DNA from: Yoonia ponticola
GTDB lineage: Bacteria; Pseudomonadota; Alphaproteobacteria; Rhodobacterales; Rhodobacteraceae
DNA length: 64,000 nucleotides
Assembly (NCBI RefSeq): GCF_014199395.1
Contig: NZ_JACIJM010000001.1
Location: 186,001 to 250,000, forward strand
Direction: 5' to 3'
Shown: in pieces, positions 1 through 64,000 of the stretch
Numbering within the stretch: position 1 is the first letter of the stretch
Layout: the number at the start of each line of letters is the position of its first letter
Program-made: the position numbers and the translations under genes
The notes under the pieces: model-generated
What the model was told of the DNA's origin: nothing
What the model saw: the letters and a program-made list of their open reading frames with translations, nothing else
Database searches by the model: none

Positions 1-779
1 GGGCAACATTAGGCGCCATGCAACCCGAGCAAACGCGACCGTCAGGGCAAATGCAGCCGCGCGTCTACCAAATGGATCGACCGTCGTTCAGTGCGCGATC
101 CATGACGTTCCAAGCGCAAGCTCCGCAAAGCATGACAGGTTTCGCGGAGCCCTCGGCGCGATTTGAGCCGATGCCAGCCGAAGATTCCGTGCCGCAACAT
201 CTTCCGTTGGGTGCTGCACGTGCACAGGTGCATGAAAATTATATCATTGCGCAGACCGAAACGGGCATGGTGATCGTGGATCAACATGCGGCGCACGAAC
301 GGCTTGTGTACGAAAAACTCAAAGGGCAAATGGCTGCGAATGGTGTCCCTGCACAGGCACTTTTGATCCCTGAAATCGTAGAACTGTCAGACAACGAAGT
401 CGCGACTTTGCTTGGTTTTGCGGACGACTTGCAAAAAATGGGTCTGACGATCGAGGCATTTGGTGGAAACGCGATTGCCGTGCGCGAAACACCTGCGATC
501 TTGGGCGAGATCAACGCGGCCAACATGTTGCGCGATATTCTGGACGAGCTGACCGATCAGGGCGACAGCACACAGCTGAAATCCCGCATTGATGCGATCC
601 TAAGCCGTGTGTCGTGTCATGGATCGATCCGCTCTGGCAGGCGTATGCAAGCCGATGAAATGAATGCACTTTTGCGCGAAATGGAGGCCACCCCGATGTC
701 GGGACAGTGCAACCATGGCAGGCCAACTTATGTGGAGCTAAAACTCAGTGATATCGAACGTCTGTTTGGTCGCACATGA
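1..779 (+). CDS. mutL: DNA mismatch repair protein MutL, C-terminal part (5' end outside window)
   Basis: The frame is open from base 3 with no stop, so the gene starts upstream of the window and only the linker and C-terminal dimerisation domain are present. The motif [12 protein letters not shown] at about bases 279-314 fits the DQHA-x2-E-x4-E metal-binding signature of the MutL endonuclease site, as expected in bacteria without MutH. The other endonuclease-domain motifs follow: [16 protein letters not shown] and a terminal FGR. The proline- and glutamine-rich stretch before it is the variable linker. MutL couples MutS mismatch recognition to strand nicking. The stop overlaps the next start as ATGA at 776-779, so it is probably translationally coupled to rmuC. 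Identification is firm. Confidence 0.95.
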
Positions 780-2014
780 TTGAAATCGCTGGCGAAAGTT
801 ACGCATTGCACGATCCACGTGTGGTCGCTGCGTTGATTGGTGTGTTGGTCGTCATCGCAGTGCTGTGGTTGCTGATTTCATCCGCTCGCAAAGCCACGCA
901 CTCGACGCTTTTGGTGCAGGATGTTGCGGCTCACATGAGCCGTTTGTCCTACGATGTGACTGCGCTGTCGCAGGGGCAACACCAGCTTGCGGGTAATATC
1001 CAAACCGTCAGCGACGCGCAGGCCAACGCCCAAGTGCGTGTGATCCAGACGATGGAAACGCGGCTGGCAGAGGTGCAAACGCAGGTTGCAGATCGTCTGG
1101 CAGATAATGCCCGAAAATCCGCGATGAGCATGTCCGAGATGCAGGAGCGGATGAAGGAAACGCTGTCTGGTTCGTCCGAGAAAACGACGCAAAGCCTGAC
1201 GCAATTACAAGAACGGTTGGCGACTATCGACAAGGCCCAGACCAATATCGAAAAACTGTCGGGCGATGTTTTGTCCCTGCAAGATATCCTGTCGAACAAA
1301 CAACGGCGCGGTATGTTTGGTGAAATCCAGCTGACGGATATTGTGTCAAAAGCGCTACCATCGGATGCTTATGCGCTGCAGGCGACGCTTTCCAACGGCA
1401 AACGTGCCGATTGTTTGGTGCACCTGCCGAACCCGCCGGGACCGATTGTCATCGACGCTAAGTTTCCGTTTGAAGCTTATGAGGTCTATGCCGCCGCCGA
1501 GACAAAACCGGAGCAGGAGGCCGCATTGCGCGATCTTGGCAACGCGGTGAAGGTCCACATCAAAGCGATTTCTGACAAATACATCATCGAAGGTGAAACC
1601 GCTGACGGCGCCATCATGTTCCTGCCTTCCGAAGCTGTCTATGCCGAGCTACACGCGCGATTGCCACATGTCGTACGCGAAGGCTTTAACGCCCGCGTTT
1701 GGATTGTGTCGCCGACGACGTGCATGGCGACGTTGAACACGATGCGCGCGATACTGAAGGATGCGCGGATGCGTGAACAGGCGGGTGAAATCCGCAAGGC
1801 ATTGCGTTTGCTGCATCGTGACGTGGAGATCATCGGCGAAAAGGCCGGTAAGCTTGAGGTCCACTTGCGTCAGGCGGGTGACGACGTCGCTGGCGTGTTG
1901 ACTGCTGCGACCCGCGCTGGGAAACGTGCGGATCGGTTGGACAATTTCGACTTTGAAGAACTCGCGCCAGATGCGGAACCAAAGGCGGTTCCACTTGCGC
2001 CGCCCGAGCCCTAG
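776..2014 (+). CDS. rmuC: DNA recombination protein RmuC
   Basis: This is a 412-residue protein with one N-terminal membrane anchor (about residues 15-36), a long Gln/Glu/Thr-rich coiled coil (about 45-180) and a conserved RmuC nuclease-like core (about 185-370, including the stretch [12 protein letters not shown]). RmuC proteins limit inversions and other rearrangements, and the fold is related to restriction-type nucleases; the exact reaction is not settled in the family. The start ATG lies inside the mutL stop (ATGA), which puts two genome-maintenance genes in one transcript. Length and domain order are normal for the family. Confidence 0.9.
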
Positions 2015-2053
2015 GGGCATGGTGCACGCAATGCTTTTGAGGGAACGACTGCT

Positions 2054-2431
2054 ATGATCCGTTTGATGTCTGCTGTATTGGCAACCGCCGCACTTGTTGC
2101 TTGCACCGAGGGCCAGCCGCTCGCGGGGGGTGCGCCTGCACAGGCCAGTCGTTTTTACGCTGACGTGTTCCAAGATAAACCTTTCGACGAGGCGGCCGTT
2201 AAGGTTGTTGTATCGGAAGCTGGTGAGCTGCGGACCTACACGTTGCGCCCTTGTAATAGCGGTGCAGGTGTTTGTGGGGCCACGACTGGCGCCTATCAGG
2301 TGACGCCGGATTATTACGTTGTGTCAGGGGCTTATCCTGGCCGGACGTTCTGGTTGTCGCCCGGTGGTGATGGGTACATGTCGCGCGGTGGCGTGAATAC
2401 CAATCTTGCTTGGAACGAAGCCACCCAATAG
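2054..2431 (+). CDS. Small predicted lipoprotein, function unknown
   Basis: This is a 125-residue protein with a short signal peptide ending in a lipobox (LVAC, cysteine at about residue 17), so it is probably lipidated and exported. The mature part is rich in Gly, Tyr and Thr and has two further cysteines (RPCNSGAGVCG) that could form a disulfide in the periplasm. The start ATG is preceded by GAGGGA at an acceptable distance. It lies 40 bases after rmuC and could share its transcript. I do not recognise a family; the description rests only on the visible signal sequence and composition. Confidence 0.65.
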   Translation: MIRLMSAVLATAALVACTEGQPLAGGAPAQASRFYADVFQDKPFDEAAVKVVVSEAGELRTYTLRPCNSGAGVCGATTGAYQVTPDYYVVSGAYPGRTFWLSPGGDGYMSRGGVNTNLAWNEATQ

Positions 2432-2504
2432 ACATATTTCTGTCGAATTTACGGTTCATTAACCAATTGTGACGAGGATCGTCGCGGGATTGGGGAGTGA
2501 TCAT

Positions 2505-2777
2505 ATGACACGTTTTGGCAAATTGATCAGTGGATTTGGTGGTGTTGCACTGGTGGCCACGCTGCCGATGCTTCTAGGGGCTGCCGGTCCGACAGACCCG
2601 ATCCAAGCCACGCATTTTGTTAGCTCTGGTCGTGCCGTAAATACGATTGCAGATATGTCAGCCGCCGATCAATCGCAGGCGCGTGCGCAGATTTGGGCGC
2701 TGACAGGACGGACGAATGCGCCGACCTGTTCCGACGACGCATCCTGTTTTGAGTTGGTGCAAACGCAGCTACGTTAA
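2505..2777 (+). CDS. Small exported protein, function unknown
   Basis: This is a 90-residue protein starting at the ATG at 2505, chosen over the in-frame GTG at 2469 because GGGGAG sits about seven bases upstream and a signal peptide begins exactly there (MTRFGK followed by a hydrophobic stretch ending near GAAG). The mature part is short and has two cysteines (PTCSDDASCFE) that could pair in the periplasm. No known domain is visible. It lies just after the lipoprotein gene and may be co-transcribed. A TTTA-N7-TTAACC sequence at 2448-2464, upstream of it, resembles a CtrA site. Confidence 0.6.
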   Translation: MTRFGKLISGFGGVALVATLPMLLGAAGPTDPIQATHFVSSGRAVNTIADMSAADQSQARAQIWALTGRTNAPTCSDDASCFELVQTQLR

Positions 2778-2787
2778 TGTGCTGCGC

Positions 2788-3825
2788 TTAGAGGTGAGCA
2801 CTAAATTCGGACCGCGCGCGTTCCCACACACCGTCGCCCAAGTTATCTAGCCCCAAAAGATGTGGCAGCAACTGTGCCGCGAAATCTTCGCTGCTTTCAC
2901 GTGGTAACAATGACGGCAGGTTATCAATCGCCATCACGTCCAGCGGCGGTGCATCGTGGACGCGCAGCACAGGACTGGCCCAAGTCGTCGCACGGTCGTA
3001 GACCTTGATCGGGGAGAAATCGCTGTCAGGGTCGCAGGCAATATCGCCGATGACACGCAGTTTACGTGGGTCAGTGACAGTGCTGGCGGGTACAAAAACG
3101 GGTGTGCCGTGACGTGCGAGAATGCAGTTCAGGAAAATGTCGTGCTGCAACACTTGGGGGAAGGGGCCACCGCTGGCGGTTTCGGCGATATCCCAACCGG
3201 TAACGGATAGCCCAAGCGCCTTGCATAGATCGGCCGCACCGGTACCCACGCGGCCAAGTGCGCCGATGATCAAGGTCGTGGGCTTTTGCCCGTTTAGCGC
3301 TGTTGCGATCCGCTCTTGCAGATCAGAGGCATCCGAGACGCCTTGCACATCGGCCAAACCTGTTCCGTTTTGCTGCGCGGCCCATGCCAGTAGCGACATG
3401 GCCGATCCTGCATAACCAGCCCAATAGCCGAATGCCGCGACACGACGTCCATCCAGATCAACCAGATATTCGAGATCATACAGAGTGCCGCCGCCTTCTT
3501 TGAAACGGTCGAGCAGGATGCGCCCGCTTGGCTGGTCTTTGTATGCATGGCCGAACATGATGTGGCGGTGGATAAGGGGCGTGCCGTCCTCGGGCAGTTC
3601 CTTGAGGCCAAAGATAATCGCGTCGAGCGGCGCATCTGGCCAGCTACCGAGTGGCGCGATACCACAACCGACTTCGCTATATTCAGAGGTCGGAATGCAG
3701 CGATCTGTGCTGTCTTCCACCGTGACAGTGAACCCTGCGGCGAGCATTTCTGCGGCACCTGCGGGCGTCAGCCCCACGCGGGTTTCGTGGTGGCGGGGTT
3801 CTGCGCGTAGCCAAATATGGGTCAT
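2788..3825 (-). CDS. Saccharopine dehydrogenase-like enzyme (Lys1 type)
   Basis: This is a 345-residue protein related to NAD-dependent saccharopine dehydrogenase (L-lysine-forming) and, more distantly, alanine dehydrogenase. It has an N-terminal substrate domain with KELPED and FGHAYK, which carry the Lys and His expected in the active site, then a Rossmann segment with GALGRVG near residue 190. Family enzymes interconvert saccharopine with lysine and 2-oxoglutarate. Whether it serves lysine breakdown or another imino-acid reduction here is not visible. Its start overlaps the GST stop (3822-3825), so it is the last gene of a minus-strand run that begins at yaaA. Confidence 0.75.
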   Translation of the reverse strand: MTHIWLRAEPRHHETRVGLTPAGAAEMLAAGFTVTVEDSTDRCIPTSEYSEVGCGIAPLGSWPDAPLDAIIFGLKELPEDGTPLIHRHIMFGHAYKDQPSGRILLDRFKEGGGTLYDLEYLVDLDGRRVAAFGYWAGYAGSAMSLLAWAAQQNGTGLADVQGVSDASDLQERIATALNGQKPTTLIIGALGRVGTGAADLCKALGLSVTGWDIAETASGGPFPQVLQHDIFLNCILARHGTPVFVPASTVTDPRKLRVIGDIACDPDSDFSPIKVYDRATTWASPVLRVHDAPPLDVMAIDNLPSLLPRESSEDFAAQLLPHLLGLDNLGDGVWERARSEFSAHL

Positions 3826-4430
3826 AACATGCCTTTTGCGGTGACTGCTTGAACGGAAGGGCGGGCGCGCATCAAGTTTACAAATGCAGCCAGTTTCGGA
3901 AATTTTGCGAGGTCCACACCGTCGCCCGGCACCCAGCTAAGGACCACGAACAGGTAAGGGTCGGCGATGCTGATGTCGGTACTGACGAATGGGTCAAGTT
4001 CTAGCTTGCTTTCCAGATACGCACAGGACGCGGCCATTGTTTCAGGCACTTTTGCAGTCATATCGTCAAAGCTGGACTGTTGATCCGCCCAGCGATGTCC
4101 GCGCATTTTATGGGCATGGTTCACATGCATGGTCGAGGCGAGGTAATACATCACTTCGCGCATTCTAGCTGCGGCCAGCGGTGTGTCGGGCATCAACTGT
4201 GCCGACGTGTCCGCGATGAACTCTAGGATCGCGCCCGTCTCGGTTAAGGTGCCTGCACCTGTGATCAACGACGGCACGCGGCCTTTGGGGTTCACGGCCA
4301 GATATTCGGGTGATCCCTGCGCACCAGTCGCGAAATCCACAGCAACAGCATCGTAGGCAAGTCCTGCCTCTTCCAGTGCAATCGCCACGGCAATCGAAAT
4401 TGTCTTGGGGGCGTAATGAAGCGTTAACAT
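3822..4430 (-). CDS. Glutathione S-transferase family protein
   Basis: The 202-residue product starts at the ATG at 4430 (MLTLHYAPKTISIAV). The frame is open further upstream, but that stretch overlaps the phosphatase gene and looks non-coding. It has the thioredoxin-like GST N-domain, with NPKGRVPSL for the cis-proline loop and ETGAILEFIA for the glutathione gamma-glutamyl contact, then the all-helical C-domain with SIADPYLF. It probably conjugates or reduces small electrophiles using glutathione in the cytosol. It sits 11 bases after the phosphatase gene and overlaps the dehydrogenase start by four bases, which indicates one operon. Confidence 0.88.
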   Translation of the reverse strand: MLTLHYAPKTISIAVAIALEEAGLAYDAVAVDFATGAQGSPEYLAVNPKGRVPSLITGAGTLTETGAILEFIADTSAQLMPDTPLAAARMREVMYYLASTMHVNHAHKMRGHRWADQQSSFDDMTAKVPETMAASCAYLESKLELDPFVSTDISIADPYLFVVLSWVPGDGVDLAKFPKLAAFVNLMRARPSVQAVTAKGML

Positions 4431-4441
4431 CGTGTATCCAA

Positions 4442-5089
4442 TCAGTAGTGGGTACGGGCGGTTAGGCGATCCGCGTGGTCCAGATGCGGTGATCCGTTGA
4501 ACGCGGACACAAGCGGGCCGTGATCGGTGACATGGATGCGGTGCACGGACGTGTTCAGGATCGGCAAGGCAATCCGCGCCATTTGCGGAATGTCGAGCCC
4601 AAGGATGCGCGATACCGATTGCGCGATGATCCCGCCGGACGTGACACACAGAATACGCCGCCCCGGTTGGGCTGCCAAATCCATCATGTCCTGCACGCGG
4701 TCTGTGAACGCCTGATAGGTTTCTGTGCCTTTGATGTGGCCGTCTCTCCATGCGCTCAGGGTCGCTGGGAAATGCGTCACAAAATCTTCAGGTGAAGAAC
4801 GAGCGATTTCGGGGTTATGGGCGGCCATTTCGTCTGTCAGGTCGTAATAAGCGATCTCGTTCAGCCGCTCGTCGACAGTCACGTTGTCAAAGCCCATGTC
4901 TGCTGCGGTTTCCTTTTGTCGCCGCAGTGATCCGCTGAACACCTCGTCAAACGGGCCGTCATGTTCGTGAATCCATTCGCCCAACCATTTGGCCTGCTGA
5001 TGACCCAAATCTGACAATTTATCGTAGTCGATTTCATTCGTCGCAGCAGAGTTTGCCTGCCCGTGCCGCACCAGTGTAATTTCGCCCAT
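4442..5089 (-). CDS. Histidine phosphatase (phosphoglycerate mutase-like) family protein
   Basis: This is a 215-residue member of the histidine phosphatase superfamily. The catalytic LVRHG motif is at residues 6-10 with nucleophile His9, and FSGSLRRQKET supplies the expected phosphate-binding Arg. The second half of the signature reads CVTSGGII at residues 148-155, with Ser151 where most members carry the second catalytic His (VxHGG). This occurs in a known subset of the family, so it may still be a phosphatase, or it may have lost activity. The substrate is unknown. It lies between yaaA (70-base gap) and GST (11-base gap), all on the minus strand. Confidence 0.85.
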   Translation of the reverse strand: MGEITLVRHGQANSAATNEIDYDKLSDLGHQQAKWLGEWIHEHDGPFDEVFSGSLRRQKETAADMGFDNVTVDERLNEIAYYDLTDEMAAHNPEIARSSPEDFVTHFPATLSAWRDGHIKGTETYQAFTDRVQDMMDLAAQPGRRILCVTSGGIIAQSVSRILGLDIPQMARIALPILNTSVHRIHVTDHGPLVSAFNGSPHLDHADRLTARTHY

Positions 5090-5159
5090 AACGTTCCCTT
5101 TTTCCTTAGGGTCAGACGTAGGGGCTCAGTGGGCGGATGGCAATGTCAGGATGCTGAGA

Positions 5160-5939
5160 TCATGCCTTGGCGTCAGGATAGGGGCGGACAAAGACCCATT
5201 TATCGCCTTCAGACAGGTCCGCATCGTAGGCGTAGCCGCCTGTCGTGAACTCTTTGATTTGTTCAGGCGATGTGGCGCGTTCTTGGGTCAGGAACCGTGC
5301 CATCGCTCCGCGTGCGCGCTTTGCAAAGAAGGACACAATGCGGGGTTTGCCGTCTTTGACTTCCATGAACTGCGGCGTGATCACGCGCAATTTCAACGCC
5401 TTGCGATCCGCCGCGCCAAAGTATTCCTGAGAGGCGCAGTTGACCAACGTGTCGGTTTCAATCTCTGCGGCTTGGGTGTTCAGCGCTTTGGCAATATCAT
5501 CGCCCCAGTAGTCATACAGGGACTTGCCACGACGGGTTTTCAAACGACTGCCCATTTCCAAACGGTAAGGCTGGATGGCGTCAAGCGGGCGTAACAAGCC
5601 GTAAAGCCCTGACAAAATGCGTAGGTGGCTTTGGGCCCAATCCAAATCCTCGGGCTCTAGCGTTTTGGCCTCTAGGCCCTGATAGGTGTCGCCGTTAAAC
5701 GCCAATGCGGCGGGCTTTGTCATTTCGGGCGAAGGCTCTGCCTCGAACGCTTGAAATCGGTCGCGGTTCAGGCGGGCCAGATCGTCAGAGATGCTCATTA
5801 AGTCGCGCAACCCGCCTAGCGTTAGGTTCTTGGCGGTTTTGGACAGCCGCACCGCGTCGTCTTGAAAGTCGGGCTGCGTCGGTGTGATCGCGACAGGGTC
5901 CATGTCCAATGACTTGGCGGGTGAAATGACAGTGATCAT
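5160..5939 (-). CDS. yaaA: Peroxide stress protein YaaA
   Basis: This is a 259-residue protein of the YaaA/UPF0246 family, which lowers intracellular free iron and limits DNA damage under hydrogen peroxide. The family start MITVISPAKSLD is read from the ATG at 5939; a longer frame exists but lacks family similarity, and AAGGA lies about eleven bases upstream of the chosen start. Typical segments include LYGLLRPLD, IQPYRLEMG, LVNCASQEYF and the C-terminal basic and aromatic region. It appears to be the first gene of a minus-strand run and is divergent from the ECF sigma gene across a 175-base intergenic region. Confidence 0.92.
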   Translation of the reverse strand: MITVISPAKSLDMDPVAITPTQPDFQDDAVRLSKTAKNLTLGGLRDLMSISDDLARLNRDRFQAFEAEPSPEMTKPAALAFNGDTYQGLEAKTLEPEDLDWAQSHLRILSGLYGLLRPLDAIQPYRLEMGSRLKTRRGKSLYDYWGDDIAKALNTQAAEIETDTLVNCASQEYFGAADRKALKLRVITPQFMEVKDGKPRIVSFFAKRARGAMARFLTQERATSPEQIKEFTTGGYAYDADLSEGDKWVFVRPYPDAKA

Positions 5940-6114
5940 CGGGCGGCATCCTTGAAGCGTGCAAATTTGGGCTAGATGTACCATGCGAGAAGCCATTGAC
6001 CAGTCGTCGCGGACAGATGTTCACAGCGATGTCATTTATTAATGCGCGGCTCTCAGAACTACGTTATCGAGAAACCTGCATTGAACAGCATCAGCGACCA
6101 AAGGCCAGCCCCCT

Positions 6115-6654
6115 ATGACGCGACAAGAAATCGAAACCCTGATTGGCAGTGTCGCACTGGGCGACCGTAAGGCATTCAATTCGCTTTATGATGCGACGAG
6201 TGCGAAACTTTTGGGCGTCTGCCTGCGTATCTTACGTGATCGGGCTGCAGCAGAGGACGCCATGCAAGATACGTTTATCAAAGTTTGGAAGAACGCTGAT
6301 CGCTTTGCGGTAAACGGCTATAGTCCGATGACGTGGTTAATTACGATTGCGCGGAATACGTCGATTGACCGCTTGCGTGCGTCCAAGCCGACCGCTGACA
6401 TTGACGATTACACCGACACCATCGCAGCCAGCGGTCCGACAGCCGAAGGCCGCATTATCGCAACAGGCGAAGCGCGACGCATCACCAATTGCTTCGCTGA
6501 ATTAGAACCGACACGCAGTGCGGCGATTAAGGCGGCCTATCTTGACGGTCTGCCTTATGCTGAACTTGCACAGAAATTTAACGTCCCACTCAACACGATG
6601 CGCACATGGCTGCGACGCGGCCTGATCGCATTAAGAGAGTGTTTGTCCAAATGA
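6115..6654 (+). CDS. ECF-type RNA polymerase sigma factor
   Basis: This is a 179-residue sigma-70 family protein with only regions 2 and 4. Region 2 is at about 25-95 (LRILRDRAAAEDAMQDTFIKVWK and MTWLITIARN are recognisable pieces), and region 4 with its helix-turn-helix at about 125-175 (LPYAELAQKFNVPLNTMRTWLRRG). It should direct polymerase to a stress regulon. The next gene overlaps it as ATGA and encodes a membrane protein of the RskA type, almost certainly its anti-sigma factor. AAGG lies about ten bases before the ATG. The inducing signal is not visible. Confidence 0.92.
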   Translation: MTRQEIETLIGSVALGDRKAFNSLYDATSAKLLGVCLRILRDRAAAEDAMQDTFIKVWKNADRFAVNGYSPMTWLITIARNTSIDRLRASKPTADIDDYTDTIAASGPTAEGRIIATGEARRITNCFAELEPTRSAAIKAAYLDGLPYAELAQKFNVPLNTMRTWLRRGLIALRECLSK

Positions 6655-7346
6655 GCAATCCATCCGATATGACCCCTGACGACACTGAATTTGCTGGTGA
6701 ATATGTACTTCGTGTTCTGCCTGAAGACGCGCACCGTGCAGCCGCCGCGCGTGCGGCCTCTGACCCCACTTTTGCGGCAGAGATACGCATCTGGGAGGAC
6801 AGGCTTGCGTCACTGACCGATGAAATCATGCCGGTAACGCCATCGTCCATCGCGAAAACCGATCTGATGGAACAGCTGTTTGGCGTTGATCCAAGACCTA
6901 GCTTTATGGAGCGTGTGAGCTTCTGGAAGGGCCTGACCGTCGCACTTTCTGCGGCTGCGATTGCGTCGACGCTGATTATATTCGGCCCGACGGAACCTGT
7001 GCTTAATGGTCCAGTTTACGTGACCGAACTCGCCGATGACACCGACAGCCTGCGTATTTTGGCTGTGTACGATGCGGATACGCAAGGTGTGCAAATCACT
7101 CGCACGGCTGGTGCTGCGGTTGATGGGCGCAGTCTGGAATTGTGGTTCATTGGTGAAGGCCAAGAGGCGCAATCTATGGGCATTCTGTCTGAGGACGAGG
7201 CGAATGAAACGCTGGCGCTGCCTGCGGTCTGGCTCGACGGTGTCGATAGCTGGAGCCTTGCGATCACGGACGAACCGTTTGGTGGATCACCAACAGGTAA
7301 GGCCACTGGTCCGATCCTTGCAGCATCGCAAATGACGCGGCTGTAG
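6651..7346 (+). CDS. Membrane-bound anti-sigma factor, RskA-like
   Basis: The 231-residue product is read from the ATG at 6651, which overlaps the sigma stop. It has a cytosolic N-domain of about 85 residues (EYVLRVLPEDAHRAA resembles the anti-sigma N-terminal helices), one membrane segment near 91-110 (LTVALSAAAIASTLIIFG) and a periplasmic RskA-type C-domain containing LELWFIGEG and WSLAITDEP. No zinc-binding HxxxCxxC motif is seen, so it is not of the ChrR/ZAS class. It should hold the sigma factor inactive at the membrane until its outer domain is cleaved or altered. The C-terminal GSPTGKATGPILA is typical of the family. Confidence 0.88.
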   Translation: MSNPSDMTPDDTEFAGEYVLRVLPEDAHRAAAARAASDPTFAAEIRIWEDRLASLTDEIMPVTPSSIAKTDLMEQLFGVDPRPSFMERVSFWKGLTVALSAAAIASTLIIFGPTEPVLNGPVYVTELADDTDSLRILAVYDADTQGVQITRTAGAAVDGRSLELWFIGEGQEAQSMGILSEDEANETLALPAVWLDGVDSWSLAITDEPFGGSPTGKATGPILAASQMTRL

Positions 7347-7348
7347 CC

Positions 7349-9385
7349 TCAGGCGCTTTCCAGTACCTCTAAGAATGCATCGCCAAACCGTTCGGCGTAT
7401 TTCTCGCCAATCAACCGCTCGATTGCGCTGCTATCAGCACCGCGCAATTGGGCGACTTTGGCCAGCATCGACGCGCTGAGGCTCATGGGTTTGTCTGCGC
7501 CGTGCGGACCGCGTTGCAGTTCTGATTGTACGGCCAGCAGACGGTCATACACTTCGCCCTCGTTGCGACCAGCCAGCTTGCGGCGTTGCGGGTGAAGTTG
7601 TTGTGCTTCGCCAGCAATGACCTCAAGAAATGCATTGCCGTAGCTTTCCAGCTTTTTCGCGCCCACGCCACCAATCCGAGCCATATCGTCGAGCGTCATG
7701 GGCCGCTTTTCAGCCATTTCGATCAGGGAGCGATCATTGAAGATAATGTAGGCGGGGGCGTTGGCTTGTTCTGCCAGATAACGGCGTTTCGCCTTGAGCG
7801 CAGAGAGCAGCGGCGCGTCTTCTTCGCTGACCATTTGGCGGACTTTGGGCCCAGTGCCTTTGGCCGCGCGAATGGTATCGCGACGCAACTCAATGTTGGC
7901 TTCGCCTTTGAGGATCGGGATTGCCCCGTCGGTCATACGCAAGGCACCATGTCGTGCAGGATCAGGCCGCATCAAATCGTGGCCCATCATTTGCCGGAAA
8001 ATCGCCTGCCATTGGCGGCGGTCATATTCCTTGCCGACGCCGTATGTGGGCAAGCTGTCGTGGCCGCGTTGCCGGATTTTATCGGTATTTGCACCGAGCA
8101 GTATGTCGATCAAATGGCCAGATCCAAACCATTCTTCGGTACGCAACGCGGCAGACAGGGCCATCCGCACAGGCGTTGTCGCGTCGAAAATCTCGGCAGG
8201 TTTGTCGCACAGATCGCATTTACCACAGGGCTGCGGGTCTTCACCAAAATAGCGTAGCAGGTTCACACGGCGACAGCGCAATGCCTCTGCCAGCCCCAGC
8301 AGCGCGTTCAATCGGCCATGATCAGCGGCGCGGCGTTCAGGTGGGGCGATGCCTTCGTCGATTTGCTGGCGGCGGTAGCGGATGTCATCGGGCCCAAATA
8401 ACGTCAGCGTTTCCGCCGGATCACCGTCGCGACCCGCGCGACCGATTTCCTGATAATAAGCCTCGATCGACTTGGGTAGGTCAGCATGGGCGACCCAGCG
8501 GATATCGGGTTTGTCGATCCCCATGCCAAAGGCCACAGTCGCGACGACGATCAAGCCGTCTTCTTGCTGGAACCGACGTTCCACATCGCGGCGCTCTTCG
8601 GCGTCCATGCCACCGTGATAATAGCAGGCAGAATGCCCCGCCTCGCGTAGTGCCCCTGCCAGCGTTTCGGTCTTTGCACGGGTACCACAATAGACGATGC
8701 CGGATTGACCTTTTCGGGCGGCGGCAAAGTTGAGGATCTGGGCGCGCGGCCCGTCTTTGACTTGGAAGGCGAGGTGGATGTTAGGGCGATCAAAGCCATA
8801 GAGAAACGTCGCCGGGGTTTCGCCGTCGAACAGCTTGCGAATGATTTCTTCTTGGGTTTCGGCATCGGCCGTCGCGGTAAAGGCGGCAAGCGGCACATCC
8901 AACGCGGCCCGCAGATCACCGATCCGCAGATAATCAGGGCGGAAATCGTGCCCCCATTGGCTGACACAATGGGCCTCGTCCACCGCGATCATGCTGACAC
9001 CCGCACGGCGCAGCATAGCCATGGTCCCGCTCGATGAAAGACGTTCGGGCGCCATGTAGAGCAGTTTCAGCGTGCCAGCCTCTAAACCGCGCCACACCGC
9101 ATCGGTTTCTTCGTCGGTGTTGCCAGAGGTCAGCGCACCGGCCTCAACACCTGCTTCGCGCAAGCCACGGACTTGGTCGCGCATCAGCGCAATCAGCGGA
9201 GAAATGACGACCGTGACACCGTCGCGAACTAGCGCAGGCAATTGAAAACAAAGAGATTTGCCGCCGCCCGTGGGCATAATGGCAAGGGTATTGCGCCCTT
9301 CGACGACCGCTTCGACGATCTCTTGTTGTCCCGGACGGAAGGCATCGAAGCCAAACACATCACGAAGTAGCGTGGCAGCGCCCAT
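7349..9385 (-). CDS. recQ: ATP-dependent DNA helicase RecQ
   Basis: This is a 678-residue superfamily 2 helicase. Walker A is TGGGKS at about 39-44 and the DEAH box at 136-139, followed by helicase motifs ending at QEIGRAGRDG. The zinc-binding subdomain has CGKCDLCDKP, a winged-helix region follows, and an HRDC domain lies near 515-590 (MTLDDMARIGGVGAKKLESYG). About 80 extra residues follow the HRDC domain. RecQ unwinds recombination and stalled-fork intermediates in the 3'-to-5' direction. Its end lies two bases from the convergent anti-sigma gene stop. Domain order and length are normal. Confidence 0.95.
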   Translation of the reverse strand: MGAATLLRDVFGFDAFRPGQQEIVEAVVEGRNTLAIMPTGGGKSLCFQLPALVRDGVTVVISPLIALMRDQVRGLREAGVEAGALTSGNTDEETDAVWRGLEAGTLKLLYMAPERLSSSGTMAMLRRAGVSMIAVDEAHCVSQWGHDFRPDYLRIGDLRAALDVPLAAFTATADAETQEEIIRKLFDGETPATFLYGFDRPNIHLAFQVKDGPRAQILNFAAARKGQSGIVYCGTRAKTETLAGALREAGHSACYYHGGMDAEERRDVERRFQQEDGLIVVATVAFGMGIDKPDIRWVAHADLPKSIEAYYQEIGRAGRDGDPAETLTLFGPDDIRYRRQQIDEGIAPPERRAADHGRLNALLGLAEALRCRRVNLLRYFGEDPQPCGKCDLCDKPAEIFDATTPVRMALSAALRTEEWFGSGHLIDILLGANTDKIRQRGHDSLPTYGVGKEYDRRQWQAIFRQMMGHDLMRPDPARHGALRMTDGAIPILKGEANIELRRDTIRAAKGTGPKVRQMVSEEDAPLLSALKAKRRYLAEQANAPAYIIFNDRSLIEMAEKRPMTLDDMARIGGVGAKKLESYGNAFLEVIAGEAQQLHPQRRKLAGRNEGEVYDRLLAVQSELQRGPHGADKPMSLSASMLAKVAQLRGADSSAIERLIGEKYAERFGDAFLEVLESA

Positions 9386-9465
9386 CGGGGAAATCCTGTT
9401 GGTTTTTATTGTATGCTCGTTTGCGTGACAATCTCATATGAACGCACGACGGACAAGAGGGAAGG

Positions 9466-9512
9466 GTGGGGGCCAGCCCCCACACCCCCGGAGTTGTTAG
9501 GGCAAAATGAAG
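9466..9512 (+). repeat. Intergenic repeat copy A: GC hairpin plus 23-nt core
   Basis: A perfect inverted repeat, GTGGGGGC-CA-GCCCCCAC at 9466-9483, is followed by CCCCC and the core pattern GAGTT-N5-GGC-N3-ATGAAG ending at 9512. It sits one base past the stop of the minus-strand thiolase gene. The same core and the same CA-looped hairpin occur at 35770-35815. The hairpin could terminate thiolase transcripts, but there is no T-run, so the role is inference. Confidence 0.8.
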
Positions 9513-9513
9513 G

Positions 9514-10689
9514 TCAAAGACGTTCAATCGCCAGTGCGATGCCTTGTCCGCCGCCGATGCACATTGTAATCAGGGCGCGTTTGCCGCCTATGCGTTCGAG
9601 TTCGTACATGGCTTTGACGGTGATAATCGCGCCAGTGGCCCCAACGGGATGGCCAAGCGCAATTGCGCCGCCGTTCGGGTTTACCTTGGCAGGGTCAAGA
9701 TCAAGTGCGCGGTTCACAGCGATGGCTTGAGCGGCGAAGGCCTCATTAGATTCGATGACGTCGAAATCGTAGGCTTTCAACCCGGTTTTTGCGAGTAGTT
9801 TTTCGACGGCAGGTACGGGGCCGATGCCCATGACCTCTGGTCGCACACCTGCGTGGGCGTAGCCTACGACGCGCAATGATGGGGTGAGACCTGCTGATGC
9901 TGCCGCATCCGCGGTTGCCATGACAATTGCCGCTGCACCGTCATTCAGGCCAGATGCGTTGCCTGCTGTGACGGTTCCGTCTTTTTGGAACGCGGAGCGC
10001 AGGCCTGCGAGTGCGTCAAGCGTGGTGGCTTTTGGGTGCTCGTCGGTCGCGAAATCAACCGTATCGCGCCGCACACGCACCGGAACGGGGACGATCTGAT
10101 CAGTGAAATAGCCTGCCGCAATAGCCGCTGCCGCGCGCGTTTGACTTTCGAGCGCAAAGGCGTCTTGATCGGCGCGGCTGATGCCGTGTTCATCTGCGAC
10201 GTTTTCTGCCGTGATGCCCATGTGACCCGTCCCGAACGGGCAGTTCAGAGCGCCGAGCATCATGTCCCGCGTTGTGATATCGCCCATCTTCGCGCCCCAT
10301 CGCTGGTCAGAGATGATATAGGGCGAACGGGACATGTTTTCGGCCCCGCCAGCTACGGCAAAGTCGGCATCGCCCATGGTAAGGGATTGGAACATCGACA
10401 CAATCGCTTGCGCCCCTGATCCGCAAAGGCGGTTCACGTTCATCGCAGGCACTGTGTCGGGGATGCCCGCATTGATGGCTGCGACGCGGCTGACGTACAT
10501 GTCCTTAGGTTCGGTGTTGATCACGTGCCCAAAGGCCACTTGACCGATTTGATCCGCAGCAATGCCGGACCGCGCGATCGCTGCCTGCGTCACGATAGTG
10601 CCAAGCTCGATTGGCGACGTTCCCGCCAATGCCCCGCCAAAGCCACCAATGGCAGTGCGTGCGCCGCCCAGAATAACGATGTTTGTCAT
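9514..10689 (-). CDS. Acetyl-CoA C-acyltransferase (thiolase)
   Basis: This is a 391-residue thiolase. The start MTNIVILGGARTAIGG at 10689 has GAAGGG a few bases upstream. The nucleophile Cys lies in VNRLCGSGAQA near residue 90, the His motif in GGAIALGHPVGATGA, and the second Cys in MCIGGGQGIA near the C-terminus. It condenses or cleaves acyl-CoA with CoA, acting either in beta-oxidation or in acetoacetyl-CoA formation. No phaB or phaC neighbour is present, so assignment to PHB synthesis is not supported. It is divergent from the ABC transporter operon across 144 bases. A second, different thiolase is at 61168-62328. Confidence 0.92.
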   Translation of the reverse strand: MTNIVILGGARTAIGGFGGALAGTSPIELGTIVTQAAIARSGIAADQIGQVAFGHVINTEPKDMYVSRVAAINAGIPDTVPAMNVNRLCGSGAQAIVSMFQSLTMGDADFAVAGGAENMSRSPYIISDQRWGAKMGDITTRDMMLGALNCPFGTGHMGITAENVADEHGISRADQDAFALESQTRAAAAIAAGYFTDQIVPVPVRVRRDTVDFATDEHPKATTLDALAGLRSAFQKDGTVTAGNASGLNDGAAAIVMATADAAASAGLTPSLRVVGYAHAGVRPEVMGIGPVPAVEKLLAKTGLKAYDFDVIESNEAFAAQAIAVNRALDLDPAKVNPNGGAIALGHPVGATGAIITVKAMYELERIGGKRALITMCIGGGQGIALAIERL

Positions 10690-10833
10690 GTTTTTCCCTT
10701 CGATTTGGGGTAGCTTACCGCAATCCAATCGGGAGGCGAGGCGGAACGTTGGGTCATAAATCCACTGCAATCGCGCAAGCGGCGCTGTTCTCTGGTGGCT
10801 CGCGTGCTAAGTCTGTTTCAAAGGACTAATCGT

Positions 10834-11493
10834 ATGTTGTTGACCGCCACAGATATCCACAAAACCTTTCATACCGCAGACGGTCCCTTCACCGTACTAC
10901 GCGGCGTCGATCTGGCGCTAGAAGCGGGCGAAAGTCTCGCGCTGACGGGCGAAAGCGGAAGCGGGAAGAGCACGCTTTTGCATCTGATTGGTGGGCTTGA
11001 TACGCCAGATCAGGGGCAGATTATGATTAATTCTGCAGATATTGCTGCTATGGATGATAACGGGCGTGCGGCGTTGCGGCGCGGGACCGTGGGCGTTGTG
11101 TTTCAGCAGTTTAACTTGATCCCCAGTTTGCGTGTCGCCGACAATATAGCGTTTCAATCTAGGCTTGCTGGTCGAGATGATCCGAAGTGGAACGCGGATT
11201 TGGCGGATCGCATGGGATTAACCGCGCATTTGCGGAAATATCCCGAGCAGTTGTCAGGTGGCCAGCAGCAGCGCGTTGCGATTGCACGGACATTGGCACC
11301 GAGGCCAAAGCTGGTTTTGGCGGATGAGCCGACTGGTAATTTGGACGAAGCCACGGCTGATGATGTGATGTCGTTGATGTTAGATCTGGTGGCTGACGCA
11401 GGCGCGGGCCTGTTGATGGTTACGCATTCGATAGCTTTGGCAGAACGCTTGTCGCGGCGGGTACACTTGCGAGCAGGGCAGGTTGCGGCGTGA
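10834..11493 (+). CDS. ABC transporter ATP-binding protein (MacB/LolD-like)
   Basis: This is a 219-residue ATPase starting at the ATG at 10834 with AAAGGA about nine bases upstream. Walker A is GESGSGKST (39-47), the Q-loop region VVFQQFNLIPSLRVADN, the signature LSGGQQQR, and Walker B LVLADEPTGNLD, which is the wording typical of the MacB/LolD/FtsE subfamily. The partner permease follows with a GTGA overlap. Members of this subfamily use ATP for mechanical work on periplasmic or membrane partners rather than simple solute import. Here the third gene encodes an exported AttH/CrtC-like protein. Confidence 0.92.
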   Translation: MLLTATDIHKTFHTADGPFTVLRGVDLALEAGESLALTGESGSGKSTLLHLIGGLDTPDQGQIMINSADIAAMDDNGRAALRRGTVGVVFQQFNLIPSLRVADNIAFQSRLAGRDDPKWNADLADRMGLTAHLRKYPEQLSGGQQQRVAIARTLAPRPKLVLADEPTGNLDEATADDVMSLMLDLVADAGAGLLMVTHSIALAERLSRRVHLRAGQVAA

Positions 11494-13871
11494 CACGAGC
11501 AGCCCTTTCCGCACTCTTGTCGCATTGGTGGCGTAACCCTATGCAATTGTTCACGCTGCTGGCAGGGCTTGCTCTGGCAACCGCGCTTTGGTCGGGGGTG
11601 CAGGCGGTCAATACCGAGGCCCGTGCAAGTTACGATAGTGCCGCTGCGACCTTGGGTGAGGCGGGGTATGACCAGCTTGTCAGTGGTGATGACCAGCCGA
11701 TCTCGCTAGAGACTTATGTAGCGCTACGCCGTGCTGGCTGGCTTGTCAGTCCGGTAATTGAAGGGCAGATCAACGGCGTGCGCTTGATCGGGATCGAACC
11801 ATTGACCGCGCCGAGCAGTCTTGGGCCAGTTAATCTGGCCGACGGTGCTGATATTGGGGCGTTTCTGTCTGGGCGGGGCCAAGTTTATGGTACGGTAGAG
11901 ACGCTTGCTGCGCTCGATGTCACGGGGTCTGTCGCACCGGACCTTGCGCCGAACGTAGCCTATACCGACATTGGCGTGGCGCAACGGATGTTAGACCGTG
12001 CAGGTGAAGTCGATTTATTAATTGTCGCGCCGGATCAGCCGCTGAGGCAGCTTGCTCTACGTGAAGTCGCCCCGAACCTTATCCGCCGCGCCGCTGCCGC
12101 TGGTTCGGATGTGGGCAAGCTGACCGACAGCTTTCACCTGAACCTGACCGCCTTTGGGCTGTTGTCGTTTGCTGTTGGAATTTTCATTGTGAACGGCGCG
12201 ATTGGGCTGGCGTTCGAGCAGCGCCGCCCTGTTGTGCGGACCTTGCGTGCGCTTGGCGTGCCGCTTGGGGCGTTGATTGGGTTGATTGCAGTGGAGTTGA
12301 TGCTGATGGCCTTACTAGCAGGCATTATCGGCGTCGCCTTGGGCTATGTGATCGCCGGAATGCTGTTGCCAGGAGTGGCCGCGACGTTGAACGGCCTCTA
12401 TGGCGCGTCGGTTGCTGGCACGTTGCAATTGCGCCCAAGCTGGTGGATTTCGGGCCTCGCGATTGCGCTGGGCGGAACCGCATTGGCCGCGACTGGCGCC
12501 TTGTGGCAATTGAGCCGGATGCCGTTGCTTGCCGCCGCCCAACCGCGTGCGATGGCGATGGCGGCGGGCAGACGCGCAAAGGTGCAGGGCGGGTTGGCAG
12601 CGATCTTGATCATTGCAACGCTGATTTTAGCCGCGACGGCGCAGGGTCTTATCGCCGGATTTGCGATGTTGGCAGCGCTGCTCATCGGCGCGGCGCTTGG
12701 CTTGCCTATCATCCTCAGTGCGGTTCTGGCGTTTTGCGCCAACCGCGCACGTGGCGTCGTGGGGCAATGGTTCTGGGCCGATACGCGCCAGCAATTACCG
12801 GGCTTGTCGCTCGCGTTGATGGCGTTGCTACTGGCGATGGCCGCGAATGTTGGTGTGTCCACGATGGTCAGCAGTTTCCGGCTGACCTTTGTTGGGTTCC
12901 TCGATCAACGTCTGTCATCGGAGCTATATGTCACGGCTGCAGACGCCAATCAGGCCGCGCAGATCACGGAACGTATCGCATCTGAAGTCGACGTGATCCT
13001 ACCGATCCAGTCGGTGACGATGCCTATCGCAAGCATCCCGACTGAGGTTTTTGGAACCCGCATCCATGACACTTATCGCGACACTTGGGTGCTGTTGGAT
13101 AGCCTTGATCTGCCTTGGGATCAGGTTGCATCGGGCGAGGCGATTTTGATTAACGAACAGTTATTCAGGCGGGCGGGATTGAACGTTGGGGATCAGGTCA
13201 TGCTGGACGCTGTGCCGCTGACCATTGTCGGTGTCTACGGTGATTATGGCAATCCGATTGGACAGGCGGTGATTGGTGAAGACCTGTTTGTAAAGCTGTA
13301 TCCTGACGTCGGACCGTTGCGGTTTGGGGTACGGGTTCCTGAAGCTGACGTGAACCGTGTGCGCTCGATTTTACGTGACGACGTGGGGATTCCCGACGCG
13401 CAGATGATTAACCAAGCGGGAATCAAGGCGTTCTCGCTAGACGTCTTTGACCGGACATTTGTTGTGACCACGGCGTTGAATGTGCTGACCTTGGCGGTTG
13501 CCGCCTTTGCTATATTGATGAGCCTGCTGACCCTCGCGACGATGCGCGTCCCGCAATTGTCCCCTGCTTGGGCGGTTGGAATGACGCGTGCAGAACTCGG
13601 GCGGCTCGAAGTCATTCGGGCCGTTTTGCTCGCGCTTTTGACGGCGGTGATTGCACTACCGCTTGGTCTCGCGCTGGCGTGGGCATTGCTGGCGGTTGTG
13701 AATGTCGCGGCGTTTGGCTGGCAGTTGCCGATGTACCTATTCCCGTGGGATTATGTGCGTCTGTTTGGTTTTGCGGTTCTCGCGGCGGCGATTGCGTCGC
13801 TATGGCCCGCGATCAGACTTGCGCGAACGCCGCCTGCTGGTTTGCTCAAGGTATTTTCCAATGAACGCTAA
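11490..13871 (+). CDS. ABC transporter permease with FtsX-like domains
   Basis: This is a 793-residue membrane protein starting at a GTG that overlaps the ATPase stop. It has an N-terminal membrane helix (about 18-37), a periplasmic region, a first block of membrane helices at about 215-340, a middle hydrophobic block at about 365-450, a second periplasmic region (about 460-650) and a final helix block up to about 780. This duplicated FtsX/MacB layout suits a single polypeptide forming the whole membrane unit. Its last 11 bases overlap the AttH-like gene, so the three are translated together. The transported or remodelled substrate is unknown; lipoprotein or lipid handling is a reasonable guess. 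Confidence 0.88.
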   Translation: MTRAALSALLSHWWRNPMQLFTLLAGLALATALWSGVQAVNTEARASYDSAAATLGEAGYDQLVSGDDQPISLETYVALRRAGWLVSPVIEGQINGVRLIGIEPLTAPSSLGPVNLADGADIGAFLSGRGQVYGTVETLAALDVTGSVAPDLAPNVAYTDIGVAQRMLDRAGEVDLLIVAPDQPLRQLALREVAPNLIRRAAAAGSDVGKLTDSFHLNLTAFGLLSFAVGIFIVNGAIGLAFEQRRPVVRTLRALGVPLGALIGLIAVELMLMALLAGIIGVALGYVIAGMLLPGVAATLNGLYGASVAGTLQLRPSWWISGLAIALGGTALAATGALWQLSRMPLLAAAQPRAMAMAAGRRAKVQGGLAAILIIATLILAATAQGLIAGFAMLAALLIGAALGLPIILSAVLAFCANRARGVVGQWFWADTRQQLPGLSLALMALLLAMAANVGVSTMVSSFRLTFVGFLDQRLSSELYVTAADANQAAQITERIASEVDVILPIQSVTMPIASIPTEVFGTRIHDTYRDTWVLLDSLDLPWDQVASGEAILINEQLFRRAGLNVGDQVMLDAVPLTIVGVYGDYGNPIGQAVIGEDLFVKLYPDVGPLRFGVRVPEADVNRVRSILRDDVGIPDAQMINQAGIKAFSLDVFDRTFVVTTALNVLTLAVAAFAILMSLLTLATMRVPQLSPAWAVGMTRAELGRLEVIRAVLLALLTAVIALPLGLALAWALLAVVNVAAFGWQLPMYLFPWDYVRLFGFAVLAAAIASLWPAIRLARTPPAGLLKVFSNER

Positions 13872-14895
13872 GATCATCGTCCTCGCACTGACGCCATTCG
13901 CGGCAAACGCCCAAGGTTTTGCAGGGCTTGGTGGTGCTGCGGATGGGTTTGGGTTGCCGACGCCCGCGCCCACATTCGATTTCCCAACGGATCACGGCCC
14001 GCACGATAATTACCGCATTGAGTGGTGGTATCTGACCGCAAATTTACAGGCGGATGACGGCACCGATTACGGTTTGCAGTGGACGTTGTTTCGCTCTGCG
14101 CTTGCACCTGAAACGGGCTCTGGTTGGACCGCACCGCAACTGTGGATGGGCCACGCTGCTGTGACGACGTCGACGGATCACTACGTGAGTGAACGCATCG
14201 GACGCGGCGGCATTGGCCAAGCAGGCGTGACCGCCGCGCCGTTCAGCGCGTGGATTGACGATTGGCAGTTCAGTGGTGATTGGCAAACGATGGCGATGAC
14301 CGCGAGCGGCACGGATTTTGCCTATGACATGGACCTGAACGCACAAGGGCCACTGATTTTTCATGGTGATGACGGCTATTCGGTGAAGTCGGCTGGCGGA
14401 CAGGCATCGTATTATTATTCGCAACCGTATTTCGATATTGCGGGCACTTTGACGCTGCCTGACGGCGATGTTGCCGTGACGGGCAGTGCCTGGCTTGATC
14501 GCGAATGGTCGTCTCAGCCATTGGCGGCGGACCAGACGGGTTGGGATTGGTTTTCACTGTCGTTTGATGACGGGGCCAAGATGATGGGATTTCTGCTGCG
14601 GCAATCTGATGGGACGGCGTATTCGTCGGCCACGTGGATCGCGGCAGATGGTACGACGACAGCTTACCCTGATGGTGCATTTCGGGCAGAGGCTCTTGAA
14701 ACATCAGCAACATCTGGGGCCACGGTCCCGACGACTTGGCGTGTTCAATTGCCGGATCGTGGTGTCGACGCGACGGTGACGGCAGTAAATAGCGATGCGT
14801 GGATGCAGACTTCGGTTCCGTATTGGGAGGGTCCAGTTCGGATTGAAGGCAGCCACACGGGGCGCGGATATTTGGAGATGACAGGCTATGAATAA
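13861..14895 (+). CDS. AttH/CrtC-like lipocalin-fold exported protein
   Basis: This is a 344-residue protein starting at the ATG at 13861 inside the permease end. A short signal peptide (MNAKIIVLALTPFAANAQ) is followed by two beta-rich lipocalin-type halves, with the family blocks HGPHDNYRIEWWYLTANL and AWLDREWSSQPL. This family (AttH, hydroxyneurosporene synthase-like) includes carotenoid 1,2-hydratase, but exported members next to MacB-type ABC genes are a separate group with no firmly known reaction. No carotenoid genes are in the window, so a carotenoid role is not supported. It probably works with the ABC unit on a hydrophobic periplasmic ligand. Confidence 0.8.
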   Translation: MNAKIIVLALTPFAANAQGFAGLGGAADGFGLPTPAPTFDFPTDHGPHDNYRIEWWYLTANLQADDGTDYGLQWTLFRSALAPETGSGWTAPQLWMGHAAVTTSTDHYVSERIGRGGIGQAGVTAAPFSAWIDDWQFSGDWQTMAMTASGTDFAYDMDLNAQGPLIFHGDDGYSVKSAGGQASYYYSQPYFDIAGTLTLPDGDVAVTGSAWLDREWSSQPLAADQTGWDWFSLSFDDGAKMMGFLLRQSDGTAYSSATWIAADGTTTAYPDGAFRAEALETSATSGATVPTTWRVQLPDRGVDATVTAVNSDAWMQTSVPYWEGPVRIEGSHTGRGYLEMTGYE

Positions 14896-15433
14896 CTGGT
14901 TCGAGACACTGAACGGCACCCAAGATATGGTCTGGGATCGTCTTTGCACGAGCGCGGATAACAATGCCTTGGTGGCGCTGGGTACGATCAGTGTCGATGG
15001 ACTGCCCGAGGTGCGCACTGTCGTGCTGCGCCATGCCGACCGGGCGACGCGGACCTTGGAAATTTACACAGACCTTCAGTCGGATAAAATAACCAGCCTA
15101 CGGGCGCATCCTAACGCCAGTATCCTGCTATGGGATGATGCCACATCTCTGCAAATCAGGGTGCAAGCCAAGGTTGCGATCCTCAGTGGTCCGCAAGTTC
15201 TGGATCGGTGGGCCGCAGTTCCCGATCACTCAAAAATCAGCTACGGTATAACGCCCGCCCCTGGCCAGATTATCCCCGACAGCACAGCTTACACCAAGAC
15301 CCCGAATGCTGACGTTTTTGCGGTTCTGTCCTGTGAGGCAACGCATATTGACGCGGTCTATTTGGGCGATATTCATCGCCGCGCTGCGTTCTCACAGGTT
15401 GGTGACTGGGCGGGAAACTGGTTGGCTCCTTAA
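14888..15433 (+). CDS. Pyridoxamine 5'-phosphate oxidase-like FMN-binding protein (Alr4036 type)
   Basis: This is a 181-residue split-barrel flavoprotein-type protein. The N-terminal part resembles the PNPOx-like FMN-binding domain (VALGTISVDGLPEVRTVVLRH and IYTDLQSDKITSLRAHP are recognisable in short pieces), and the C-terminal WL/RR region is compatible with a PdxH-like tail. Its ATG lies eight bases inside the AttH-like gene, so it belongs to the same transcript although its chemistry looks unrelated to the transporter. The substrate is unknown. True PdxH is longer and better conserved, so it is not named so here. Confidence 0.8.
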   Translation: MNNWFETLNGTQDMVWDRLCTSADNNALVALGTISVDGLPEVRTVVLRHADRATRTLEIYTDLQSDKITSLRAHPNASILLWDDATSLQIRVQAKVAILSGPQVLDRWAAVPDHSKISYGITPAPGQIIPDSTAYTKTPNADVFAVLSCEATHIDAVYLGDIHRRAAFSQVGDWAGNWLAP

Positions 15434-15457
15434 CATGGCGAGGGTTATCAAACTGTT

Positions 15458-17626
15458 ATGAAAAATCAGTTTCCCCAGACACGTGATCTTGTCCTTGTTG
15501 GCGGTGGCCATACCCATGCACTTGTGCTGCGATCTTGGGCGATGAAGCCGCTACCCGGTGTGCGTCTGACGGTGATTAATCCGGGGCCGACTGCGCCTTA
15601 TTCTGGGATGCTACCGGGGTTCGTGGCGGGTCATTATACACGCGCAGAGTTGGATATCGACCTCGTGCAGTTGGCGCGATTTGCGGGTGCGCGAGTGATA
15701 TTGGGCGCGGTTAACCATATCGATGTGGCGAGCAAGTTGATCCGCGTGCCGGAGCGCGCGCCGATTGCATATGACGTCACCGCGATTGACGTAGGTATCA
15801 CATCAACGATGCCGCAATTGCAGGGTTTCACCGATCACGCCATTCCGGCCAAACCGTTGGGTCATTTTGCGACGAAATGGGATGCGTTTCGCGCGGACAC
15901 CAAAGACCCACATATTGCGATTATCGGCGGTGGCGTTGCGGGTGCCGAACTGGCGATGGCGATGTCACATGCATTGCGCCGCGATGGATCTGCCAATGCC
16001 GTCGTGCAGTTGGTGGACCGGGGTAAGGTCTTGAAAGACCTACGTGATGTCGCGAAGCAAAAGATGCTCGTAGCGCTGGCAGACCAAGGCGTGACATTAA
16101 TTGAAGACGCCGATGTGACCGAAATCACTGCCGATGGTATCTTGTTATCGGACGGTGAAACTATCAAATCGGACTTCACCACGGGCGCTGCTGGGGCGAA
16201 ACCGCATGACTGGGTGGCTGGTCTGAATTTGGACATCCACGAAGGTTTTATCAGCGTGAATAGTGCCCTGCAGTCAAGCAACGAAGACGTGTTTGCTGTT
16301 GGCGATTGCGCACATCTTAGCTTTGATCCGCGCCCAAAGGCGGGCGTCTATGCCGTGCGCGAGGCACCTGTGCTGTTCGACAATCTACGGGCGCGATTAT
16401 CTGGCGGCGAATTGCGGGCATACAAGCCACAAAATGACTACCTCAAGCTGATCTCACTCGGTGATAAATCCGCGCTGGCCGAGAGATTTGGGACGGCACT
16501 CCAGGGGCCGCTTTTGTGGAAGCTCAAGAACCATATCGACCGCAAATTCATGAACCAATTTGTGGGGCTGACGCCGATGGCGCAACCGGAGGTGCCTTTG
16601 ACGGTCGCTGATGGCCTGCGCGATGTGCTGGGCGACCGCCCGATGTGTGGCGGTTGCGGTGCTAAGGTTGGGCGCGGTACGCTGCGTCATGCTCTTGCTA
16701 AACTGCCTGATGACAAACGTGCTGATGTACTCTCAGCGCTCGGTGACGATGCCGCGATTTTGACTACGGGTAATACGACCCAAGTCATGACGACGGACCA
16801 TCTACGCGCCATGGTGGACGATCCGGTCGTGATGACACGCATCGCCGCCATTCATGCGCTGGGCGACGTTTGGGCAATGGCGGCCAAGCCACAGGCGGCG
16901 ACGGTGACGATCATCTTGCCGCGCATGTCGGCGGCGTTGCAAGAACGCACTCTGGCGGAAATCATGGTCACGGCGCATGATGTGATGACCGACGCGGGGG
17001 CCGCGATTGTGGGTGGGCATACGTCGCAGGGGGACGAGTTGACCATCGGTTTCACAGTCACAGGATTGGTCGAAAAGCGTGCGATCACGCTTGCTGGTGC
17101 AAAGTCCGGTGACGCATTGATCCTGACGAAACCTATCGGATCGGGTGTCATCATGGCAGCGGAGATGCAATGCAAAGCGGCGGGCGCGGATGTGGCGGCG
17201 GCGCTTGCGCATATGACCGAAGGCCAAACCGCAGCGTCCGGTATTTTGGCCGACGCACACGCTATGACCGACGTGACCGGTTTCGGGCTGGCGGGGCATT
17301 TGGCTGGGATATGCGAAGCGTCTGGCGTTGGTGCTATGGTCGATCTCGCAGCGGTTCCGGTGATGGATGGCGCATTGGACTTGGTTAAATCGGGTGTACA
17401 ATCATCTCTTTTCGCGACGAACCGCGCTGATGTTGCGGGTGTTAAGGCGACCAATTGTGCGTTGTCGGAGCTTATGTTTGATCCCCAGACAGCTGGTGGC
17501 TTGTTGGCCGCGGTTGATGCGGCATTGGCGCAAAAGCTAGTGGATCGGCTGCAAAACGAAGGCTACCCAGCTGCAATTATTGGGACCATCACTGATCAGG
17601 TCGGACGGATCATCCTGCAGGATTAA
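15458..17626 (+). CDS. selD: Fusion of FAD/NAD(P) oxidoreductase and selenide, water dikinase (SelD)
   Basis: This is a 722-residue two-domain protein. Residues 1 to about 370 form an NDH-type FAD-dependent oxidoreductase (LVGGGHTHA near the start, a second dinucleotide motif IIGGGVAGAELAMA, and a flavin-contact segment VFAVGDCAHL). From about residue 390 it is SelD: the loop CGGCGAKV gives catalytic Cys400 and Lys403, and GDDAAIL and GGHTSQGDE follow. SelD makes selenophosphate from selenide and ATP, and the flavoprotein half may reduce or deliver selenium. No in-frame TGA is used, so it is a Cys form. The 3' end overlaps the convergent mnmH gene by 17 bases. Confidence 0.93.
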   Translation: MKNQFPQTRDLVLVGGGHTHALVLRSWAMKPLPGVRLTVINPGPTAPYSGMLPGFVAGHYTRAELDIDLVQLARFAGARVILGAVNHIDVASKLIRVPERAPIAYDVTAIDVGITSTMPQLQGFTDHAIPAKPLGHFATKWDAFRADTKDPHIAIIGGGVAGAELAMAMSHALRRDGSANAVVQLVDRGKVLKDLRDVAKQKMLVALADQGVTLIEDADVTEITADGILLSDGETIKSDFTTGAAGAKPHDWVAGLNLDIHEGFISVNSALQSSNEDVFAVGDCAHLSFDPRPKAGVYAVREAPVLFDNLRARLSGGELRAYKPQNDYLKLISLGDKSALAERFGTALQGPLLWKLKNHIDRKFMNQFVGLTPMAQPEVPLTVADGLRDVLGDRPMCGGCGAKVGRGTLRHALAKLPDDKRADVLSALGDDAAILTTGNTTQVMTTDHLRAMVDDPVVMTRIAAIHALGDVWAMAAKPQAATVTIILPRMSAALQERTLAEIMVTAHDVMTDAGAAIVGGHTSQGDELTIGFTVTGLVEKRAITLAGAKSGDALILTKPIGSGVIMAAEMQCKAAGADVAAALAHMTEGQTAASGILADAHAMTDVTGFGLAGHLAGICEASGVGAMVDLAAVPVMDGALDLVKSGVQSSLFATNRADVAGVKATNCALSELMFDPQTAGGLLAAVDAALAQKLVDRLQNEGYPAAIIGTITDQVGRIILQD

Positions 17627-18665
17627 TCAGCGCTGCAATTTGATTTGTGACCTTTGCGAGCCCTGCATCATCCAAGGTTTCCGCATGGATATGCCCTACT
17701 AGATCAAATACGTGCCCATCGCGCGCTTTGTCATATGCGCTATCGTAATGCGTCTGCATCAAGGATGCTGCCAGTGCTTTGAGATTATTGGCGTCGAGCA
17801 AATCTTCCCACGCGTTCACCGTCGCGTGGCTTTTGATATAGCGCATCGGCTGTAAACGCTGCCGCAGGTCGTCCAAATCGGCGGTGACGTCCGCGTAGGC
17901 ATTTGCCAAGAACGCGGCCCGCGCATCAAGGCTGGCAGAGATCATCACGCGCGGCGCCGCGCACATTACGGACCATAGCGATGGAGGCAGATTGATCCGG
18001 CCGATCTTGCTGCTTTCGGCTTCGATGATCACTGGCTGATCTGGATCGCAACGTACCAAGGCACAAGCCAGCGCTGTTTCAAACGCCTTTTGTGAGGGTT
18101 GTGGCGTGGGCATTTGACCCAACATTGATCCGCGATGATGGGCCAGTCCTTCGAGGTCGATCACTTGCACACCTTGCAATCTGAGCCGCGCAAGGAGTGC
18201 GGTTTTGCCTGTTCCGGTGTTCCCATCGAGCAGAATGATCCGATGCGGCAGTGGCGTCTCGTAAAGATACTGATGCACCAAGCGGCGAAATGTTTGATAG
18301 CCGCCCGCGATGGTTTCAGCCCGCCAGCCGATCTGCTGCAAAATCGACGCAAACGACCCTGACCGCTGCCCGCCACGCCAGCAATACACCAGCGGTTGCC
18401 AGCCGCCGTCTTTGTCCCGCAATGGCCCATCGAGATGATCTGCAACATTCCGTGCGACCATCGCAGCGCCGCGTTTGCGGGCCTTGAACGGGCTGTCTTG
18501 CACATACATCGTGCCGATTTCAGCCCTTTGGTCGTTTGACAACGCGGGTAGATTGATCGCGCCGGGAATGTGGTCCCCGGCAAATTCGGCAGGCGTGCGG
18601 ACGTCGATAATCGTGTCCGCAGCGTTCGCCAATATGTCGTTTAATGTGGTAAATGTCAGGGGCAT
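17610..18665 (-). CDS. mnmH: tRNA 2-selenouridine synthase
   Basis: This is a 351-residue protein, start MPLTFTTLND at 18665. The N-terminal rhodanese domain carries the catalytic Cys95 in YCWRGGQRSGS; a P-loop (GNTGTGKTALL) lies near residue 145 in the C-terminal domain. MnmH replaces the sulfur of 2-thiouridine at the wobble position of certain tRNAs with selenium, using selenophosphate from SelD, whose gene converges on it here. It starts eight bases after the phosphatase gene stop, so the two are probably co-transcribed. Both partners of the selenouridine pathway are therefore present at one locus. Confidence 0.94.
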   Translation of the reverse strand: MPLTFTTLNDILANAADTIIDVRTPAEFAGDHIPGAINLPALSNDQRAEIGTMYVQDSPFKARKRGAAMVARNVADHLDGPLRDKDGGWQPLVYCWRGGQRSGSFASILQQIGWRAETIAGGYQTFRRLVHQYLYETPLPHRIILLDGNTGTGKTALLARLRLQGVQVIDLEGLAHHRGSMLGQMPTPQPSQKAFETALACALVRCDPDQPVIIEAESSKIGRINLPPSLWSVMCAAPRVMISASLDARAAFLANAYADVTADLDDLRQRLQPMRYIKSHATVNAWEDLLDANNLKALAASLMQTHYDSAYDKARDGHVFDLVGHIHAETLDDAGLAKVTNQIAALINPAG

Positions 18666-18673
18666 GGCGCGAG

Positions 18674-19459
18674 TTATGCCGGTGTCAGTGGCACCCTGCC
18701 GTTGTCGGTCAAGATGTGACACTCGCGTCCATCAAATACTGCAGGGATCAACGCGCCGCCGCGACCTGCACCAGCGTCCAGATCAATGCGGTTGCCAAAA
18801 TGGGTTGGCGCATCAAGGGCAGTGTGGCCGTGGACAATGAGCTTGCCGTGATCGGTGGTGTCTTCGAGAAAACCTTCACGAATCCAAAGCAGATCTTCGG
18901 GGTCTTGATCAGCCATAGCAACGCCCGGTCTGATGCCCGCATGGACGAAAATCAGGTCGTCGGTTTCGATCCACAACGGCAGGTTATTCACGAAATCGAC
19001 ATGAGCCGCAGGTACGGCTTTCGCTGTTTCCTGCTGTAACTGGTCTGGCGTCAATGCACCCTGGTCTGTTTGAAAATGCAGGAGAATTTCCAATTCGCCA
19101 CGGGTGTGCGCCGCGAAGATCGGTTCGCCTGTCACACCATAAGACGCGATTGCATTTGTGCCGCCGATACGTGGGTTCAGGTAATTCAGGCCGGGTGCGA
19201 TAAGCGGGTCGTGCTGTTTGCCCATCGTCACGAAATTGGTGAACATCCGGTCGTGGTTGCCTTTGATGAAACGCCAGTTTTTGCCGGATGCTTTGCCGTC
19301 GATCAGGCGGTCGATCACAGCGCAACTGTTCAGGCCACGGTCGGTGTAATCACCCAGAAATACGATATCCGCGTCTGGCCCGCCGTCCTGCGTGATAAGG
19401 TCCAAAGCATGATCGAGCATTTCAATTTGGCCGTGAATGTCGCCGATCGCATAGATCAT
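18674..19459 (-). CDS. Metallophosphoesterase (serine/threonine phosphatase-like)
   Basis: This is a 261-residue protein of the calcineurin-like phosphoesterase fold, start MIYAIGDIHGQ at 19459. The metal-ligand motifs are in order: GDIHG (6-10), GDYTDRG, GNHD, then HTRGE-like and a late VHGHT. It resembles bacterial PPP-family protein phosphatases (PrpE/PphA type) or symmetrical diadenosine tetraphosphatases, which these motifs alone cannot separate. Co-transcription with mnmH is likely from the eight-base spacing; a functional link is not obvious. Confidence 0.88.
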   Translation of the reverse strand: MIYAIGDIHGQIEMLDHALDLITQDGGPDADIVFLGDYTDRGLNSCAVIDRLIDGKASGKNWRFIKGNHDRMFTNFVTMGKQHDPLIAPGLNYLNPRIGGTNAIASYGVTGEPIFAAHTRGELEILLHFQTDQGALTPDQLQQETAKAVPAAHVDFVNNLPLWIETDDLIFVHAGIRPGVAMADQDPEDLLWIREGFLEDTTDHGKLIVHGHTALDAPTHFGNRIDLDAGAGRGGALIPAVFDGRECHILTDNGRVPLTPA

Positions 19460-19533
19460 CTGGTCGTGTCCTCGTTGCCGGTGCGCCTGTCGCACGCTGC
19501 TAAGGCTGGGATATACAAAAACAGATCAAGGCG

Positions 19534-19563
19534 AAAGGGCCGCCCCGTGAAGAGCGGCCCTTT
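19534..19563 (-). terminator. Hairpin downstream of serA
   Basis: A ten-base-pair stem AAAGGGCCGC / GCGGCCCTTT with a ten-base loop lies four bases past the serA stop on the minus strand. After the stem the minus strand reads TTTCGCC, so the T-run is short. It is the probable 3' end of the serC-serA transcript. Confidence 0.7.
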
Positions 19564-19566
19564 GAT

Positions 19567-21162
19567 TTAGACTTCGAATTTGAGCGTCTTGATCTTTTGG
19601 AACAGGCCCGTGTCGGCCAGCGCTTTCAAAGCGGGTGCAGTGACTTCTTCGTCGACGTACAATAGCGCGATAGCTTGGTCGCGCGCGGCAGAGCGGCCCA
19701 AGGTAAAGTTCGCGATGTTAACGTTGTGTTCACCCAGCGTTTGACCCAATGAGCCGATGATGCCCGGTACGTCTTTGTTGGTTGTGTAAAGCATGTGTTC
19801 ACCGATCTCGGCGTCAAGGTTGATGCCTTTGATCTGGATAAAGCGAGGCTTGCCGTCGCTGAACACAGTCCCTGCGATAGAGCGTTCCATTTTCTCAGTC
19901 ACAACAGTTACTTTAACGTAGCCGTCATAAGAGCCAGATTGGTCTTGTTTTGTTGTGGATACCTGAATGCCGCGCTCTTTGGCGATGACGGGGGCAGAGA
20001 CCATGTTTGTATCTGGATTCGCCTTTTTCATGATGCCTGCGATGACAGCAGCGGTCAGTGCTTTGAGGTTCATGTCGGATGCTTCGCCATCGAACAAGAT
20101 GTTGATCGCTGTGATCGGCTCTTCGTTAACTTGACCCGCAAAGTTACCAAGGTGGCCGGATAGTTTGATCCACGGGCCCATGATCTTGGCTTCTTCGGCA
20201 GTCACGGACGGCATGTTCAGCGCGTTGGAAACAGCACCCGTCAACAGGTAGTCGGACATTTGCTCGGCAACCTGGAGGGCGACGTTTTCTTGCGCTTCGG
20301 TTGTGGCAGCACCCAAGTGCGGTGTGCAGACAACGTTTGGCAGGTTGAACAACGGGCTGTTAGTTGCAGGCTCGACAGCGAACACGTCGAACGCAGCGCC
20401 AGCCACGTGGCCGGATTTCAACGCTTCAGCGAGAGCTTCTTCATCGACCAGACCACCGCGGGCACAGTTGATGATCCGCACACCTTTTTTGGTCTTCGCG
20501 ATGTTCTCGGCGGACAAGATGTTGGCCGTCTGATCCGTGAACGGGACGTGCAATGTGATAAAATCAGCATTGGCGAGCAATTCGTCCAATTCGACCTTTT
20601 TCACGCCCATTTCAGCGGCTTTTTCTTCGCCAAGGAACGGGTCGTAGGCCATGACTTTCATGTGCAGACCTCTGGCGCGGTCGCAAACGATCCCGCCGAT
20701 GTTACCCGCACCAATCACGCCCAGCGTTTTGCCTGTCAGCTCAACACCCATGAATTTGGACTTTTCCCATTTGCCAGCGTGTGTGGACGCGGATGCTTCT
20801 GGGATTTGACGCGCAACAGCGAACATCATCGCAATAGCGTGCTCGGCGGTTGTGATCATGTTGCCGAATGGCGTGTTCATGACGATGATACCGGCTTTAG
20901 ACGCGGCTTCTTTGTCGATGTTATCGGTGCCGATACCTGCGCGGCCGATGACCTTCAGGTTTGTGGCGGCTTCGATGATCTTTTGGGTCGCTTTGGTCGC
21001 AGAGCGGATCGCAAGACCGTCGTAATGCGGGATCGCGGCCAGCAGCAGGTCTTTGTCTTTGCCAAGGTCTGGCTGGAAATCAACGTCGATGCCACGGTCT
21101 TTGAAAATCTGAACAGCAGCGGCAGAGAGTTTGTCGGAAATCAGTACTTTAGGAGCGGCCAT
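19567..21162 (-). CDS. serA: D-3-phosphoglycerate dehydrogenase
   Basis: This is a 531-residue enzyme, the long form of SerA. It has a catalytic and Rossmann core (VIGAGNIGGIVCDRA for NAD binding near residue 150; CARGGLVDE; TPHLGAAT with the active His), then an intervening domain from about 320 to 450 and a C-terminal ACT domain from about 455 (LLYTTNKDVPGIIGSLGQTL minus ends) for allosteric serine binding. It oxidises 3-phosphoglycerate to 3-phosphohydroxypyruvate, the first step of serine synthesis. It follows serC by 76 bases, which hold two hairpins. Confidence 0.97.
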   Translation of the reverse strand: MAAPKVLISDKLSAAAVQIFKDRGIDVDFQPDLGKDKDLLLAAIPHYDGLAIRSATKATQKIIEAATNLKVIGRAGIGTDNIDKEAASKAGIIVMNTPFGNMITTAEHAIAMMFAVARQIPEASASTHAGKWEKSKFMGVELTGKTLGVIGAGNIGGIVCDRARGLHMKVMAYDPFLGEEKAAEMGVKKVELDELLANADFITLHVPFTDQTANILSAENIAKTKKGVRIINCARGGLVDEEALAEALKSGHVAGAAFDVFAVEPATNSPLFNLPNVVCTPHLGAATTEAQENVALQVAEQMSDYLLTGAVSNALNMPSVTAEEAKIMGPWIKLSGHLGNFAGQVNEEPITAINILFDGEASDMNLKALTAAVIAGIMKKANPDTNMVSAPVIAKERGIQVSTTKQDQSGSYDGYVKVTVVTEKMERSIAGTVFSDGKPRFIQIKGINLDAEIGEHMLYTTNKDVPGIIGSLGQTLGEHNVNIANFTLGRSAARDQAIALLYVDEEVTAPALKALADTGLFQKIKTLKFEV

Positions 21163-21193
21163 TGGTATGGTCCTTCAACATAAGGGGAATGTG

Positions 21194-21233
21194 CCACCCC
21201 ATCAGCGGGGTGGCGAATTTTCTAGAAAATTCG
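21194..21233 (-). repeat. Two hairpins between serC and serA
   Basis: CCACCCC-ATCAGC-GGGGTGG (21194-21213) and the perfect palindrome CGAATTTTC-TA-GAAAATTCG (21214-21233) are back to back in the 76-base gap. The second belongs to a 20-nt palindrome type also found at 43970, 43992 and 46522. In the serC-serA mRNA they could stabilise the upstream cistron or reduce read-through; no T-run is present. Confidence 0.75.
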
Positions 21234-21238
21234 TGGCG

Positions 21239-22378
21239 TTACGCTGCGATTTCAGCTTCGAACGCCCATTTCAGCCATGGCAACATGGCGTCGATGTCGG
21301 ATGTTTCCACCGTCGCACCACACCAGATCCGCAGGCCGGCAGGGGCGTCGCGGTAGGCGCCGATATCAAGCGCGACATCTTCGTCGGCGAGACGTTTTGC
21401 AACGGCTTTGGCGAAGGCCGCACCGTCGGTAATCCGGTCGTCTGTGAACTTGAGGCAAACAGATGTGTTCGAGCGTGTCGCCTCGTCTTCAGCCAAGTTC
21501 GCGATCCAGTCGTTTGCATCGCAGAAGTTAAAGATCGCTTGCGCGTTGGCGTTGGCACGACCTTGCAGGGCTTTCAGGCCACCGATGTCTTGCGCCCATT
21601 TCAGCGCGACAAGGTAATCCTCAACAGCCAGCATCGACGGCGTGTTGATGGTTTCGCCCTTAAAGATGCCTTCAATCAATTTGCCGCCTTTGGTCATGCG
21701 GAAAATCTTTGGCAACGGCCATGCAGGTGTGTAGTTTTCCAGACGCTCAACAGCGCGTGGCGACAGGATCAGCATGCCGTGTGCGGCTTCTCCGCCCATG
21801 ACTTTCTGCCAAGAGAAAGTCGTCACATCCAGTTTGTCCCAAGGCAGGTCTTGGGCGAATGCCGCAGACGTCGCGTCGCACAATGTCAGGCCAGCGCGGT
21901 CCGCAGGGATCGCATCGCCGTTTGGCATCCGCACGCCGGATGTTGTGCCGTTCCACGTAAAGCAAACGTCATTGTCATAGTTCAGCGCGGACATATCAAC
22001 GATGTGACCGTAATCAGCTGTGTGTGTCTTTGCTTCGATTTTCAGTTGCTTGACCACGTCAGTGACCCAACCTGCGCCAAACGATTCCCATGCGACCATT
22101 TCGGCAGGGCGTTCGCCCAGCATGGACCACATGGCCATTTCAAACGCGCCAGTGTCCGACGCAGGGACGATGCCGATGCGGTAATCCGCAGGCACGCCAA
22201 GGATCTCGCGGGTGAGGTCAATCGCCTCAGCCAGTTTGGACTTGCCAACAGCGGCACGATGCGAGCGGCCCAAAGGCGCGTCAGCAAGCTTGTCCAAAGA
22301 AAATACGGGGGGCTTGGCACATGGGCCAGAAGAAAAACGTGCGTTAGCCGGGCGCACTGCCGGTGGTGTCGTAACCAT
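21239..22378 (-). CDS. serC: Phosphoserine aminotransferase
   Basis: This is a 379-residue fold-type I PLP enzyme, start [24 protein letters not shown]. The start at 22378 is preferred because GAGGAT lies about eight bases upstream and the upstream frame runs through a structured leader. The PLP lysine is in [15 protein letters not shown]. It transaminates 3-phosphohydroxypyruvate to phosphoserine. The operon order serC-serA and the alphaproteobacterial SerC subtype match the gene pair known to carry the serC leader RNA. Confidence 0.96.
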
Positions 22379-22399
22379 TGCTGGTATCCTCACAGATAA

Positions 22400-22441
22400 A
22401 TGCCCTTCGTTGGGGAAGGGTGTCCCACTTGGCGGGATACG
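22400..22441 (-). ncRNA. serC-motif leader RNA (two hairpins)
   Basis: Directly upstream of serC the transcript has TATCCCGCCAAGTGGGACA (stem of UCCC/GGGA type, 22421-22439) followed by a six-base-pair hairpin CCCTTC-CCCAAC-GAAGGG (22403-22420), then the ribosome binding site. Two short hairpins just before serC of serC-serA operons in alphaproteobacteria is the layout of the known serC RNA motif (described by Corbino and colleagues in 2005 with SAM-II). The match here is by layout and context, not by covariance model. It presumably controls serC in cis; the ligand, if any, is not known. Confidence 0.65.
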
Positions 22442-22536
22442 CAGAAGTTGAGAGAACAGCAATAGGCAAAGTTGGAACGTTCGTGGGGCAGTGCAGTGAA
22501 ACTCTGCAGTATCCGGGGCGTTGTTTCCGATTGTAT

Positions 22537-23460
22537 TCACTTGGTATCGGCCGCTGGTTTCGGGGCTGCACCAAAGCGTGGTTTCAGCGGCAAGTTTTGG
22601 TTAACTGCAAAACTACCAAACATAATCAAGCCAATCCCCGCTAGCTGACTACCGCTGAGCGATTGATCGTAAAAAATGTAATCAACGCCAATCGCGACAA
22701 CGGGATAGACGAATGACATCACAGCAATGACCGCTGTCGGTAGTTTTTGGAACGCTGAATACAGCAAGATATACATCAAGCAGGTATGGACCCCGCCAAG
22801 AATAACCAGGTAGCCCCACTGGACGCCTTCAATTGCGCCAAGCGCGCCAAAGTTTGCGAAAGGTAGCAGTAACACAGCACCAAGACTGACTTGGATTAAC
22901 GCGATCACATGCGGACGGATACCTTTCAGTTGCTTCGTGATCATCGTGGCAATTGCGTAAAGAACCGCAGCAGACAAAGCTAATCCCAGACCAGCAACAT
23001 AATCAGAAGAGAACGACAGCGACGATAGGTCGATATTCACAACCATCATCACGCCCACAAAGGCCACAACGATCCATGTGATTTTGTTGCGGGGAATGGC
23101 TTCGCGTAGAATGACTGCGCCGATCAGCAACAAGAAAAACGGCTGCGTATGATACACGGCAGTCGAAGCCGATATGGACGCCATCGCATAAGAACTGAAT
23201 AACAAAACCCAGTTGGCAACGATGGCGATGCCCCCCGCCAAGGTCATCAGTAAAGTCATGCGGGTCAGGCCAGTGTTCCTCAGAAACCCGCGTGCCAGGC
23301 AGAAGGCGAACAGGAACCCTGCGCCAAAGAGGCAGCGAAAGAAGACGACGTTGTAAGCACCCTGACCGGATTCAACGACGAAAAACCCTAATGTGCCGGA
23401 CAAAAACATGGCAGCAGCCATCTCTAGCGTCCCTCGGGTGCGTTCAGTCATGGTCGCCAT
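22537..23460 (-). CDS. EamA-type (DMT family) membrane transporter
   Basis: This is a 307-residue protein with about ten hydrophobic segments forming two EamA repeats of five helices each. Landmarks are the first-repeat end [16 protein letters not shown] and the second-repeat end [20 protein letters not shown]. The start [10 protein letters not shown] at 23460 is chosen because AAGGA lies eight bases upstream; a start ten codons further up lacks one. Such proteins usually export amino acids or metabolites. It is divergent from a LysR regulator across 263 bases, so its expression is probably controlled by that protein. The substrate is unknown. Confidence 0.9.
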
Positions 23461-23677
23461 TTTGAAATTCCTTAAGCGTTCGGTTTTCACGAGTTGTTTG
23501 TAATTGGACAGTCCTACTGTGCTTGATTGATACCTTCAGTCGGGCTGACGACGTGAATTAGAAATCCTAAGTGAGGCTAAGGTTATGCTGCGACAGTGCG
23601 AAGTGAACCGATGTGTCGTTTGCTTTGAAACGGCTGATCGACTAGGTTTTTCGAACGCTATTTATATTTAATCAAGG

Positions 23678-23706
23678 CCTCGTGCTTGCCAGATAGGCGT
23701 GCGAGG
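23678..23706. promoter_or_regulatory. Possible operator in the transporter/LysR divergent region
   Basis: The 263-base region 23461-23723 separates the EamA gene and the divergent LysR gene. Near the LysR start there is an inverted repeat CCTCG-N19-CGAGG, preceded by an AT-rich block (about 23645-23672). The arms are short and the spacing unusual, so this is only a candidate site. Confidence 0.25.
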
Positions 23707-23723
23707 TCGTTTAGGGGCTAAAT

Positions 23724-24668
23724 ATGAAAAAACTGCCGCCCCTGAATGCGCTTCGTAGTTTTTGTGCTGTGGGGCAATATCAGTCGATTGCCCGGGCCGC
23801 CGCCGAACTCGGCGTTTCCGCATCAGCTGTTAGTCAACAAATTAAGGCACTGGAAAGCTGGATGGGCATTCAGCTGTTCATACGCGGCAAATCGAGCGTT
23901 GAACTCACCGCGAAGGGGGCAACCTACTATGCCCAAGTCTGGCAATCACTTTCGATGATTGAAGAGGCGACAAGTGAATTGCGTGGGGACGATTCCGTAA
24001 CGAATCTGACGATATCGGTGCTGCCGTCCTTTGCGTCGCTCTGGCTCGTTCCCAGATTGATCGGGTTCAAGACGCTATACCCCGACGTTGATGTCTCGAT
24101 CCTGACGACAAACGATCTGGTCGATTTCAGCGCGGGCGAGGTGGATATCGCGGTGCGCTATGGCCAAGGTGATTATCCGAACCTGACGAGCCGCAAGTTG
24201 ATGTCAGAGGCGATAAACGTCGTCTGCACGCCAAAAGCGCGCGACGCCTACATCCAGAAATACGGCGGCGTCGAGAACCTTGAGGGACTGGCTGAAGTCC
24301 ACTTCATCGATGATGTTGGACCAAATGTAGGTTTTAAATCGAATGTCAGCGACTGGCTGCATCAGAACGGGCTGAGCCGGAATGCCTTAAATTACGCGTA
24401 TCGTTTCACGGATAGTCATATCGCGATCGAGAACATGATCTCTCAAAATCTGTTCATGCTGGCGCGATTGTCGTTGGTTGAGAACCGCTTGGATGCTGGC
24501 ACTGTCGTTGCGCCCTTTGGGCCGTGGAGCACCGAAAGCGCGGCATATTACGTCGTTCATCCTGACCACATGACGTTAAGGCCGGTCGCCAAGTTGTTTG
24601 TGAAATGGCTGTCCAAGGAATGTGCGCAGTGGGACGCAAGCCGTGTTTTGAAAACGCCGGCGCTGTAA
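23724..24668 (+). CDS. LysR family transcriptional regulator (GcvA-like)
   Basis: This is a 314-residue regulator. The N-terminal winged helix (LPPLNALRSFCAVGQYQSIA, ASAVSQQIKALE) has the wording of the GcvA branch of LysR proteins, followed by a periplasmic-binding-like effector domain (LPSFASLWLVPRLIGF; DVDIAVRYGQGDYP). An AGGGG site lies about nine bases before the ATG. By position it should control the divergent EamA transporter and itself; the effector is not identifiable from sequence. Confidence 0.92.
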   Translation: MKKLPPLNALRSFCAVGQYQSIARAAAELGVSASAVSQQIKALESWMGIQLFIRGKSSVELTAKGATYYAQVWQSLSMIEEATSELRGDDSVTNLTISVLPSFASLWLVPRLIGFKTLYPDVDVSILTTNDLVDFSAGEVDIAVRYGQGDYPNLTSRKLMSEAINVVCTPKARDAYIQKYGGVENLEGLAEVHFIDDVGPNVGFKSNVSDWLHQNGLSRNALNYAYRFTDSHIAIENMISQNLFMLARLSLVENRLDAGTVVAPFGPWSTESAAYYVVHPDHMTLRPVAKLFVKWLSKECAQWDASRVLKTPAL

Positions 24669-24753
24669 AAGGCCCCAGCATACTGGAAGGAAATCCCGAC
24701 AGTTAGGAATGCAGATCGGAAACTTTGCGCATGTCGTTGCTGGCGGCGCTATT

Positions 24754-24776
24754 TGAGTTTATTTGGCGAAATGAAG
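24754..24776 (+). repeat. Intergenic repeat core, copy G (upstream of serB)
   Basis: The 23-nt core T-GAGTT-TATTT-GGC-GAA-ATGAAG fits the pattern GAGTT-N5-GGC-N3-ATGAAG shared with four other intergenic sites. It has no GC hairpin. It lies 42 bases before the serB start. An in-frame TTG within it would extend SerB by 22 residues, but that extension has no SerB similarity. Confidence 0.7.
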
Positions 24777-24818
24777 CAGGGCGGTGGTTCTGTAATAATA
24801 CGACCTGAGGATTTTGAG

Positions 24819-25694
24819 ATGTTTGTAGCGACCTTTCTATGCGATCCGGCAAACCCGTCTTTGGATGGCGCATTGGTGGAAAGCCTGCGCAATGCTTGGG
24901 GCGGCGGCGATGTTGTTTGGTTGTCGGTGGATGAGGCGGCTGAGTTCGTGATGCAGGCGGTGCCTGCGAATATAGCTGAGGTCTGGCAGGTGTGCCAAGA
25001 GCAGGGCGTTGATTTGATTGTGCAACCAGTCGCGGGGCGACGCAAAAAGATGCTAATCGCCGATATGGACAGCACGATGATTCAGCAGGAATGCATTGAC
25101 GAATTGGCTGCTGAGGCGGGCGTTGGTGCGCGTGTGGCTGACATCACCGCGCGTGCGATGAATGGTGAGTTGGATTTTGAAGCGGCGATCGACGAGCGCG
25201 TCGGTCTGCTTGCTGATTTGCCTGAAACGATTATCGATCACGTGCTCAACACGCGGATTACCTACATGCCGGGCGGTGCTGCGCTGCTGAATACGATGCG
25301 TGGGCAGGGCGCTTATGCGGCACTTGTGTCCGGTGGTTTTACGGCTTTTACCGCGCGTGTCGCTGATGAGTTGGGGTTTCATGAAAACCGTGCGAATACG
25401 CTTGAGATTGCGGATGGTAAGCTAACTGGGAAAGTCGTGCGCCCGATCCTTGGTCAAGATGCGAAGCTTGAGGCACTGAACGGGATAACTGAAACAATGG
25501 GGATCACGCCTGTGGATGCGATTGCTGTTGGTGACGGGATGAACGACCTGCTGATGCTCGCCAACGCTGGGACTGGCGTGGCGCTGCACGGCAAACCTGC
25601 ACTGCAAGAAAAGGTGTCAGTGCGTGTGAACCATGGCGATCTGACTGCGCTGCTTTATATCCAAGGTTATGCGAAGTCAGAGTTCGTGACATGA
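24819..25694 (+). CDS. serB: Phosphoserine phosphatase
   Basis: This is a 291-residue HAD-family phosphatase. The start MFVATFLCDP at 24819 has TGAGG eight bases upstream. After an N-terminal regulatory-type region of about 80 residues comes the catalytic DMDSTMIQQECIDELA, where the first Asp is the nucleophile. VSGGFTAFT and GDGMNDLLMLANAGTGVA supply the later HAD motifs. It completes serine synthesis by dephosphorylating phosphoserine; the other two enzymes of the pathway are encoded a few kilobases upstream on the minus strand. The stop overlaps the next gene as ATGA. Confidence 0.95.
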   Translation: MFVATFLCDPANPSLDGALVESLRNAWGGGDVVWLSVDEAAEFVMQAVPANIAEVWQVCQEQGVDLIVQPVAGRRKKMLIADMDSTMIQQECIDELAAEAGVGARVADITARAMNGELDFEAAIDERVGLLADLPETIIDHVLNTRITYMPGGAALLNTMRGQGAYAALVSGGFTAFTARVADELGFHENRANTLEIADGKLTGKVVRPILGQDAKLEALNGITETMGITPVDAIAVGDGMNDLLMLANAGTGVALHGKPALQEKVSVRVNHGDLTALLYIQGYAKSEFVT

Positions 25695-26827
25695 CCCGCG
25701 ACCTGAACCCCGCAACTATTGCGGCCCATGCTGCAGGTGCTGTTGATCCGCAAAGCGCTGGGGTTGTGCCGTCGATCCAGCCTGCCACGACATTTATGCG
25801 CGACGAAAGTTACGCACTGATCCGCCCCGACAATGTGTATTCGCGCGACCATAGCGATACGGTGCGCATGGCTGAAACGGTGTTGCGCGAACTAGAACAA
25901 GCGCAGGATACGCTGTTGTTTCCGGCGGGCATGGCCGCGATCGCGGCTGTGTTTCGCACGTTACGGGCTGGCGATGTGGCGGTTATCCAATCGGGTATTT
26001 ATTGGGGTACAACGAAGTGGGTGCGTGATTTCTGCGCGCGTCGAGATGTGACGCTGCATGAAGTAGACGCGAGCGACTTGACTGCCTTGCAAACGAAATG
26101 TGCAGAACAGAAGCCGGCGTTGGTGTTTATTGAAACACCGTCGAACCCGTGGCTCAAGATCGTGGACATCGAGGCCGCCGCGCAAGCGACGCATGACGCG
26201 GGTGGTATCCTTGTTGTGGACGCCACGGCCGCCACGCCGATACTGATGAAGCCGCTGGCGCTGGGCGCTGATATCGTGATGCATTCCGCGACAAAGGCGA
26301 TCAACGGGCATTCTGATGTTCTGGCTGGCGTCCTTTCCACCAATACACCTGACGCGAAAATTTGGGACATCATCAAAGCGGACCGCCATGATGCGGGCGC
26401 GGTTCTGGGGCCGTTTGAGGCTTGGTTGCTAATCCGTGGTATGCGCACGCTGCCTTTGCGGGTAGAGCGGATGACTCAGAACGCAGAGACGCTTGCTGCG
26501 TTTTTGCATGGCCACCCGATGATCGATGACGTGTTGTATCCGGGGTTACCGCATCACACTGGCCATGACACTGCGTCTCAGCAGATGACGGGTTTCGGCA
26601 GCCTGATGTCGGTACTGGTCAAAGGCGATGCGTCGGATGCTTTGCGCATCGTGGGCAAGTTAAAACTGTTCCTGCGGGCCACATCACTTGGCGGCGTCGA
26701 AAGCCTCGTTGAGCACCGTCATACAATTGAACCGCACACGGGTATTCCCGAAAATCTGATCCGCGTGTCTGTTGGGATCGAAGATATCGACGATTTGATC
26801 GCCGACTGGACCGAGGCGCTCGGGTAA
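25691..26827 (+). CDS. metC: Trans-sulfuration PLP enzyme, cystathionine beta-lyase-like
   Basis: This is a 378-residue member of the Cys/Met metabolism PLP family. PLP-binding Lys lies in HSATKAINGHSDV, and substrate-loop segments include YSRDHSDTVRM and SLGGVESLVEHR. The most likely reaction is cystathionine to homocysteine, pyruvate and ammonia, but cystathionine gamma-synthase, gamma-lyase and related sulfhydrylases share all these features and cannot be excluded. The start overlaps serB by four bases, giving a serine-to-sulfur amino acid arrangement. The TSUP permease starts at the next base after its stop. Confidence 0.82.
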   Translation: MTRDLNPATIAAHAAGAVDPQSAGVVPSIQPATTFMRDESYALIRPDNVYSRDHSDTVRMAETVLRELEQAQDTLLFPAGMAAIAAVFRTLRAGDVAVIQSGIYWGTTKWVRDFCARRDVTLHEVDASDLTALQTKCAEQKPALVFIETPSNPWLKIVDIEAAAQATHDAGGILVVDATAATPILMKPLALGADIVMHSATKAINGHSDVLAGVLSTNTPDAKIWDIIKADRHDAGAVLGPFEAWLLIRGMRTLPLRVERMTQNAETLAAFLHGHPMIDDVLYPGLPHHTGHDTASQQMTGFGSLMSVLVKGDASDALRIVGKLKLFLRATSLGGVESLVEHRHTIEPHTGIPENLIRVSVGIEDIDDLIADWTEALG

Positions 26828-27583
26828 ATGGAAATTGCATTTGATCTCGTATTGCTGCTAATGGCAGCGGCTTTTGTCGCGGGCATCGTGGACGCAATCG
26901 CTGGCGGTGGTGGATTGATCACGCTGCCTGCTTTGGTTCTTGCGGGCGCGCCGCCCGTCACGGCGATTGCGACCAACAAGGTGCAAGGCGTTTTCGGCGC
27001 TGGCATGGCCGCGTGGACTTACGGGCGGGCGGGGCATGTTGATCTGCGCGCGCAACTCTGGCCAGCGGCACTGGCATTTTGCGCCGCGGTGGTTGGCGCA
27101 TTTTTGACGGCGCAATTGCCGACGGACGTGATCAAGTTCGGTCTGCCAATCCTACTCATCGCGATTGCGTTGTTCTTTGCATTCAAACCCGGTTTGGACG
27201 ACCTCGACCGCACCCGTAAAATCAGCGCGGGCGTTTTTGTTGTAACGATTGTCCCATTGGTCGCGTTTTACGACGGATTGATCGGGCCGGGCGCAGGCGC
27301 GTTCTACATGATCGGTTTTGTGGCGCTCGCGGGATTTGGGGTGCTCAAGGCGACGGCACACACCAAATTGCTGAACTTTGCGTCAAACCTCGGCGGGATC
27401 GTGGCCTACGCGCTGGTGGCAGAGCCATGGTGGATCGTCGGGCTCATGATGGGCGCGGCACAGATCGCGGGAGCCGCAGTTGGTGCGCGGTTGGCAATGC
27501 GCGTTGGTGCAAAGCTTATCAAGCCCGTGGTGGTCACGGCAGCGACAGCATTGGCGCTACGGCTTTTGTGGGACATGATCTAA
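26828..27583 (+). CDS. TSUP family (TauE/SafE-like) membrane permease
   Basis: This is a 251-residue protein with about eight membrane segments in two repeats, of the YfcA/UPF0721 branch. The repeat motifs are DAIAGGGGLITLPAL in the first half and YDGLIGPGAGAFYMIGFV in the second. Family members export or import sulfite, sulfoacetate, thiosulfate or related anions. Position at the end of a serB-metC cluster makes a sulfur compound plausible, but that is inference. The ATG directly abuts the metC stop. Confidence 0.88.
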   Translation: MEIAFDLVLLLMAAAFVAGIVDAIAGGGGLITLPALVLAGAPPVTAIATNKVQGVFGAGMAAWTYGRAGHVDLRAQLWPAALAFCAAVVGAFLTAQLPTDVIKFGLPILLIAIALFFAFKPGLDDLDRTRKISAGVFVVTIVPLVAFYDGLIGPGAGAFYMIGFVALAGFGVLKATAHTKLLNFASNLGGIVAYALVAEPWWIVGLMMGAAQIAGAAVGARLAMRVGAKLIKPVVVTAATALALRLLWDMI

Positions 27584-27610
27584 AAAATGCCCGGACGATA
27601 CGTCCGGGCA
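27582..27610 (-). terminator. Intrinsic terminator of the response regulator gene
   Basis: A perfect ten-base-pair stem TGCCCGGACG / CGTCCGGGCA with a three-base loop is followed on the minus strand by six T residues (complement of 27582-27587). It lies 52 bases past the response regulator stop and overlaps the end of the convergent permease gene. This is one of the clearest rho-independent terminators in the window. Confidence 0.92.
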
Positions 27611-27661
27611 AGTCCAACAGGGAGGTGGTGATATGTCCCGATCACCGGCGGTATTTGGGTG

Positions 27662-28348
27662 TTAAGCGACTAAGCGGTAGCCACCTGATTCAGTCACCAG
27701 CAAACGGGCATTCGACGGATCAGGTTCGATTTTTTGACGCAAACGGTAGATGTGCGTCTCAAGCGTGTGAGTCGTGACGCCTGCATTGTAACCCCAAACT
27801 TCGTGCAGCAGCACATCGCGGGCGACAACACCTTCAGTCGCGCGGTAGAGAAACTTGAGAATGTTGGTTTCTTTCTCAGTCAGGCGCACCTTTTTGTCGT
27901 CTTCAGTCACCAACAGCTTTTGCGCAGGTTGGAACGTATATGGCCCGAGCTGGAAAACGGCGTCTTCGGATTGTTCATGTGTGCGTAGCTGTGACCGGAT
28001 GCGGGCGAGCAAAACAGGAAATTTGAACGGCTTGGACACATAATCGTTCGCGCCAGCGTCCAGACCGTAAATCGTGTCTGCATCGCTGTCTTGTGCGGTT
28101 AACATCACGATAGGGCATTTCACGCCTTGTTTGCGCATCAAGCGGCATAATTCGCGCCCATCAGTGTCAGGCAGACCGACATCTAAGATGACGAGATCGT
28201 AAATGCTTTCCTTGGCTTTCACCATTGCGCTCGCGCCGTCGTCGGCTTCGAACACGTCGAAATCTTCAGTCATAATCAACTGCTCACCCAGCGCTTCGCG
28301 CAGGTCGTCGTCGTCATCGACGAGCAGGATTTTTTTTAGTTGTGGCAT
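27662..28348 (-). CDS. OmpR-type response regulator, orphan
   Basis: This is a 228-residue two-domain regulator. The receiver has the acidic cluster DDDDD at 11-15, the phosphorylation Asp in LVILDVGLPD near residue 56, and Lys in YVSKPFKFP near 106. The C-terminal winged helix has LTEKETNILKFLYR and THTLETHIYRLRQKIEPDP. No histidine kinase gene is adjacent. It resembles the conserved orphan CenR-type regulators of alphaproteobacteria that govern envelope genes, but this naming is tentative. It is divergent from ribA across 159 bases. Confidence 0.9.
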   Translation of the reverse strand: MPQLKKILLVDDDDDLREALGEQLIMTEDFDVFEADDGASAMVKAKESIYDLVILDVGLPDTDGRELCRLMRKQGVKCPIVMLTAQDSDADTIYGLDAGANDYVSKPFKFPVLLARIRSQLRTHEQSEDAVFQLGPYTFQPAQKLLVTEDDKKVRLTEKETNILKFLYRATEGVVARDVLLHEVWGYNAGVTTHTLETHIYRLRQKIEPDPSNARLLVTESGGYRLVA

Positions 28349-28507
28349 CGGGGGTATCCTTCGTTGTTACCCTAAAAGGTATCGCAAAATGACTGTGTGA
28401 CAAGAACGAGCACGTGCGCCTCACAGGCTCGTGTGGTTTGATAAGGCGAATGTTTCACTTTTGCCGCCAAACAGGTATCTGCTGAAACAATTGATAGAGG
28501 AAACGCC

Positions 28508-29593
28508 GTGAGTTTTGCACCAGATATTACAGAACGGTTGGCACGTGCGCGGGCTGATCTGCGGATGGGGGTCCCTGTTGTGGTGACAACCAAAGGCGAA
28601 TCCGGCTCGTTATTGGTCATGGCAGCCGAGACATTGGACAATCGGCGACTAGCGGATTTGCGGCTTTTGGGCGGTACTCCGGTGATTGCGGTGACAGGAC
28701 GACGCGCAGAGACGCTCAAGGCGCGGGCCTATGACGCTGACATCGCGCGGGTTGTGTTGCCAGTTGATGCGGGGCTGGCGTGGGTGCAAGCCATCGCTGA
28801 TCCGGCAGATGATCTGATTGCTCCTATGAAGGGACCGCTGTCCACGCTGCGAGACGGGCCCGCCGACGCGCACCGCGCCGCGATCACATTGACCAAAGCG
28901 GCGCGACTGTTACCAGCGGCAGTATGTCTAGATGTCGCCGCAGGTTTCGCGGGCGATCACGATCTGACAGCGGTGCCCGCCCACGCGATCATGGACACGA
29001 GCCTATCGCCGCTCGCCCCACTGATCGCTGCACGCCTGCCGATGGAAGCATCAGAGGCGGGGCGCCTGCACATTTTCCGGCCTGAAGACGGGGCAGAGGA
29101 ACATTACGCAATCGAAGTTGGCAAACCGGATCGGTCGTTACCAGTTCTCGCCAGACTACATTCTGCTTGTTTCACGGGCGACGTGCTGGGGTCACTGAAA
29201 TGCGACTGCGGGCCACAATTACGCGGGGCGCTGGCCGCGATGGGCACTGAAGGGCAGGGTGTGTTACTATACCTTAACCAAGAAGGACGCGGCATCGGGC
29301 TTGCTAACAAAATGCGGGCCTATTCGTTACAGGATCAAGGCTTTGATACTGTAGAGGCGAACCATCGGCTAGGTTTCGAAGATGACGAACGTGATTTTCG
29401 GATCGGTGCTGAGATTCTCAAACGCATGGGGTTCAGTGCCGTGAGGTTGCTGACAAACAATCCGGCCAAGATTGCCAAGATGGAAGATGCAGGTGTCAAA
29501 GTCACCGAACGCGTGCCGCTGAAGGTCGGTGAAAATAGTCATAATGTGGCTTACCTCGCGACGAAGGCCGCGAAGTCCGGACATTTGTTGTGA
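28508..29593 (+). CDS. ribA: GTP cyclohydrolase II
   Basis: This is a 361-residue protein starting at a GTG with AGAGG eight bases upstream. The GTP cyclohydrolase II domain fills the C-terminal half: the zinc ligands are in CFTGDVLGSLKCDCG (near 220-234), then LNQEGRGIGLANKM and LTNNPAKI. About 180 N-terminal residues precede it; they resemble neither a functional RibB domain nor its catalytic motifs, and are a degenerate or separate domain seen in alphaproteobacterial RibA proteins. It converts GTP to the first riboflavin intermediate. Confidence 0.9.
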   Translation: MSFAPDITERLARARADLRMGVPVVVTTKGESGSLLVMAAETLDNRRLADLRLLGGTPVIAVTGRRAETLKARAYDADIARVVLPVDAGLAWVQAIADPADDLIAPMKGPLSTLRDGPADAHRAAITLTKAARLLPAAVCLDVAAGFAGDHDLTAVPAHAIMDTSLSPLAPLIAARLPMEASEAGRLHIFRPEDGAEEHYAIEVGKPDRSLPVLARLHSACFTGDVLGSLKCDCGPQLRGALAAMGTEGQGVLLYLNQEGRGIGLANKMRAYSLQDQGFDTVEANHRLGFEDDERDFRIGAEILKRMGFSAVRLLTNNPAKIAKMEDAGVKVTERVPLKVGENSHNVAYLATKAAKSGHLL

Positions 29594-29611
29594 GGACAGG
29601 AGCCTCCGGCG

Positions 29612-29634
29612 GGAGTTGTTTTGGCGAAATGAAG
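29612..29634 (+). repeat. Intergenic repeat core, copy E
   Basis: The 23-nt core G-GAGTT-GTTTT-GGC-GAA-ATGAAG is an exact-length member of the GAGTT-N5-GGC-N3-ATGAAG family. It lies between ribA and the L,D-transpeptidase gene, 14 bases before the latter start. No GC hairpin with a CA loop is attached here. Confidence 0.75.
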
Positions 29635-29648
29635 ATGGGGCCTCTCGC

Positions 29649-30143
29649 ATGACGTCGACTGATCTTATTGTAATGCCGAGCGGTGTGCGTTTCATGGGGC
29701 GGCGGTTTGCTTGCACGATTGGGCGCGGTGGGCTGACGGATCATAAGGTTGAAGGCGACATGGCGACGCCGCGCGGCGTGCATCGGGTTGTGGGAATGCT
29801 GTATCGTCCCGACCGGATGGCAAAGCCCGCGGATTGGGCACGTGCAATTAGGCCCGGTGATCTGTGGTCAGATGATGTGGCTGACGATGAATACAACCAT
29901 TTGGTGCGGGTGCCACATGGATATAGCCACGAAAATTTGCGCCGCGCCGACCTGATGTATGATTTGATTGTTATCACGGATTGGAACTGGCCCGATGCGG
30001 CCAAGGGACGTGGGTCTGCGATATTTATTCACCAATGGCGGGGACCAGGGCGTCCAACCGCAGGCTGTGTTGCGTTTCGACGTGACCATTTAAAATGGAT
30101 TGCTGCCCGAATTCGGCCAAAAACACGGCTTGTTATCGCATAA
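29649..30143 (+). CDS. L,D-transpeptidase (YkuD) family protein
   Basis: This is a 164-residue protein. The catalytic YkuD signature is HQWRGPGRPTAGCVAFRR near residues 134-151, with the nucleophile Cys in AGC and a preceding His. The domain is compact and has no clear signal peptide, unlike many L,D-transpeptidases, so it may act in the cytosol or be exported by another route. Family members cross-link peptidoglycan or attach proteins to it. The start at 29649 is chosen because the longer frame upstream runs through ribA and a repeat. Confidence 0.82.
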   Translation: MTSTDLIVMPSGVRFMGRRFACTIGRGGLTDHKVEGDMATPRGVHRVVGMLYRPDRMAKPADWARAIRPGDLWSDDVADDEYNHLVRVPHGYSHENLRRADLMYDLIVITDWNWPDAAKGRGSAIFIHQWRGPGRPTAGCVAFRRDHLKWIAARIRPKTRLVIA

Positions 30144-30194
30144 CCGCTGGACCTTGCCCCATATTCCGGTCCAAACGGACAAGGAATTTAAGAT

Positions 30195-30698
30195 ATGAAA
30201 CACCAAGGCCTCTTTATGACCCCCGACCAAATTGCCCAGCTCCCTTATCGTCCTTGCGTTGGCATTATGCTTGCCAATCCGCGTGGACATATCTTTGTAG
30301 GGCAACGGCTGGATCGGGATCAGGACGCTTGGCAGATGCCACAAGGTGGCGTTGATAAAGGCGAAACCACGCGCGATGCTGCGATCCGTGAACTGTGGGA
30401 AGAAACCGGTGTCACAGACAAGCTGATCACGATTGAAGCGGAAAGCGCAGGCCTGATACCCTATGATCTGCCGCACGCCATTGTTCCCAATATCTGGAAG
30501 GGCAAATATCGCGGTCAAGAGCAGAAATGGTTCTTGCTGCGTTATCACGGCACCGATGCTGACATTAATATCGCGACCGAGCACCCAGAGTTTTCCGAAT
30601 GGAAATGGATGCACAAAGACGAGCTTGTCGATAATATCGTACCGTTCAAGCGTGAGGTTTATGAAAAAGTGCTCGCAGAATTTTCATCTAAACTGTGA
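30195..30698 (+). CDS. rppH: RNA 5'-pyrophosphohydrolase RppH (Nudix)
   Basis: This is a 167-residue Nudix hydrolase. The Nudix box is [21 protein letters not shown], shortened here only by its last residues, with the metal-binding glutamates in RELWEE. The flanking [18 protein letters not shown] and IVPFKREVY match the RppH/NudH subfamily. It removes pyrophosphate from triphosphorylated mRNA 5' ends and so starts decay by RNases. AAGGA lies about nine bases before the ATG at 30195. Confidence 0.94.
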
Positions 30699-30751
30699 CG
30701 GCGCGTTAAAAAAACTATTCCCCTATAGCCGGAATGATTTAGGATTCGGCC

Positions 30752-31612
30752 ATGGATAGTAAAAAGTTTGATAGCCGCTCTGTAGGTTTAGATATCGGCC
30801 TGTCGTTTTCACGGTGGCTTACGGGTCGCGAGAACCTTCACTACGGGATTTGGGATGGGCTTGATATTTGCGCGGGCAATGTTGGCGCCGCGCAAGAAGC
30901 CTATACTGCAAAGCTGTTTGATCTGCTGCCAGAGGGTCCGTTACGTATTCTTGATATCGGTGGCGGTGCGGGCGAAACGGGTAAAAAGCTGATCGCACTT
31001 GGTCATAGCGTCGAAATCGTTGTGCCAAGCGCATATCTGGCTGAACGCTGCCGTGTGAACGCGCCAGAAGCCATTGTGCATGAAGCCATGTTTGAAGACG
31101 CGCATCTGACAGGCCTGTTTGATCTGTGTCTCTTTTCAGAAAGCTATCAGTACATCCCGCTGGATCAGGGGATACCCAAATGTCTTGGGTTGCTGAAACC
31201 GGATGGTCACATTCTGATCGCGGATTGCTTTCGCAGCGAAAGCTTTGCGCCTGATAAAGTGCAAGCGACTGTCGGCGGTGGTCATCCAATTGCGAAATTC
31301 CACGCATTTCTGGAAAGCCAACCGCTGGATCTGATCTCGTCCGAAGATATTACCACCAGCGTCGCACCGTCGATTGATGTGGAACAGGGGCTGTTCAATG
31401 TGGTCGGCTATGGAATGGGCCGTGTTGACGCGCAACTGGCGGTGCAACGCCCGAAGACACGATCGCTGGTCCATTGGGTGATCCGCCGCGTGTTGTCGCC
31501 GCGTAAGCGGGCGCGGCTGGATCAGCGACTGAACCAGCAGACCCGCACCGCTGCCCATTTTACGGCGAATAACATCTACCTGTTGCTGAAGCTGCAAAAG
31601 CGGGCGTCTTAG
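30752..31612 (+). CDS. Class I SAM-dependent methyltransferase
   Basis: This is a 286-residue protein. SAM-binding motif I is ILDIGGGAGETGKKL near residues 69-83, and LLKPDGHILIADC near 150-162 matches motif IV-V of small-molecule methyltransferases. The first 60 residues (FSRWLTGRENLHYGIWDG) resemble a substrate-recognition lid. The C-terminus is basic (RRVLSPRKRARLDQRL). The acceptor is unknown. The 3' end overlaps the convergent WYL regulator by four bases. Confidence 0.82.
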   Translation: MDSKKFDSRSVGLDIGLSFSRWLTGRENLHYGIWDGLDICAGNVGAAQEAYTAKLFDLLPEGPLRILDIGGGAGETGKKLIALGHSVEIVVPSAYLAERCRVNAPEAIVHEAMFEDAHLTGLFDLCLFSESYQYIPLDQGIPKCLGLLKPDGHILIADCFRSESFAPDKVQATVGGGHPIAKFHAFLESQPLDLISSEDITTSVAPSIDVEQGLFNVVGYGMGRVDAQLAVQRPKTRSLVHWVIRRVLSPRKRARLDQRLNQQTRTAAHFTANNIYLLLKLQKRAS

Positions 31613-32328
31613 GCTAGGGTTGTGCCGCTGCTCTTTTTCTCCGCCACGTCAGCTTTGATTTTGGCAAGTGCTGCTTGCAACATCGGCACGCGTCGGGGTC
31701 GAAAGCTGTGTTCGGTCACAACGAGATCACACATCCGATCCAGTCTGAACACACGGCTATCGCTGCGCAGATGACACCAGCCCAGCACGCAATGTTTGTC
31801 CTGTAAAAACACAATGCCAAGCGGATCAATTGTGCGGCTCGTTTGCGCCCCCTTCCCATCGACATATCCGAACGAAACTGACCGTTCGTCCCATGTTGCA
31901 CGTCGCAGTACAGCCACATCGATCCCCGGTTTTGGGGGCGGGAAAATACGGTTCACAGCGAGGACGGCATGTTTCAAACGGTGCGCTTGGGCGCTGGGCA
32001 ATCGCGCGTGCAACTTGGTTAAAGCAGTTGCAGCAGCTGTGGCCAGAGCCGGATCAGCGATGGCTTGGACATCGCGCAGGCCCAGAACCAACGCTTCGAT
32101 TTCTTCGTCGTTAAACATCATCGGCGGTAGGGCGGGGTCTTCGGTCAAGGCGTACCCGTAGCCCGCTGTCCCGTCGATCACAGCACCAAGGCCGCGTAAC
32201 GCATCAATATCGCGGTAAAGCGTGCGTTCGGACACGCCGGTCTCGGCCGCCAAGAGCGCTGCGGTGACGGGCGGATGATGGTTGCGCAACGCTTGCATCA
32301 ATTGAAAAAGACGATTTGTGCGGGTCAT
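31609..32328 (-). CDS. WYL-domain transcriptional regulator (YafY-like)
   Basis: This is a 239-residue regulator. An N-terminal DeoR-type helix-turn-helix (RLFQLMQALRNHHPPVTAA, SERTLYRDIDALRGLGA) is followed by a WYL ligand-sensing domain near 130-210 (CVLGWCHLRSDSRVFRLDRM). YafY-type regulators usually act on a neighbouring operon. Here the divergent GST-DUF1801 pair begins 79 bases away and is the likely target. The ligand is not predictable. Confidence 0.88.
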   Translation of the reverse strand: MTRTNRLFQLMQALRNHHPPVTAALLAAETGVSERTLYRDIDALRGLGAVIDGTAGYGYALTEDPALPPMMFNDEEIEALVLGLRDVQAIADPALATAAATALTKLHARLPSAQAHRLKHAVLAVNRIFPPPKPGIDVAVLRRATWDERSVSFGYVDGKGAQTSRTIDPLGIVFLQDKHCVLGWCHLRSDSRVFRLDRMCDLVVTEHSFRPRRVPMLQAALAKIKADVAEKKSSGTTLA

Positions 32329-32407
32329 GCCCCTTCATATCACACATCCTGACAAAAATTGACAGGAGAGCGTCGTAGACATGGTTCAACGCAATAGGAG
32401 CCATCAC

Positions 32408-33100
32408 ATGTACGACATCATCACCTTCAAAGCCGGATTCGGCAACGTCAGCTATAGCCCGTTCTGTGTCAAATCCATCTGGATGCTGAACCATGCTGGT
32501 GCCGCTTGGCAGCGCACCGACACGCCCGATCCACGCAAATACGAACATAGCAAACTGCCAGTGCTGCGGGTCGGGGATCGCTTGATCTCTGACAGTGACA
32601 GCATCCGGCTTTTCCTTGAACAACAGGGAGCAGATTTTTGGGGCGATACCAGTCCACGTGATCAAGCGATGGGGCGAGCGTTGATCCGCATGGTCGAAGA
32701 TCACATGTATTTTCACGTCGTCATGGACCGTTGGTTCGATGATCGTGTCTGGCCGATTGTCAGGGATGCCTATTTCACCGACATGCCCAAGATCATTCGC
32801 GGGGTGGTCACAAACGGCATTCGCAAGGCATTGCGCAAAGGGCTGCATGCGCAAGGGCTTCTGCGGCTAACGACGGACCAACGGCTTGTGCGACTTGATC
32901 AAGATCTCGCCACCATTCGAACGCTGTTAGCGCAGCACACCTTCATATTAGGCGACAAGCCGACTTTGCCGGACTTCTCGGTGGCGTCGATCCTGTCAAA
33001 CTTCGTCGCCACACCAGTCGAGACGGCATCGTCCTTGCGTGTGTCAGGCGATCCGGTTTTGATGGGCTACATCACCCGCATGAAGGAGATGTTCGATTGA
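32408..33100 (+). CDS. Glutathione S-transferase family protein
   Basis: This is a 230-residue GST-fold protein starting at the ATG at 32408, which has AGGAG seven bases upstream. The N-domain carries YSPFCVKSIWMLNHAGA, with a Cys in the position of the GST catalytic residue, and LPVLRVGDRLISDSDSI for the glutathione loop. The C-domain helices include an unusual WFDDRVWPIVRDAYF segment. It is divergent from the WYL regulator and overlaps the DUF1801 gene by four bases. The substrate is unknown. Confidence 0.85.
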   Translation: MYDIITFKAGFGNVSYSPFCVKSIWMLNHAGAAWQRTDTPDPRKYEHSKLPVLRVGDRLISDSDSIRLFLEQQGADFWGDTSPRDQAMGRALIRMVEDHMYFHVVMDRWFDDRVWPIVRDAYFTDMPKIIRGVVTNGIRKALRKGLHAQGLLRLTTDQRLVRLDQDLATIRTLLAQHTFILGDKPTLPDFSVASILSNFVATPVETASSLRVSGDPVLMGYITRMKEMFD

Positions 33101-33495
33101 CCCCATTCCAAGATGACGCTGTCCGCGCAGCCTTTGATGCGATCCCAGAGCCGGACCGTGCAGGTCTGTTGCAACTGCGTGAATTGATCCTCAGAATCGG
33201 GGCGGACCTACCCGAAGTACCCAGCGTGACCGAAGGGTTGCGTTGGGGACAGCCCGCCTATCTGACGCCAGCGCGGGTTGGGTCCACGATCCGGCTAGGT
33301 GTGCCAAAGAATGGTGGTTTTGCGATCTATGCAAGCTGCCAATCGACGATCATCAGCGACTTTGCCGACGCCTATCCGGGCTGGGACATCATTGAAGGAA
33401 ACCGTGCGGTTGTCTTCAGTGATATCACCCAAATTGACCCTGTGCGACACGGGGCATTGATCCGTTCCGCGCTGACATATCATCTGCAAAAGTAA
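33097..33495 (+). CDS. DUF1801 domain-containing protein
   Basis: This is a 132-residue protein that starts at TTG overlapping the GST stop (TTGA); AAGGAG lies eight bases upstream within the GST gene and supports this start. It has the DUF1801/YdhG-like fold (TEGLRWGQPAYLTP near 46-59; GGFAIYASCQSTIISDF near 73-89). The function of this family is unknown. The stop abuts the convergent rnr stop at 33496. It is very probably controlled with the GST by the WYL regulator. Confidence 0.8.
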   Translation: MTPFQDDAVRAAFDAIPEPDRAGLLQLRELILRIGADLPEVPSVTEGLRWGQPAYLTPARVGSTIRLGVPKNGGFAIYASCQSTIISDFADAYPGWDIIEGNRAVVFSDITQIDPVRHGALIRSALTYHLQK

Positions 33496-35742
33496 TTACT
33501 TACGGGTGCGTTTGACCTTACGGCTGACCTTTGCGGCCTTCTTTTTCGCAGACCCAGCACGACGCCGTACAGGTGCACCACGACGGCCACGACTAGACCC
33601 GCGCGGCAAGGCTTTACCGTCAATTTCAAGCAGTTCAACGATCAGGCCACCAGTGACGGGCAAGGCTTCGGCCAAGGTCACTTTCACCCGCTGGCCCAGC
33701 GCAATCACAAGGCCGCTGTCCGATCCCATCAGGGTTTGACTATCGGCGTCGTATTGGAAGAATTCGTTGCCTAGGCTGCGCATCGGCACCATGCCATCGG
33801 CACCCGTCTCGTCCAGTTTCACAAACACGCCAAACTTTGCGATGCCACTGATCCGGCCTGACATTTCAGCGCCAACACGTTCCGACAAAAACGCGGCAAG
33901 ATAGCGGTCAGTCGTGTCCCGTTCCGCAACCATCGACCGTCGCTCGGTGTCGGAAATCGCCTTGGCTGTTTCATCCAAACGCGCGACGTCATCAGGGGAT
34001 AAACCATCATCACCCCAGCCATGCGACGACACCAAAGCGCGGTGAACGATCAAATCAGCATAACGCCGAATAGGCGAGGTGAAATGGGCATAGGCCTTGA
34101 GCGCGAGGCCAAAGTGGCCGAAATTCTCAGCGTTATAATAGGCTTGGGTCATCGACCGTAGCGTCGCGATATTCACCAATTCAGCATCATCAGTGCCGCG
34201 GGCTTGATCCAGCAGACGGTTCAAATGCGCGGTCTGCAACACTTGCCCTTTGGCCAATGTCAAACCAGAGGCATGAACAACCTCGCGTAGGGCGTCCAGT
34301 TTCGCTTGGGTCGGTTCTTCGTGAACGCGGAATAGTTGCGGCGATTTCTTTGCGATCAGTGTCTCGGCGGCGGCGACATTGGCCAGCACCATGAATTCTT
34401 CGATCAACTTGTGTGCATCAAGGCGATCCTTGAAGTTCACCGAAGTCACCTTGCCCTCGTCGTTCAGCTCGATCCGGCGTTCTGGCAGGTCTAGTTCTAA
34501 CGGCTGACGACACGCGCGGGCACGCAATAGCGCGGCATAAGCACCATAAAGCGGCTTCAGAACATCATCCAAAAGCGGCGCGGTCTTGGCGTTTGGATTG
34601 CCGTCAATTGCGTCTTGGACTTCTTCGTAATGAAGCGACGCGGCAGAGCGCATCAAGGCACGGTGGAACGTGTGTCCGGTCTTGTTGCCTTCGGCATCAA
34701 TCGTCATTGCCACAGCGAGACAGGCACGATCAACTCCTTCATGCAGCGAACAGAGATCACCGGACAAAACGTCGGGTAACATCGGCACAACACGGTCGGG
34801 GAAATAGGTAGAGTTGCCACGCTTGCGGGCCTCGCGGTCCAATTCAGACCCCGGCGTCACGTAATAAGCGACATCAGCAATCGCGACCCAGATCGTAAAG
34901 GTGCCGTTCGCGTGGGCCTCGACATAACAGGCATCATCGTGGTCACGCGCATCGGACGGGTCAATCGTCACAAGCGGCAGATTACGTAGATCCGTGCGTT
35001 TGGCTAAGGGCGCACCCGTCTTAGCGTCCGCTTCGGCGATCACGGCGTCAGGGAAATGATCGGGGATGTCGTGTTGTTGGATTGCAATCAGCGATACGGC
35101 ACGTGGGGCTGTTGGATCGCCAAGACGCGCAATGACGCGGGCCTTAGGCAGACCCATCCGGCCTTTTGGTCCGGTTTGTTCGGCCTCGATCAATTCCCCG
35201 TCTTTAGCGTCATGCGTCAAACCGGCGGGAATGATCCATTCCTTGGTCGAGCCCTTATCAACGGGCAGCAAGCGACCGCCTTCGGCCCCTTTGCGAAAGA
35301 TGCCCAACAGGCGCAGCGGGTTTTCACCGATCTGGCGAATAATGCGAGCGGTGTGGGTGTAATCTTCGCCCGCGACTTCGGTCAATCGGCCCAAAAACCG
35401 CTGACCCGCAGCTAAGGCAGGGTCAGTGCCGCGTAATGTCATCAACAGACGCGGCACATCGCCGTCGCCAGTCCATTCCAGCGGTTTCGCGTAGAGATCA
35501 CCATCGGCGTCGGCACCTGTGACCTCACAAACAGTCACGGGCGGCAACACATTCGCGTCGCGATAGGAACTGCGCCGCTTGGACAGTTTCCCTTCTGCTT
35601 CGAGCTCCTTGAGCACGCGTTTCAGATCAATCCGAGCGGCGCCTTTGATGCCAAACGCTTTGGCAATGTCGCGCTTGGCGGCTTTTGTGGGGTGATCGGA
35701 AATCCACGTCAGGATTTCGGCTTTTGAAGGAATGCTGTTCAT
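33496..35742 (-). CDS. rnr: Ribonuclease R
   Basis: This is a 748-residue exoribonuclease. An N-terminal winged helix (IAKAFGIKGAARIDLKRVL) and cold-shock-like domains precede the RNB catalytic core. Its metal site is in VTIDPSDARDHDDAC near residue 265, and the conserved HFTSPIRRYADL lies near residue 550. An S1 RNA-binding domain is at about 620-700 (MSGRISGIAKFGVFVKLDE, one residue short of 20). The tail is Lys/Arg-rich. RNase R degrades structured RNA from the 3' end and takes part in rRNA and tmRNA quality control. Domain order and length are typical. Confidence 0.95.
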   Translation of the reverse strand: MNSIPSKAEILTWISDHPTKAAKRDIAKAFGIKGAARIDLKRVLKELEAEGKLSKRRSSYRDANVLPPVTVCEVTGADADGDLYAKPLEWTGDGDVPRLLMTLRGTDPALAAGQRFLGRLTEVAGEDYTHTARIIRQIGENPLRLLGIFRKGAEGGRLLPVDKGSTKEWIIPAGLTHDAKDGELIEAEQTGPKGRMGLPKARVIARLGDPTAPRAVSLIAIQQHDIPDHFPDAVIAEADAKTGAPLAKRTDLRNLPLVTIDPSDARDHDDACYVEAHANGTFTIWVAIADVAYYVTPGSELDREARKRGNSTYFPDRVVPMLPDVLSGDLCSLHEGVDRACLAVAMTIDAEGNKTGHTFHRALMRSAASLHYEEVQDAIDGNPNAKTAPLLDDVLKPLYGAYAALLRARACRQPLELDLPERRIELNDEGKVTSVNFKDRLDAHKLIEEFMVLANVAAAETLIAKKSPQLFRVHEEPTQAKLDALREVVHASGLTLAKGQVLQTAHLNRLLDQARGTDDAELVNIATLRSMTQAYYNAENFGHFGLALKAYAHFTSPIRRYADLIVHRALVSSHGWGDDGLSPDDVARLDETAKAISDTERRSMVAERDTTDRYLAAFLSERVGAEMSGRISGIAKFGVFVKLDETGADGMVPMRSLGNEFFQYDADSQTLMGSDSGLVIALGQRVKVTLAEALPVTGGLIVELLEIDGKALPRGSSRGRRGAPVRRRAGSAKKKAAKVSRKVKRTRK

Positions 35743-35769
35743 GGGGATGCCTTATCACGCAAGGCTGCA

Positions 35770-35815
35770 CGGGGGCCAGCCCCCGCACCCCCGGAGTTGT
35801 TTGGGCAGAATGAAG
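35770..35815 (+). repeat. Intergenic repeat copy B: GC hairpin plus 23-nt core
   Basis: The hairpin CGGGGGC-CA-GCCCCCG (35770-35785) is followed by CACCCCC and the core G-GAGTT-GTTTG-GGC-AGA-ATGAAG ending at 35815. It lies between the minus-strand GNAT gene (stop at 35826) and the start of rnr. Hairpin, spacing and core match copy A at 9466-9512 closely. Confidence 0.82.
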
Positions 35816-35825
35816 CTTAAAGTCT

Positions 35826-36239
35826 CTAGAGGTCACGGATCATGTCTTGGTGTGGAATGCCTGCGTCGTCGTAAAACGGGCCGTAGCCTTTGAAGCCTAG
35901 CTTTTCGTAGAATCCAATGGCGTGGTCTTGTGAGCCAAGCTTGGCGCGGGTCACGTTCGGCAGCGTGCGCAGGTGGTCCATTGCGGCCTCGACGATTCGT
36001 GCTCCAAGTCCGGTGCCGCGATGATCAGAAAGCACGCAAATACGGCCGATTTTGCCGATGTCGTCTTGGATGAGCAGGCGGGCCGTTCCGGCGGGTTTGC
36101 CGTCAACCATTGCCAGCATATGGATCGCGCTTGCGTCCAAATCGTCCATTTCTTCGGCCTCAGAGATGCCTTGTTCTTCGATGAACACGGCACGGCGCAG
36201 GGCGACGCATGGCGCGTAGTCTTCCACAACAGTGATCAT
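35826..36239 (-). CDS. GNAT family N-acetyltransferase (ElaA-like)
   Basis: This is a 137-residue single-domain acetyltransferase. The acetyl-CoA loop is [18 protein letters not shown] near residues 73-90 (Q/RxxGxG/A motif), and the C-terminal [15 protein letters not shown] is the usual GNAT beta-bulge end. The N-terminal [18 protein letters not shown] resembles the ElaA branch. Its start overlaps the dapE stop at 36236-36239, so it is translated with dapE. The acceptor is unknown. Confidence 0.88.
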
Positions 36240-37378
36240 GCAAAATAATCCTTGAGAATGCGGCTGTAGATCGCCTTGAGCGTAATGATCTCAGAGACCA
36301 GAACCCGCTCGTCGACTTGGTGCATTGTTTTACCCGCGAGACCGAATTCGACAACGGGGCAGTGGTTTTTCACAAAGCGCGCGTCGGATGTGCCGCCCGA
36401 TGTGGAAAGTTCAGGATCACGGCCTGTTTCGGCTTTGACCGCTGCCCCGATGAGGTCAGAAAGCGGGCCGGGCGGTGTGATAAAGCTTTCGCCGGAAATC
36501 TTGACCTTCATGTTGATGTCGAGGTCGAATTGTGCGGCGACTTTGTTCGCCTCGGATTCGATCCATGCTGTCAAATCCGCGCCTGTGTGGCTGTCGTTAA
36601 AGCGGATATTCACTGTTGCGGTGCATTGGGCGGGGATTACGTTGGTCGCGCCGTTTCCGGTGTCGATCGTCACGACTGCCAGTGAAGAGGGATCAAAATG
36701 ATCAGTGCCTTGGTCCAATTCATGCGACGCGAGCACATCCATTAAGCGGGACATGGCGTGAACCGGGTTTTTGGCGCGGTGCGGGTAGGCCGAATGGCCC
36801 TGCACACCTGTTACCGTAAACCACACCGTCATGGACCCGCGACGACCGATTTTCATCGCGTCGCCAATCGCGTCTGGGCAGGTGGGTTCGCCTACTAAAC
36901 ACACGGACATCGCTTCGTTATTGGCGTCCATCCAGTCGAGCAATGCGACGGTGCCGTCTTGGGCTACGTCTTCTTCGTCGCCGGTTATCGCCAGCACGAC
37001 GGCACCGTCAGGTGGTGTGTCGCGCACAAAATCCACGGCGGCAGCGGCAAAGGCTGCAACGCCGGATTTCATGTCCGTCGCACCGCGGCCATACAGATAG
37101 CCGTCTTTGATTTCAGCACCAAACGGATCGACGGTCCAGTCGTCTGGATTGCCCAGGGGCACGACATCGGTGTGACCGTTAAAGCCGAATGTGCGATTTG
37201 CACCTTGCCGTCCCCAGCGGGCGTAGAGATTACAAATGCTGCCGCGATCCACGCGGGTGCAGTCAAATCCGCCCTCAGTCAGTAGCGATTCCAATAGTAC
37301 AAGCGCGCCGCCTTCTGCGGGCGTGATCGAATTGCACCGCACTAAATCCGCAGTCAGCGCGACGGGATCAATCGTCAT
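36236..37378 (-). CDS. dapE: Succinyl-diaminopimelate desuccinylase
   Basis: This is a 380-residue M20 metallopeptidase-family enzyme. Metal-ligand regions are [12 protein letters not shown] near residue 70, [13 protein letters not shown] near 103, [12 protein letters not shown] near 135 and a late TMHQVDERV. It removes succinate from N-succinyl-LL-diaminopimelate on the way to meso-DAP and lysine. The start MTIDPVALT is chosen because GAAGGGG lies upstream; a TTG six codons earlier has no such site. It overlaps the preceding small gene by 11 bases and the GNAT gene by four. DapD and a DapC-like enzyme are encoded elsewhere in the window. Confidence 0.95.
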
Positions 37379-37724
37379 CTTTTTCGTCCCCTTCAAAGAA
37401 CGGTGTCATCTGCGCGATGATCACCGAATTCTCATCGAGTGCGCGTTTCATCAAGCCGCGTTCTTCGTCGTTGATGTCGTGACCTTCGGCCAAACGTTCT
37501 TCGAGCGTGCCGTATCCCGACACATCGAGAGGGGCCAGATCGGCTTGTTTCAGAATCGCGACAGTTTCGCGCACGGCTTCTGCTTCGTCGACACCAGAGG
37601 CGTAACACATCAGCGCGCCGCCTGTGGCGCCTTCGGGCAATCCGTCGTCCGTATTGCGGCCGACTTCGACCAAAAGGGTGTAGACCTGCTGTCTGGACGG
37701 TTTTTTGACTTTGTGTTGGGTCAT
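37368..37724 (-). CDS. Conserved-looking small protein upstream of dapE, function unknown
   Basis: This is a 118-residue, soluble, acidic protein (many Glu and Asp, ending GDEKDDD). The basic N-terminus is [15 protein letters not shown]. It has no signal peptide, membrane segment or motif I recognise. Its stop lies 11 bases inside dapE, so it is the first gene of a coupled run with dapE and the GNAT gene. The overlap and consistent frame make it very likely real; its role is unknown. Confidence 0.65.
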
Positions 37725-37851
37725 GAACGTGGCCTTTAGGCAATGTTTTGCTGTTACTGACGTTTCAAACTCTGACCCGAAGGGCAAGAGCCTTGTCATC
37801 CCCCAATCATTGGCGCAGGGGACGACACAGAGACTAGGGGACTTCTACACT

Positions 37852-38928
37852 ATGCGTTTTTTAATGATCATCATCGGGATATATGTATCCCTTTGGACAA
37901 CTGTGGCAACGGCACAGACGCCGGATGTGTCATTGACGATTGGGACGGTCACAAGAGAACCGTTTTCATTTGAAACACCCGAAGGGCACAGCGGCTTTAG
38001 CATCGACTTGCTGAACGCAGCAGTCGAGACCATCGGCATGTCCGTTAGTTATCAAAGCTTTGATAGCTTTGCAGAAATGTTGACTGCAGTAGAAACTGGC
38101 ATGGTTGACGCGGCGATCTCGAATATCTCGATCACGGCCGAGCGCGAACGCCTGATGGACTTTACTCAACCGATCTTTGACGGCGGTGTGCAGGTCATGT
38201 TGCGATCCGATGCGAGTGCAAGCAGTAGCATCTTTTCAGTGATTTTGACGCGCGATATCGGGTTGCTGGTCCTGAGCGCTGTGCTGCTTTTACTGGCGGG
38301 CGGCATGTTAATGTACCTGTTCGAGCGTAAGCATCAGCCCTATTTTGATCACAACCCAAAGGACGCGGTGTTTCCTGCGTTCTGGTGGGCGCTTAACCTC
38401 GTCGTAAACGGCGGTTTTGAAGAGCGTGTGCCGCAGTCCAAACCGGGGCGTGCGTTTGGTGTGCTCCTTGTGATCGGTAGCTTGTTCATCGTGTCGATCT
38501 TTGTGGCCCAGATCACGGCGGCACTGACGGTCAACGCGATCCAAGACAACGTGGACAGCTTGTCGGACCTTGACGGGCGGTCAGTTGGTACGATCCAGAT
38601 GTCGACAACGTCAGCGTTTCTTGATGATCGCGGCATCGCTCATTTTGAATTCGCCGGATTGGAAGAACTATTTGTGGCCTTCGAGACCAAACAGATCGAA
38701 GCGGTCGTCTTTGATGGTCCAATCCTCGCGCATTACGTGGACAATACCGGCCTCGGGAAATCCCGTCTGCTGGAACGTATTTACCGTCCTGAAAAATATG
38801 GAATGGTGTTCACCGAAGGCAGTCTTTACCGCGAGCCTGTCGATCAGGCGTTCTTGCGTTTGCGTGAAGATGGCACCTACCAAGACCTGATCACAAAATG
38901 GTTCGGTCCAGCCTACTCGATCCGTTAG
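37852..38928 (+). CDS. Prokaryotic ionotropic glutamate receptor-like channel
   Basis: This is a 358-residue protein with a signal peptide (1-21) and a periplasmic solute-binding domain split by a channel module. S1 (24-132) contains NISITAERERLMDFTQP with Arg98 in the place that contacts ligand carboxylate. A first membrane helix is at 134-156, a pore loop at 173-191 (AFWWALNLVVNGGFEE), a second helix at 202-228 (FVAQITAALTVNAI, similar to the SYTANLAAF gate of glutamate receptors), then S2 (230-358) with Asp288 in FDGP, matching an amino-group ligand. The pore lacks TVGYG of potassium-selective members, so ion selectivity is uncertain. An AGGGG site precedes the ATG. Confidence 0.85.
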   Translation: MRFLMIIIGIYVSLWTTVATAQTPDVSLTIGTVTREPFSFETPEGHSGFSIDLLNAAVETIGMSVSYQSFDSFAEMLTAVETGMVDAAISNISITAERERLMDFTQPIFDGGVQVMLRSDASASSSIFSVILTRDIGLLVLSAVLLLLAGGMLMYLFERKHQPYFDHNPKDAVFPAFWWALNLVVNGGFEERVPQSKPGRAFGVLLVIGSLFIVSIFVAQITAALTVNAIQDNVDSLSDLDGRSVGTIQMSTTSAFLDDRGIAHFEFAGLEELFVAFETKQIEAVVFDGPILAHYVDNTGLGKSRLLERIYRPEKYGMVFTEGSLYREPVDQAFLRLREDGTYQDLITKWFGPAYSIR

Positions 38929-38936
38929 TGAGGTCA

Positions 38937-38957
38937 GAGGGCGGGAATCCCGCCCTC
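38937..38957. terminator. Hairpin between convergent channel gene and dapD
   Basis: The inverted repeat GAGGGCGGGA-A-TCCCGCCCTC lies in the 41-base gap between two converging genes. Without a T-run on either side it is a candidate bidirectional terminator or insulator only. Confidence 0.55.
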
Positions 38958-38969
38958 GACCATGATCAT

Positions 38970-39797
38970 TTAGTCACGCAACAATTCGTTGATGCCTGTT
39001 TTTGACCGTGTCTTTTCGTCAACGCGCTTCACGATCACCGCACAGTACAAGTTGATGCCGTTCTTTGATGGCATCGTGCCTGCGACGACAACGGAATATG
39101 GTGGCACTTCGCCGTATGACACTTCGCCAGTTTCGCGGTCTACGATCTTGGTGGATTGGCCGATAAAGACGCCCATGCCCAAAACAGACCCCTCGCGGAT
39201 GATGCAACCTTCAACGACTTCAGAGCGCGCGCCGATAAAGCAGTTGTCTTCGATGATCGTCGGGCCAGCTTGCATTGGCTCTAACACGCCGCCAATGCCA
39301 ACGCCGCCGGACAGGTGCACGTTTTTACCGATCTGAGCGCAAGACCCAACTGTGGCCCAACCATCAACCATCGTGCCTTCGTCGACGTATGCGCCAAGGT
39401 TCACAAACGACGGCATCAACACAACGCCGGGGGCGATATAGGCCGAGCGACGCACGATAGAGCCGGGAACCGCGCGGAAACCTGCGTCATTCCATTGGTT
39501 TTCACCCCAGCCTGCGAACTTTGACGGAACCTTGTCCCACCATGTTGTATCGCCATTACCGCCGTTGATGGCTTCCATGTCGTTCAAACGGAAGGACAAA
39601 AGCACCGCTTTTTTCGCCCATTGGTTCACAAACCAACTGCCGTCTTCCTGCTTTTCAGCAACGCGCAGCTTGCCGCTATCCAGTGCGTTCATCGTATCTT
39701 CGATAGCGTCGCGTGTTTCACCTTTGGTGGCCGTGGTGATCATGTCACGGGCCTCCCAAGCGGCTTCGATGGCGGTCTCAAGGGCAGCATTCGACAT
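38970..39797 (-). CDS. dapD: Tetrahydrodipicolinate N-succinyltransferase
   Basis: This is a 275-residue left-handed beta-helix acyltransferase, start [10 protein letters not shown]. After an N-terminal helical part comes the hexapeptide-repeat region from about residue 105 ([40 protein letters not shown]), and the conserved [11 protein letters not shown]. It succinylates tetrahydrodipicolinate using succinyl-CoA, the first step of the succinylase branch to meso-DAP. AAGGA lies about ten bases before the chosen start. It converges with the channel gene; dapE is 1.6 kb away on the same strand. Confidence 0.95.
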
Positions 39798-40020
39798 GAG
39801 GCAGGGTCCTTTGGTCTGGAAAATGTTCATCGCGGCTATAATCGGACAGGGCTACGGGCGCAATCTATGCCGCATACACCAAATTCCCCGAATACGCACA
39901 CGTCCTTTTGGTGAATTGCTTGAAGCAGAAAGTCACTAATCCCAGAAACAAGGCGTAGAGCGATTGCATCCGTCGGCGCTTCCAGCAAGTCTATCGCAAA
40001 CAAAAAGAAAGAGGCGACCG

Positions 40021-40863
40021 ATGGATCACCGTAAACATAATCTGCGCGACAGCCACGAAGACCGCGAAGCGGTATCGCACACGCCGGTCACACCGCAAAC
40101 GCAGGCGCCGTCCTACAAGTTGGCATTCGCAGATGTCGACTTTTTGTGCCGCGAAGATTTACGGCCTGTGCGCTTGCAGCTCGAATTGCTCAAGCCTGAA
40201 CTGTTGATGAACGAAGCGGGGATCGAATCCACCATCGTTCTTTTCGGCGGGGCCCGTATTCCAGAGCCTGCGAAAAAGGACACGGCGCGGACAAAAACAT
40301 TGGCAGACCTGTCAAAATATTACGACGAGGCGCGTAAATTTTCGGAACTTATGACGACGAAATCCATGGCCACAGGCGGCCAACGCGGCGTGATCGCAAC
40401 AGGCGGCGGGCCAGGCGTGATGGAAGCAGGAAACCGAGGCGCACAAGATGCCGGCGGCAAATCTATCGGGTTGAATATCGTGCTGCCGTTTGAGCAAGCA
40501 CCGAACGAATATGTGACGCCGGAATTATGCTTTAATTTCCACTACTTCGCGATTCGCAAGATGCACTTCCTGATGCGTGCCGAAGCAATCACCGTCTTTC
40601 CAGGTGGCTTTGGGACGCTTGATGAAATGTTTGAGGCCTTAACCCTGATTCAGACAGGCCGTATGGCGCGGGTGCCGTTCCTGCTGTTCGGGAAAGCCTT
40701 CTGGGAAGGTATTATCAACTGGGATGTTCTGGCCGACGCCGGCACAATTTCGGCGGATGACCTTAAGTTATTCCGCTTTGTTGAAACCGCAGAAGAGGCG
40801 ATGGAAGCGTTGGAAAACTGGGAAGGCAAAGGCGAGAAGCGCGGTAAAATCCCCGGTCGCTGA
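40021..40863 (+). CDS. LOG-family Rossmann-fold protein (TIGR00730-like)
   Basis: This is a 280-residue protein with the two signature motifs of the LOG/lysine-decarboxylase-like family: GGGPGVMEAGNRGA near residues 126-139 and PGGFGTLDEMFE near 195-206. Family members cleave nucleoside 5'-monophosphates, including cytokinin ribotides, to a base and ribose phosphate; the bacterial ppGpp-binding relatives (PpnN) share part of the fold. About 75 N-terminal residues precede the core. AGAGG lies about eight bases before the ATG at 40021; a 223-base leader separates it from the divergent dapD. Confidence 0.85.
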   Translation: MDHRKHNLRDSHEDREAVSHTPVTPQTQAPSYKLAFADVDFLCREDLRPVRLQLELLKPELLMNEAGIESTIVLFGGARIPEPAKKDTARTKTLADLSKYYDEARKFSELMTTKSMATGGQRGVIATGGGPGVMEAGNRGAQDAGGKSIGLNIVLPFEQAPNEYVTPELCFNFHYFAIRKMHFLMRAEAITVFPGGFGTLDEMFEALTLIQTGRMARVPFLLFGKAFWEGIINWDVLADAGTISADDLKLFRFVETAEEAMEALENWEGKGEKRGKIPGR

Positions 40864-40951
40864 GCCTCGCGAGTGATTTTTTGAAGAACTGAAACGAATT
40901 TTCAATACTTAACGTGCACAACGGACCTCATGTATTTGGGGTTTGTTTTGT

Positions 40952-41674
40952 ATGATTTTTGAACGTTGCGTTGTAACGATATTTTTGTTGGCTTTGATGG
41001 CCGTGGGTGCGCGCGCGCAAGTCTCGCCATTGATCGGTGGGGCGGATCGCATGCCGCTTGTTCAAATCAATCGCGCCAGCGATCCGTTGAAAAGCAACGG
41101 GTCCAGCCTGTTCATCGGACAAAGCGGCGGCAGTCTATTTGCGCCCTATCCGACCCGCCACAAAGCACCGATTGGCGGAATTTTGGGCCAATACGCATCG
41201 TCAGAAGCCCGATTATTGCAACTGATCGCATCGGCCGAAGCAGGGCCAGACGGCTACGATGCGGTGCAGCACGGGGCTTCAAAACGACCGGCAAAGCGAC
41301 CAACGGACATGACTATCGGCGAGATATACGATTGGATTGTCGCGACCCCAGGCCAACCTCATGCCATAGGCCGTTATCAATTCATTCCTGATACGTTGCG
41401 CCGTTTGGTCGGGCAGGCGGGGTACACACGGCAAACGCAATTCACGCCCGCCGTGCAGGATCAACTTGCGGAAATTCTGCTAAATGACGCGGGGTTGGCC
41501 GTATTTCGGGCAGGTAGCATAAACCGTCATGCGTTTATGAACAATTTGGCAAAAATCTGGGCAGGACTGCCGACGTCCTCGGGGAAATCGTTCTACCACG
41601 GCTACGCAGGCAATCACGCCACAATGACATGGGCCCGCTACGACGCCGAGATGAGCCAGATTTACCCCGGATAA
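40952..41674 (+). CDS. Exported muramidase-like protein (lambda R endolysin fold)
   Basis: This is a 240-residue protein with a signal peptide (about 1-23) and a C-terminal domain at about 85-235 that lines up with lambda R-type lytic transglycosylases (GH104). Landmarks are the acidic residue Glu96 in LIASAEAGPDGYD, then GRYQFIPDT near 140, FTPAVQDQLAEILL near 164, and the late KIWAGLPTSSGKSFYHGY. No holin or other phage genes are adjacent, so it looks like a chromosomal cell-wall enzyme rather than prophage. Export to the periplasm is expected. Activity is inferred from pattern only. Confidence 0.72.
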   Translation: MIFERCVVTIFLLALMAVGARAQVSPLIGGADRMPLVQINRASDPLKSNGSSLFIGQSGGSLFAPYPTRHKAPIGGILGQYASSEARLLQLIASAEAGPDGYDAVQHGASKRPAKRPTDMTIGEIYDWIVATPGQPHAIGRYQFIPDTLRRLVGQAGYTRQTQFTPAVQDQLAEILLNDAGLAVFRAGSINRHAFMNNLAKIWAGLPTSSGKSFYHGYAGNHATMTWARYDAEMSQIYPG

Positions 41675-41681
41675 TTGGCGC

Positions 41682-42593
41682 TTACGGCAGTGATGCAATC
41701 CGTTCCATCACGAGATCAACCGCCCATTTCGCGTCGACACTCATCGCCACGTCAACAAGGGGACGGGTGTCATCGGCAACTGTCTGACCCATTTGATCGC
41801 CACTTAGAACGACCCGCAAGCCAGATTGCTTCATCTCAAAGCGTTCGGGCGCGATGCAAGCGAGCAAAGCTGTCGAATCGTGCATCGGACATCCGTCGAA
41901 CACGCCAACGGACCGGTAAAAACCGAGATAGAAGTCAGAAATATCGCGAATAAATCCACCAACCTTTGGTGATGTTTCACCCATCACAACAAAGTGTTCG
42001 GGCGCCAAAAGCGTAAGCATCGTCGCATTCAGGCCAACCATGACGGTGTGCATGTCAGTCGAGAATACAACGTCAGCCGCTGCGGGATCGTGATAAATAT
42101 TCGCTTCGGCATAGGGCGAGATATTGCCAGCGCACTCAAACGCGCCGCCCATAATCACAAGGCTTTTGATGTTCTTCGCAAAATCGGGATCCAGCTTGAT
42201 CGCGTCGGCAATATTAGTCAGTGGACCAATAGCACAAACGACCAGTTCGCCGGCATTTTCCTGGGCCATGCGCACCAGAAATGTGGCGGCATTTTCGTCT
42301 TCATTTTGACCTATCTCAGGAATGTCAGCGATAGCGCCAAAACCTTCATCACCGTGAACATTCGCAGACGGTTGATAATCTGTCGCACCAAAGGGAAGTG
42401 CTGCACCTTCAGCGACCGGACATTTCGTGCCAAGAAAATCAAGTAGATACCGCGCGTTACGACTGGATTGGTGGACAAACGTATTGCCAAAAATAGTGGT
42501 CAGCCCAAGCAGCTCGACATCAGGCAAAGCTGCAGCCAATGCTATCGCTAGCGCATCATCCACGCCCGGATCTGTATCAATTATTAATTTCAT
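41682..42593 (-). CDS. Nucleoside hydrolase (inosine-uridine preferring type)
   Basis: This is a 303-residue protein starting MKLIIDTDPGVDDALAIALA at 42593, the signature calcium-binding DTDPGxDD start of the family. Further motifs are VCAIGPLTNIA near residue 122, IMGGAF near 147, the EANIYHDPAAADVVF block near 163 and the catalytic-type PMHDSTALL near 235. It hydrolyses nucleosides to base and ribose. The permitted base is not clear from sequence. It lies between a convergent muramidase-like gene and rlmN; 80 bases separate it from rlmN. Confidence 0.92.
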   Translation of the reverse strand: MKLIIDTDPGVDDALAIALAAALPDVELLGLTTIFGNTFVHQSSRNARYLLDFLGTKCPVAEGAALPFGATDYQPSANVHGDEGFGAIADIPEIGQNEDENAATFLVRMAQENAGELVVCAIGPLTNIADAIKLDPDFAKNIKSLVIMGGAFECAGNISPYAEANIYHDPAAADVVFSTDMHTVMVGLNATMLTLLAPEHFVVMGETSPKVGGFIRDISDFYLGFYRSVGVFDGCPMHDSTALLACIAPERFEMKQSGLRVVLSGDQMGQTVADDTRPLVDVAMSVDAKWAVDLVMERIASLP

Positions 42594-42672
42594 ATCAAAT
42601 GCCACCAATTGCGGAGGGGATCAAAGCCCTACCATCTTCAAATTACAAACCTGTCTGATACTTTGCGCCTGA

Positions 42673-43851
42673 TTAACCGCCAGTTTCGGCAGCGATTTGC
42701 GCCTTGGATTTGCGACCTCGTTCGGTTTCCGACTTCAACTGCCCGCAGGCGGCCATGATATCTTCGCCGCGCGGCCGGCGTACGGGCGACGAATAGCCAG
42801 CGTCATGGATAATGTCCGCAAACTTGCGAATCCGGTTGTTAGACGACCGCTTATAAGGCGCACCGGGCCATTCGTTGAAGGGAATAAGGTTGATCTTGGC
42901 CGGAATCCCTTCGATCAGTTTAACCAAACGGTAAGCGTCTTCATCACTGTCATTCACGCCGTCCAGCATCACGTATTCAAAGGTGATACGTTCGGAATTG
43001 GATACCTTTGGATACGACCGCAGCGCCTCCAACAGATCAGCCAAAGGCCAGCGTTTGTTGATCGGAACCAGCTTGTCACGCACTTCATCAGTGGTCGCAT
43101 GAAAGGAAATTGCCAGCTGACAACCGATCTCTTGAGCTGTTCGTGCGATTTCTGGCACGACACCAGACGTCGAGAGCGTAATCCGACGACGCGACAATTG
43201 AATGCCGTCAGGGTCCATCGCAATTTTCATCGCATCGCGCACGTTTTCAAAATTATAAAGCGGCTCGCCCATGCCCATTAAAACAATGTTCGACAGCAGG
43301 CGAGGGCCGTCAGTACGGGTGCCGTGATCCGGCCATTCATCCAGATCATCGCGAGCAACCAACACTTGTCCGATGATTTCGGCAGATGTCAGGTTGCGAA
43401 CAAGTTTCTGTGTACCTGTATGGCAGAAGGAACAGGTTAATGTGCAGCCAACTTGGGACGACACGCAAAGTGTGCCACGATCGGTTTCGGGAATATAAAC
43501 GATCTCAACTTCATGGCCGCCAGCAATGCGAACGAGATACTTGCGCGTGCCATCTTCGGACACCTGCCGCGTCACGACCTCGGGTACGGCGACGACAAAA
43601 GTCTCGGTCAGCATCGCACGGTAGTCTTTGGAAAGATTGGTCATTTCCGCGAAGTCACGGACCCCCCAATGGTAAATCCATTGCCAAATCTGGCCCACAC
43701 GCATCTTCGCTTGTTTCTCAGAGGTGCCAGCTTCGATCAACGCCGTACGCATCTGATCACGCGTCATGCCAACGAGATTCGGCAAACCACCACCGACGTC
43801 TTTGCGCGGAATGGTTAACATATCAGGGGTGACGGGGGCCGTAGCGTTCAT
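42673..43851 (-). CDS. rlmN: 23S rRNA/tRNA adenine methyltransferase RlmN
   Basis: This is a 392-residue radical SAM enzyme, start [11 protein letters not shown] at 43851 with GGAG nine bases upstream. The iron-sulfur cluster ligands are in [11 protein letters not shown] near residue 128, [11 protein letters not shown] follows, and a catalytic Cys lies near the C-terminus in MAACGQL. It methylates C2 of A2503 in 23S rRNA and A37 of some tRNAs. The terminal lysine/arginine-rich tail is common in alphaproteobacterial members. A strong hairpin lies 38 bases upstream of its start. Confidence 0.95.
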
Positions 43852-43888
43852 AATAGAATCTCCAACATTCACGCCCCATATAAACAAT

Positions 43889-43920
43889 AAGCGTCGGTTT
43901 CCAATGAAAACCGACGCTTT
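43889..43920. terminator. Strong hairpin between ialB and rlmN
   Basis: A twelve-base-pair stem AAGCGTCGGTTT / AAACCGACGCTT with a seven-base loop (43889-43919), extended weakly by flanking AAACA/TGTTT. On the minus strand it follows ialB and precedes rlmN, so it may end the ialB transcript; T residues near it on that strand are interrupted (TTATTGTTTATA). Confidence 0.7.
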
Positions 43921-43969
43921 GTTTCTGTGACGTGTGGTATATCATGTAGATTTAGCAGCAGGGACCGCC

Positions 43970-44011
43970 CAAATTTTCTCGAAAATTTGTACGATTTTTC
44001 GAGAAAAATCG
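43970..44011. repeat. Two tandem 20-nt AT palindromes downstream of ialB
   Basis: CAAATTTTC-TC-GAAAATTTG (43970-43989) and CGATTTTTC-GA-GAAAAATCG (43992-44011) are two perfect palindromes with nine-base arms and two-base spacers, only two bases apart. They lie directly after the ialB stop. Similar 20-nt elements occur at 21214 and 46522. Confidence 0.85.
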
Positions 44012-44012
44012 A

Positions 44013-44540
44013 TTACCCCGCGCAGCGACGTTCGGCTTCTTCCACTGCGGCGGTGAAGCCGAGCAGCGAAAACGAGTCGCGTGTGACCGTGCCTCGACCG
44101 GAGCGTGCAGTCAGTACAGCGCCTGATCCGCGTTTCATCGCGGCCACGATTTTTGCGTCATCTTCTGGCGTGGCCGGCCACGCCCATTCGCCTTCGGTGA
44201 ACAATTCAAAGGTTGTTCCGCTGATATCCATAGACGCCGTCGAGCCGCTCGCGAAAGGATAGCCGCCTGTGAATGCAACTTGACCTTGGACTGCCGCACC
44301 GGGGCGGTAGAAGACGAACAGCAGAATGTCGCCGCGGCGCACTTCGACAGTGCTGCCATCGCGGCTGTTTACTGTTTCTTTAGGCGCGGACACGCCCCAG
44401 CATTCATTTGGGTTATCTTCGACAAACACGCTCCAATCGGTGTTTGCGGCAACCCGATTTGACGATTCCTGTGCGCCGGCCAATGTGCCCGATGCGATCA
44501 GGGCTGTTGCCGTCAGGGCGCGTGCGAAATTCTTAAACAT
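44013..44540 (-). CDS. Invasion-associated locus B (IalB) family protein
   Basis: This is a 175-residue exported protein, start MFKNFARALTATALIASG with GGAGG eight bases upstream; signal peptide about 1-23. The mature part has the IalB family blocks DWSVFVEDNPNECWGVSAPKE, split here, and the two-cysteine arrangement (ECW and a terminal RRC). The family is periplasmic in free-living bacteria and was named from a Bartonella entry factor; in marine bacteria it has no established invasion role. It is divergent from the asparaginase gene. Confidence 0.85.
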   Translation of the reverse strand: MFKNFARALTATALIASGTLAGAQESSNRVAANTDWSVFVEDNPNECWGVSAPKETVNSRDGSTVEVRRGDILLFVFYRPGAAVQGQVAFTGGYPFASGSTASMDISGTTFELFTEGEWAWPATPEDDAKIVAAMKRGSGAVLTARSGRGTVTRDSFSLLGFTAAVEEAERRCAG

Positions 44541-44720
44541 AGTGACAGCCTCCAAGCTGTGATTGCCTCTGGATGCCCATCTGGCCGCCAGTACATCTTG
44601 GGTGTACCTTTTCGGCTAGCGGGTCGTGTTTCAACTCGATAGGCATAGGGTTAGCAAAAAATCGCCCAGTTGTGAAAGCCTAAAAGGCGACGATGCGGGG
44701 CTGTAACACGAGGGACGCAG

Positions 44721-45716
44721 ATGGGTAAGCCAGTTGATTTGATCGAAGTTTGGCGGGGCGACCTGTTAGAATGCATGCACCAAGGCCATGCGGTCGTTTG
44801 TGACGAGGCAGGTCAGATCACGCATGCGTGGGGTGATCCCGAAACTGTGATCTATTCGCGGTCGTCATGTAAGATGATCCAAGCGTTGCCGCTTGTCGAA
44901 AGCGGTGCTGCCGATGCTTATGGTCTGACCGAAAAACAGTTGGCATTGTCTTGCGCCTCGCACAATGGGTCGGCAATTCACGTCGATGCGGTCAACGCCT
45001 GGATGAAAGACATCGGTCTAGGTGAAAGCGATTTCCGTTGTGGGCCGCAGGTGCCGGGCGACGTGGATGTGCGCGATGCGTTGATCCGTGCTGACGAAAA
45101 GCCGTGCCGGATTCATAACAATTGTTCAGGAAAACACTCCGGCTTTCTGACGCTGACACAGCACCTCAAGGCTGGTCCAGACTATACACATATCGACCAT
45201 CCTGTGCAGATCGCCTGCAAAGCCGCGTTCGAAGAAACAACCCAAGAAACGTCCCCGACTTACGGTATCGACGGGTGTTCGGCCCCGAATTTCGCAGGGA
45301 CGGTTCACGGCCTTGCGCGGTCGATGGCGTTTTATGCCTCGGCCCATACGCGCAGCGACACGCGCTCTAAAGCCGCTGCACGGCTGGCATCCGCGATGAT
45401 GGCTTATCCTGAGATGGTCGCGGGGGAAACGCGGGCCTGTACGAATTTGATGCGAGCCATGAATGGCAAAGTTGCGGTGAAAACTGGCGCTGAAGGCGTG
45501 TTTATCGCAATTATCCCTGAAAAACGCATCGGCGTTGCCCTGAAAATCACCGACGGTGCGACCCGTGCAAGTGAAGCTGCAATTGCCGCGATCCTCGTAA
45601 AGCTGGGTGTGCTCGATGCTGCGCACCCCACGGCCAAGTCGTTGATGGCCCCCGATATTCGCAACTGGGACGGCCTTGTCATCGGTCGTATTAACCCTGT
45701 TTCTGCCCTGATCTAA
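44721..45716 (+). CDS. Asparaginase of the class 3 (Rhizobium etli) type
   Basis: This is a 331-residue protein. It carries the family-specific YSRSSCKMIQALPL near residues 44-57, with a SxxK-like arrangement, and CSGKHSGFL near residue 134, whose Cys and Lys belong to the zinc and active site described for the R. etli enzyme. It hydrolyses L-asparagine to aspartate. It is unrelated to the E. coli types I and II. The next gene, xthA, starts nine bases after its stop, so they share a transcript. No signal peptide is seen. Confidence 0.88.
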   Translation: MGKPVDLIEVWRGDLLECMHQGHAVVCDEAGQITHAWGDPETVIYSRSSCKMIQALPLVESGAADAYGLTEKQLALSCASHNGSAIHVDAVNAWMKDIGLGESDFRCGPQVPGDVDVRDALIRADEKPCRIHNNCSGKHSGFLTLTQHLKAGPDYTHIDHPVQIACKAAFEETTQETSPTYGIDGCSAPNFAGTVHGLARSMAFYASAHTRSDTRSKAAARLASAMMAYPEMVAGETRACTNLMRAMNGKVAVKTGAEGVFIAIIPEKRIGVALKITDGATRASEAAIAAILVKLGVLDAAHPTAKSLMAPDIRNWDGLVIGRINPVSALI

Positions 45717-45725
45717 GGATTCCCA

Positions 45726-46514
45726 ATGCCGTTCACACTTGCCACTTGGAACATTAACTCTGTCCGCCTACGCGAAGAAATCGTGCTGCGCCTGATGCGT
45801 GAACAGGCCCCTGACGTGCTGTGCTTGCAGGAATGCAAAAGCCCGGTCGATAAAATTCCATTGGAGGGGTTTCAGGCGCTTGGCTACACGCACATGGTCG
45901 CGCGCGGCCAAAAAGGGTACAATGGCGTAGCAATTCTGTCGAAAATCCCGATGGAGGATGTTTCGGGTTATGATTACGCCGAACTCGGCCACGCCCGTCA
46001 TGTCGCTGGCAAACTGGCGAACGGCGTGACGATCCACAACTTTTACGTGCCTGCGGGTGGTGACAAACCTGATCGCACAATCAACGAGAAATTTGGCCAA
46101 AAACTGGATTATCTGCGGGATATGCAAGCAGGATTTTTGGCTGAAAAACCCGAGCGGGCCATTCTTGTGGGCGACCTGAACATCGCACCACGCGAAGACG
46201 ATGTCTGGGACCACAAAAAACTGCTCAAGGTGGTCAGCCATACGCCAATTGAGGTCGAAGCGCTTGCTGCGGTGCAAGCCGCTGGCGATTGGGTCGATGT
46301 GACGCGGGCGGATATCCCCGAAGGCAAGCTTTATAGCTGGTGGTCATATCGGTCGCCCGATTGGGACACTGCGGATAAAGGGCGCCGCCTAGATCACGTT
46401 TGGGCAACGCCGGATATTGCGGGCCTCGCATCGGGCAGCCGCGTTGTGCGTGACGTGCGCGGATGGGAAAAACCTAGCGACCACGCCCCAGTTTTTGCAA
46501 CGTTCGACGTGTAG
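45726..46514 (+). CDS. xthA: Exodeoxyribonuclease III
   Basis: This is a 262-residue AP endonuclease/exonuclease. The motifs run in order: ATWNINSVRLR at the start, LCLQECKS with the metal Glu near residue 37, YNGVAILSK, VGDLNIAP near 145-152, and a terminal SDHAPVF with the catalytic Asp-His. It repairs abasic sites and 3' blocked ends. Length and motif set are standard. It is co-transcribed with the asparaginase gene. A complex inverted-repeat region follows its stop. Confidence 0.95.
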   Translation: MPFTLATWNINSVRLREEIVLRLMREQAPDVLCLQECKSPVDKIPLEGFQALGYTHMVARGQKGYNGVAILSKIPMEDVSGYDYAELGHARHVAGKLANGVTIHNFYVPAGGDKPDRTINEKFGQKLDYLRDMQAGFLAEKPERAILVGDLNIAPREDDVWDHKKLLKVVSHTPIEVEALAAVQAAGDWVDVTRADIPEGKLYSWWSYRSPDWDTADKGRRLDHVWATPDIAGLASGSRVVRDVRGWEKPSDHAPVFATFDV

Positions 46515-46521
46515 CGCGGGG

Positions 46522-46589
46522 CGAATTTTCGCGAAAATTCGGGTTGGGGGCCAGCCCCCAATCCCCGGGATTTAGAGAAAGCCAAAGAA
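46522..46589 (+). repeat. Compound repeat C: AT palindrome, GC hairpin and variant core
   Basis: CGAATTTTC-GC-GAAAATTCG (46522-46541), TTGGGGGC-CA-GCCCCCAA (46544-46561) and then a 27-nt stretch starting CCCCGGGATTTAGAG (46563-46589). That stretch matches 22 of 27 positions of the sequence on the minus strand at copy D (62329 region). It follows the xthA stop directly and could serve as its terminator. Confidence 0.78.
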
Positions 46590-46628
46590 ACACGGCAAAT
46601 GGCCTGTTTATGATTGTCGCGATTGCCC

Positions 46629-46660
46629 CTTGGTCTTTGCGCACAAGCCTCCATATATAG
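46629..46660 (+). promoter_or_regulatory. Possible heat-shock (RpoH-type) promoter of the co-chaperone operon
   Basis: CTTG at 46629-46632 and CCATATATAG at 46651-46660 are 18 bases apart, which resembles the CTTG / CYTATNT boxes of alphaproteobacterial RpoH promoters. It lies 26 bases before the start of a CnoX-type thioredoxin gene, with AGGAGA as ribosome site. A co-chaperone under heat-shock control would be sensible, but this is a pattern match only. Confidence 0.4.
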
Positions 46661-46685
46661 TCCAATCGATCCATAGGAGAACCCG

Positions 46686-47600
46686 ATGCTAGAGCTTGGC
46701 ACGACACCAACCGCCGCCCCCGCTGCTGATTTGATTATTGATGGCACCGATGCGACCTTTATGCAGGACGTGATTGAGGCGTCGCAAACGGTTCCGGTGA
46801 TCGTGGATTTCTGGGCAACTTGGTGCGGACCATGCAAAACCCTCGGGCCTGCGATTGAAGCAGCTGTTACGGCTGCTGGCGGGCGCGTGAAACTGGTTAA
46901 AATTGATGTGGACGCGAACCCTGGCTACGCGGGCCAGTTGCGGGTTCAATCGATCCCGACAGTATTTGCGTTTCATGAAGGCCAGCCCGTTGATGGATTT
47001 CAAGGTGCATTGCCACCGTCGGAGATACAGGCATTTGTTGATAAAGTCGCGGCATTAGGCGGTGAACCGGACAATGGGCTTGCTGATGCAGTTGAAGCTG
47101 CAGAGCAAATGTTGGCGGATGGTGACGCCGCTGATGCTGCCGAAACATTCGCAGCGATCTTGCAAGAAGACCCGGCACACGGGGGCGCTTATGCGGGCTT
47201 GGTCAGGTCCCATCTTGCGCTTGGCGATGTTGATCAAGCAGAGGCCGTGCTGAACGGCGCACCTGCAGAGATTTCGACGGATGTGCAGCTAGAAGCAGCG
47301 CACGCCCAAGTGGTTCTTGCCCGCGAGGCAGAAAATGCGGGCCCCGTTGCGGAATTGGCAGAAGCTGTAGAGGCTAATCCTGACGATCATCAGGCCCGGT
47401 TTGACCTCGCTGTTGCGCAACATGCCAATGGTGATGCCGAGGCCGCAGTTGCGACCCTGTTAGAGTTATTTCGCAGGGACCGAGAATGGAATGATGGTGC
47501 TGCCCGCACGCAATTGTTCAAGTTATTTGATGCCCTGCCAGCAAACGATCCCGTCGTTCTGAACGGGCGTCGGAAATTGTCGTCTTTAATATTTGCTTGA
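46686..47600 (+). CDS. Thioredoxin/TPR co-chaperone (CnoX/YbbN-like)
   Basis: This is a 304-residue protein. A thioredoxin domain occupies about 15-120 with active-site WATWCGPCK near residues 42-50, then helical TPR-like repeats from about 125 to 290 (PAHGGAYAGLVRSHLALGDV, DDHQARFDLAVAQHANGD). This layout is that of YbbN/CnoX, which protects client proteins from oxidation and hands them to chaperones. Here the CxxC is present, unlike E. coli YbbN. The following Lon-domain gene starts 27 bases after its stop. Confidence 0.9.
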   Translation: MLELGTTPTAAPAADLIIDGTDATFMQDVIEASQTVPVIVDFWATWCGPCKTLGPAIEAAVTAAGGRVKLVKIDVDANPGYAGQLRVQSIPTVFAFHEGQPVDGFQGALPPSEIQAFVDKVAALGGEPDNGLADAVEAAEQMLADGDAADAAETFAAILQEDPAHGGAYAGLVRSHLALGDVDQAEAVLNGAPAEISTDVQLEAAHAQVVLAREAENAGPVAELAEAVEANPDDHQARFDLAVAQHANGDAEAAVATLLELFRRDREWNDGAARTQLFKLFDALPANDPVVLNGRRKLSSLIFA

Positions 47601-47627
47601 TCCGGTATTCGACCTACTTTGGTGATA

Positions 47628-48281
47628 ATGAATAAACATGACCTTCCCGACACCATTCCGGTGTTCCCTTTGCCCGGTGCGCTTTTGCTGCCGCGATCCC
47701 GTTTGCCGTTACATTTGTTTGAACCACGTTATCTAGCAATGATGGATGATGTGTTAAAAACGGAAAATCGTTTAATCGGGATGGTGCAACCCCTTGAAGT
47801 GTCCGGAGAAATGGATGCAGCGAAACCTGTTCCGCTGCACCGGATTGGCTGCGCTGGACGCTTGACCTCGTTTTCTGAGACCGAAGACGGGCGTTACATG
47901 GTGACATTGTCAGGCGTGTCTCGGTTCCGTATTTCCGAAGAAGTCGACGGGTTCGCCCCATATCGTCGCTGTCGCGTGACGTGGGACGAGTTTGACCGAG
48001 ATTTGGGGTCGACAGAAATGGACGAAGGCTTTGATCGCGCTGCGTTTTTATCGTCATTGGGGCGGTTCTTTGATGATCAGGGCCTCAAAACCGATTGGGA
48101 ATCTTTGAGCGAAGCAGAGGATGAATTGTTGATCAATTCTCTGTCGATGTTGTGCCCTTTTGAACCCGAGGATAAACAGGCCTTGCTTGAGGCGCCGACG
48201 CTCAAAACCCGTAGAGAAACGTTAACCACGTTGATTGAATTCGCACTGCGCGGCGGATCAGTAGAGGAAAGAATGCAATGA
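47628..48281 (+). CDS. LON peptidase substrate-binding domain protein
   Basis: This is a 217-residue protein consisting of the N-terminal (substrate-binding) domain of Lon without protease. Typical pieces are [23 protein letters not shown] near the start, written in full only in part here, then [10 protein letters not shown] near 95 and the helical C-terminal part. The start ATG at 47628 is favoured over a TTG three codons earlier by family alignment, though its ribosome site is weak. The function of free-standing members is not known; the position after a CnoX-like gene suggests a link with protein quality control. Its stop overlaps the Trm112-like gene. Confidence 0.85.
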
Positions 48282-48460
48282 TGGCTGGTCAGTTTGATCC
48301 GAAAATGCTCGAGGCGTTGGTATGTCCCGAGACGCGCAACACCTTGAAATATGATGCAGACAAGCAGGAATTGATTTCAGAGAATGCTGGTCTTGCCTTT
48401 CCTATTCGCGGCGGCATCCCGGTAATGTTGGTCGACGAGGCGCGCATTTTAGCGGATTAG
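48278..48460 (+). CDS. Trm112-like small protein (UPF0434/YcaR)
   Basis: This is a 60-residue protein with the conserved [15 protein letters not shown] near residues 6-20 and a C-terminal [18 protein letters not shown]. Only one Cys is present in the segment, so zinc binding as in eukaryotic Trm112 is not apparent. Bacterial members are small activators or of unknown role. The ATG overlaps the previous stop as ATGA, so it is translated from the same transcript as the Lon-domain protein. It is too short for finer assignment. Confidence 0.85.
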
Positions 48461-48525
48461 CCCGCGTTTACGAAATATTTCTGTTTTTAGCGTCTCTTAG
48501 GTTGAGTTGCCAAAGGGGATTCGAA

Positions 48526-48846
48526 ATGAGAAATATGCATCCGGCTGATGAATTGGCCGTGATCCGCACCGATATACGCAAGCTTCGCGAACGCGAGGAT
48601 TTCTTGTGCAAGGGGTTCGTATCGCTGCGGTTTTCGACGCAAGGTGTTGATACGCTCGCGACAACGAAAATCGTAAAAGAGCGGCGTTTGCGTCAGGAAC
48701 TGCTTCCTAAAAATCTGCTCAAAGATCCGGAGTTGTGGGAGACTAAGGTCACACGTCACGTGCACCTGAACACGTTGAGGTGTGGTCGCACACCGCTACC
48801 TGCCTGCAATATGGACGCGACATATGACGTGATCGAGCAGTTCTAA
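48526..48846 (+). CDS. Basic small protein, function unknown
   Basis: This is a 106-residue protein starting at the ATG at 48526 with AAGGGG seven bases upstream. It is Arg- and Lys-rich in the first half (DIRKLREREDFL), and includes three cysteines (FLCK, LRCG, PACN). No domain or signal peptide is recognised. It overlaps the stop of the convergent ubiquinone hydroxylase gene by four bases. It may be a DNA- or RNA-associated protein judging by charge, but this is speculative. Confidence 0.55.
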   Translation: MRNMHPADELAVIRTDIRKLREREDFLCKGFVSLRFSTQGVDTLATTKIVKERRLRQELLPKNLLKDPELWETKVTRHVHLNTLRCGRTPLPACNMDATYDVIEQF

Positions 48847-50054
48847 TTTTTCATCAATTTCGGCAGTTCACCGGTCAATCCGGCGGCCTCGCGTATAAAG
48901 CTGCGGCGCAAGGCGGGCGCTTTGTTGATCAATCCCATGCCGATATCGCGTGCCGTGCGCAGTAAAGGGTTATCGTTCGAAAACAATTTGTTGAACGTAT
49001 CTGTGGCAACGGCGAGCGTCGCGGTATCGAACCTGCGCCATTGTTGATAGCGGGACAGTGGCTGGGCGCCGCCGATATCTTCGCCACGTGCGCGCGCTTC
49101 CGTTAGAACTTGGGCAAGGGCCGCCACATCACGCAATCCGGCATTCAGACCCTGACCTGCGATAGGATGCACACCGTGCGCTGCATCACCAACCAACGCG
49201 ATACGATCCGCAATGAAGCGATCGGCAAGCGATAATCCAAGGGGGTAGGTAAATCGTTGCCCGACAAGTGAAATATCACCAAGGAAATCCCCGAATGCAG
49301 GTCGCAACGCATCAAGAAAACCAGCGTCATCGGCAGCCATAATCGCGGCAGCGCGTTCCGTCGTTTCTGACCAGACAATAGACGACCGATTACCCGTCAG
49401 AGGCAAAATAGCTAGCGGCCCGCCGGGCATAAAGAACTGATGCGCAATACCATTGTGCGGCTTCGCATGAGCAACAGCGCATACGATAGCGGTCTGATCA
49501 TAACCCCATGCGGTCCGTTTAATCCCAGCGCGTTCAGCTGTCCCACTACGACGTCCATCGGAACCAACCAGCACGCGACCCGCGACATGTTTCCCGCTCG
49601 CCAAGGTTACATCGACACCAGCTGCGGTCACATTCTGTCCCACAACGGTTTCACCCGAAAGCTGTGTAATCAGAGGTTGATCCGCCATCGCGTCCAAAAA
49701 CGCATGCCGCAGATACCTATCCTCGACCATGTAACCCATTGGGCCTTCTTCGATTTCCGCGTGATCAAAGTGCATCATCCAAGGCGAAGGCCCTTCGCCC
49801 GCGCGTCCATCTGAGACCTTGATTTCCAACATGGGTTGGGCGCTATCCACAATCGCATCCCACACGCCTATCTTGCGCAGAAGCCGCATTGAGGTCAGGG
49901 CCAGCGCATAGGATCGGCCGTCAAAATCCCGTTCTTTGCGCGTGTCTTCGGGCAGTGTATCGATGATCGTGACCGAAAACCCCGCCTTCGCTGCCGCCAA
50001 CGCCAAGGCCGGTCCGTTCAATCCGCCGCCCACGATAATCAGATCATTTTCCAT
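48843..50054 (-). CDS. UbiH/UbiF/Coq6-type FAD monooxygenase
   Basis: This is a 403-residue flavoprotein. The FAD motif GGGLNGPALALAAAKAG near residues 8-24, the GSDGRRSGTAERAG segment near 155, and ALVGDAAHGVHPIAGQGLN near 285-303 are the three fingerprints of the ubiquinone-biosynthesis hydroxylase family. Which ring position it hydroxylates is not predictable. The start at 50054 (MENDLII) fits the family; an ATG twelve codons upstream at 50090 is possible but lacks a good ribosome site, and the site before 50054 is also poor. It is divergent from the amidase gene. Confidence 0.85.
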   Translation of the reverse strand: MENDLIIVGGGLNGPALALAAAKAGFSVTIIDTLPEDTRKERDFDGRSYALALTSMRLLRKIGVWDAIVDSAQPMLEIKVSDGRAGEGPSPWMMHFDHAEIEEGPMGYMVEDRYLRHAFLDAMADQPLITQLSGETVVGQNVTAAGVDVTLASGKHVAGRVLVGSDGRRSGTAERAGIKRTAWGYDQTAIVCAVAHAKPHNGIAHQFFMPGGPLAILPLTGNRSSIVWSETTERAAAIMAADDAGFLDALRPAFGDFLGDISLVGQRFTYPLGLSLADRFIADRIALVGDAAHGVHPIAGQGLNAGLRDVAALAQVLTEARARGEDIGGAQPLSRYQQWRRFDTATLAVATDTFNKLFSNDNPLLRTARDIGMGLINKAPALRRSFIREAAGLTGELPKLMKN

Positions 50055-50136
50055 GCCTTTCAATATGATGCTCGTGTCGGGATTGTCCATGCGCCGTGTG
50101 GTCGCTACCGTTGCGAAAACGCAAGGGAGAACGGCG

Positions 50137-51465
50137 ATGCAAGATTGGCTTTGGATGACGGCTGCGGACTTGGGGCGTGGTATTGCGGCTGAAGCGATTG
50201 ATCCGGTTGAGCTAACCGAAACCTACCTTGCGGCCATTGATGCACACCCGATGCGCGACCGGATTTATGCGCGTGTCACACATGATCGTGCGCGTGGCGA
50301 AGCGAAAGCCGCGAGCAAACGGGTCGCGTCAGGCGCACGCCGTTCACCGCTCGACGGGGTGCCCGTGTCGTGGAAGGACCTGTTCGATACGGCGGGCACT
50401 GCGACCGAAGCGGGCACTAAACTGATGGAAGGTCGCGTGCCTGATGCCGACGCCGAGGTCTTGCAAAACGCGACCGCTGCGGGACTTGTTTGCTTGGGTA
50501 AAACCCACATGTCCGAAATCGCGTTTTCCGGGCTTGGACTAAACCCGATGACCGCTACACCACCTTGCAAGAACGACGCAGAAGCCGTGCCCGGCGGGTC
50601 GTCCAGTGGCGCGGCGGCGTCGGTTGCATTCGGGCTTGCGGCCGCTGGGATCGGGTCCGACACGGGCGGATCGGTGCGCATTCCGTCCGCTTGGAACGAC
50701 CTTATTGGGCTAAAAACCAGCCATGGTTTGCTTAGCCTTCGTGGAACTGTTCCGCTGTGCCAAACCTTTGACACCGTAGGGCCGCTGTGCCGCTCTGTCG
50801 AGGATGCAAATTTGTTGTTCGCATGTCTTGGCGGGACTAAACCTGTTGATCTGACACAGACATCGCTTGATGGCATGCGCTTTGCAATTCTCGACACAAT
50901 CGCGATGCAAGACCTGCGCGATACTCCGAAAGCCGCATTTGAAAGCGCGGTATCTGACCTGCAAGCGGCGGGGGCTACGATCACGTATCACACCTTCCCG
51001 ATGTTGACCCAAGCCTTTGATGTCGCAGGAACCCTATATGCGGGTGATAGCTACGGTTGGTGGCGCGAAAAGGTCGAAGCCGCGCCAGAAAAGATGTTCC
51101 CGCAGATTTTGGAGCGTGTGCGCGGCGGCAAGTCGGTCTTGGCGTCCGAATACCTTGCTGGTTGGAATGTGCTGCGCGATATCCGGGCCGCTTTCCAGAC
51201 CGCGTTTGCTGGATTTGATGCTGTGATTATGCCGACGGCGCCCAATTTGCCGCCAAACGCTAACCGACTTTTAACGGATGATGCTTATTACAAAACGGAA
51301 AATCTGCTTGCTTTGCGTAACACACGGATCGCTAACTTACTTGACCTGACGTCGCTGACTTTACCAACAAAAACGCCGTCCTGCGGGCTGTTACTCAACA
51401 CGCCAAAGCATTGCGAGGCCCGTTTATTGCGGATCGGCACGGCGGTTGAGGCGGCGCTCGCTTAG
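50137..51465 (+). CDS. Amidase signature family hydrolase
   Basis: This is a 442-residue protein. The Ser-cisSer-Lys triad is visible: VSWKDLFDTAG with the catalytic Lys near residue 79, and PGGSSSGAAASVAFG near 150-164 with the serines, followed by GSDTGGSVRIPSAWND. The start at 50137 has AAGGGA eight bases upstream. Members hydrolyse diverse amides, including aliphatic or indole-acetamides and glutaminyl-tRNA precursors; there is no GatB/GatC neighbour, so it is not clearly GatA. The substrate is unknown. Confidence 0.88.
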   Translation: MQDWLWMTAADLGRGIAAEAIDPVELTETYLAAIDAHPMRDRIYARVTHDRARGEAKAASKRVASGARRSPLDGVPVSWKDLFDTAGTATEAGTKLMEGRVPDADAEVLQNATAAGLVCLGKTHMSEIAFSGLGLNPMTATPPCKNDAEAVPGGSSSGAAASVAFGLAAAGIGSDTGGSVRIPSAWNDLIGLKTSHGLLSLRGTVPLCQTFDTVGPLCRSVEDANLLFACLGGTKPVDLTQTSLDGMRFAILDTIAMQDLRDTPKAAFESAVSDLQAAGATITYHTFPMLTQAFDVAGTLYAGDSYGWWREKVEAAPEKMFPQILERVRGGKSVLASEYLAGWNVLRDIRAAFQTAFAGFDAVIMPTAPNLPPNANRLLTDDAYYKTENLLALRNTRIANLLDLTSLTLPTKTPSCGLLLNTPKHCEARLLRIGTAVEAALA

Positions 51466-51594
51466 GGCAGGACCCAAAAGACACAATTGCGATGCACCAT
51501 GCCATAATTTGCCCAAGCTATTCTGGACACAACCCCAACCCTGCGGCTACGTTGGACAAAAGCGGGGCGCAATGATCCCGCGCATGAGGCAATA

Positions 51595-52773
51595 ATGGTA
51601 TACCCAGAGCGGTTTTCTTCCCTTCCGGAAGCGACGTGGCCCCGTTTGCGCGGGCTACTCGATCACCGGACGCCGGGCGGCGAGGTCATTAACATGACTA
51701 TCGGCGAACCGCAGCATGATTTCCCCAGCTTTGTGGGCCCTCTGTTGACGCAGCATATGGGCGATTTCCGCAAGTATCCCAACAATAACGGGACCGTAGC
51801 GTTACTTGATGCGATCACGCAGTGGCTTGATCGACGCTATAGAGTGACGGTGAAGCCTGAAAATATCTTAACGCTAAACGGCACTCGTGAAGGTTTGTTT
51901 AACGCGGCTCTTGCGCTTGGACCCGAAACAAAAAATGGCAAACAGCCCGTCATTTTGTCGCCAAACCCGTTTTATCCGGCCTATTCTGCCGCTGCGAATG
52001 CAATTGGAGCAGAGGCAATTTTCGTTCCCGCGACTGATGAAACTGGCCACCTGCCGGATTACGCAGCCATGCCAGAGGATATCTTGGAACGGACGACGAT
52101 CGCCTACATCTGCTCGCCTGCAAACCCACAAGGTGCAGTTGCCGACCCGGCATATTGGACGCAACTGATTGGTTTGGCCGAGAAATACGACTTCAAAATT
52201 TTCGCGGACGAATGCTATTCCGAGATTTACCGCGACACCCCGCCAACGGGTGCGTTGGAAATGGCGCAACGCTTGGGCTGTGATCCGGACCGCGTGATGA
52301 TTTTTCATTCGCTGTCGAAACGATCAAATCTTGCAGGCCTGCGGTCTGGTTTTTGTGCTGGCGGGTTGGAAAGCATTCGCCGGATGCGTCAGTTGCGTGC
52401 CTATGCAGGTGCGCCGCAGCCAGAACCGTTGCAAGCCGTCGCTGCCGCCGCGTGGCTGGACGAGGCGCATGTGATTGAGAACCGCGCACTGTACCAACAA
52501 AAGTATAAAATTGCAGACCAGATCATGGGCGACGTGCCGGGATATATGTCTCCTGCCGCTGGATTTTTTCTGTGGCTACCAGTGCAAAACGGTGAAGAAG
52601 CAGCCGTGAAGCTGTGGGAAGAAACAGGCGTCCGCACCTTGCCGGGTGCGTATTTGGCGCGCGATTTCAACGGTGTAAATCCAGCTGATCAATTTTTACG
52701 GGTCGCCATGGTGGCCCCAACACAAGAAGTGCAGCGCGGTCTAACGGCCCTCCGCGACTGTCTCTACGACTGA
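51595..52773 (+). CDS. dapC: Succinyldiaminopimelate aminotransferase (DapC-like)
   Basis: This is a 392-residue fold-type I aminotransferase, start [18 protein letters not shown] with GAGG six bases upstream. It aligns well in layout with the proteobacterial Dap[42 protein letters not shown], the PLP-lysine segment [17 protein letters not shown] and the end [14 protein letters not shown]. DapC transaminates N-succinyl-2-amino-6-ketopimelate, the step between DapD and DapE, which are both in this window. Other class I aminotransferases share many features, so the assignment is good but not certain. Confidence 0.78.
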
Positions 52774-52783
52774 GGGAATAACG

Positions 52784-55700
52784 ATGGCATCTTATCAGGC
52801 ACGCAAACGCGACCCACTTTTGGATAGCGACACGCAGGCAGTGATCGAAAAACGCAGCAAGGAATTGCTAGGTTTTGCGTTGATCGCTGTAGGATTGCTG
52901 TGCGCGGCAATGATCTGGAGCTTCTCTCCGAGTGATCCATCATGGATTTCCGCCACCGACGCGCCCGTGCAAAACTGGTTGGGCCAATCTGGTGCATCAA
53001 TTGCTGCGCCGTTGATGATGATCGTGGGCAAAGGCGCTTGGATGATCCCGCTCGCATTGATCGCGTGGGGCCTGCGCTTTGCGTTGCACTACGGCCACGA
53101 CCGCGCAATGGGCCGCGCCGTTTTCGTCCCAATCGCCGTGGCTGTTGGGTCGCTCTACGCCGCGACTTTGGTGCCGAGCGCAAACTGGCCGCCGAACTTT
53201 GGCCTTGGTGGCCTGTTTGGTGACACCGTGTTGGGCGTGACGTTGCAAATCCTGATCCCGCTGGGCGCACCTTTCGCGCTCAAGTTATTGTCATTGATTT
53301 TGGCTATTTGCCTGATTGCGATGACGGCGTTTACCTTAGGCTTCGTGAAAGAAGAAATCCGCACCGGCATTCGTTTCATGTTCTTGGGCGTCGTGATGGC
53401 TTACGCGCTATTGCTGCGGGCAGTGGGGCAGGGGGCCGCCGTGTCCGCGAAAGCTGCAAGCGGTGTTGGGTCCACCATTGCCGCCAAACGCGAAGCGTCG
53501 CGTGCGCATCGCGAAGCGATGGCATTAGCCGCCGCTGAAGAAGCCGAAGCCGCTGCATTGATCCCCGTTCCGATTATGCCAATCGCCGCCGGCGAGATGA
53601 CAAAACGCCCGACGTCTGTGGTCCGTGCGACCACGCCGATGCCGACAGACACAGCCCGCAAAATGCCACCAATGCCGGGCAGCCATGTGGCCGAACCGCC
53701 AATGGCGGCACCTGTTGCCGCTGCCGTGGCTGAGCCGAAACTGGCCGCACCTGTCCGCGACGCGGCACCGCAACCCACTGGTTTTCTTGCCGGATTGCTG
53801 AAGCGCAATGCGCCAGAACCTGCTGTGGAAGACGCACCAGCAGCCCCAGAAGACCGTGTGTCCGCACGTATTGCCGACGCTGTACGCTCACGCAAAGGCC
53901 CTGCGCCGATTACCGAATTGGGTACGCGGATCGAGCCGTCATTAACCAAGGGTCGCGGCCCACAGCCGATGATCTTGAACACCGCCCCGCGCACATTGCC
54001 GCCCCTCCCAGAAGACGTACCGATGGTCGAGGCGGGTTTTATGGACGCGCCTGTCGATGACCCCGTGATTGAACAGTACATCGAACCCGCAGAGGCAGCG
54101 CAGCCCGTTCGTCCGGTTCTGCAACGCAACTTTGCACCTGTTCAGGACCCGATTGAGGAACCCGCGATCAAGCGCGTTGAAGTTCCTGCGCAGGAAGCCA
54201 AAAAGGTCGTACAGCACCCGTTGAAGCGCGACAGCTTGCCGTCCAAGCAAGCACTGCGCGAAAGCCAGCCCGCATTGGCGCTGGAAGAGAACAAATACGC
54301 GGGCTTCGAGATGCCGCCACTCAGCTTATTGCGCGGGCCCGAAACAATTGAACGTTATGTTTTATCCGACGAGGCGCTGGAAGAAAACGCGCGTATGCTT
54401 GAATCCGTGCTGGATGACTACGGCGTCAAAGGTGAAATCGTATCAGTCCGTCCGGGTCCGGTTGTGACGATGTACGAACTTGAACCGGCCGCCGGCCTGA
54501 AAGCGTCGCGCGTGATCGGCTTAGCCGACGATATCGCGCGGTCAATGTCTGCGCTGTCCGCGCGCGTTTCGACGATCCCCGGTCGATCTGTTATTGGCAT
54601 CGAATTGCCGAACGAAAAGCGCGAAATGGTTGTGCTGCGCGAAATGCTGTCAGCGCGCGATTTTGGCGATAGCAGCATGAAGCTGCCGCTCGCGCTTGGG
54701 AAAGATATCGGTGGCGAGCCGATCATCGCGAACCTTGCGAAGATGCCACACCTCTTGATTGCGGGCACGACCGGTTCCGGTAAATCTGTCGCGATCAACA
54801 CGATGATCTTGTCGTTGCTTTACAAGCTGTCGCCGGAAGATTGCCGGATGATCATGATCGATCCCAAAATGCTCGAATTGTCCGTCTATGACGGTATCCC
54901 GCACCTGCTGTCCCCCGTTGTGACTGACCCGAAAAAAGCGGTCGTTGCCCTGAAATGGGTCGTGGGCGAGATGGAAGAACGCTACCGCAAGATGTCCAAA
55001 ATGGGCGTGCGGAACATCGACGGCTATAACGGTCGCGTGCGCGAGGCATTGGGCAAGGACGAAATGTTCAGCCGTACCGTGCAAACTGGTTTCGACGATG
55101 AAACTGGCGATCCGGTTTTTGAGACAGAAGAATTCAAGCCCGAAGTGCTGCCATATATCGTCGTCGTCGTCGACGAGATGGCCGACCTGATGATGGTCGC
55201 TGGTAAAGAAATCGAAGCTTGCATCCAGCGGCTTGCGCAGATGGCGCGTGCCTCGGGCATCCACTTGATCATGGCGACACAGCGTCCATCCGTGGACGTT
55301 ATTACTGGAACGATCAAAGCCAACTTCCCAACGCGAATTTCTTTCCAAGTGACCTCGAAGATCGACAGTCGCACCATTCTTGGTGAAATGGGCGCGGAAC
55401 AACTGCTGGGTATGGGCGATATGCTTTATATGGCTGGCGGCGGCAAAATCAGCCGTATCCACGGACCGTTCTGTTCGGATGAAGAAGTCGAAGAAATCGT
55501 GAACCATCTCAAAGGGTTCGGTCCACCAGAATATATGTCTGGCGTGATCGAAGGCCCAGAAGACGGCAAAAGCAGCGACATCGACATGGTTCTGGGGCTG
55601 GGTGACGGGTCAGATAGCGAAAATGCACTATACGACACGGCTGTGGCGATTGTGATTAAAGACCGTAAATGCTCGACCTCATACATCCAGCGCAAACTGG

Positions 55701-55813
55701 CGATTGGCTATAACAAAGCCGCGAGGCTTGTAGAGCAAATGGAAGACGAAGGGGTCGTATCCTCGGCGAACCATGTGGGCAAACGCGAGATTTTGGTGCC
55801 TGAACAGCACTAA
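52784..55813 (+). CDS. ftsK: DNA translocase FtsK
   Basis: This is a 1009-residue protein. Four or more N-terminal membrane helices (about 25-215) anchor it at the septum, a long Pro/Ala-rich linker spans about 250-500, and the motor follows: Walker [13 protein letters not shown] near 660, Walker [13 protein letters not shown] near 795, and [10 protein letters not shown]. The C-terminal gamma domain ([20 protein letters not shown]) reads KOPS sequences. It pumps chromosome ends to the dif site during division. The start is 11 bases after the DapC-like stop, so the two could be co-transcribed. Confidence 0.96.
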
Positions 55814-55816
55814 GAA

Positions 55817-55839
55817 TGAGTTGTTATGGCGAAATGAAG
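55817..55839 (+). repeat. Intergenic repeat core, copy F
   Basis: The 23-nt core T-GAGTT-GTTAT-GGC-GAA-ATGAAG fits the GAGTT-N5-GGC-N3-ATGAAG family. It lies four bases past the ftsK stop and just before that gene's terminator hairpin. Confidence 0.75.
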
Positions 55840-55845
55840 ATAGGG

Positions 55846-55871
55846 CGGGGCGCGTAATGCGTCCCGTTTTT
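55846..55871 (+). terminator. Intrinsic terminator of ftsK
   Basis: An eight-base-pair stem CGGGGCGC / GCGTCCCG (one G-U pair) with loop GTAAT is followed by TTTTTC. It lies 33 bases past the ftsK stop and fits a standard rho-independent terminator. Confidence 0.85.
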
Positions 55872-55992
55872 CTTTGTTTTAAAGGGTGTTACGGCAGATC
55901 AACGGCGTGTTATCGCTTATCATCTGGCGCGAAGCCATTGTTGTTCTTATGTCCTTGGGTGAAACAGTGCCCGACAACAGATAGGTAGCTTT

Positions 55993-56607
55993 ATGAAACG
56001 ACGTGATTTTCTGACCATTGGTGTCGCAGCGCTTGCCACACCTGCATTGGTGACATCAGCAAGTGCGCAACAATTGTCACTGGGCGAAGTGTCCGGATAT
56101 CTGAACCAACTGGTGACGGCCCAAGGTGGTTTTACGCAGATCAATGGCGACGGTACATTGTCCACAGGCCAGATTTACATCAAACGGCCGGGTCGTATTC
56201 GGTTCGAGTATAACGCGCCTGACAATTCGCTGATGGTTGCTGGTGGCGGGCAGGTCGCGATCTTTGATCCGCGTTCGAATACGGCGCCGGACCGGTATCC
56301 GCTGAACCAGACACCGTTGAGCATTATTCTGGAAAGTAATGTCGATTTGGCGCAGCGCCGGATGGTGACGGGCCACACATCAGACGGGACCACGACGACC
56401 ATCACTGCGCAAGACCCGGATCATCCGGAGTACGGCAACATCCAACTGGTGTTCACAGCGAACCCAGTTGAGCTGCGCCAGTGGGTTGTGACTGATGATA
56501 CGGGTGGGCAGACCACGGTGATCTTGAACGACGTTGTGCCGGGGGCTTCGATTGGTGAAGCCAAGTTCAATATTGTGGGTGAGATGCGCAGTCGCGGGTT
56601 TGAATAA
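55993..56607 (+). CDS. lolA: Outer-membrane lipoprotein carrier protein LolA
   Basis: This is a 204-residue periplasmic protein with an N-terminal signal peptide (MKRRDFLTIGVAALATPALV, a Tat-like RR near the start). The LolA pattern is visible in the beta-rich body: GTLSTGQIYIKRPGRIRFEYN near residues 52-72, then the C-terminal ILNDVVPGASIGEAKFNI. It carries lipoproteins from the inner-membrane LolCDE to the outer membrane. No lolB or lolCDE is in this window. It starts 180 bases past ftsK, after that gene's terminator, so it has its own promoter. Confidence 0.9.
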   Translation: MKRRDFLTIGVAALATPALVTSASAQQLSLGEVSGYLNQLVTAQGGFTQINGDGTLSTGQIYIKRPGRIRFEYNAPDNSLMVAGGGQVAIFDPRSNTAPDRYPLNQTPLSIILESNVDLAQRRMVTGHTSDGTTTTITAQDPDHPEYGNIQLVFTANPVELRQWVVTDDTGGQTTVILNDVVPGASIGEAKFNIVGEMRSRGFE

Positions 56608-56628
56608 CCCATCCAGACTATAGGCAAT

Positions 56629-56660
56629 AAAAAGCCCGCGCATATGACGCGGGCTTTTTT
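56629..56660. terminator. Bidirectional terminator between lolA and the convergent SLT gene
   Basis: AAAAAGCCCGCG (56629-56640) and CGCGGGCTTTTT (56648-56659) form a twelve-base-pair stem with a seven-base loop. T-runs occur at the 3' side on both strands, so it can end lolA on the plus strand and the lytic transglycosylase gene on the minus strand. Confidence 0.92.
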
Positions 56661-56661
56661 G

Positions 56662-57249
56662 TTATAACTTGCCGCAGGCGTGAAGCTGGGCGTTGTAAGT
56701 GACCGCCCGCTGTTCGACTTCGCCAGCGATCCGGATCAGCCACGGTTTCGCCCGCCATGTGCCACGCATGTAACCGCTGCGCCCGTCGTGATAGGCCAAA
56801 TACTGGTTGCGCGTGTCGCCCAAAGGAACACCCGTTTCGCGCACGGTCGCAGTCATATACCAGCCCATAAAGTCGGTGGCGTCATGAATGCTTTCGCGGC
56901 TGGACCTGCGCCCGCCTTCTTGGTCTTGGTATTCGTCCCAAGTACCATCCAGCGCTTGAGAATAACCCAGCGCGGAGGATTGCCGCCCAATCGGGATCAC
57001 ACCCAGCGCATATTGATGCGGTGGTCGGTTGTTCGAGATGAATTTACTCTCTTGGTAAATCATCGCCATAATTGTCGGTACGGGAACACCCCACTTGCGT
57101 TGGGTTGCTTTGAAGGCCCGCAAATATTCGGGTCGTTCGTTCACAATGGCACATGCGTTGTCTAGCTCGCGCGGGGCTGAACCGTATCCACCAGCGGAAC
57201 AGCTGCCTAACAGAGCTAAAAGAACCATTGCGCGGAAGAAACTGCTCAT
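56662..57249 (-). CDS. Lytic transglycosylase-like lipoprotein (SLT domain)
   Basis: This is a 195-residue protein with a signal peptide ending in lipobox LLGSC (Cys at about residue 17), so it is probably a lipoprotein. The SLT-like domain has the catalytic Glu in MAMIYQESKF near residue 66, then ALGYSQALDGTWDEYQ near 92-107 and YLAYHDGRSGY near 150. It should cleave the glycan strands of peptidoglycan. It lies 75 bases after the AEC transporter gene on the minus strand, separated by a small hairpin. Confidence 0.85.
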   Translation of the reverse strand: MSSFFRAMVLLALLGSCSAGGYGSAPRELDNACAIVNERPEYLRAFKATQRKWGVPVPTIMAMIYQESKFISNNRPPHQYALGVIPIGRQSSALGYSQALDGTWDEYQDQEGGRRSSRESIHDATDFMGWYMTATVRETGVPLGDTRNQYLAYHDGRSGYMRGTWRAKPWLIRIAGEVEQRAVTYNAQLHACGKL

Positions 57250-57299
57250 TGCCTCACGCCTATCTTTTGTTTTTTTCTAACCTAGCGCAATGTGGGCAG

Positions 57300-57322
57300 C
57301 CTGTGAACGGTCAATTCACAGG
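57300..57322 (-). terminator. Hairpin between AEC transporter and transglycosylase gene
   Basis: The inverted repeat CCTGTGAA-N7-TTCACAGG lies directly after the AEC gene stop. There is no T-run, so termination is uncertain; partial read-through to the SLT gene is possible. Confidence 0.45.
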
Positions 57323-57324
57323 AT

Positions 57325-58206
57325 TTAGATCACAAATGCCAAGATAAGCGGTAAAGTGACCACAGATAACACCGTCGAGGCCACGACAAGTCCGGCGACG
57401 GGTTGCGCCTCCGCGCCGTATTTTACCGCCAACATGTAAGAGGTCACCGCCACCGGCGTGGAGATTTGCAGGATCAGAACAGCGGCCGCCACAGGTTCCA
57501 GCCCGAACCAGACCGCCGCCCACCATCCTGCTGCGGCACAGACCACGGCTTTGGCGATAGAGAGGACAATCGCGAGGTTCATTGCTTTGGTTTCAAGGCG
57601 GGCGACGGCCACGCCGAGCGTGATCAACATCATCGGGATCGCCATTTGGCCGATCAGTTCCAGCGCGTTTGTCATAAAGACGGGCGTTTCCCAGCCGTGC
57701 CATAAGAACAAGCCGCCCAATAACGTGGCGGCAACCAGCGGCTCTTGGATTACCTTGGTTAACGAGCCACCGCCAGACACCAGCCAAATCCCGATTGTAA
57801 ACGACAAGATCGCCATGACAGCAAACACGACGACCGCGTAGCCAAGTCCGATCTCACCAAAGGCGAACATAGCAAGCGGTAAGCCAAGATTGCCCGTGTT
57901 GCCGAAAACCAACGGCGCGAGGAACGTCTGAATGTCGAGTTTGAACAGCTTAATAATGACCAAAAATACAATGGCAACAAGGGTGTAGGCGACTAGGCTG
58001 GCAAGAGTCAGGGCCGCCAAGGCCTCTGGGTCGATCTGGGTTTTCATCAACGCCACAAAGATCAAACAAGGGACAGCCAGCGTCATGCAAATGCGGGTTA
58101 CAAATTCGACACGGTACTCGAACCCCAACTTGACCCACGCAAAGCCAACAGCGGCCAAAATGAAAACAGGGGCAGAGATATTTAGGACTGTCAGTGCAAG
58201 GTTCAC
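57325..58206 (-). CDS. AEC (auxin efflux carrier) family transporter
   Basis: This is a 293-residue membrane protein with about ten hydrophobic segments in two repeats. FGNTGNLGLPLAMFAFG near residues 100-116 holds the conserved N-G-P motif of the first crossover, and LQISTPVAVTSYMLAVKYG near 245-263 that of the second. Bacterial AEC proteins move organic acids such as malate or other anions. The substrate cannot be read from sequence. It is divergent from hspQ across 82 bases. Confidence 0.9.
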   Translation of the reverse strand: MNLALTVLNISAPVFILAAVGFAWVKLGFEYRVEFVTRICMTLAVPCLIFVALMKTQIDPEALAALTLASLVAYTLVAIVFLVIIKLFKLDIQTFLAPLVFGNTGNLGLPLAMFAFGEIGLGYAVVVFAVMAILSFTIGIWLVSGGGSLTKVIQEPLVAATLLGGLFLWHGWETPVFMTNALELIGQMAIPMMLITLGVAVARLETKAMNLAIVLSIAKAVVCAAAGWWAAVWFGLEPVAAAVLILQISTPVAVTSYMLAVKYGAEAQPVAGLVVASTVLSVVTLPLILAFVI

Positions 58207-58288
58207 AGACTGTTTCCTCTTTTTAAGGGTGTTTGCCGTGGACTTTGGCAGGGTTCCACGGCTAGTAAAAGGGTGGGGGACGATAGTT

Positions 58289-58615
58289 ATGTTTAAGACA
58301 CGTGCAAAATATCACTTGGGCCAAGTTGTCCGTCATCGCAAACATCCGTTTCGCGGTGTAGTCTTTGACGTGGACGCAATGTTCTCGAATACCGACGCGT
58401 GGTACGAAGCGATCCCGGAAGAAAGTCGCCCAGAAAAAGGGCAACCGTTCTATCATTTACTCGCTGAGAATGACCAAAGTTATTATGTAGCCTACGTGTC
58501 CGAGCAAAATCTGGTTGCCGATTATTCGGGGCAACCGGTTGAACACCCTGATCTCGACGACCTATTTGGACCGTTCGAAGATGGGCATTACCCGCTCCAA
58601 GTGCAAATGAATTAA
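58289..58615 (+). CDS. hspQ: Heat shock protein HspQ
   Basis: This is a 108-residue protein, start MFKTRAKYHLGQVVRHR with GGGGGA eight bases upstream. The body follows the HspQ/YccV pattern: HPFRGVVFDVD near residues 19-29 and PFYHLLAEND near 53. E. coli HspQ binds Lon and modulates its activity. A hairpin GCCGTGGA-N12-TCCACGGC (58235-58262) lies just before the ribosome site, perhaps forming a structured leader. No other Lon gene is near. Size is typical. Confidence 0.9.
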   Translation: MFKTRAKYHLGQVVRHRKHPFRGVVFDVDAMFSNTDAWYEAIPEESRPEKGQPFYHLLAENDQSYYVAYVSEQNLVADYSGQPVEHPDLDDLFGPFEDGHYPLQVQMN

Positions 58616-58877
58616 GGGGTTCGCGTGTCTTTTGACCGCTGATACCTTCTACATGTTGTACCTTATCACGACTTGAAAAATCCCGCGTTTACACGCGCGT
58701 TTCGCGCGTCGTGAACGAAAATTTCGTGCCATGACGTGAACTTAGCAAACCCATCCTTATGGGTAGGTTTGCATTTCTAACTCGACACACGGTCAAAGGT
58801 GCCACTACGATATATAGATATTCAGTGCGTTGCTCGCTCCTGATTTTCGATCTGCTGCTAATTGAAAGATAACTATT
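58616..58877 (+). other. 262-base intergenic region with two hairpins
   Basis: No coding frame is supported here. Two hairpins are visible: ACGCGCG-TTT-CGCGCGT (58693-58709) and a longer imperfect one spanning 58745-58772, whose inner stem is ACCCAT-CCTT-ATGGGT. CGTGAAC also occurs twice (58709 and 58735 regions). It could hold a small RNA or an hspQ terminator plus the promoter for the next gene. No T-run firmly marks a terminator. Confidence 0.4.
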
Positions 58878-59468
58878 TTGGAACTCTTTGAAACTTACGT
58901 AGACATTCTACGCGCCGCTCATCTTTTCTGTTTTGCAATGGGCATGGGGACCGCCCTTTACTTCGACTTCCGATCTTTCCAATCGCTCTCCGACCCAATC
59001 GGCAAAGTCGATATCGAAGACCTGGAACACATTCACTTCTGGATCTCCGGTGCCTTTATCGGTCTCTGGATCACCGGTATCACGCTGATTTACATCCGCA
59101 CCGGATTTCAGCTTGAAGCGTTTTCACCCAAATTATGGACCAAAGTTGCGATCATGGTCGTGATGACGCTGAACTCGTTCATGGTTGGTGCATTTATCCG
59201 GCCAATGATGCGCAGCAACATGATGCGCCCGATGATCTCACTGCCGCCGCTGCAATTCGCCATCGCAACCCAAGTCGCGGTGATCTCACTGTTTTGCTGG
59301 TCGTCGGGCCTATTGCTCGGGTCAAGTGCCGCACTCAAAACGGCCCCATGGGACGTTTTGTTGGTCATTTTCCCGATCTGGTTTGTGCTGCTCACCGTTG
59401 GCGGACATCTAACAATCATGGTGGTCCGCAAGCGGGCATTGGGCCAAGCTCCAGCACCCGCCGAATAG
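58878..59468 (+). CDS. Integral membrane protein, function unknown
   Basis: This is a 196-residue protein with about five hydrophobic segments (about 10-30, 50-70, 88-110, 125-150, 155-178). It starts with TTG at 58878 (product begins MELFETYVDILRAAH); a later ATG would remove the first helix, so the TTG is preferred although its ribosome site is weak. Repeated Met residues (IRPMMRSNMMRPMIS) in one loop are notable. I do not recognise a family with confidence. It converges with the gamma-glutamyltransferase gene. Confidence 0.6.
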   Translation: MELFETYVDILRAAHLFCFAMGMGTALYFDFRSFQSLSDPIGKVDIEDLEHIHFWISGAFIGLWITGITLIYIRTGFQLEAFSPKLWTKVAIMVVMTLNSFMVGAFIRPMMRSNMMRPMISLPPLQFAIATQVAVISLFCWSSGLLLGSSAALKTAPWDVLLVIFPIWFVLLTVGGHLTIMVVRKRALGQAPAPAE

Positions 59469-59469
59469 G

Positions 59470-61047
59470 TTAATAGCCCAAAGCGATCCCATCTTTGCGC
59501 GGATCGCTTGCGCCTTCCAGCACACCGCTATCGTGGATCGCAATCGCTTGCGATCCGCCCATCGGACCGGGCGGCGTGACGACGACATGCCCCATATCGG
59601 ATAGCTCTTGGCGCACGCTATCCGCATAAGTGCTCTCCATCCGCAACTCGCCTGCATCAGCAAAACAACGCGGTGCATCCATTGCGGCCTGCATATCCAT
59701 GCCGTAGTCGCGCATGTTGCTGATAAATCGCGCATGACCCGTCGGCTGATACGCCCCACCCATCACACCAAACGGCATGTATGGCCGCCCATCGCGACAC
59801 AACAGCCCCGGAATAATCGTGTGCATCGGACGTTTGCCGCCCTTTGCCTCGTTTGGGTGACCGTCTTCCAAGGTAAAGCCAGCACCACGGTTCTGAAACA
59901 GAATCCCGAACTTATCGGATGCAAGCCCCGACCCAAACCCATGGAAAATAGAGTAGATCAACGAGACGGACATCCGGTCTTTGTCCACAACAGTAATGTA
60001 AACCGTGTCTTTATGCACGGCCTCGGCACCGGGCAGTCCTGCGGGCAACGCACGGCGAGGATCAATCAACGCGGCCAATTTCTCGGCCGTTTCATGCGCC
60101 AGCATGTGCGCCAAGCGAGCCGTATGATCAGGATCAGCAATCACGCGGTTACGGGTGTCATAAGCCAGCTTCGTCGCCTCAGCCTCAATGTGCGCACGCG
60201 CGGCACCCATTGGATCCATCGCGGCCAAATCGAAATGCTTCAGAATATTCAGGATCAAAATCGCCGTCGCACCTTGGCCATTCGGTGGATGCTCGTACAG
60301 GTCCAATCCGCCATATCCGCCACTAATCGGATCGGTGTAATCGCAGGACGCGGCGGCGAAATCCTCCAAAGTGTGCGTGCCACCCATCGCGTTCAGGGAC
60401 GCGACCATATCCTCGGCCACTTCGCCGTCGTAGAAACCATCACGGCCATTCATCGCGATGCGGCGCAAAACCTCTGCCTGCTGCGGCGCACTGAAAAGCT
60501 GACCTGCAACGGGCGCTTTGCCATCCAACAAATACCGATCCCGCGCGGTGCCCTGCAAATCGCCCTGCAACTGATCCCAATCAAAGGCCACACGCGGGGC
60601 CACAGGAACACCCGCTTCAGCATAGTGAATCGCAGGGGCCAGCGATGCCCGTAGCCCGAGTTTGCCGTAGTCCTTTGATAACGTGCAAAAAGCATCCACA
60701 GCACCCGGTATCGTCACAGCTTCAGGCCCGCGCAGTGGCACCGTTTTATGCCCCTGTTCACGCAAAACAGCCGCATCCAGCCCAGCAGGTGCGCGCCCTG
60801 ATCCGTTCAGTGCGATCACGCGATCCTCACCCAGCGGGGTCAGCAGCACAAAGCAATCGCCGCCAATACCTGTCATCTGCGGTTCGCAAATGCCCAGCAA
60901 GACAGCGCCCGCGATTGCGGCGTCAACTGCATTGCCGCCCGCTTCTAACATCTGCACCGCGACCTTGGCCGCCAATGGGTGCGACGTCGCGCACATGCCG
61001 TTGCTTGCAAAAGCCGCCGACCGACCCGGTGTAGAAAAATCGCGCAT
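59470..61047 (-). CDS. ggt: Gamma-glutamyltransferase family protein
   Basis: This is a 525-residue Ntn-hydrolase precursor, start MRDFSTPGRSAAFASNG with AAGGGGG upstream. Family blocks are AIAGAVLLGICEPQMTGIGGD near residues 45-64, PPNGQGATAILILNIL near 245, and the autoprocessing region KDTVYITVVDKDRMSVSLI near 345, whose Thr becomes the nucleophile. It has no clear signal peptide, unlike secreted Ggt, so it may act in the cytosol or on other gamma-glutamyl or oxamate-type substrates. It is divergent from the second thiolase. Confidence 0.85.
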   Translation of the reverse strand: MRDFSTPGRSAAFASNGMCATSHPLAAKVAVQMLEAGGNAVDAAIAGAVLLGICEPQMTGIGGDCFVLLTPLGEDRVIALNGSGRAPAGLDAAVLREQGHKTVPLRGPEAVTIPGAVDAFCTLSKDYGKLGLRASLAPAIHYAEAGVPVAPRVAFDWDQLQGDLQGTARDRYLLDGKAPVAGQLFSAPQQAEVLRRIAMNGRDGFYDGEVAEDMVASLNAMGGTHTLEDFAAASCDYTDPISGGYGGLDLYEHPPNGQGATAILILNILKHFDLAAMDPMGAARAHIEAEATKLAYDTRNRVIADPDHTARLAHMLAHETAEKLAALIDPRRALPAGLPGAEAVHKDTVYITVVDKDRMSVSLIYSIFHGFGSGLASDKFGILFQNRGAGFTLEDGHPNEAKGGKRPMHTIIPGLLCRDGRPYMPFGVMGGAYQPTGHARFISNMRDYGMDMQAAMDAPRCFADAGELRMESTYADSVRQELSDMGHVVVTPPGPMGGSQAIAIHDSGVLEGASDPRKDGIALGY

Positions 61048-61167
61048 GATGTGCCCCCTTGTTGCCGACGACCTTACGAAAATACGGGATGGCCGCAACG
61101 CAAAACCTGTGCTTTTGCTTGGGGCATTTCCGGTCTAGCCTACGCGCAACTTGAGGGAGGTTTCAAA

Positions 61168-62328
61168 ATGGAAAACGTTGTCATCACAGGGGCCGCACGC
61201 ACAGCAATGGGCGGTTTCCAAGGGGTGTTCGCAGAGGTCGCCGCACCAACGCTCGGTGCCGCAGCGATCAAAGCAGCGGTTTCACAGTCGGGCGCATCCA
61301 TTGACGAAGTTCTAATGGGCTGCGTTTTGCCCGCCGGATTAGGACAAGCACCCGCTCGCCAAGCCGCATTTCTAGCTGGTCTGGCCGAAAACGTCCCCGC
61401 CACAACGCTAAATAAAATGTGCGGCTCAGGCATGAAAGCCGCGATGATGGCCTTTGATCAAATTGCGGCTGGTGGCGCGGATCACATCGTTGCTGGCGGC
61501 ATGGAAAGCATGACAAACGCCCCTTATCTGCTGCCGAAAATGCGGGCTGGTGCGCGGATTGGTCATCAAGCTGTGATCGACAGCATGTTCCTAGACGGGC
61601 TCGAAGATGCCTATGACAAAGGCCGCCTGATGGGTACATTCGCCGAAGATTGCGCCGATAAATTTAAATTCTCGCGGGCGGATCAAGATGACTACGCGCT
61701 GCAATCCCTCGCGTATGCGTTGAATGCTCAAAAGAACGGCGGCTTCTTGGACGAAATCGCGCCCGTGACTTTTGATACGCGCAGCGGCGCTGTGACAATC
61801 ACCGAAGACGAACAACCCGGCAAAGCACGGCCCGACAAAATTCCAATGCTCAAACCGGCCTTCCGCAAAGACGGCAGCGTCACAGCCGCCAATGCGTCCT
61901 CGATTTCCGATGGTGCAGCAGCCCTTGTGTTGTCCGCACAAAGCAAAGCAACCGGACCCATTCGCGCCACGATCAAAGGCCACGCCAGCCACGGCCAAGC
62001 CCCCGGATGGTTCACCACGGCCCCGATTCCCGCCGCGCAAAAGTTGATGCACCGTCTCGGTTGGACCACAGGTGACGTCGACCTGTGGGAAGTGAACGAA
62101 GCCTTCGCCGTGGTACCAATGGCATTCATGCACGATCTCGGAATCCCACGCGACAAAATCAACGTAAACGGCGGCGCATGTGCATTGGGCCATCCCATCG
62201 GCGCATCAGGCGCACGGATCATTGTCACGCTTCTCAATGCTCTCGAAAAACGGAACCTCAAACGCGGCATCGCAGCCATCTGCATCGGTGGCGGCGAAGG
62301 TACGGCAATCGCGATCGAACGCCCCTAA
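61168..62328 (+). CDS. Acetyl-CoA acetyltransferase (thiolase)
   Basis: This is a 386-residue thiolase, start MENVVITGAARTAMGGFQG at 61168 with GAGGGAGG about seven bases upstream. An in-frame upstream extension overlaps ggt on the opposite strand and is not supported. The catalytic Cys is in LNKMCGSGMKAAM near 90, the His motif in GGACALGHPIGASGA near 340, and the second Cys in ICIGGGEGTA near 375. It differs from the thiolase at 9514-10689, so the organism has at least two. It may serve acetoacetyl-CoA cleavage or formation. Confidence 0.92.
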   Translation: MENVVITGAARTAMGGFQGVFAEVAAPTLGAAAIKAAVSQSGASIDEVLMGCVLPAGLGQAPARQAAFLAGLAENVPATTLNKMCGSGMKAAMMAFDQIAAGGADHIVAGGMESMTNAPYLLPKMRAGARIGHQAVIDSMFLDGLEDAYDKGRLMGTFAEDCADKFKFSRADQDDYALQSLAYALNAQKNGGFLDEIAPVTFDTRSGAVTITEDEQPGKARPDKIPMLKPAFRKDGSVTAANASSISDGAAALVLSAQSKATGPIRATIKGHASHGQAPGWFTTAPIPAAQKLMHRLGWTTGDVDLWEVNEAFAVVPMAFMHDLGIPRDKINVNGGACALGHPIGASGARIIVTLLNALEKRNLKRGIAAICIGGGEGTAIAIERP

Positions 62329-62382
62329 CTTCTTTGGTTCTTTCTATACCCCGGGGAGGTCTGGAGGGGCTGGCCCCTCCAG
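62329..62382 (-). repeat. Intergenic repeat copy D: variant core plus GC hairpin
   Basis: On the minus strand the hairpin CTGGAGGGGC-CA-GCCCCTCCAG (62361-62382) is followed by a 27-nt sequence starting CCCCGGGGTATAG. That sequence matches copy C (46563-46589) at 22 of 27 positions. It sits directly after the thiolase stop, in opposite orientation to that gene. Confidence 0.75.
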
Positions 62383-62430
62383 CATCGCGACGCGAAACGC
62401 GGCGCAATTTCAGTCACAACAGGTAAAACC

Positions 62431-62883
62431 ATGCACGCAGACTACGGACTTCTTTCCAAAACCATCACCTCGCTGACCGAAGGCGAAGACGACACCGTGG
62501 CGCTTATGGCGACCATCGCGTGCGAGCTTCACCACAGTGATGACCGCTTTGACTGGACTGGTTTCTACCGCGTCACAGCACCCGAAATGCTAAAAATCGG
62601 CCCCTACCAAGGGGGGCACGGCTGCCTTCAAATCCCATTTTCGCGTGGGGTTTGCGGTGCCGCTGCACGGACTGGTCAAACCCAACTGGTCGACGATGTC
62701 GACGCCTTCCCAGGCCACATCGCCTGCGCATCTTCCACCCGCTCCGAGATCGTTCTTCCCGTTAAAAATAAGGCTGGCGATGTGATTGCAGTGCTGGATA
62801 TCGATAGCAATCAACCTGCCGCCTTCACGCAGGACGATGTCACCGCATTGACCGCTATTCTGGATGGTACTTTCGCACGTTAA
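62431..62883 (+). CDS. Free methionine-(R)-sulfoxide reductase, GAF-domain type
   Basis: This is a 150-residue single GAF domain. The family residues are present: GCLQIPFSRGVCGAAA near residues 69-84 and DAFPGHIACASSTRSEIVLPV near 92-111, written only in part here, with three conserved Cys (after G, in VCG and in IAC) as in yeast and E. coli fRMsr. It reduces free methionine (R)-sulfoxide with thioredoxin. It is an isolated gene between the second thiolase and the XRE regulator. The repeat D lies just upstream. Confidence 0.85.
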   Translation: MHADYGLLSKTITSLTEGEDDTVALMATIACELHHSDDRFDWTGFYRVTAPEMLKIGPYQGGHGCLQIPFSRGVCGAAARTGQTQLVDDVDAFPGHIACASSTRSEIVLPVKNKAGDVIAVLDIDSNQPAAFTQDDVTALTAILDGTFAR

Positions 62884-62903
62884 ATCACTTCGTGGAATTA
62901 CCG

Positions 62904-62930
62904 CGTGAAATTTTTCCTTGAATTTTCACG
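62904..62930 (+). promoter_or_regulatory. Possible operator upstream of the XRE/cupin regulator
   Basis: The imperfect inverted repeat CGTGAAA-N13-TTTCACG spans 62904-62930, 45 bases upstream of the regulator start and 21 bases past the GAF gene. The two halves also read TGAAATTTT and TGAATTTTC as direct-like sites. It is a candidate binding site for the autoregulating XRE protein. Confidence 0.35.
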
Positions 62931-62974
62931 AATCTCTGCCACGGTGCTCGGGTAATCCTAGTCCCGTGGTCCCG

Positions 62975-63544
62975 ATGAAACACGACATCCCCATCGACGC
63001 GCGCACCCTTGGTGCCGACTTGCGTGCCCTACGCAAAGCGCGGGGAATGACGCTGATCGCCTTGGCCGAAAAGTTGGGTAAATCCGTCGGCTGGCTGAGC
63101 CAAGTCGAACGCGACAAATCCAGCCCTACGGTTGCCGACTTGCGTGCCATGGCAGCGGTCCTCGACGTGTCGGTATCCAGCCTTTTCCGCACCAGCGCCG
63201 CGCCAGGTGAAGAAGGGCTGATCGTGCGCGCCGATGCCCGTCGCCCCATCGGATCGCGGGTTGCAGGATCGACCGAACAACTGCTTTCGCCTGATCTGAC
63301 CGACGATTTCGAGATGATCCATTCCGTCTTCGAACCACACGCCTACCTGCCCGAACCCGCCACTCGCCCAACCCAAGAAGTCGGCTACATCGTTTCGGGC
63401 AACTTTGATCTGTGGATCGACGGGACACTTTTCCACTTAACCGCTGGCGACAGCTTTCGCATCCGTGGTCACACATACCGCTGGGCAAATCCGCATGACG
63501 CGCCCTGCGTCGTCATCTGGGTCATCGCCCCGCCAGTTTATTAA
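62975..63544 (+). CDS. XRE-family regulator with cupin domain
   Basis: This is a 189-residue two-domain regulator. The helix-turn-helix is at about 12-66 (LRALRKARGMTLIALAEKLG, KSVGWLSQVERDKSSP) and the C-terminal cupin at about 115-185 (EVGYIVSGNFDLWIDGTLFHL, split here). Such proteins sense small ligands and control adjacent catabolic genes. The start at 62975 has only a weak ribosome site. The downstream FAD oxidoreductase begins 22 bases after its stop and is the likely target. Confidence 0.88.
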   Translation: MKHDIPIDARTLGADLRALRKARGMTLIALAEKLGKSVGWLSQVERDKSSPTVADLRAMAAVLDVSVSSLFRTSAAPGEEGLIVRADARRPIGSRVAGSTEQLLSPDLTDDFEMIHSVFEPHAYLPEPATRPTQEVGYIVSGNFDLWIDGTLFHLTAGDSFRIRGHTYRWANPHDAPCVVIWVIAPPVY

Positions 63545-63566
63545 GCCGCTTCACGAAGGAGAAACC

Positions 63567-64000
63567 ATGTCTGATTTTCCAACAACGGCGCGTGTCGTCA
63601 TTATCGGTGGCGGCGTCGTGGGCGTATCCACGCTGTACCATCTCGCGAAAGAAGGCTGGACCGATTGCGTCTTGCTTGAAAAGAACGAACTGACGGCTGG
63701 ATCGACGTGGCATGCGGCGGGCAATTGCCCAAACTTTGCGCCGAACTGGGCCGTGATGAACATGCAGCGGTATTCGCTCGAAATGTACCGGACTTTGGCC
63801 GACGACGTTGACTACCCAATGAACTATCACGTCACAGGTGCGTTGCGGCTTGGCCATACCAAAGAGCGCAAACAAGAGTTCGAACAAGTCTGCGCTCAAG
63901 CCCGCGCAATGGGCCTCCCGCTTGAGATGATCGGCATCGAAGATATGAAGGACTACAACCCCTTTGTCGCGACCCACGACTTGTCAGGTGTGCTGTGGGA
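63567..64000 (+). CDS. FAD-dependent oxidoreductase, dimethylglycine/sarcosine dehydrogenase-like (3' end outside window)
   Basis: The first 144 residues are visible, start MSDFPTTARVVIIGGGVVGV with GAAGGAGA upstream. The FAD dinucleotide motif IIGGGVVGVSTLYHLA near residues 12-27 is followed by GSTWHAAGNCPNFAP near 46-60, the wording typical of DMGDH-type enzymes with a His that anchors the flavin. These enzymes oxidise N-methylated glycine derivatives in glycine betaine breakdown and pass one-carbon units to folate through a C-terminal GcvT domain, which is not visible here. The frame is open at the end of the window. Confidence 0.85.
   Translation, partial: MSDFPTTARVVIIGGGVVGVSTLYHLAKEGWTDCVLLEKNELTAGSTWHAAGNCPNFAPNWAVMNMQRYSLEMYRTLADDVDYPMNYHVTGALRLGHTKERKQEFEQVCAQARAMGLPLEMIGIEDMKDYNPFVATHDLSGVLW

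Follow-up and report, generated by a model that had tools for sequence, protein, structure and literature searches.

A probable non-potassium glutamate receptor channel with a nearly fixed NGGFE filter in Yoonia ponticola and its relatives

Ionotropic glutamate receptors of prokaryotes were surveyed by Ger et al. in 2010, who described 22 such proteins. A K+ filter was present in 12; in the other 10, named Group 2, the authors did not recognise the pore regions, and they judged this group to be closer to the human receptors (PMC2950845). Group 2 proteins have binding halves arranged around two helices and a pore loop devoid of a K+ filter, a conserved Arg in S1 and an Asp in S2 and, for the most part, a signal peptide, and they are annotated as binding proteins (PMC2950845). 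The bacterial member that has been studied functionally is the K+-selective GluR0 of Synechocystis (1ii5/1iit), for which a 2026 study reports a role in cell-volume control after KCl upshock (PMC13099474). A search of the open-licence literature returned no functional work on a bacterial receptor lacking a K+ filter. Here we analyze a gene encoded in a 64,000-nucleotide stretch of the Yoonia ponticola genome (the window), the product of which we propose, with a probability of roughly 0.6, to be a prokaryotic ionotropic glutamate receptor of the non-potassium class, that is, a homotetrameric amino-acid-gated cation channel. Proteins of this kind were described in 2010 with their pore regions unrecognised; what is added here is a sharper reading of the filter, which falls on the Q/R/N site of animal receptors, together with its fixation and the place of the gene in the genome.

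The gene lies on the plus strand at positions 37852-38928, from an ATG at 37852 to a stop codon ending at 38928, and encodes 358 residues. A likely signal peptide (residues 1-21, 37852-37914; helix 2-20 in the model, cleavage site assigned by eye) precedes the S1 half of the binding domain (residues 23-126, 37918-38229), which was delimited through Pfam SBP_bac_3 and the match to 2pyy, as was the S2 half (residues 233-354, 38548-38913) through SBP_bac_3 and the 2pyy alignment. Between them, an AlphaFold2 model built on a 56-row alignment (mean pLDDT 91.9) places the M1 helix (residues 134-158, 38251-38325), a pore helix (173-186) running into the filter NGGFEE (186-191; 38368-38424 for both) and the M3 helix (197-232, 38440-38547), with a gate-like stretch at 216-227. 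The Pfam profiles agree with this layout: SBP_bac_3 (residues 28-352, 5.8e-26) encloses Lig_chan (144-243, 5.1e-10; 39.8 bits, cut-off 30.8), and both Lig_chan-Glu_bd (31.8, cut-off 30) and Ion_trans (26.7, cut-off 25) also reach their thresholds. The binding domain is thus two-lobed and interrupted by a channel, in agreement with the preliminary description, which had proposed a signal peptide, a split binding domain and a two-helix channel. Its coordinates, strand and quoted residues are correct: R98, D288, NGGFE and FVAQITAALTV are all present, the last two at 186-190 and 217-227.

This architecture carries the hallmarks of the receptor superfamily, namely M1, a re-entrant pore loop and M3 (model and pore profile), an Arg in S1 (R98) and an acid in S2 (D288). 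The eukaryotic amino-terminal domain and M4 are absent: only the signal peptide stands ahead of S1, and the chain ends after S2. Receptor topology combined with no recognisable K+ filter places the protein in Group 2, an assignment made by the published definition alone. A soluble family-3 binding protein of an ABC importer was rejected because the domain is split by the channel in both Pfam and the model, and no ABC permease or ATPase genes were seen by eye among the open reading frames of 33000-44000. An ordinary binding protein was likewise set aside in view of the Pfam channel domains, the modelled pore helices, a pore-only profile and the conservation of pore helix and filter. No NCBIfam model reached its cut-off for this protein, the top one being GlnH with 108.5 of 303 bits.

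In the pore, NGGFE (186-190) occupies the place of the TVGYG filter of GluR0 and the other potassium-type (Group 1) receptors, and GYG is absent from the whole protein. A pore-only profile (residues 127-245, built from 20 of the 56 alignment rows) matched 311 PDB sequences, and the best 60 of these are all glutamate receptors, from animals with one plant exception (top 5.7e-8). Its consensus, FWWALNLVVNGGFEERVPRS, aligns with LWFSLGAFMQQGCD-ISPRS of GluA2. N186 aligns without gaps to Asn616 of GluN1 at the Q/R/N site (numbering from the PDB chains, matched at 604-671), with Glu at +4 and +5, and it falls on the first Gln of GluA2 QQGCD, an alignment that requires a one-residue gap and leaves the acid arguable as +4 or +5. 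At the Q/R/N site the protein has one of the three residues (Gln, Arg, Asn) of eukaryotic receptors. The preliminary label of a non-canonical pore holds insofar as the filter is not the potassium one; it is unusual only in comparison with K+ channels, since N186 and the acidic residues after it follow the animal pattern. The M3 helix aligns to SYTANLAAFLTV of GluA2, and where animal receptors have SYTANLAAF the protein has SIFVAQITAA, in which Ala 219 and Ala 223 are kept and the remainder is changed; A219 and T226 are identical in 56 of 56 homologues.

The extent of this resemblance was gauged with a control profile from the pores of 12 of 17 TVGYG relatives. KcsA and other K+ channels lead its matches (1.4e-14), and among the best 60 listed glutamate receptors appear from rank 44 and number 8, the other 52 being K+-channel entries. 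GluA2 nevertheless scores higher with the TVGYG profile (52.1 bits) than with the NGGFE profile (35.8 bits), which locates the resemblance to animals in the filter rather than in the whole pore and rules out that the pore as a whole is nearer to animals in the NGGFE clade than in TVGYG relatives. The alignments indicate that the pore outline is common to both classes and that two exchanges distinguish the clade, Thr being replaced by Asn and the second filter Gly by Glu; these animal-like points are few, and an acid three residues ahead of the Pro is also present in K+ forms. Animal receptors (AMPA, NMDA, delta) are the best full-length fold matches of the protein, sharing an amide at the Q/R/N site with an acid after it, as well as Ala and LTV around the M3 gate, and TVGYG relatives are as near to them or nearer over the rest of the pore. 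The rows of the VIA-align match list are mostly binding domains, and the absence of K+ channels from it is uninformative.

The NGGFE filter is nearly fixed. Of 83 distinct close homologues (the window protein plus sets of 48 and 34; identity of 42% or more across >180 residues), 78 have it, the remainder having NGSFE (1), SSGYE (1) and SGDYK or SGDYR (3, all Jannaschia). In the 56-row alignment, position 186 is Asn in 52 rows, the other 4 having Ser; Glu occupies position 190 in 53 rows and position 191 in 54, and P194 is Pro in all 56. The pore helix and filter form the most conserved region of the protein, above the ligand domain. Filter variants occur at the same type of locus in L122, L123, L125, L120 and L075, four of them with Ser at the Q/R/N site. 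This pattern of conservation bears on the idea that the protein is a binding-domain receptor or anchored binding protein with two non-conducting helices. The best solved relatives are indeed isolated binding domains, with a glutamine-binding protein ranking alongside NpGluR0, and a measured current for a member of the NGGFE clade was not found in the open-licence literature; but in a membrane anchor there would be no need for a pore helix and filter conserved beyond the ligand domain, and the pore-only profile still retrieves receptor pores, so that we consider this explanation unlikely.

The history of the filter was traced on a midpoint-rooted tree of the binding halves alone (52 rows). The eight rows of the NGGFE clade group together (97/93), within a 22-row group (96/96) that also holds NASFT, MGGFE and SGR- or SGK-type filters, and this group lies inside a 29-row group (100/99) with three TVGYG rows. 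Mixed filters within supported groups imply that the kind of filter changed at least once among these kin; the label count that yields one TVGYG change omits 27 ungrouped rows, and the direction of change depends on the root, here a midpoint. Two genomes encode both NGGFE and TVGYG receptors (G003, loci L068 and L036; G103, L052 and L038). A second non-potassium class, with an SGR or SGK filter followed by an NLFG-like stretch, occurs on Paracoccus plasmids and in other alphaproteobacteria (L040, L041, L143, L144, L159, L161, L163, L167). Other families show further filter types, and a gammaproteobacterial class from Photobacterium and its kin has KGPFNY(F/Y)EFK (L142, L162, L168).

Changes of the Thr to Asn or second Gly to Glu type end K+ selectivity, with exceptions. 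AvGluR1 has the filter TXVGYG and is reported to pass Na+ (PMC3483616), which means that the filter motif alone leaves selectivity unsettled. For a placozoan receptor, a Ser-to-Asn exchange at the Q/R/N site is reported to raise Ca2+ permeation about threefold, and the acidic +4 residue to be required for polyamine block (PMC12226733). A channel opened by ligand that retains a preference for K+ despite its unusual filter would be in line with the presence of TVGYG members in the same 29-row group, with G188, which keeps the first Gly of GYG, with E191, which stands in the place of its Asp, and with the score of Ion_trans_2, the two-helix K+-channel pore family, which at 20 bits falls a little under its Pfam cut-off of 22.5. 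However, 53 of 56 rows have Glu in place of the second Gly and 52 have Asn in place of the Thr, and the best 60 matches listed for the two pore profiles part as described above, all glutamate receptors against 52 K+-channel entries; we regard a preference for K+ as rather improbable.

Turning to the ligand, the closest solved relative of the binding domain is NpGluR0 of Nostoc punctiforme (2pyy, L-glutamate-bound core; 41% identity), a comparison made on the binding core, the one part of NpGluR0 in the PDB. The two proteins share the Arg, Asp and Ser-Thr elements and differ in that NpGluR0 has Arg at the V33 position and Ile at that of R35. All 56 rows of homologues share R98, D288, N91 and R35; S93, S251 and T252 are kept in 55, and position 33 is Val in 54; the invariance of R98 and D288 makes their fit to amino-acid ligands more than chance. 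Before the Ser-Thr pair the window protein has Met, where 42 of the 56 rows have Gly. Compared with GlnH, the Asp that follows VAT is replaced by V33, with the invariant R35 two residues on. The replacement of this Asp by Val, together with R35, argues against a ligand with an ammonium side chain. The site appears to favour alpha-amino acids that are acidic or small, rather than lysine or diaminopimelate (DAP), and in its residues it resembles glutamate-bound NpGluR0.

The gene is flanked, as had been pointed out, by dapE-like (36236-37378) and dapD-like (38970-39797, convergent with the channel gene) genes, both on the minus strand and named by recognition, with the qualification that a small gene of 118 codons (37368-37724, minus strand; ORF list and homologous loci) sits between the channel and dapE. 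Among 78 channel loci, compiled from two sets (43 + 35) with some genomes in both, dapE or dapD lies within 4-5 kb of the channel in 77 and both do in 60, the exception being L083, with neither in its flank. This regularity rules out the chance neighbourhood suggested in the preliminary description and shows that the position of the channel is inherited. The order varies: of 66 loci in which both dapD and the small gene are visible, 44 have the small gene between channel and dapD, and 22 show the arrangement of the window, with the channel between small gene and dapD. Genes for RNase R, LOG and RlmN accompany many of the loci, and 15 loci of distant paralogues (L034-L048) are not at the dap site. 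A promoter and terminator scan of 37600-39100 gave nothing above shuffles. A near-perfect palindrome, GAGGGCGGGAATCCCGCCCTC, was noticed by eye at 38937-38957, in the space that separates the stop codons of the converging channel and dapD genes; having no T run, it is absent from the scan output.

Genomes without the channel help to interpret this site. All 20 genomes picked for having no close channel homologue (10 with partial matches, 10 with none) contain dapD; in L199, L207, L208, L209 and L211 it sits close to dapE, and in nine other channel-less loci several of the dapE-dapD gaps hold unrelated open frames resembling, by eye, an acetyltransferase, an isochorismatase-like hydrolase, an aldo/keto reductase and Hint-type proteins. 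Large Hint-domain-like frames were seen by eye in the intervals of L195, L197 and L198, the last also with a cation-exchanger-like frame. Such unrelated genes in the interval give no indication of a role in lysine or DAP metabolism; the site is inherited and open to gene turnover, and a functional tie to the dap genes is unneeded. A lysine or DAP sensor tied to these genes, to which their constant proximity would point, is accordingly very improbable and was set aside, given that the channel is on the strand opposite to its dap neighbours in 77 of 77 loci, that unrelated genes occupy the site or are carried along with it, and that the pocket has V33 and R35.

Close full-length homologues are present in 63 of 295 genomes of the family (64 matches at ≤3.1e-91, hand count), named carriers including Loktanella, Yoonia, Celeribacter, Litoreibacter, Pacificibacter and Ruegeria, the last presumably also the source of YP_168531.1 in the Group 2 set. 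The one other genome of the genus has no close homologue, and 15 more distant matches (24-39% identity) have other filters or were not assigned to the NGGFE clade. Scans of the class and phylum gave matches in 9 of 385 and 55 of 398 genomes, binding-protein fragments among them, and scored few candidates per genome, for which reason absence there means little. The dN/dS values of 0.03-0.08 over 36 pairs of nine Ruegeria genes, with dS >1 in many, indicate that purifying selection keeps the gene as a protein in that genus. In a Loktanella MAG (L127) and a Planktotalea MAG (L129) the reading frame of the homologue is disrupted, through either pseudogenization or assembly errors.

Behind the proposal of an amino-acid-gated cation channel, the data show the architecture, the conserved residues, the kinship with NpGluR0, GluR0 and animal receptors, the nearly fixed filter and, in relatives, purifying selection; its tetrameric state, ligand, gating, ion selectivity and cellular use are inferred. 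The channel would assemble from four copies, whose helices build an inverted two-helix pore across the inner membrane and whose clamshell domains sit above it in the periplasm. Binding of an alpha-amino acid, in all likelihood L-glutamate or something closely similar, would close the clamshell, with R98 holding the alpha-carboxylate and D288 and S93 the alpha-amino group, and closure would pull the M3 gate open. In the filter, N186 would form an Asn ring and E190 and E191 Glu rings after it, letting cations through without K+ selectivity, probably Na+ and K+ and perhaps Ca2+. The cell could use the channel for a short depolarisation or Ca2+ entry upon an amino-acid pulse, or for ion and volume control as reported for GluR0. 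A further scenario, which we hold at less than even confidence, is that a lineage of marine alphaproteobacteria keeps a one-site, glutamate-gated, Ca2+-permeable non-selective channel in which the animal Q/R/N solution (Asn plus acid) was reached from a TVGYG-type background, NASFT, MGGFE, SGDY and SSGYE being still alive in its kin.

The NGGFE clade bears on the question of how the mixed-cation pore of animals originated from K+-channel-like ancestors. Its members are small, probably homomeric and common in culturable marine bacteria, and their animal-like filter, although nearly fixed, has a few natural variants; relatives with the K+ filter occur in the same family. If the filter series is true, it would provide a natural set for studying the loss or gain of K+ selectivity among glutamate receptors. 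The protein is a stripped-down relative of the glutamate receptors of the brain; since bacterial receptors of its kind were already described, its value is that of a test case and not of a novel protein type.
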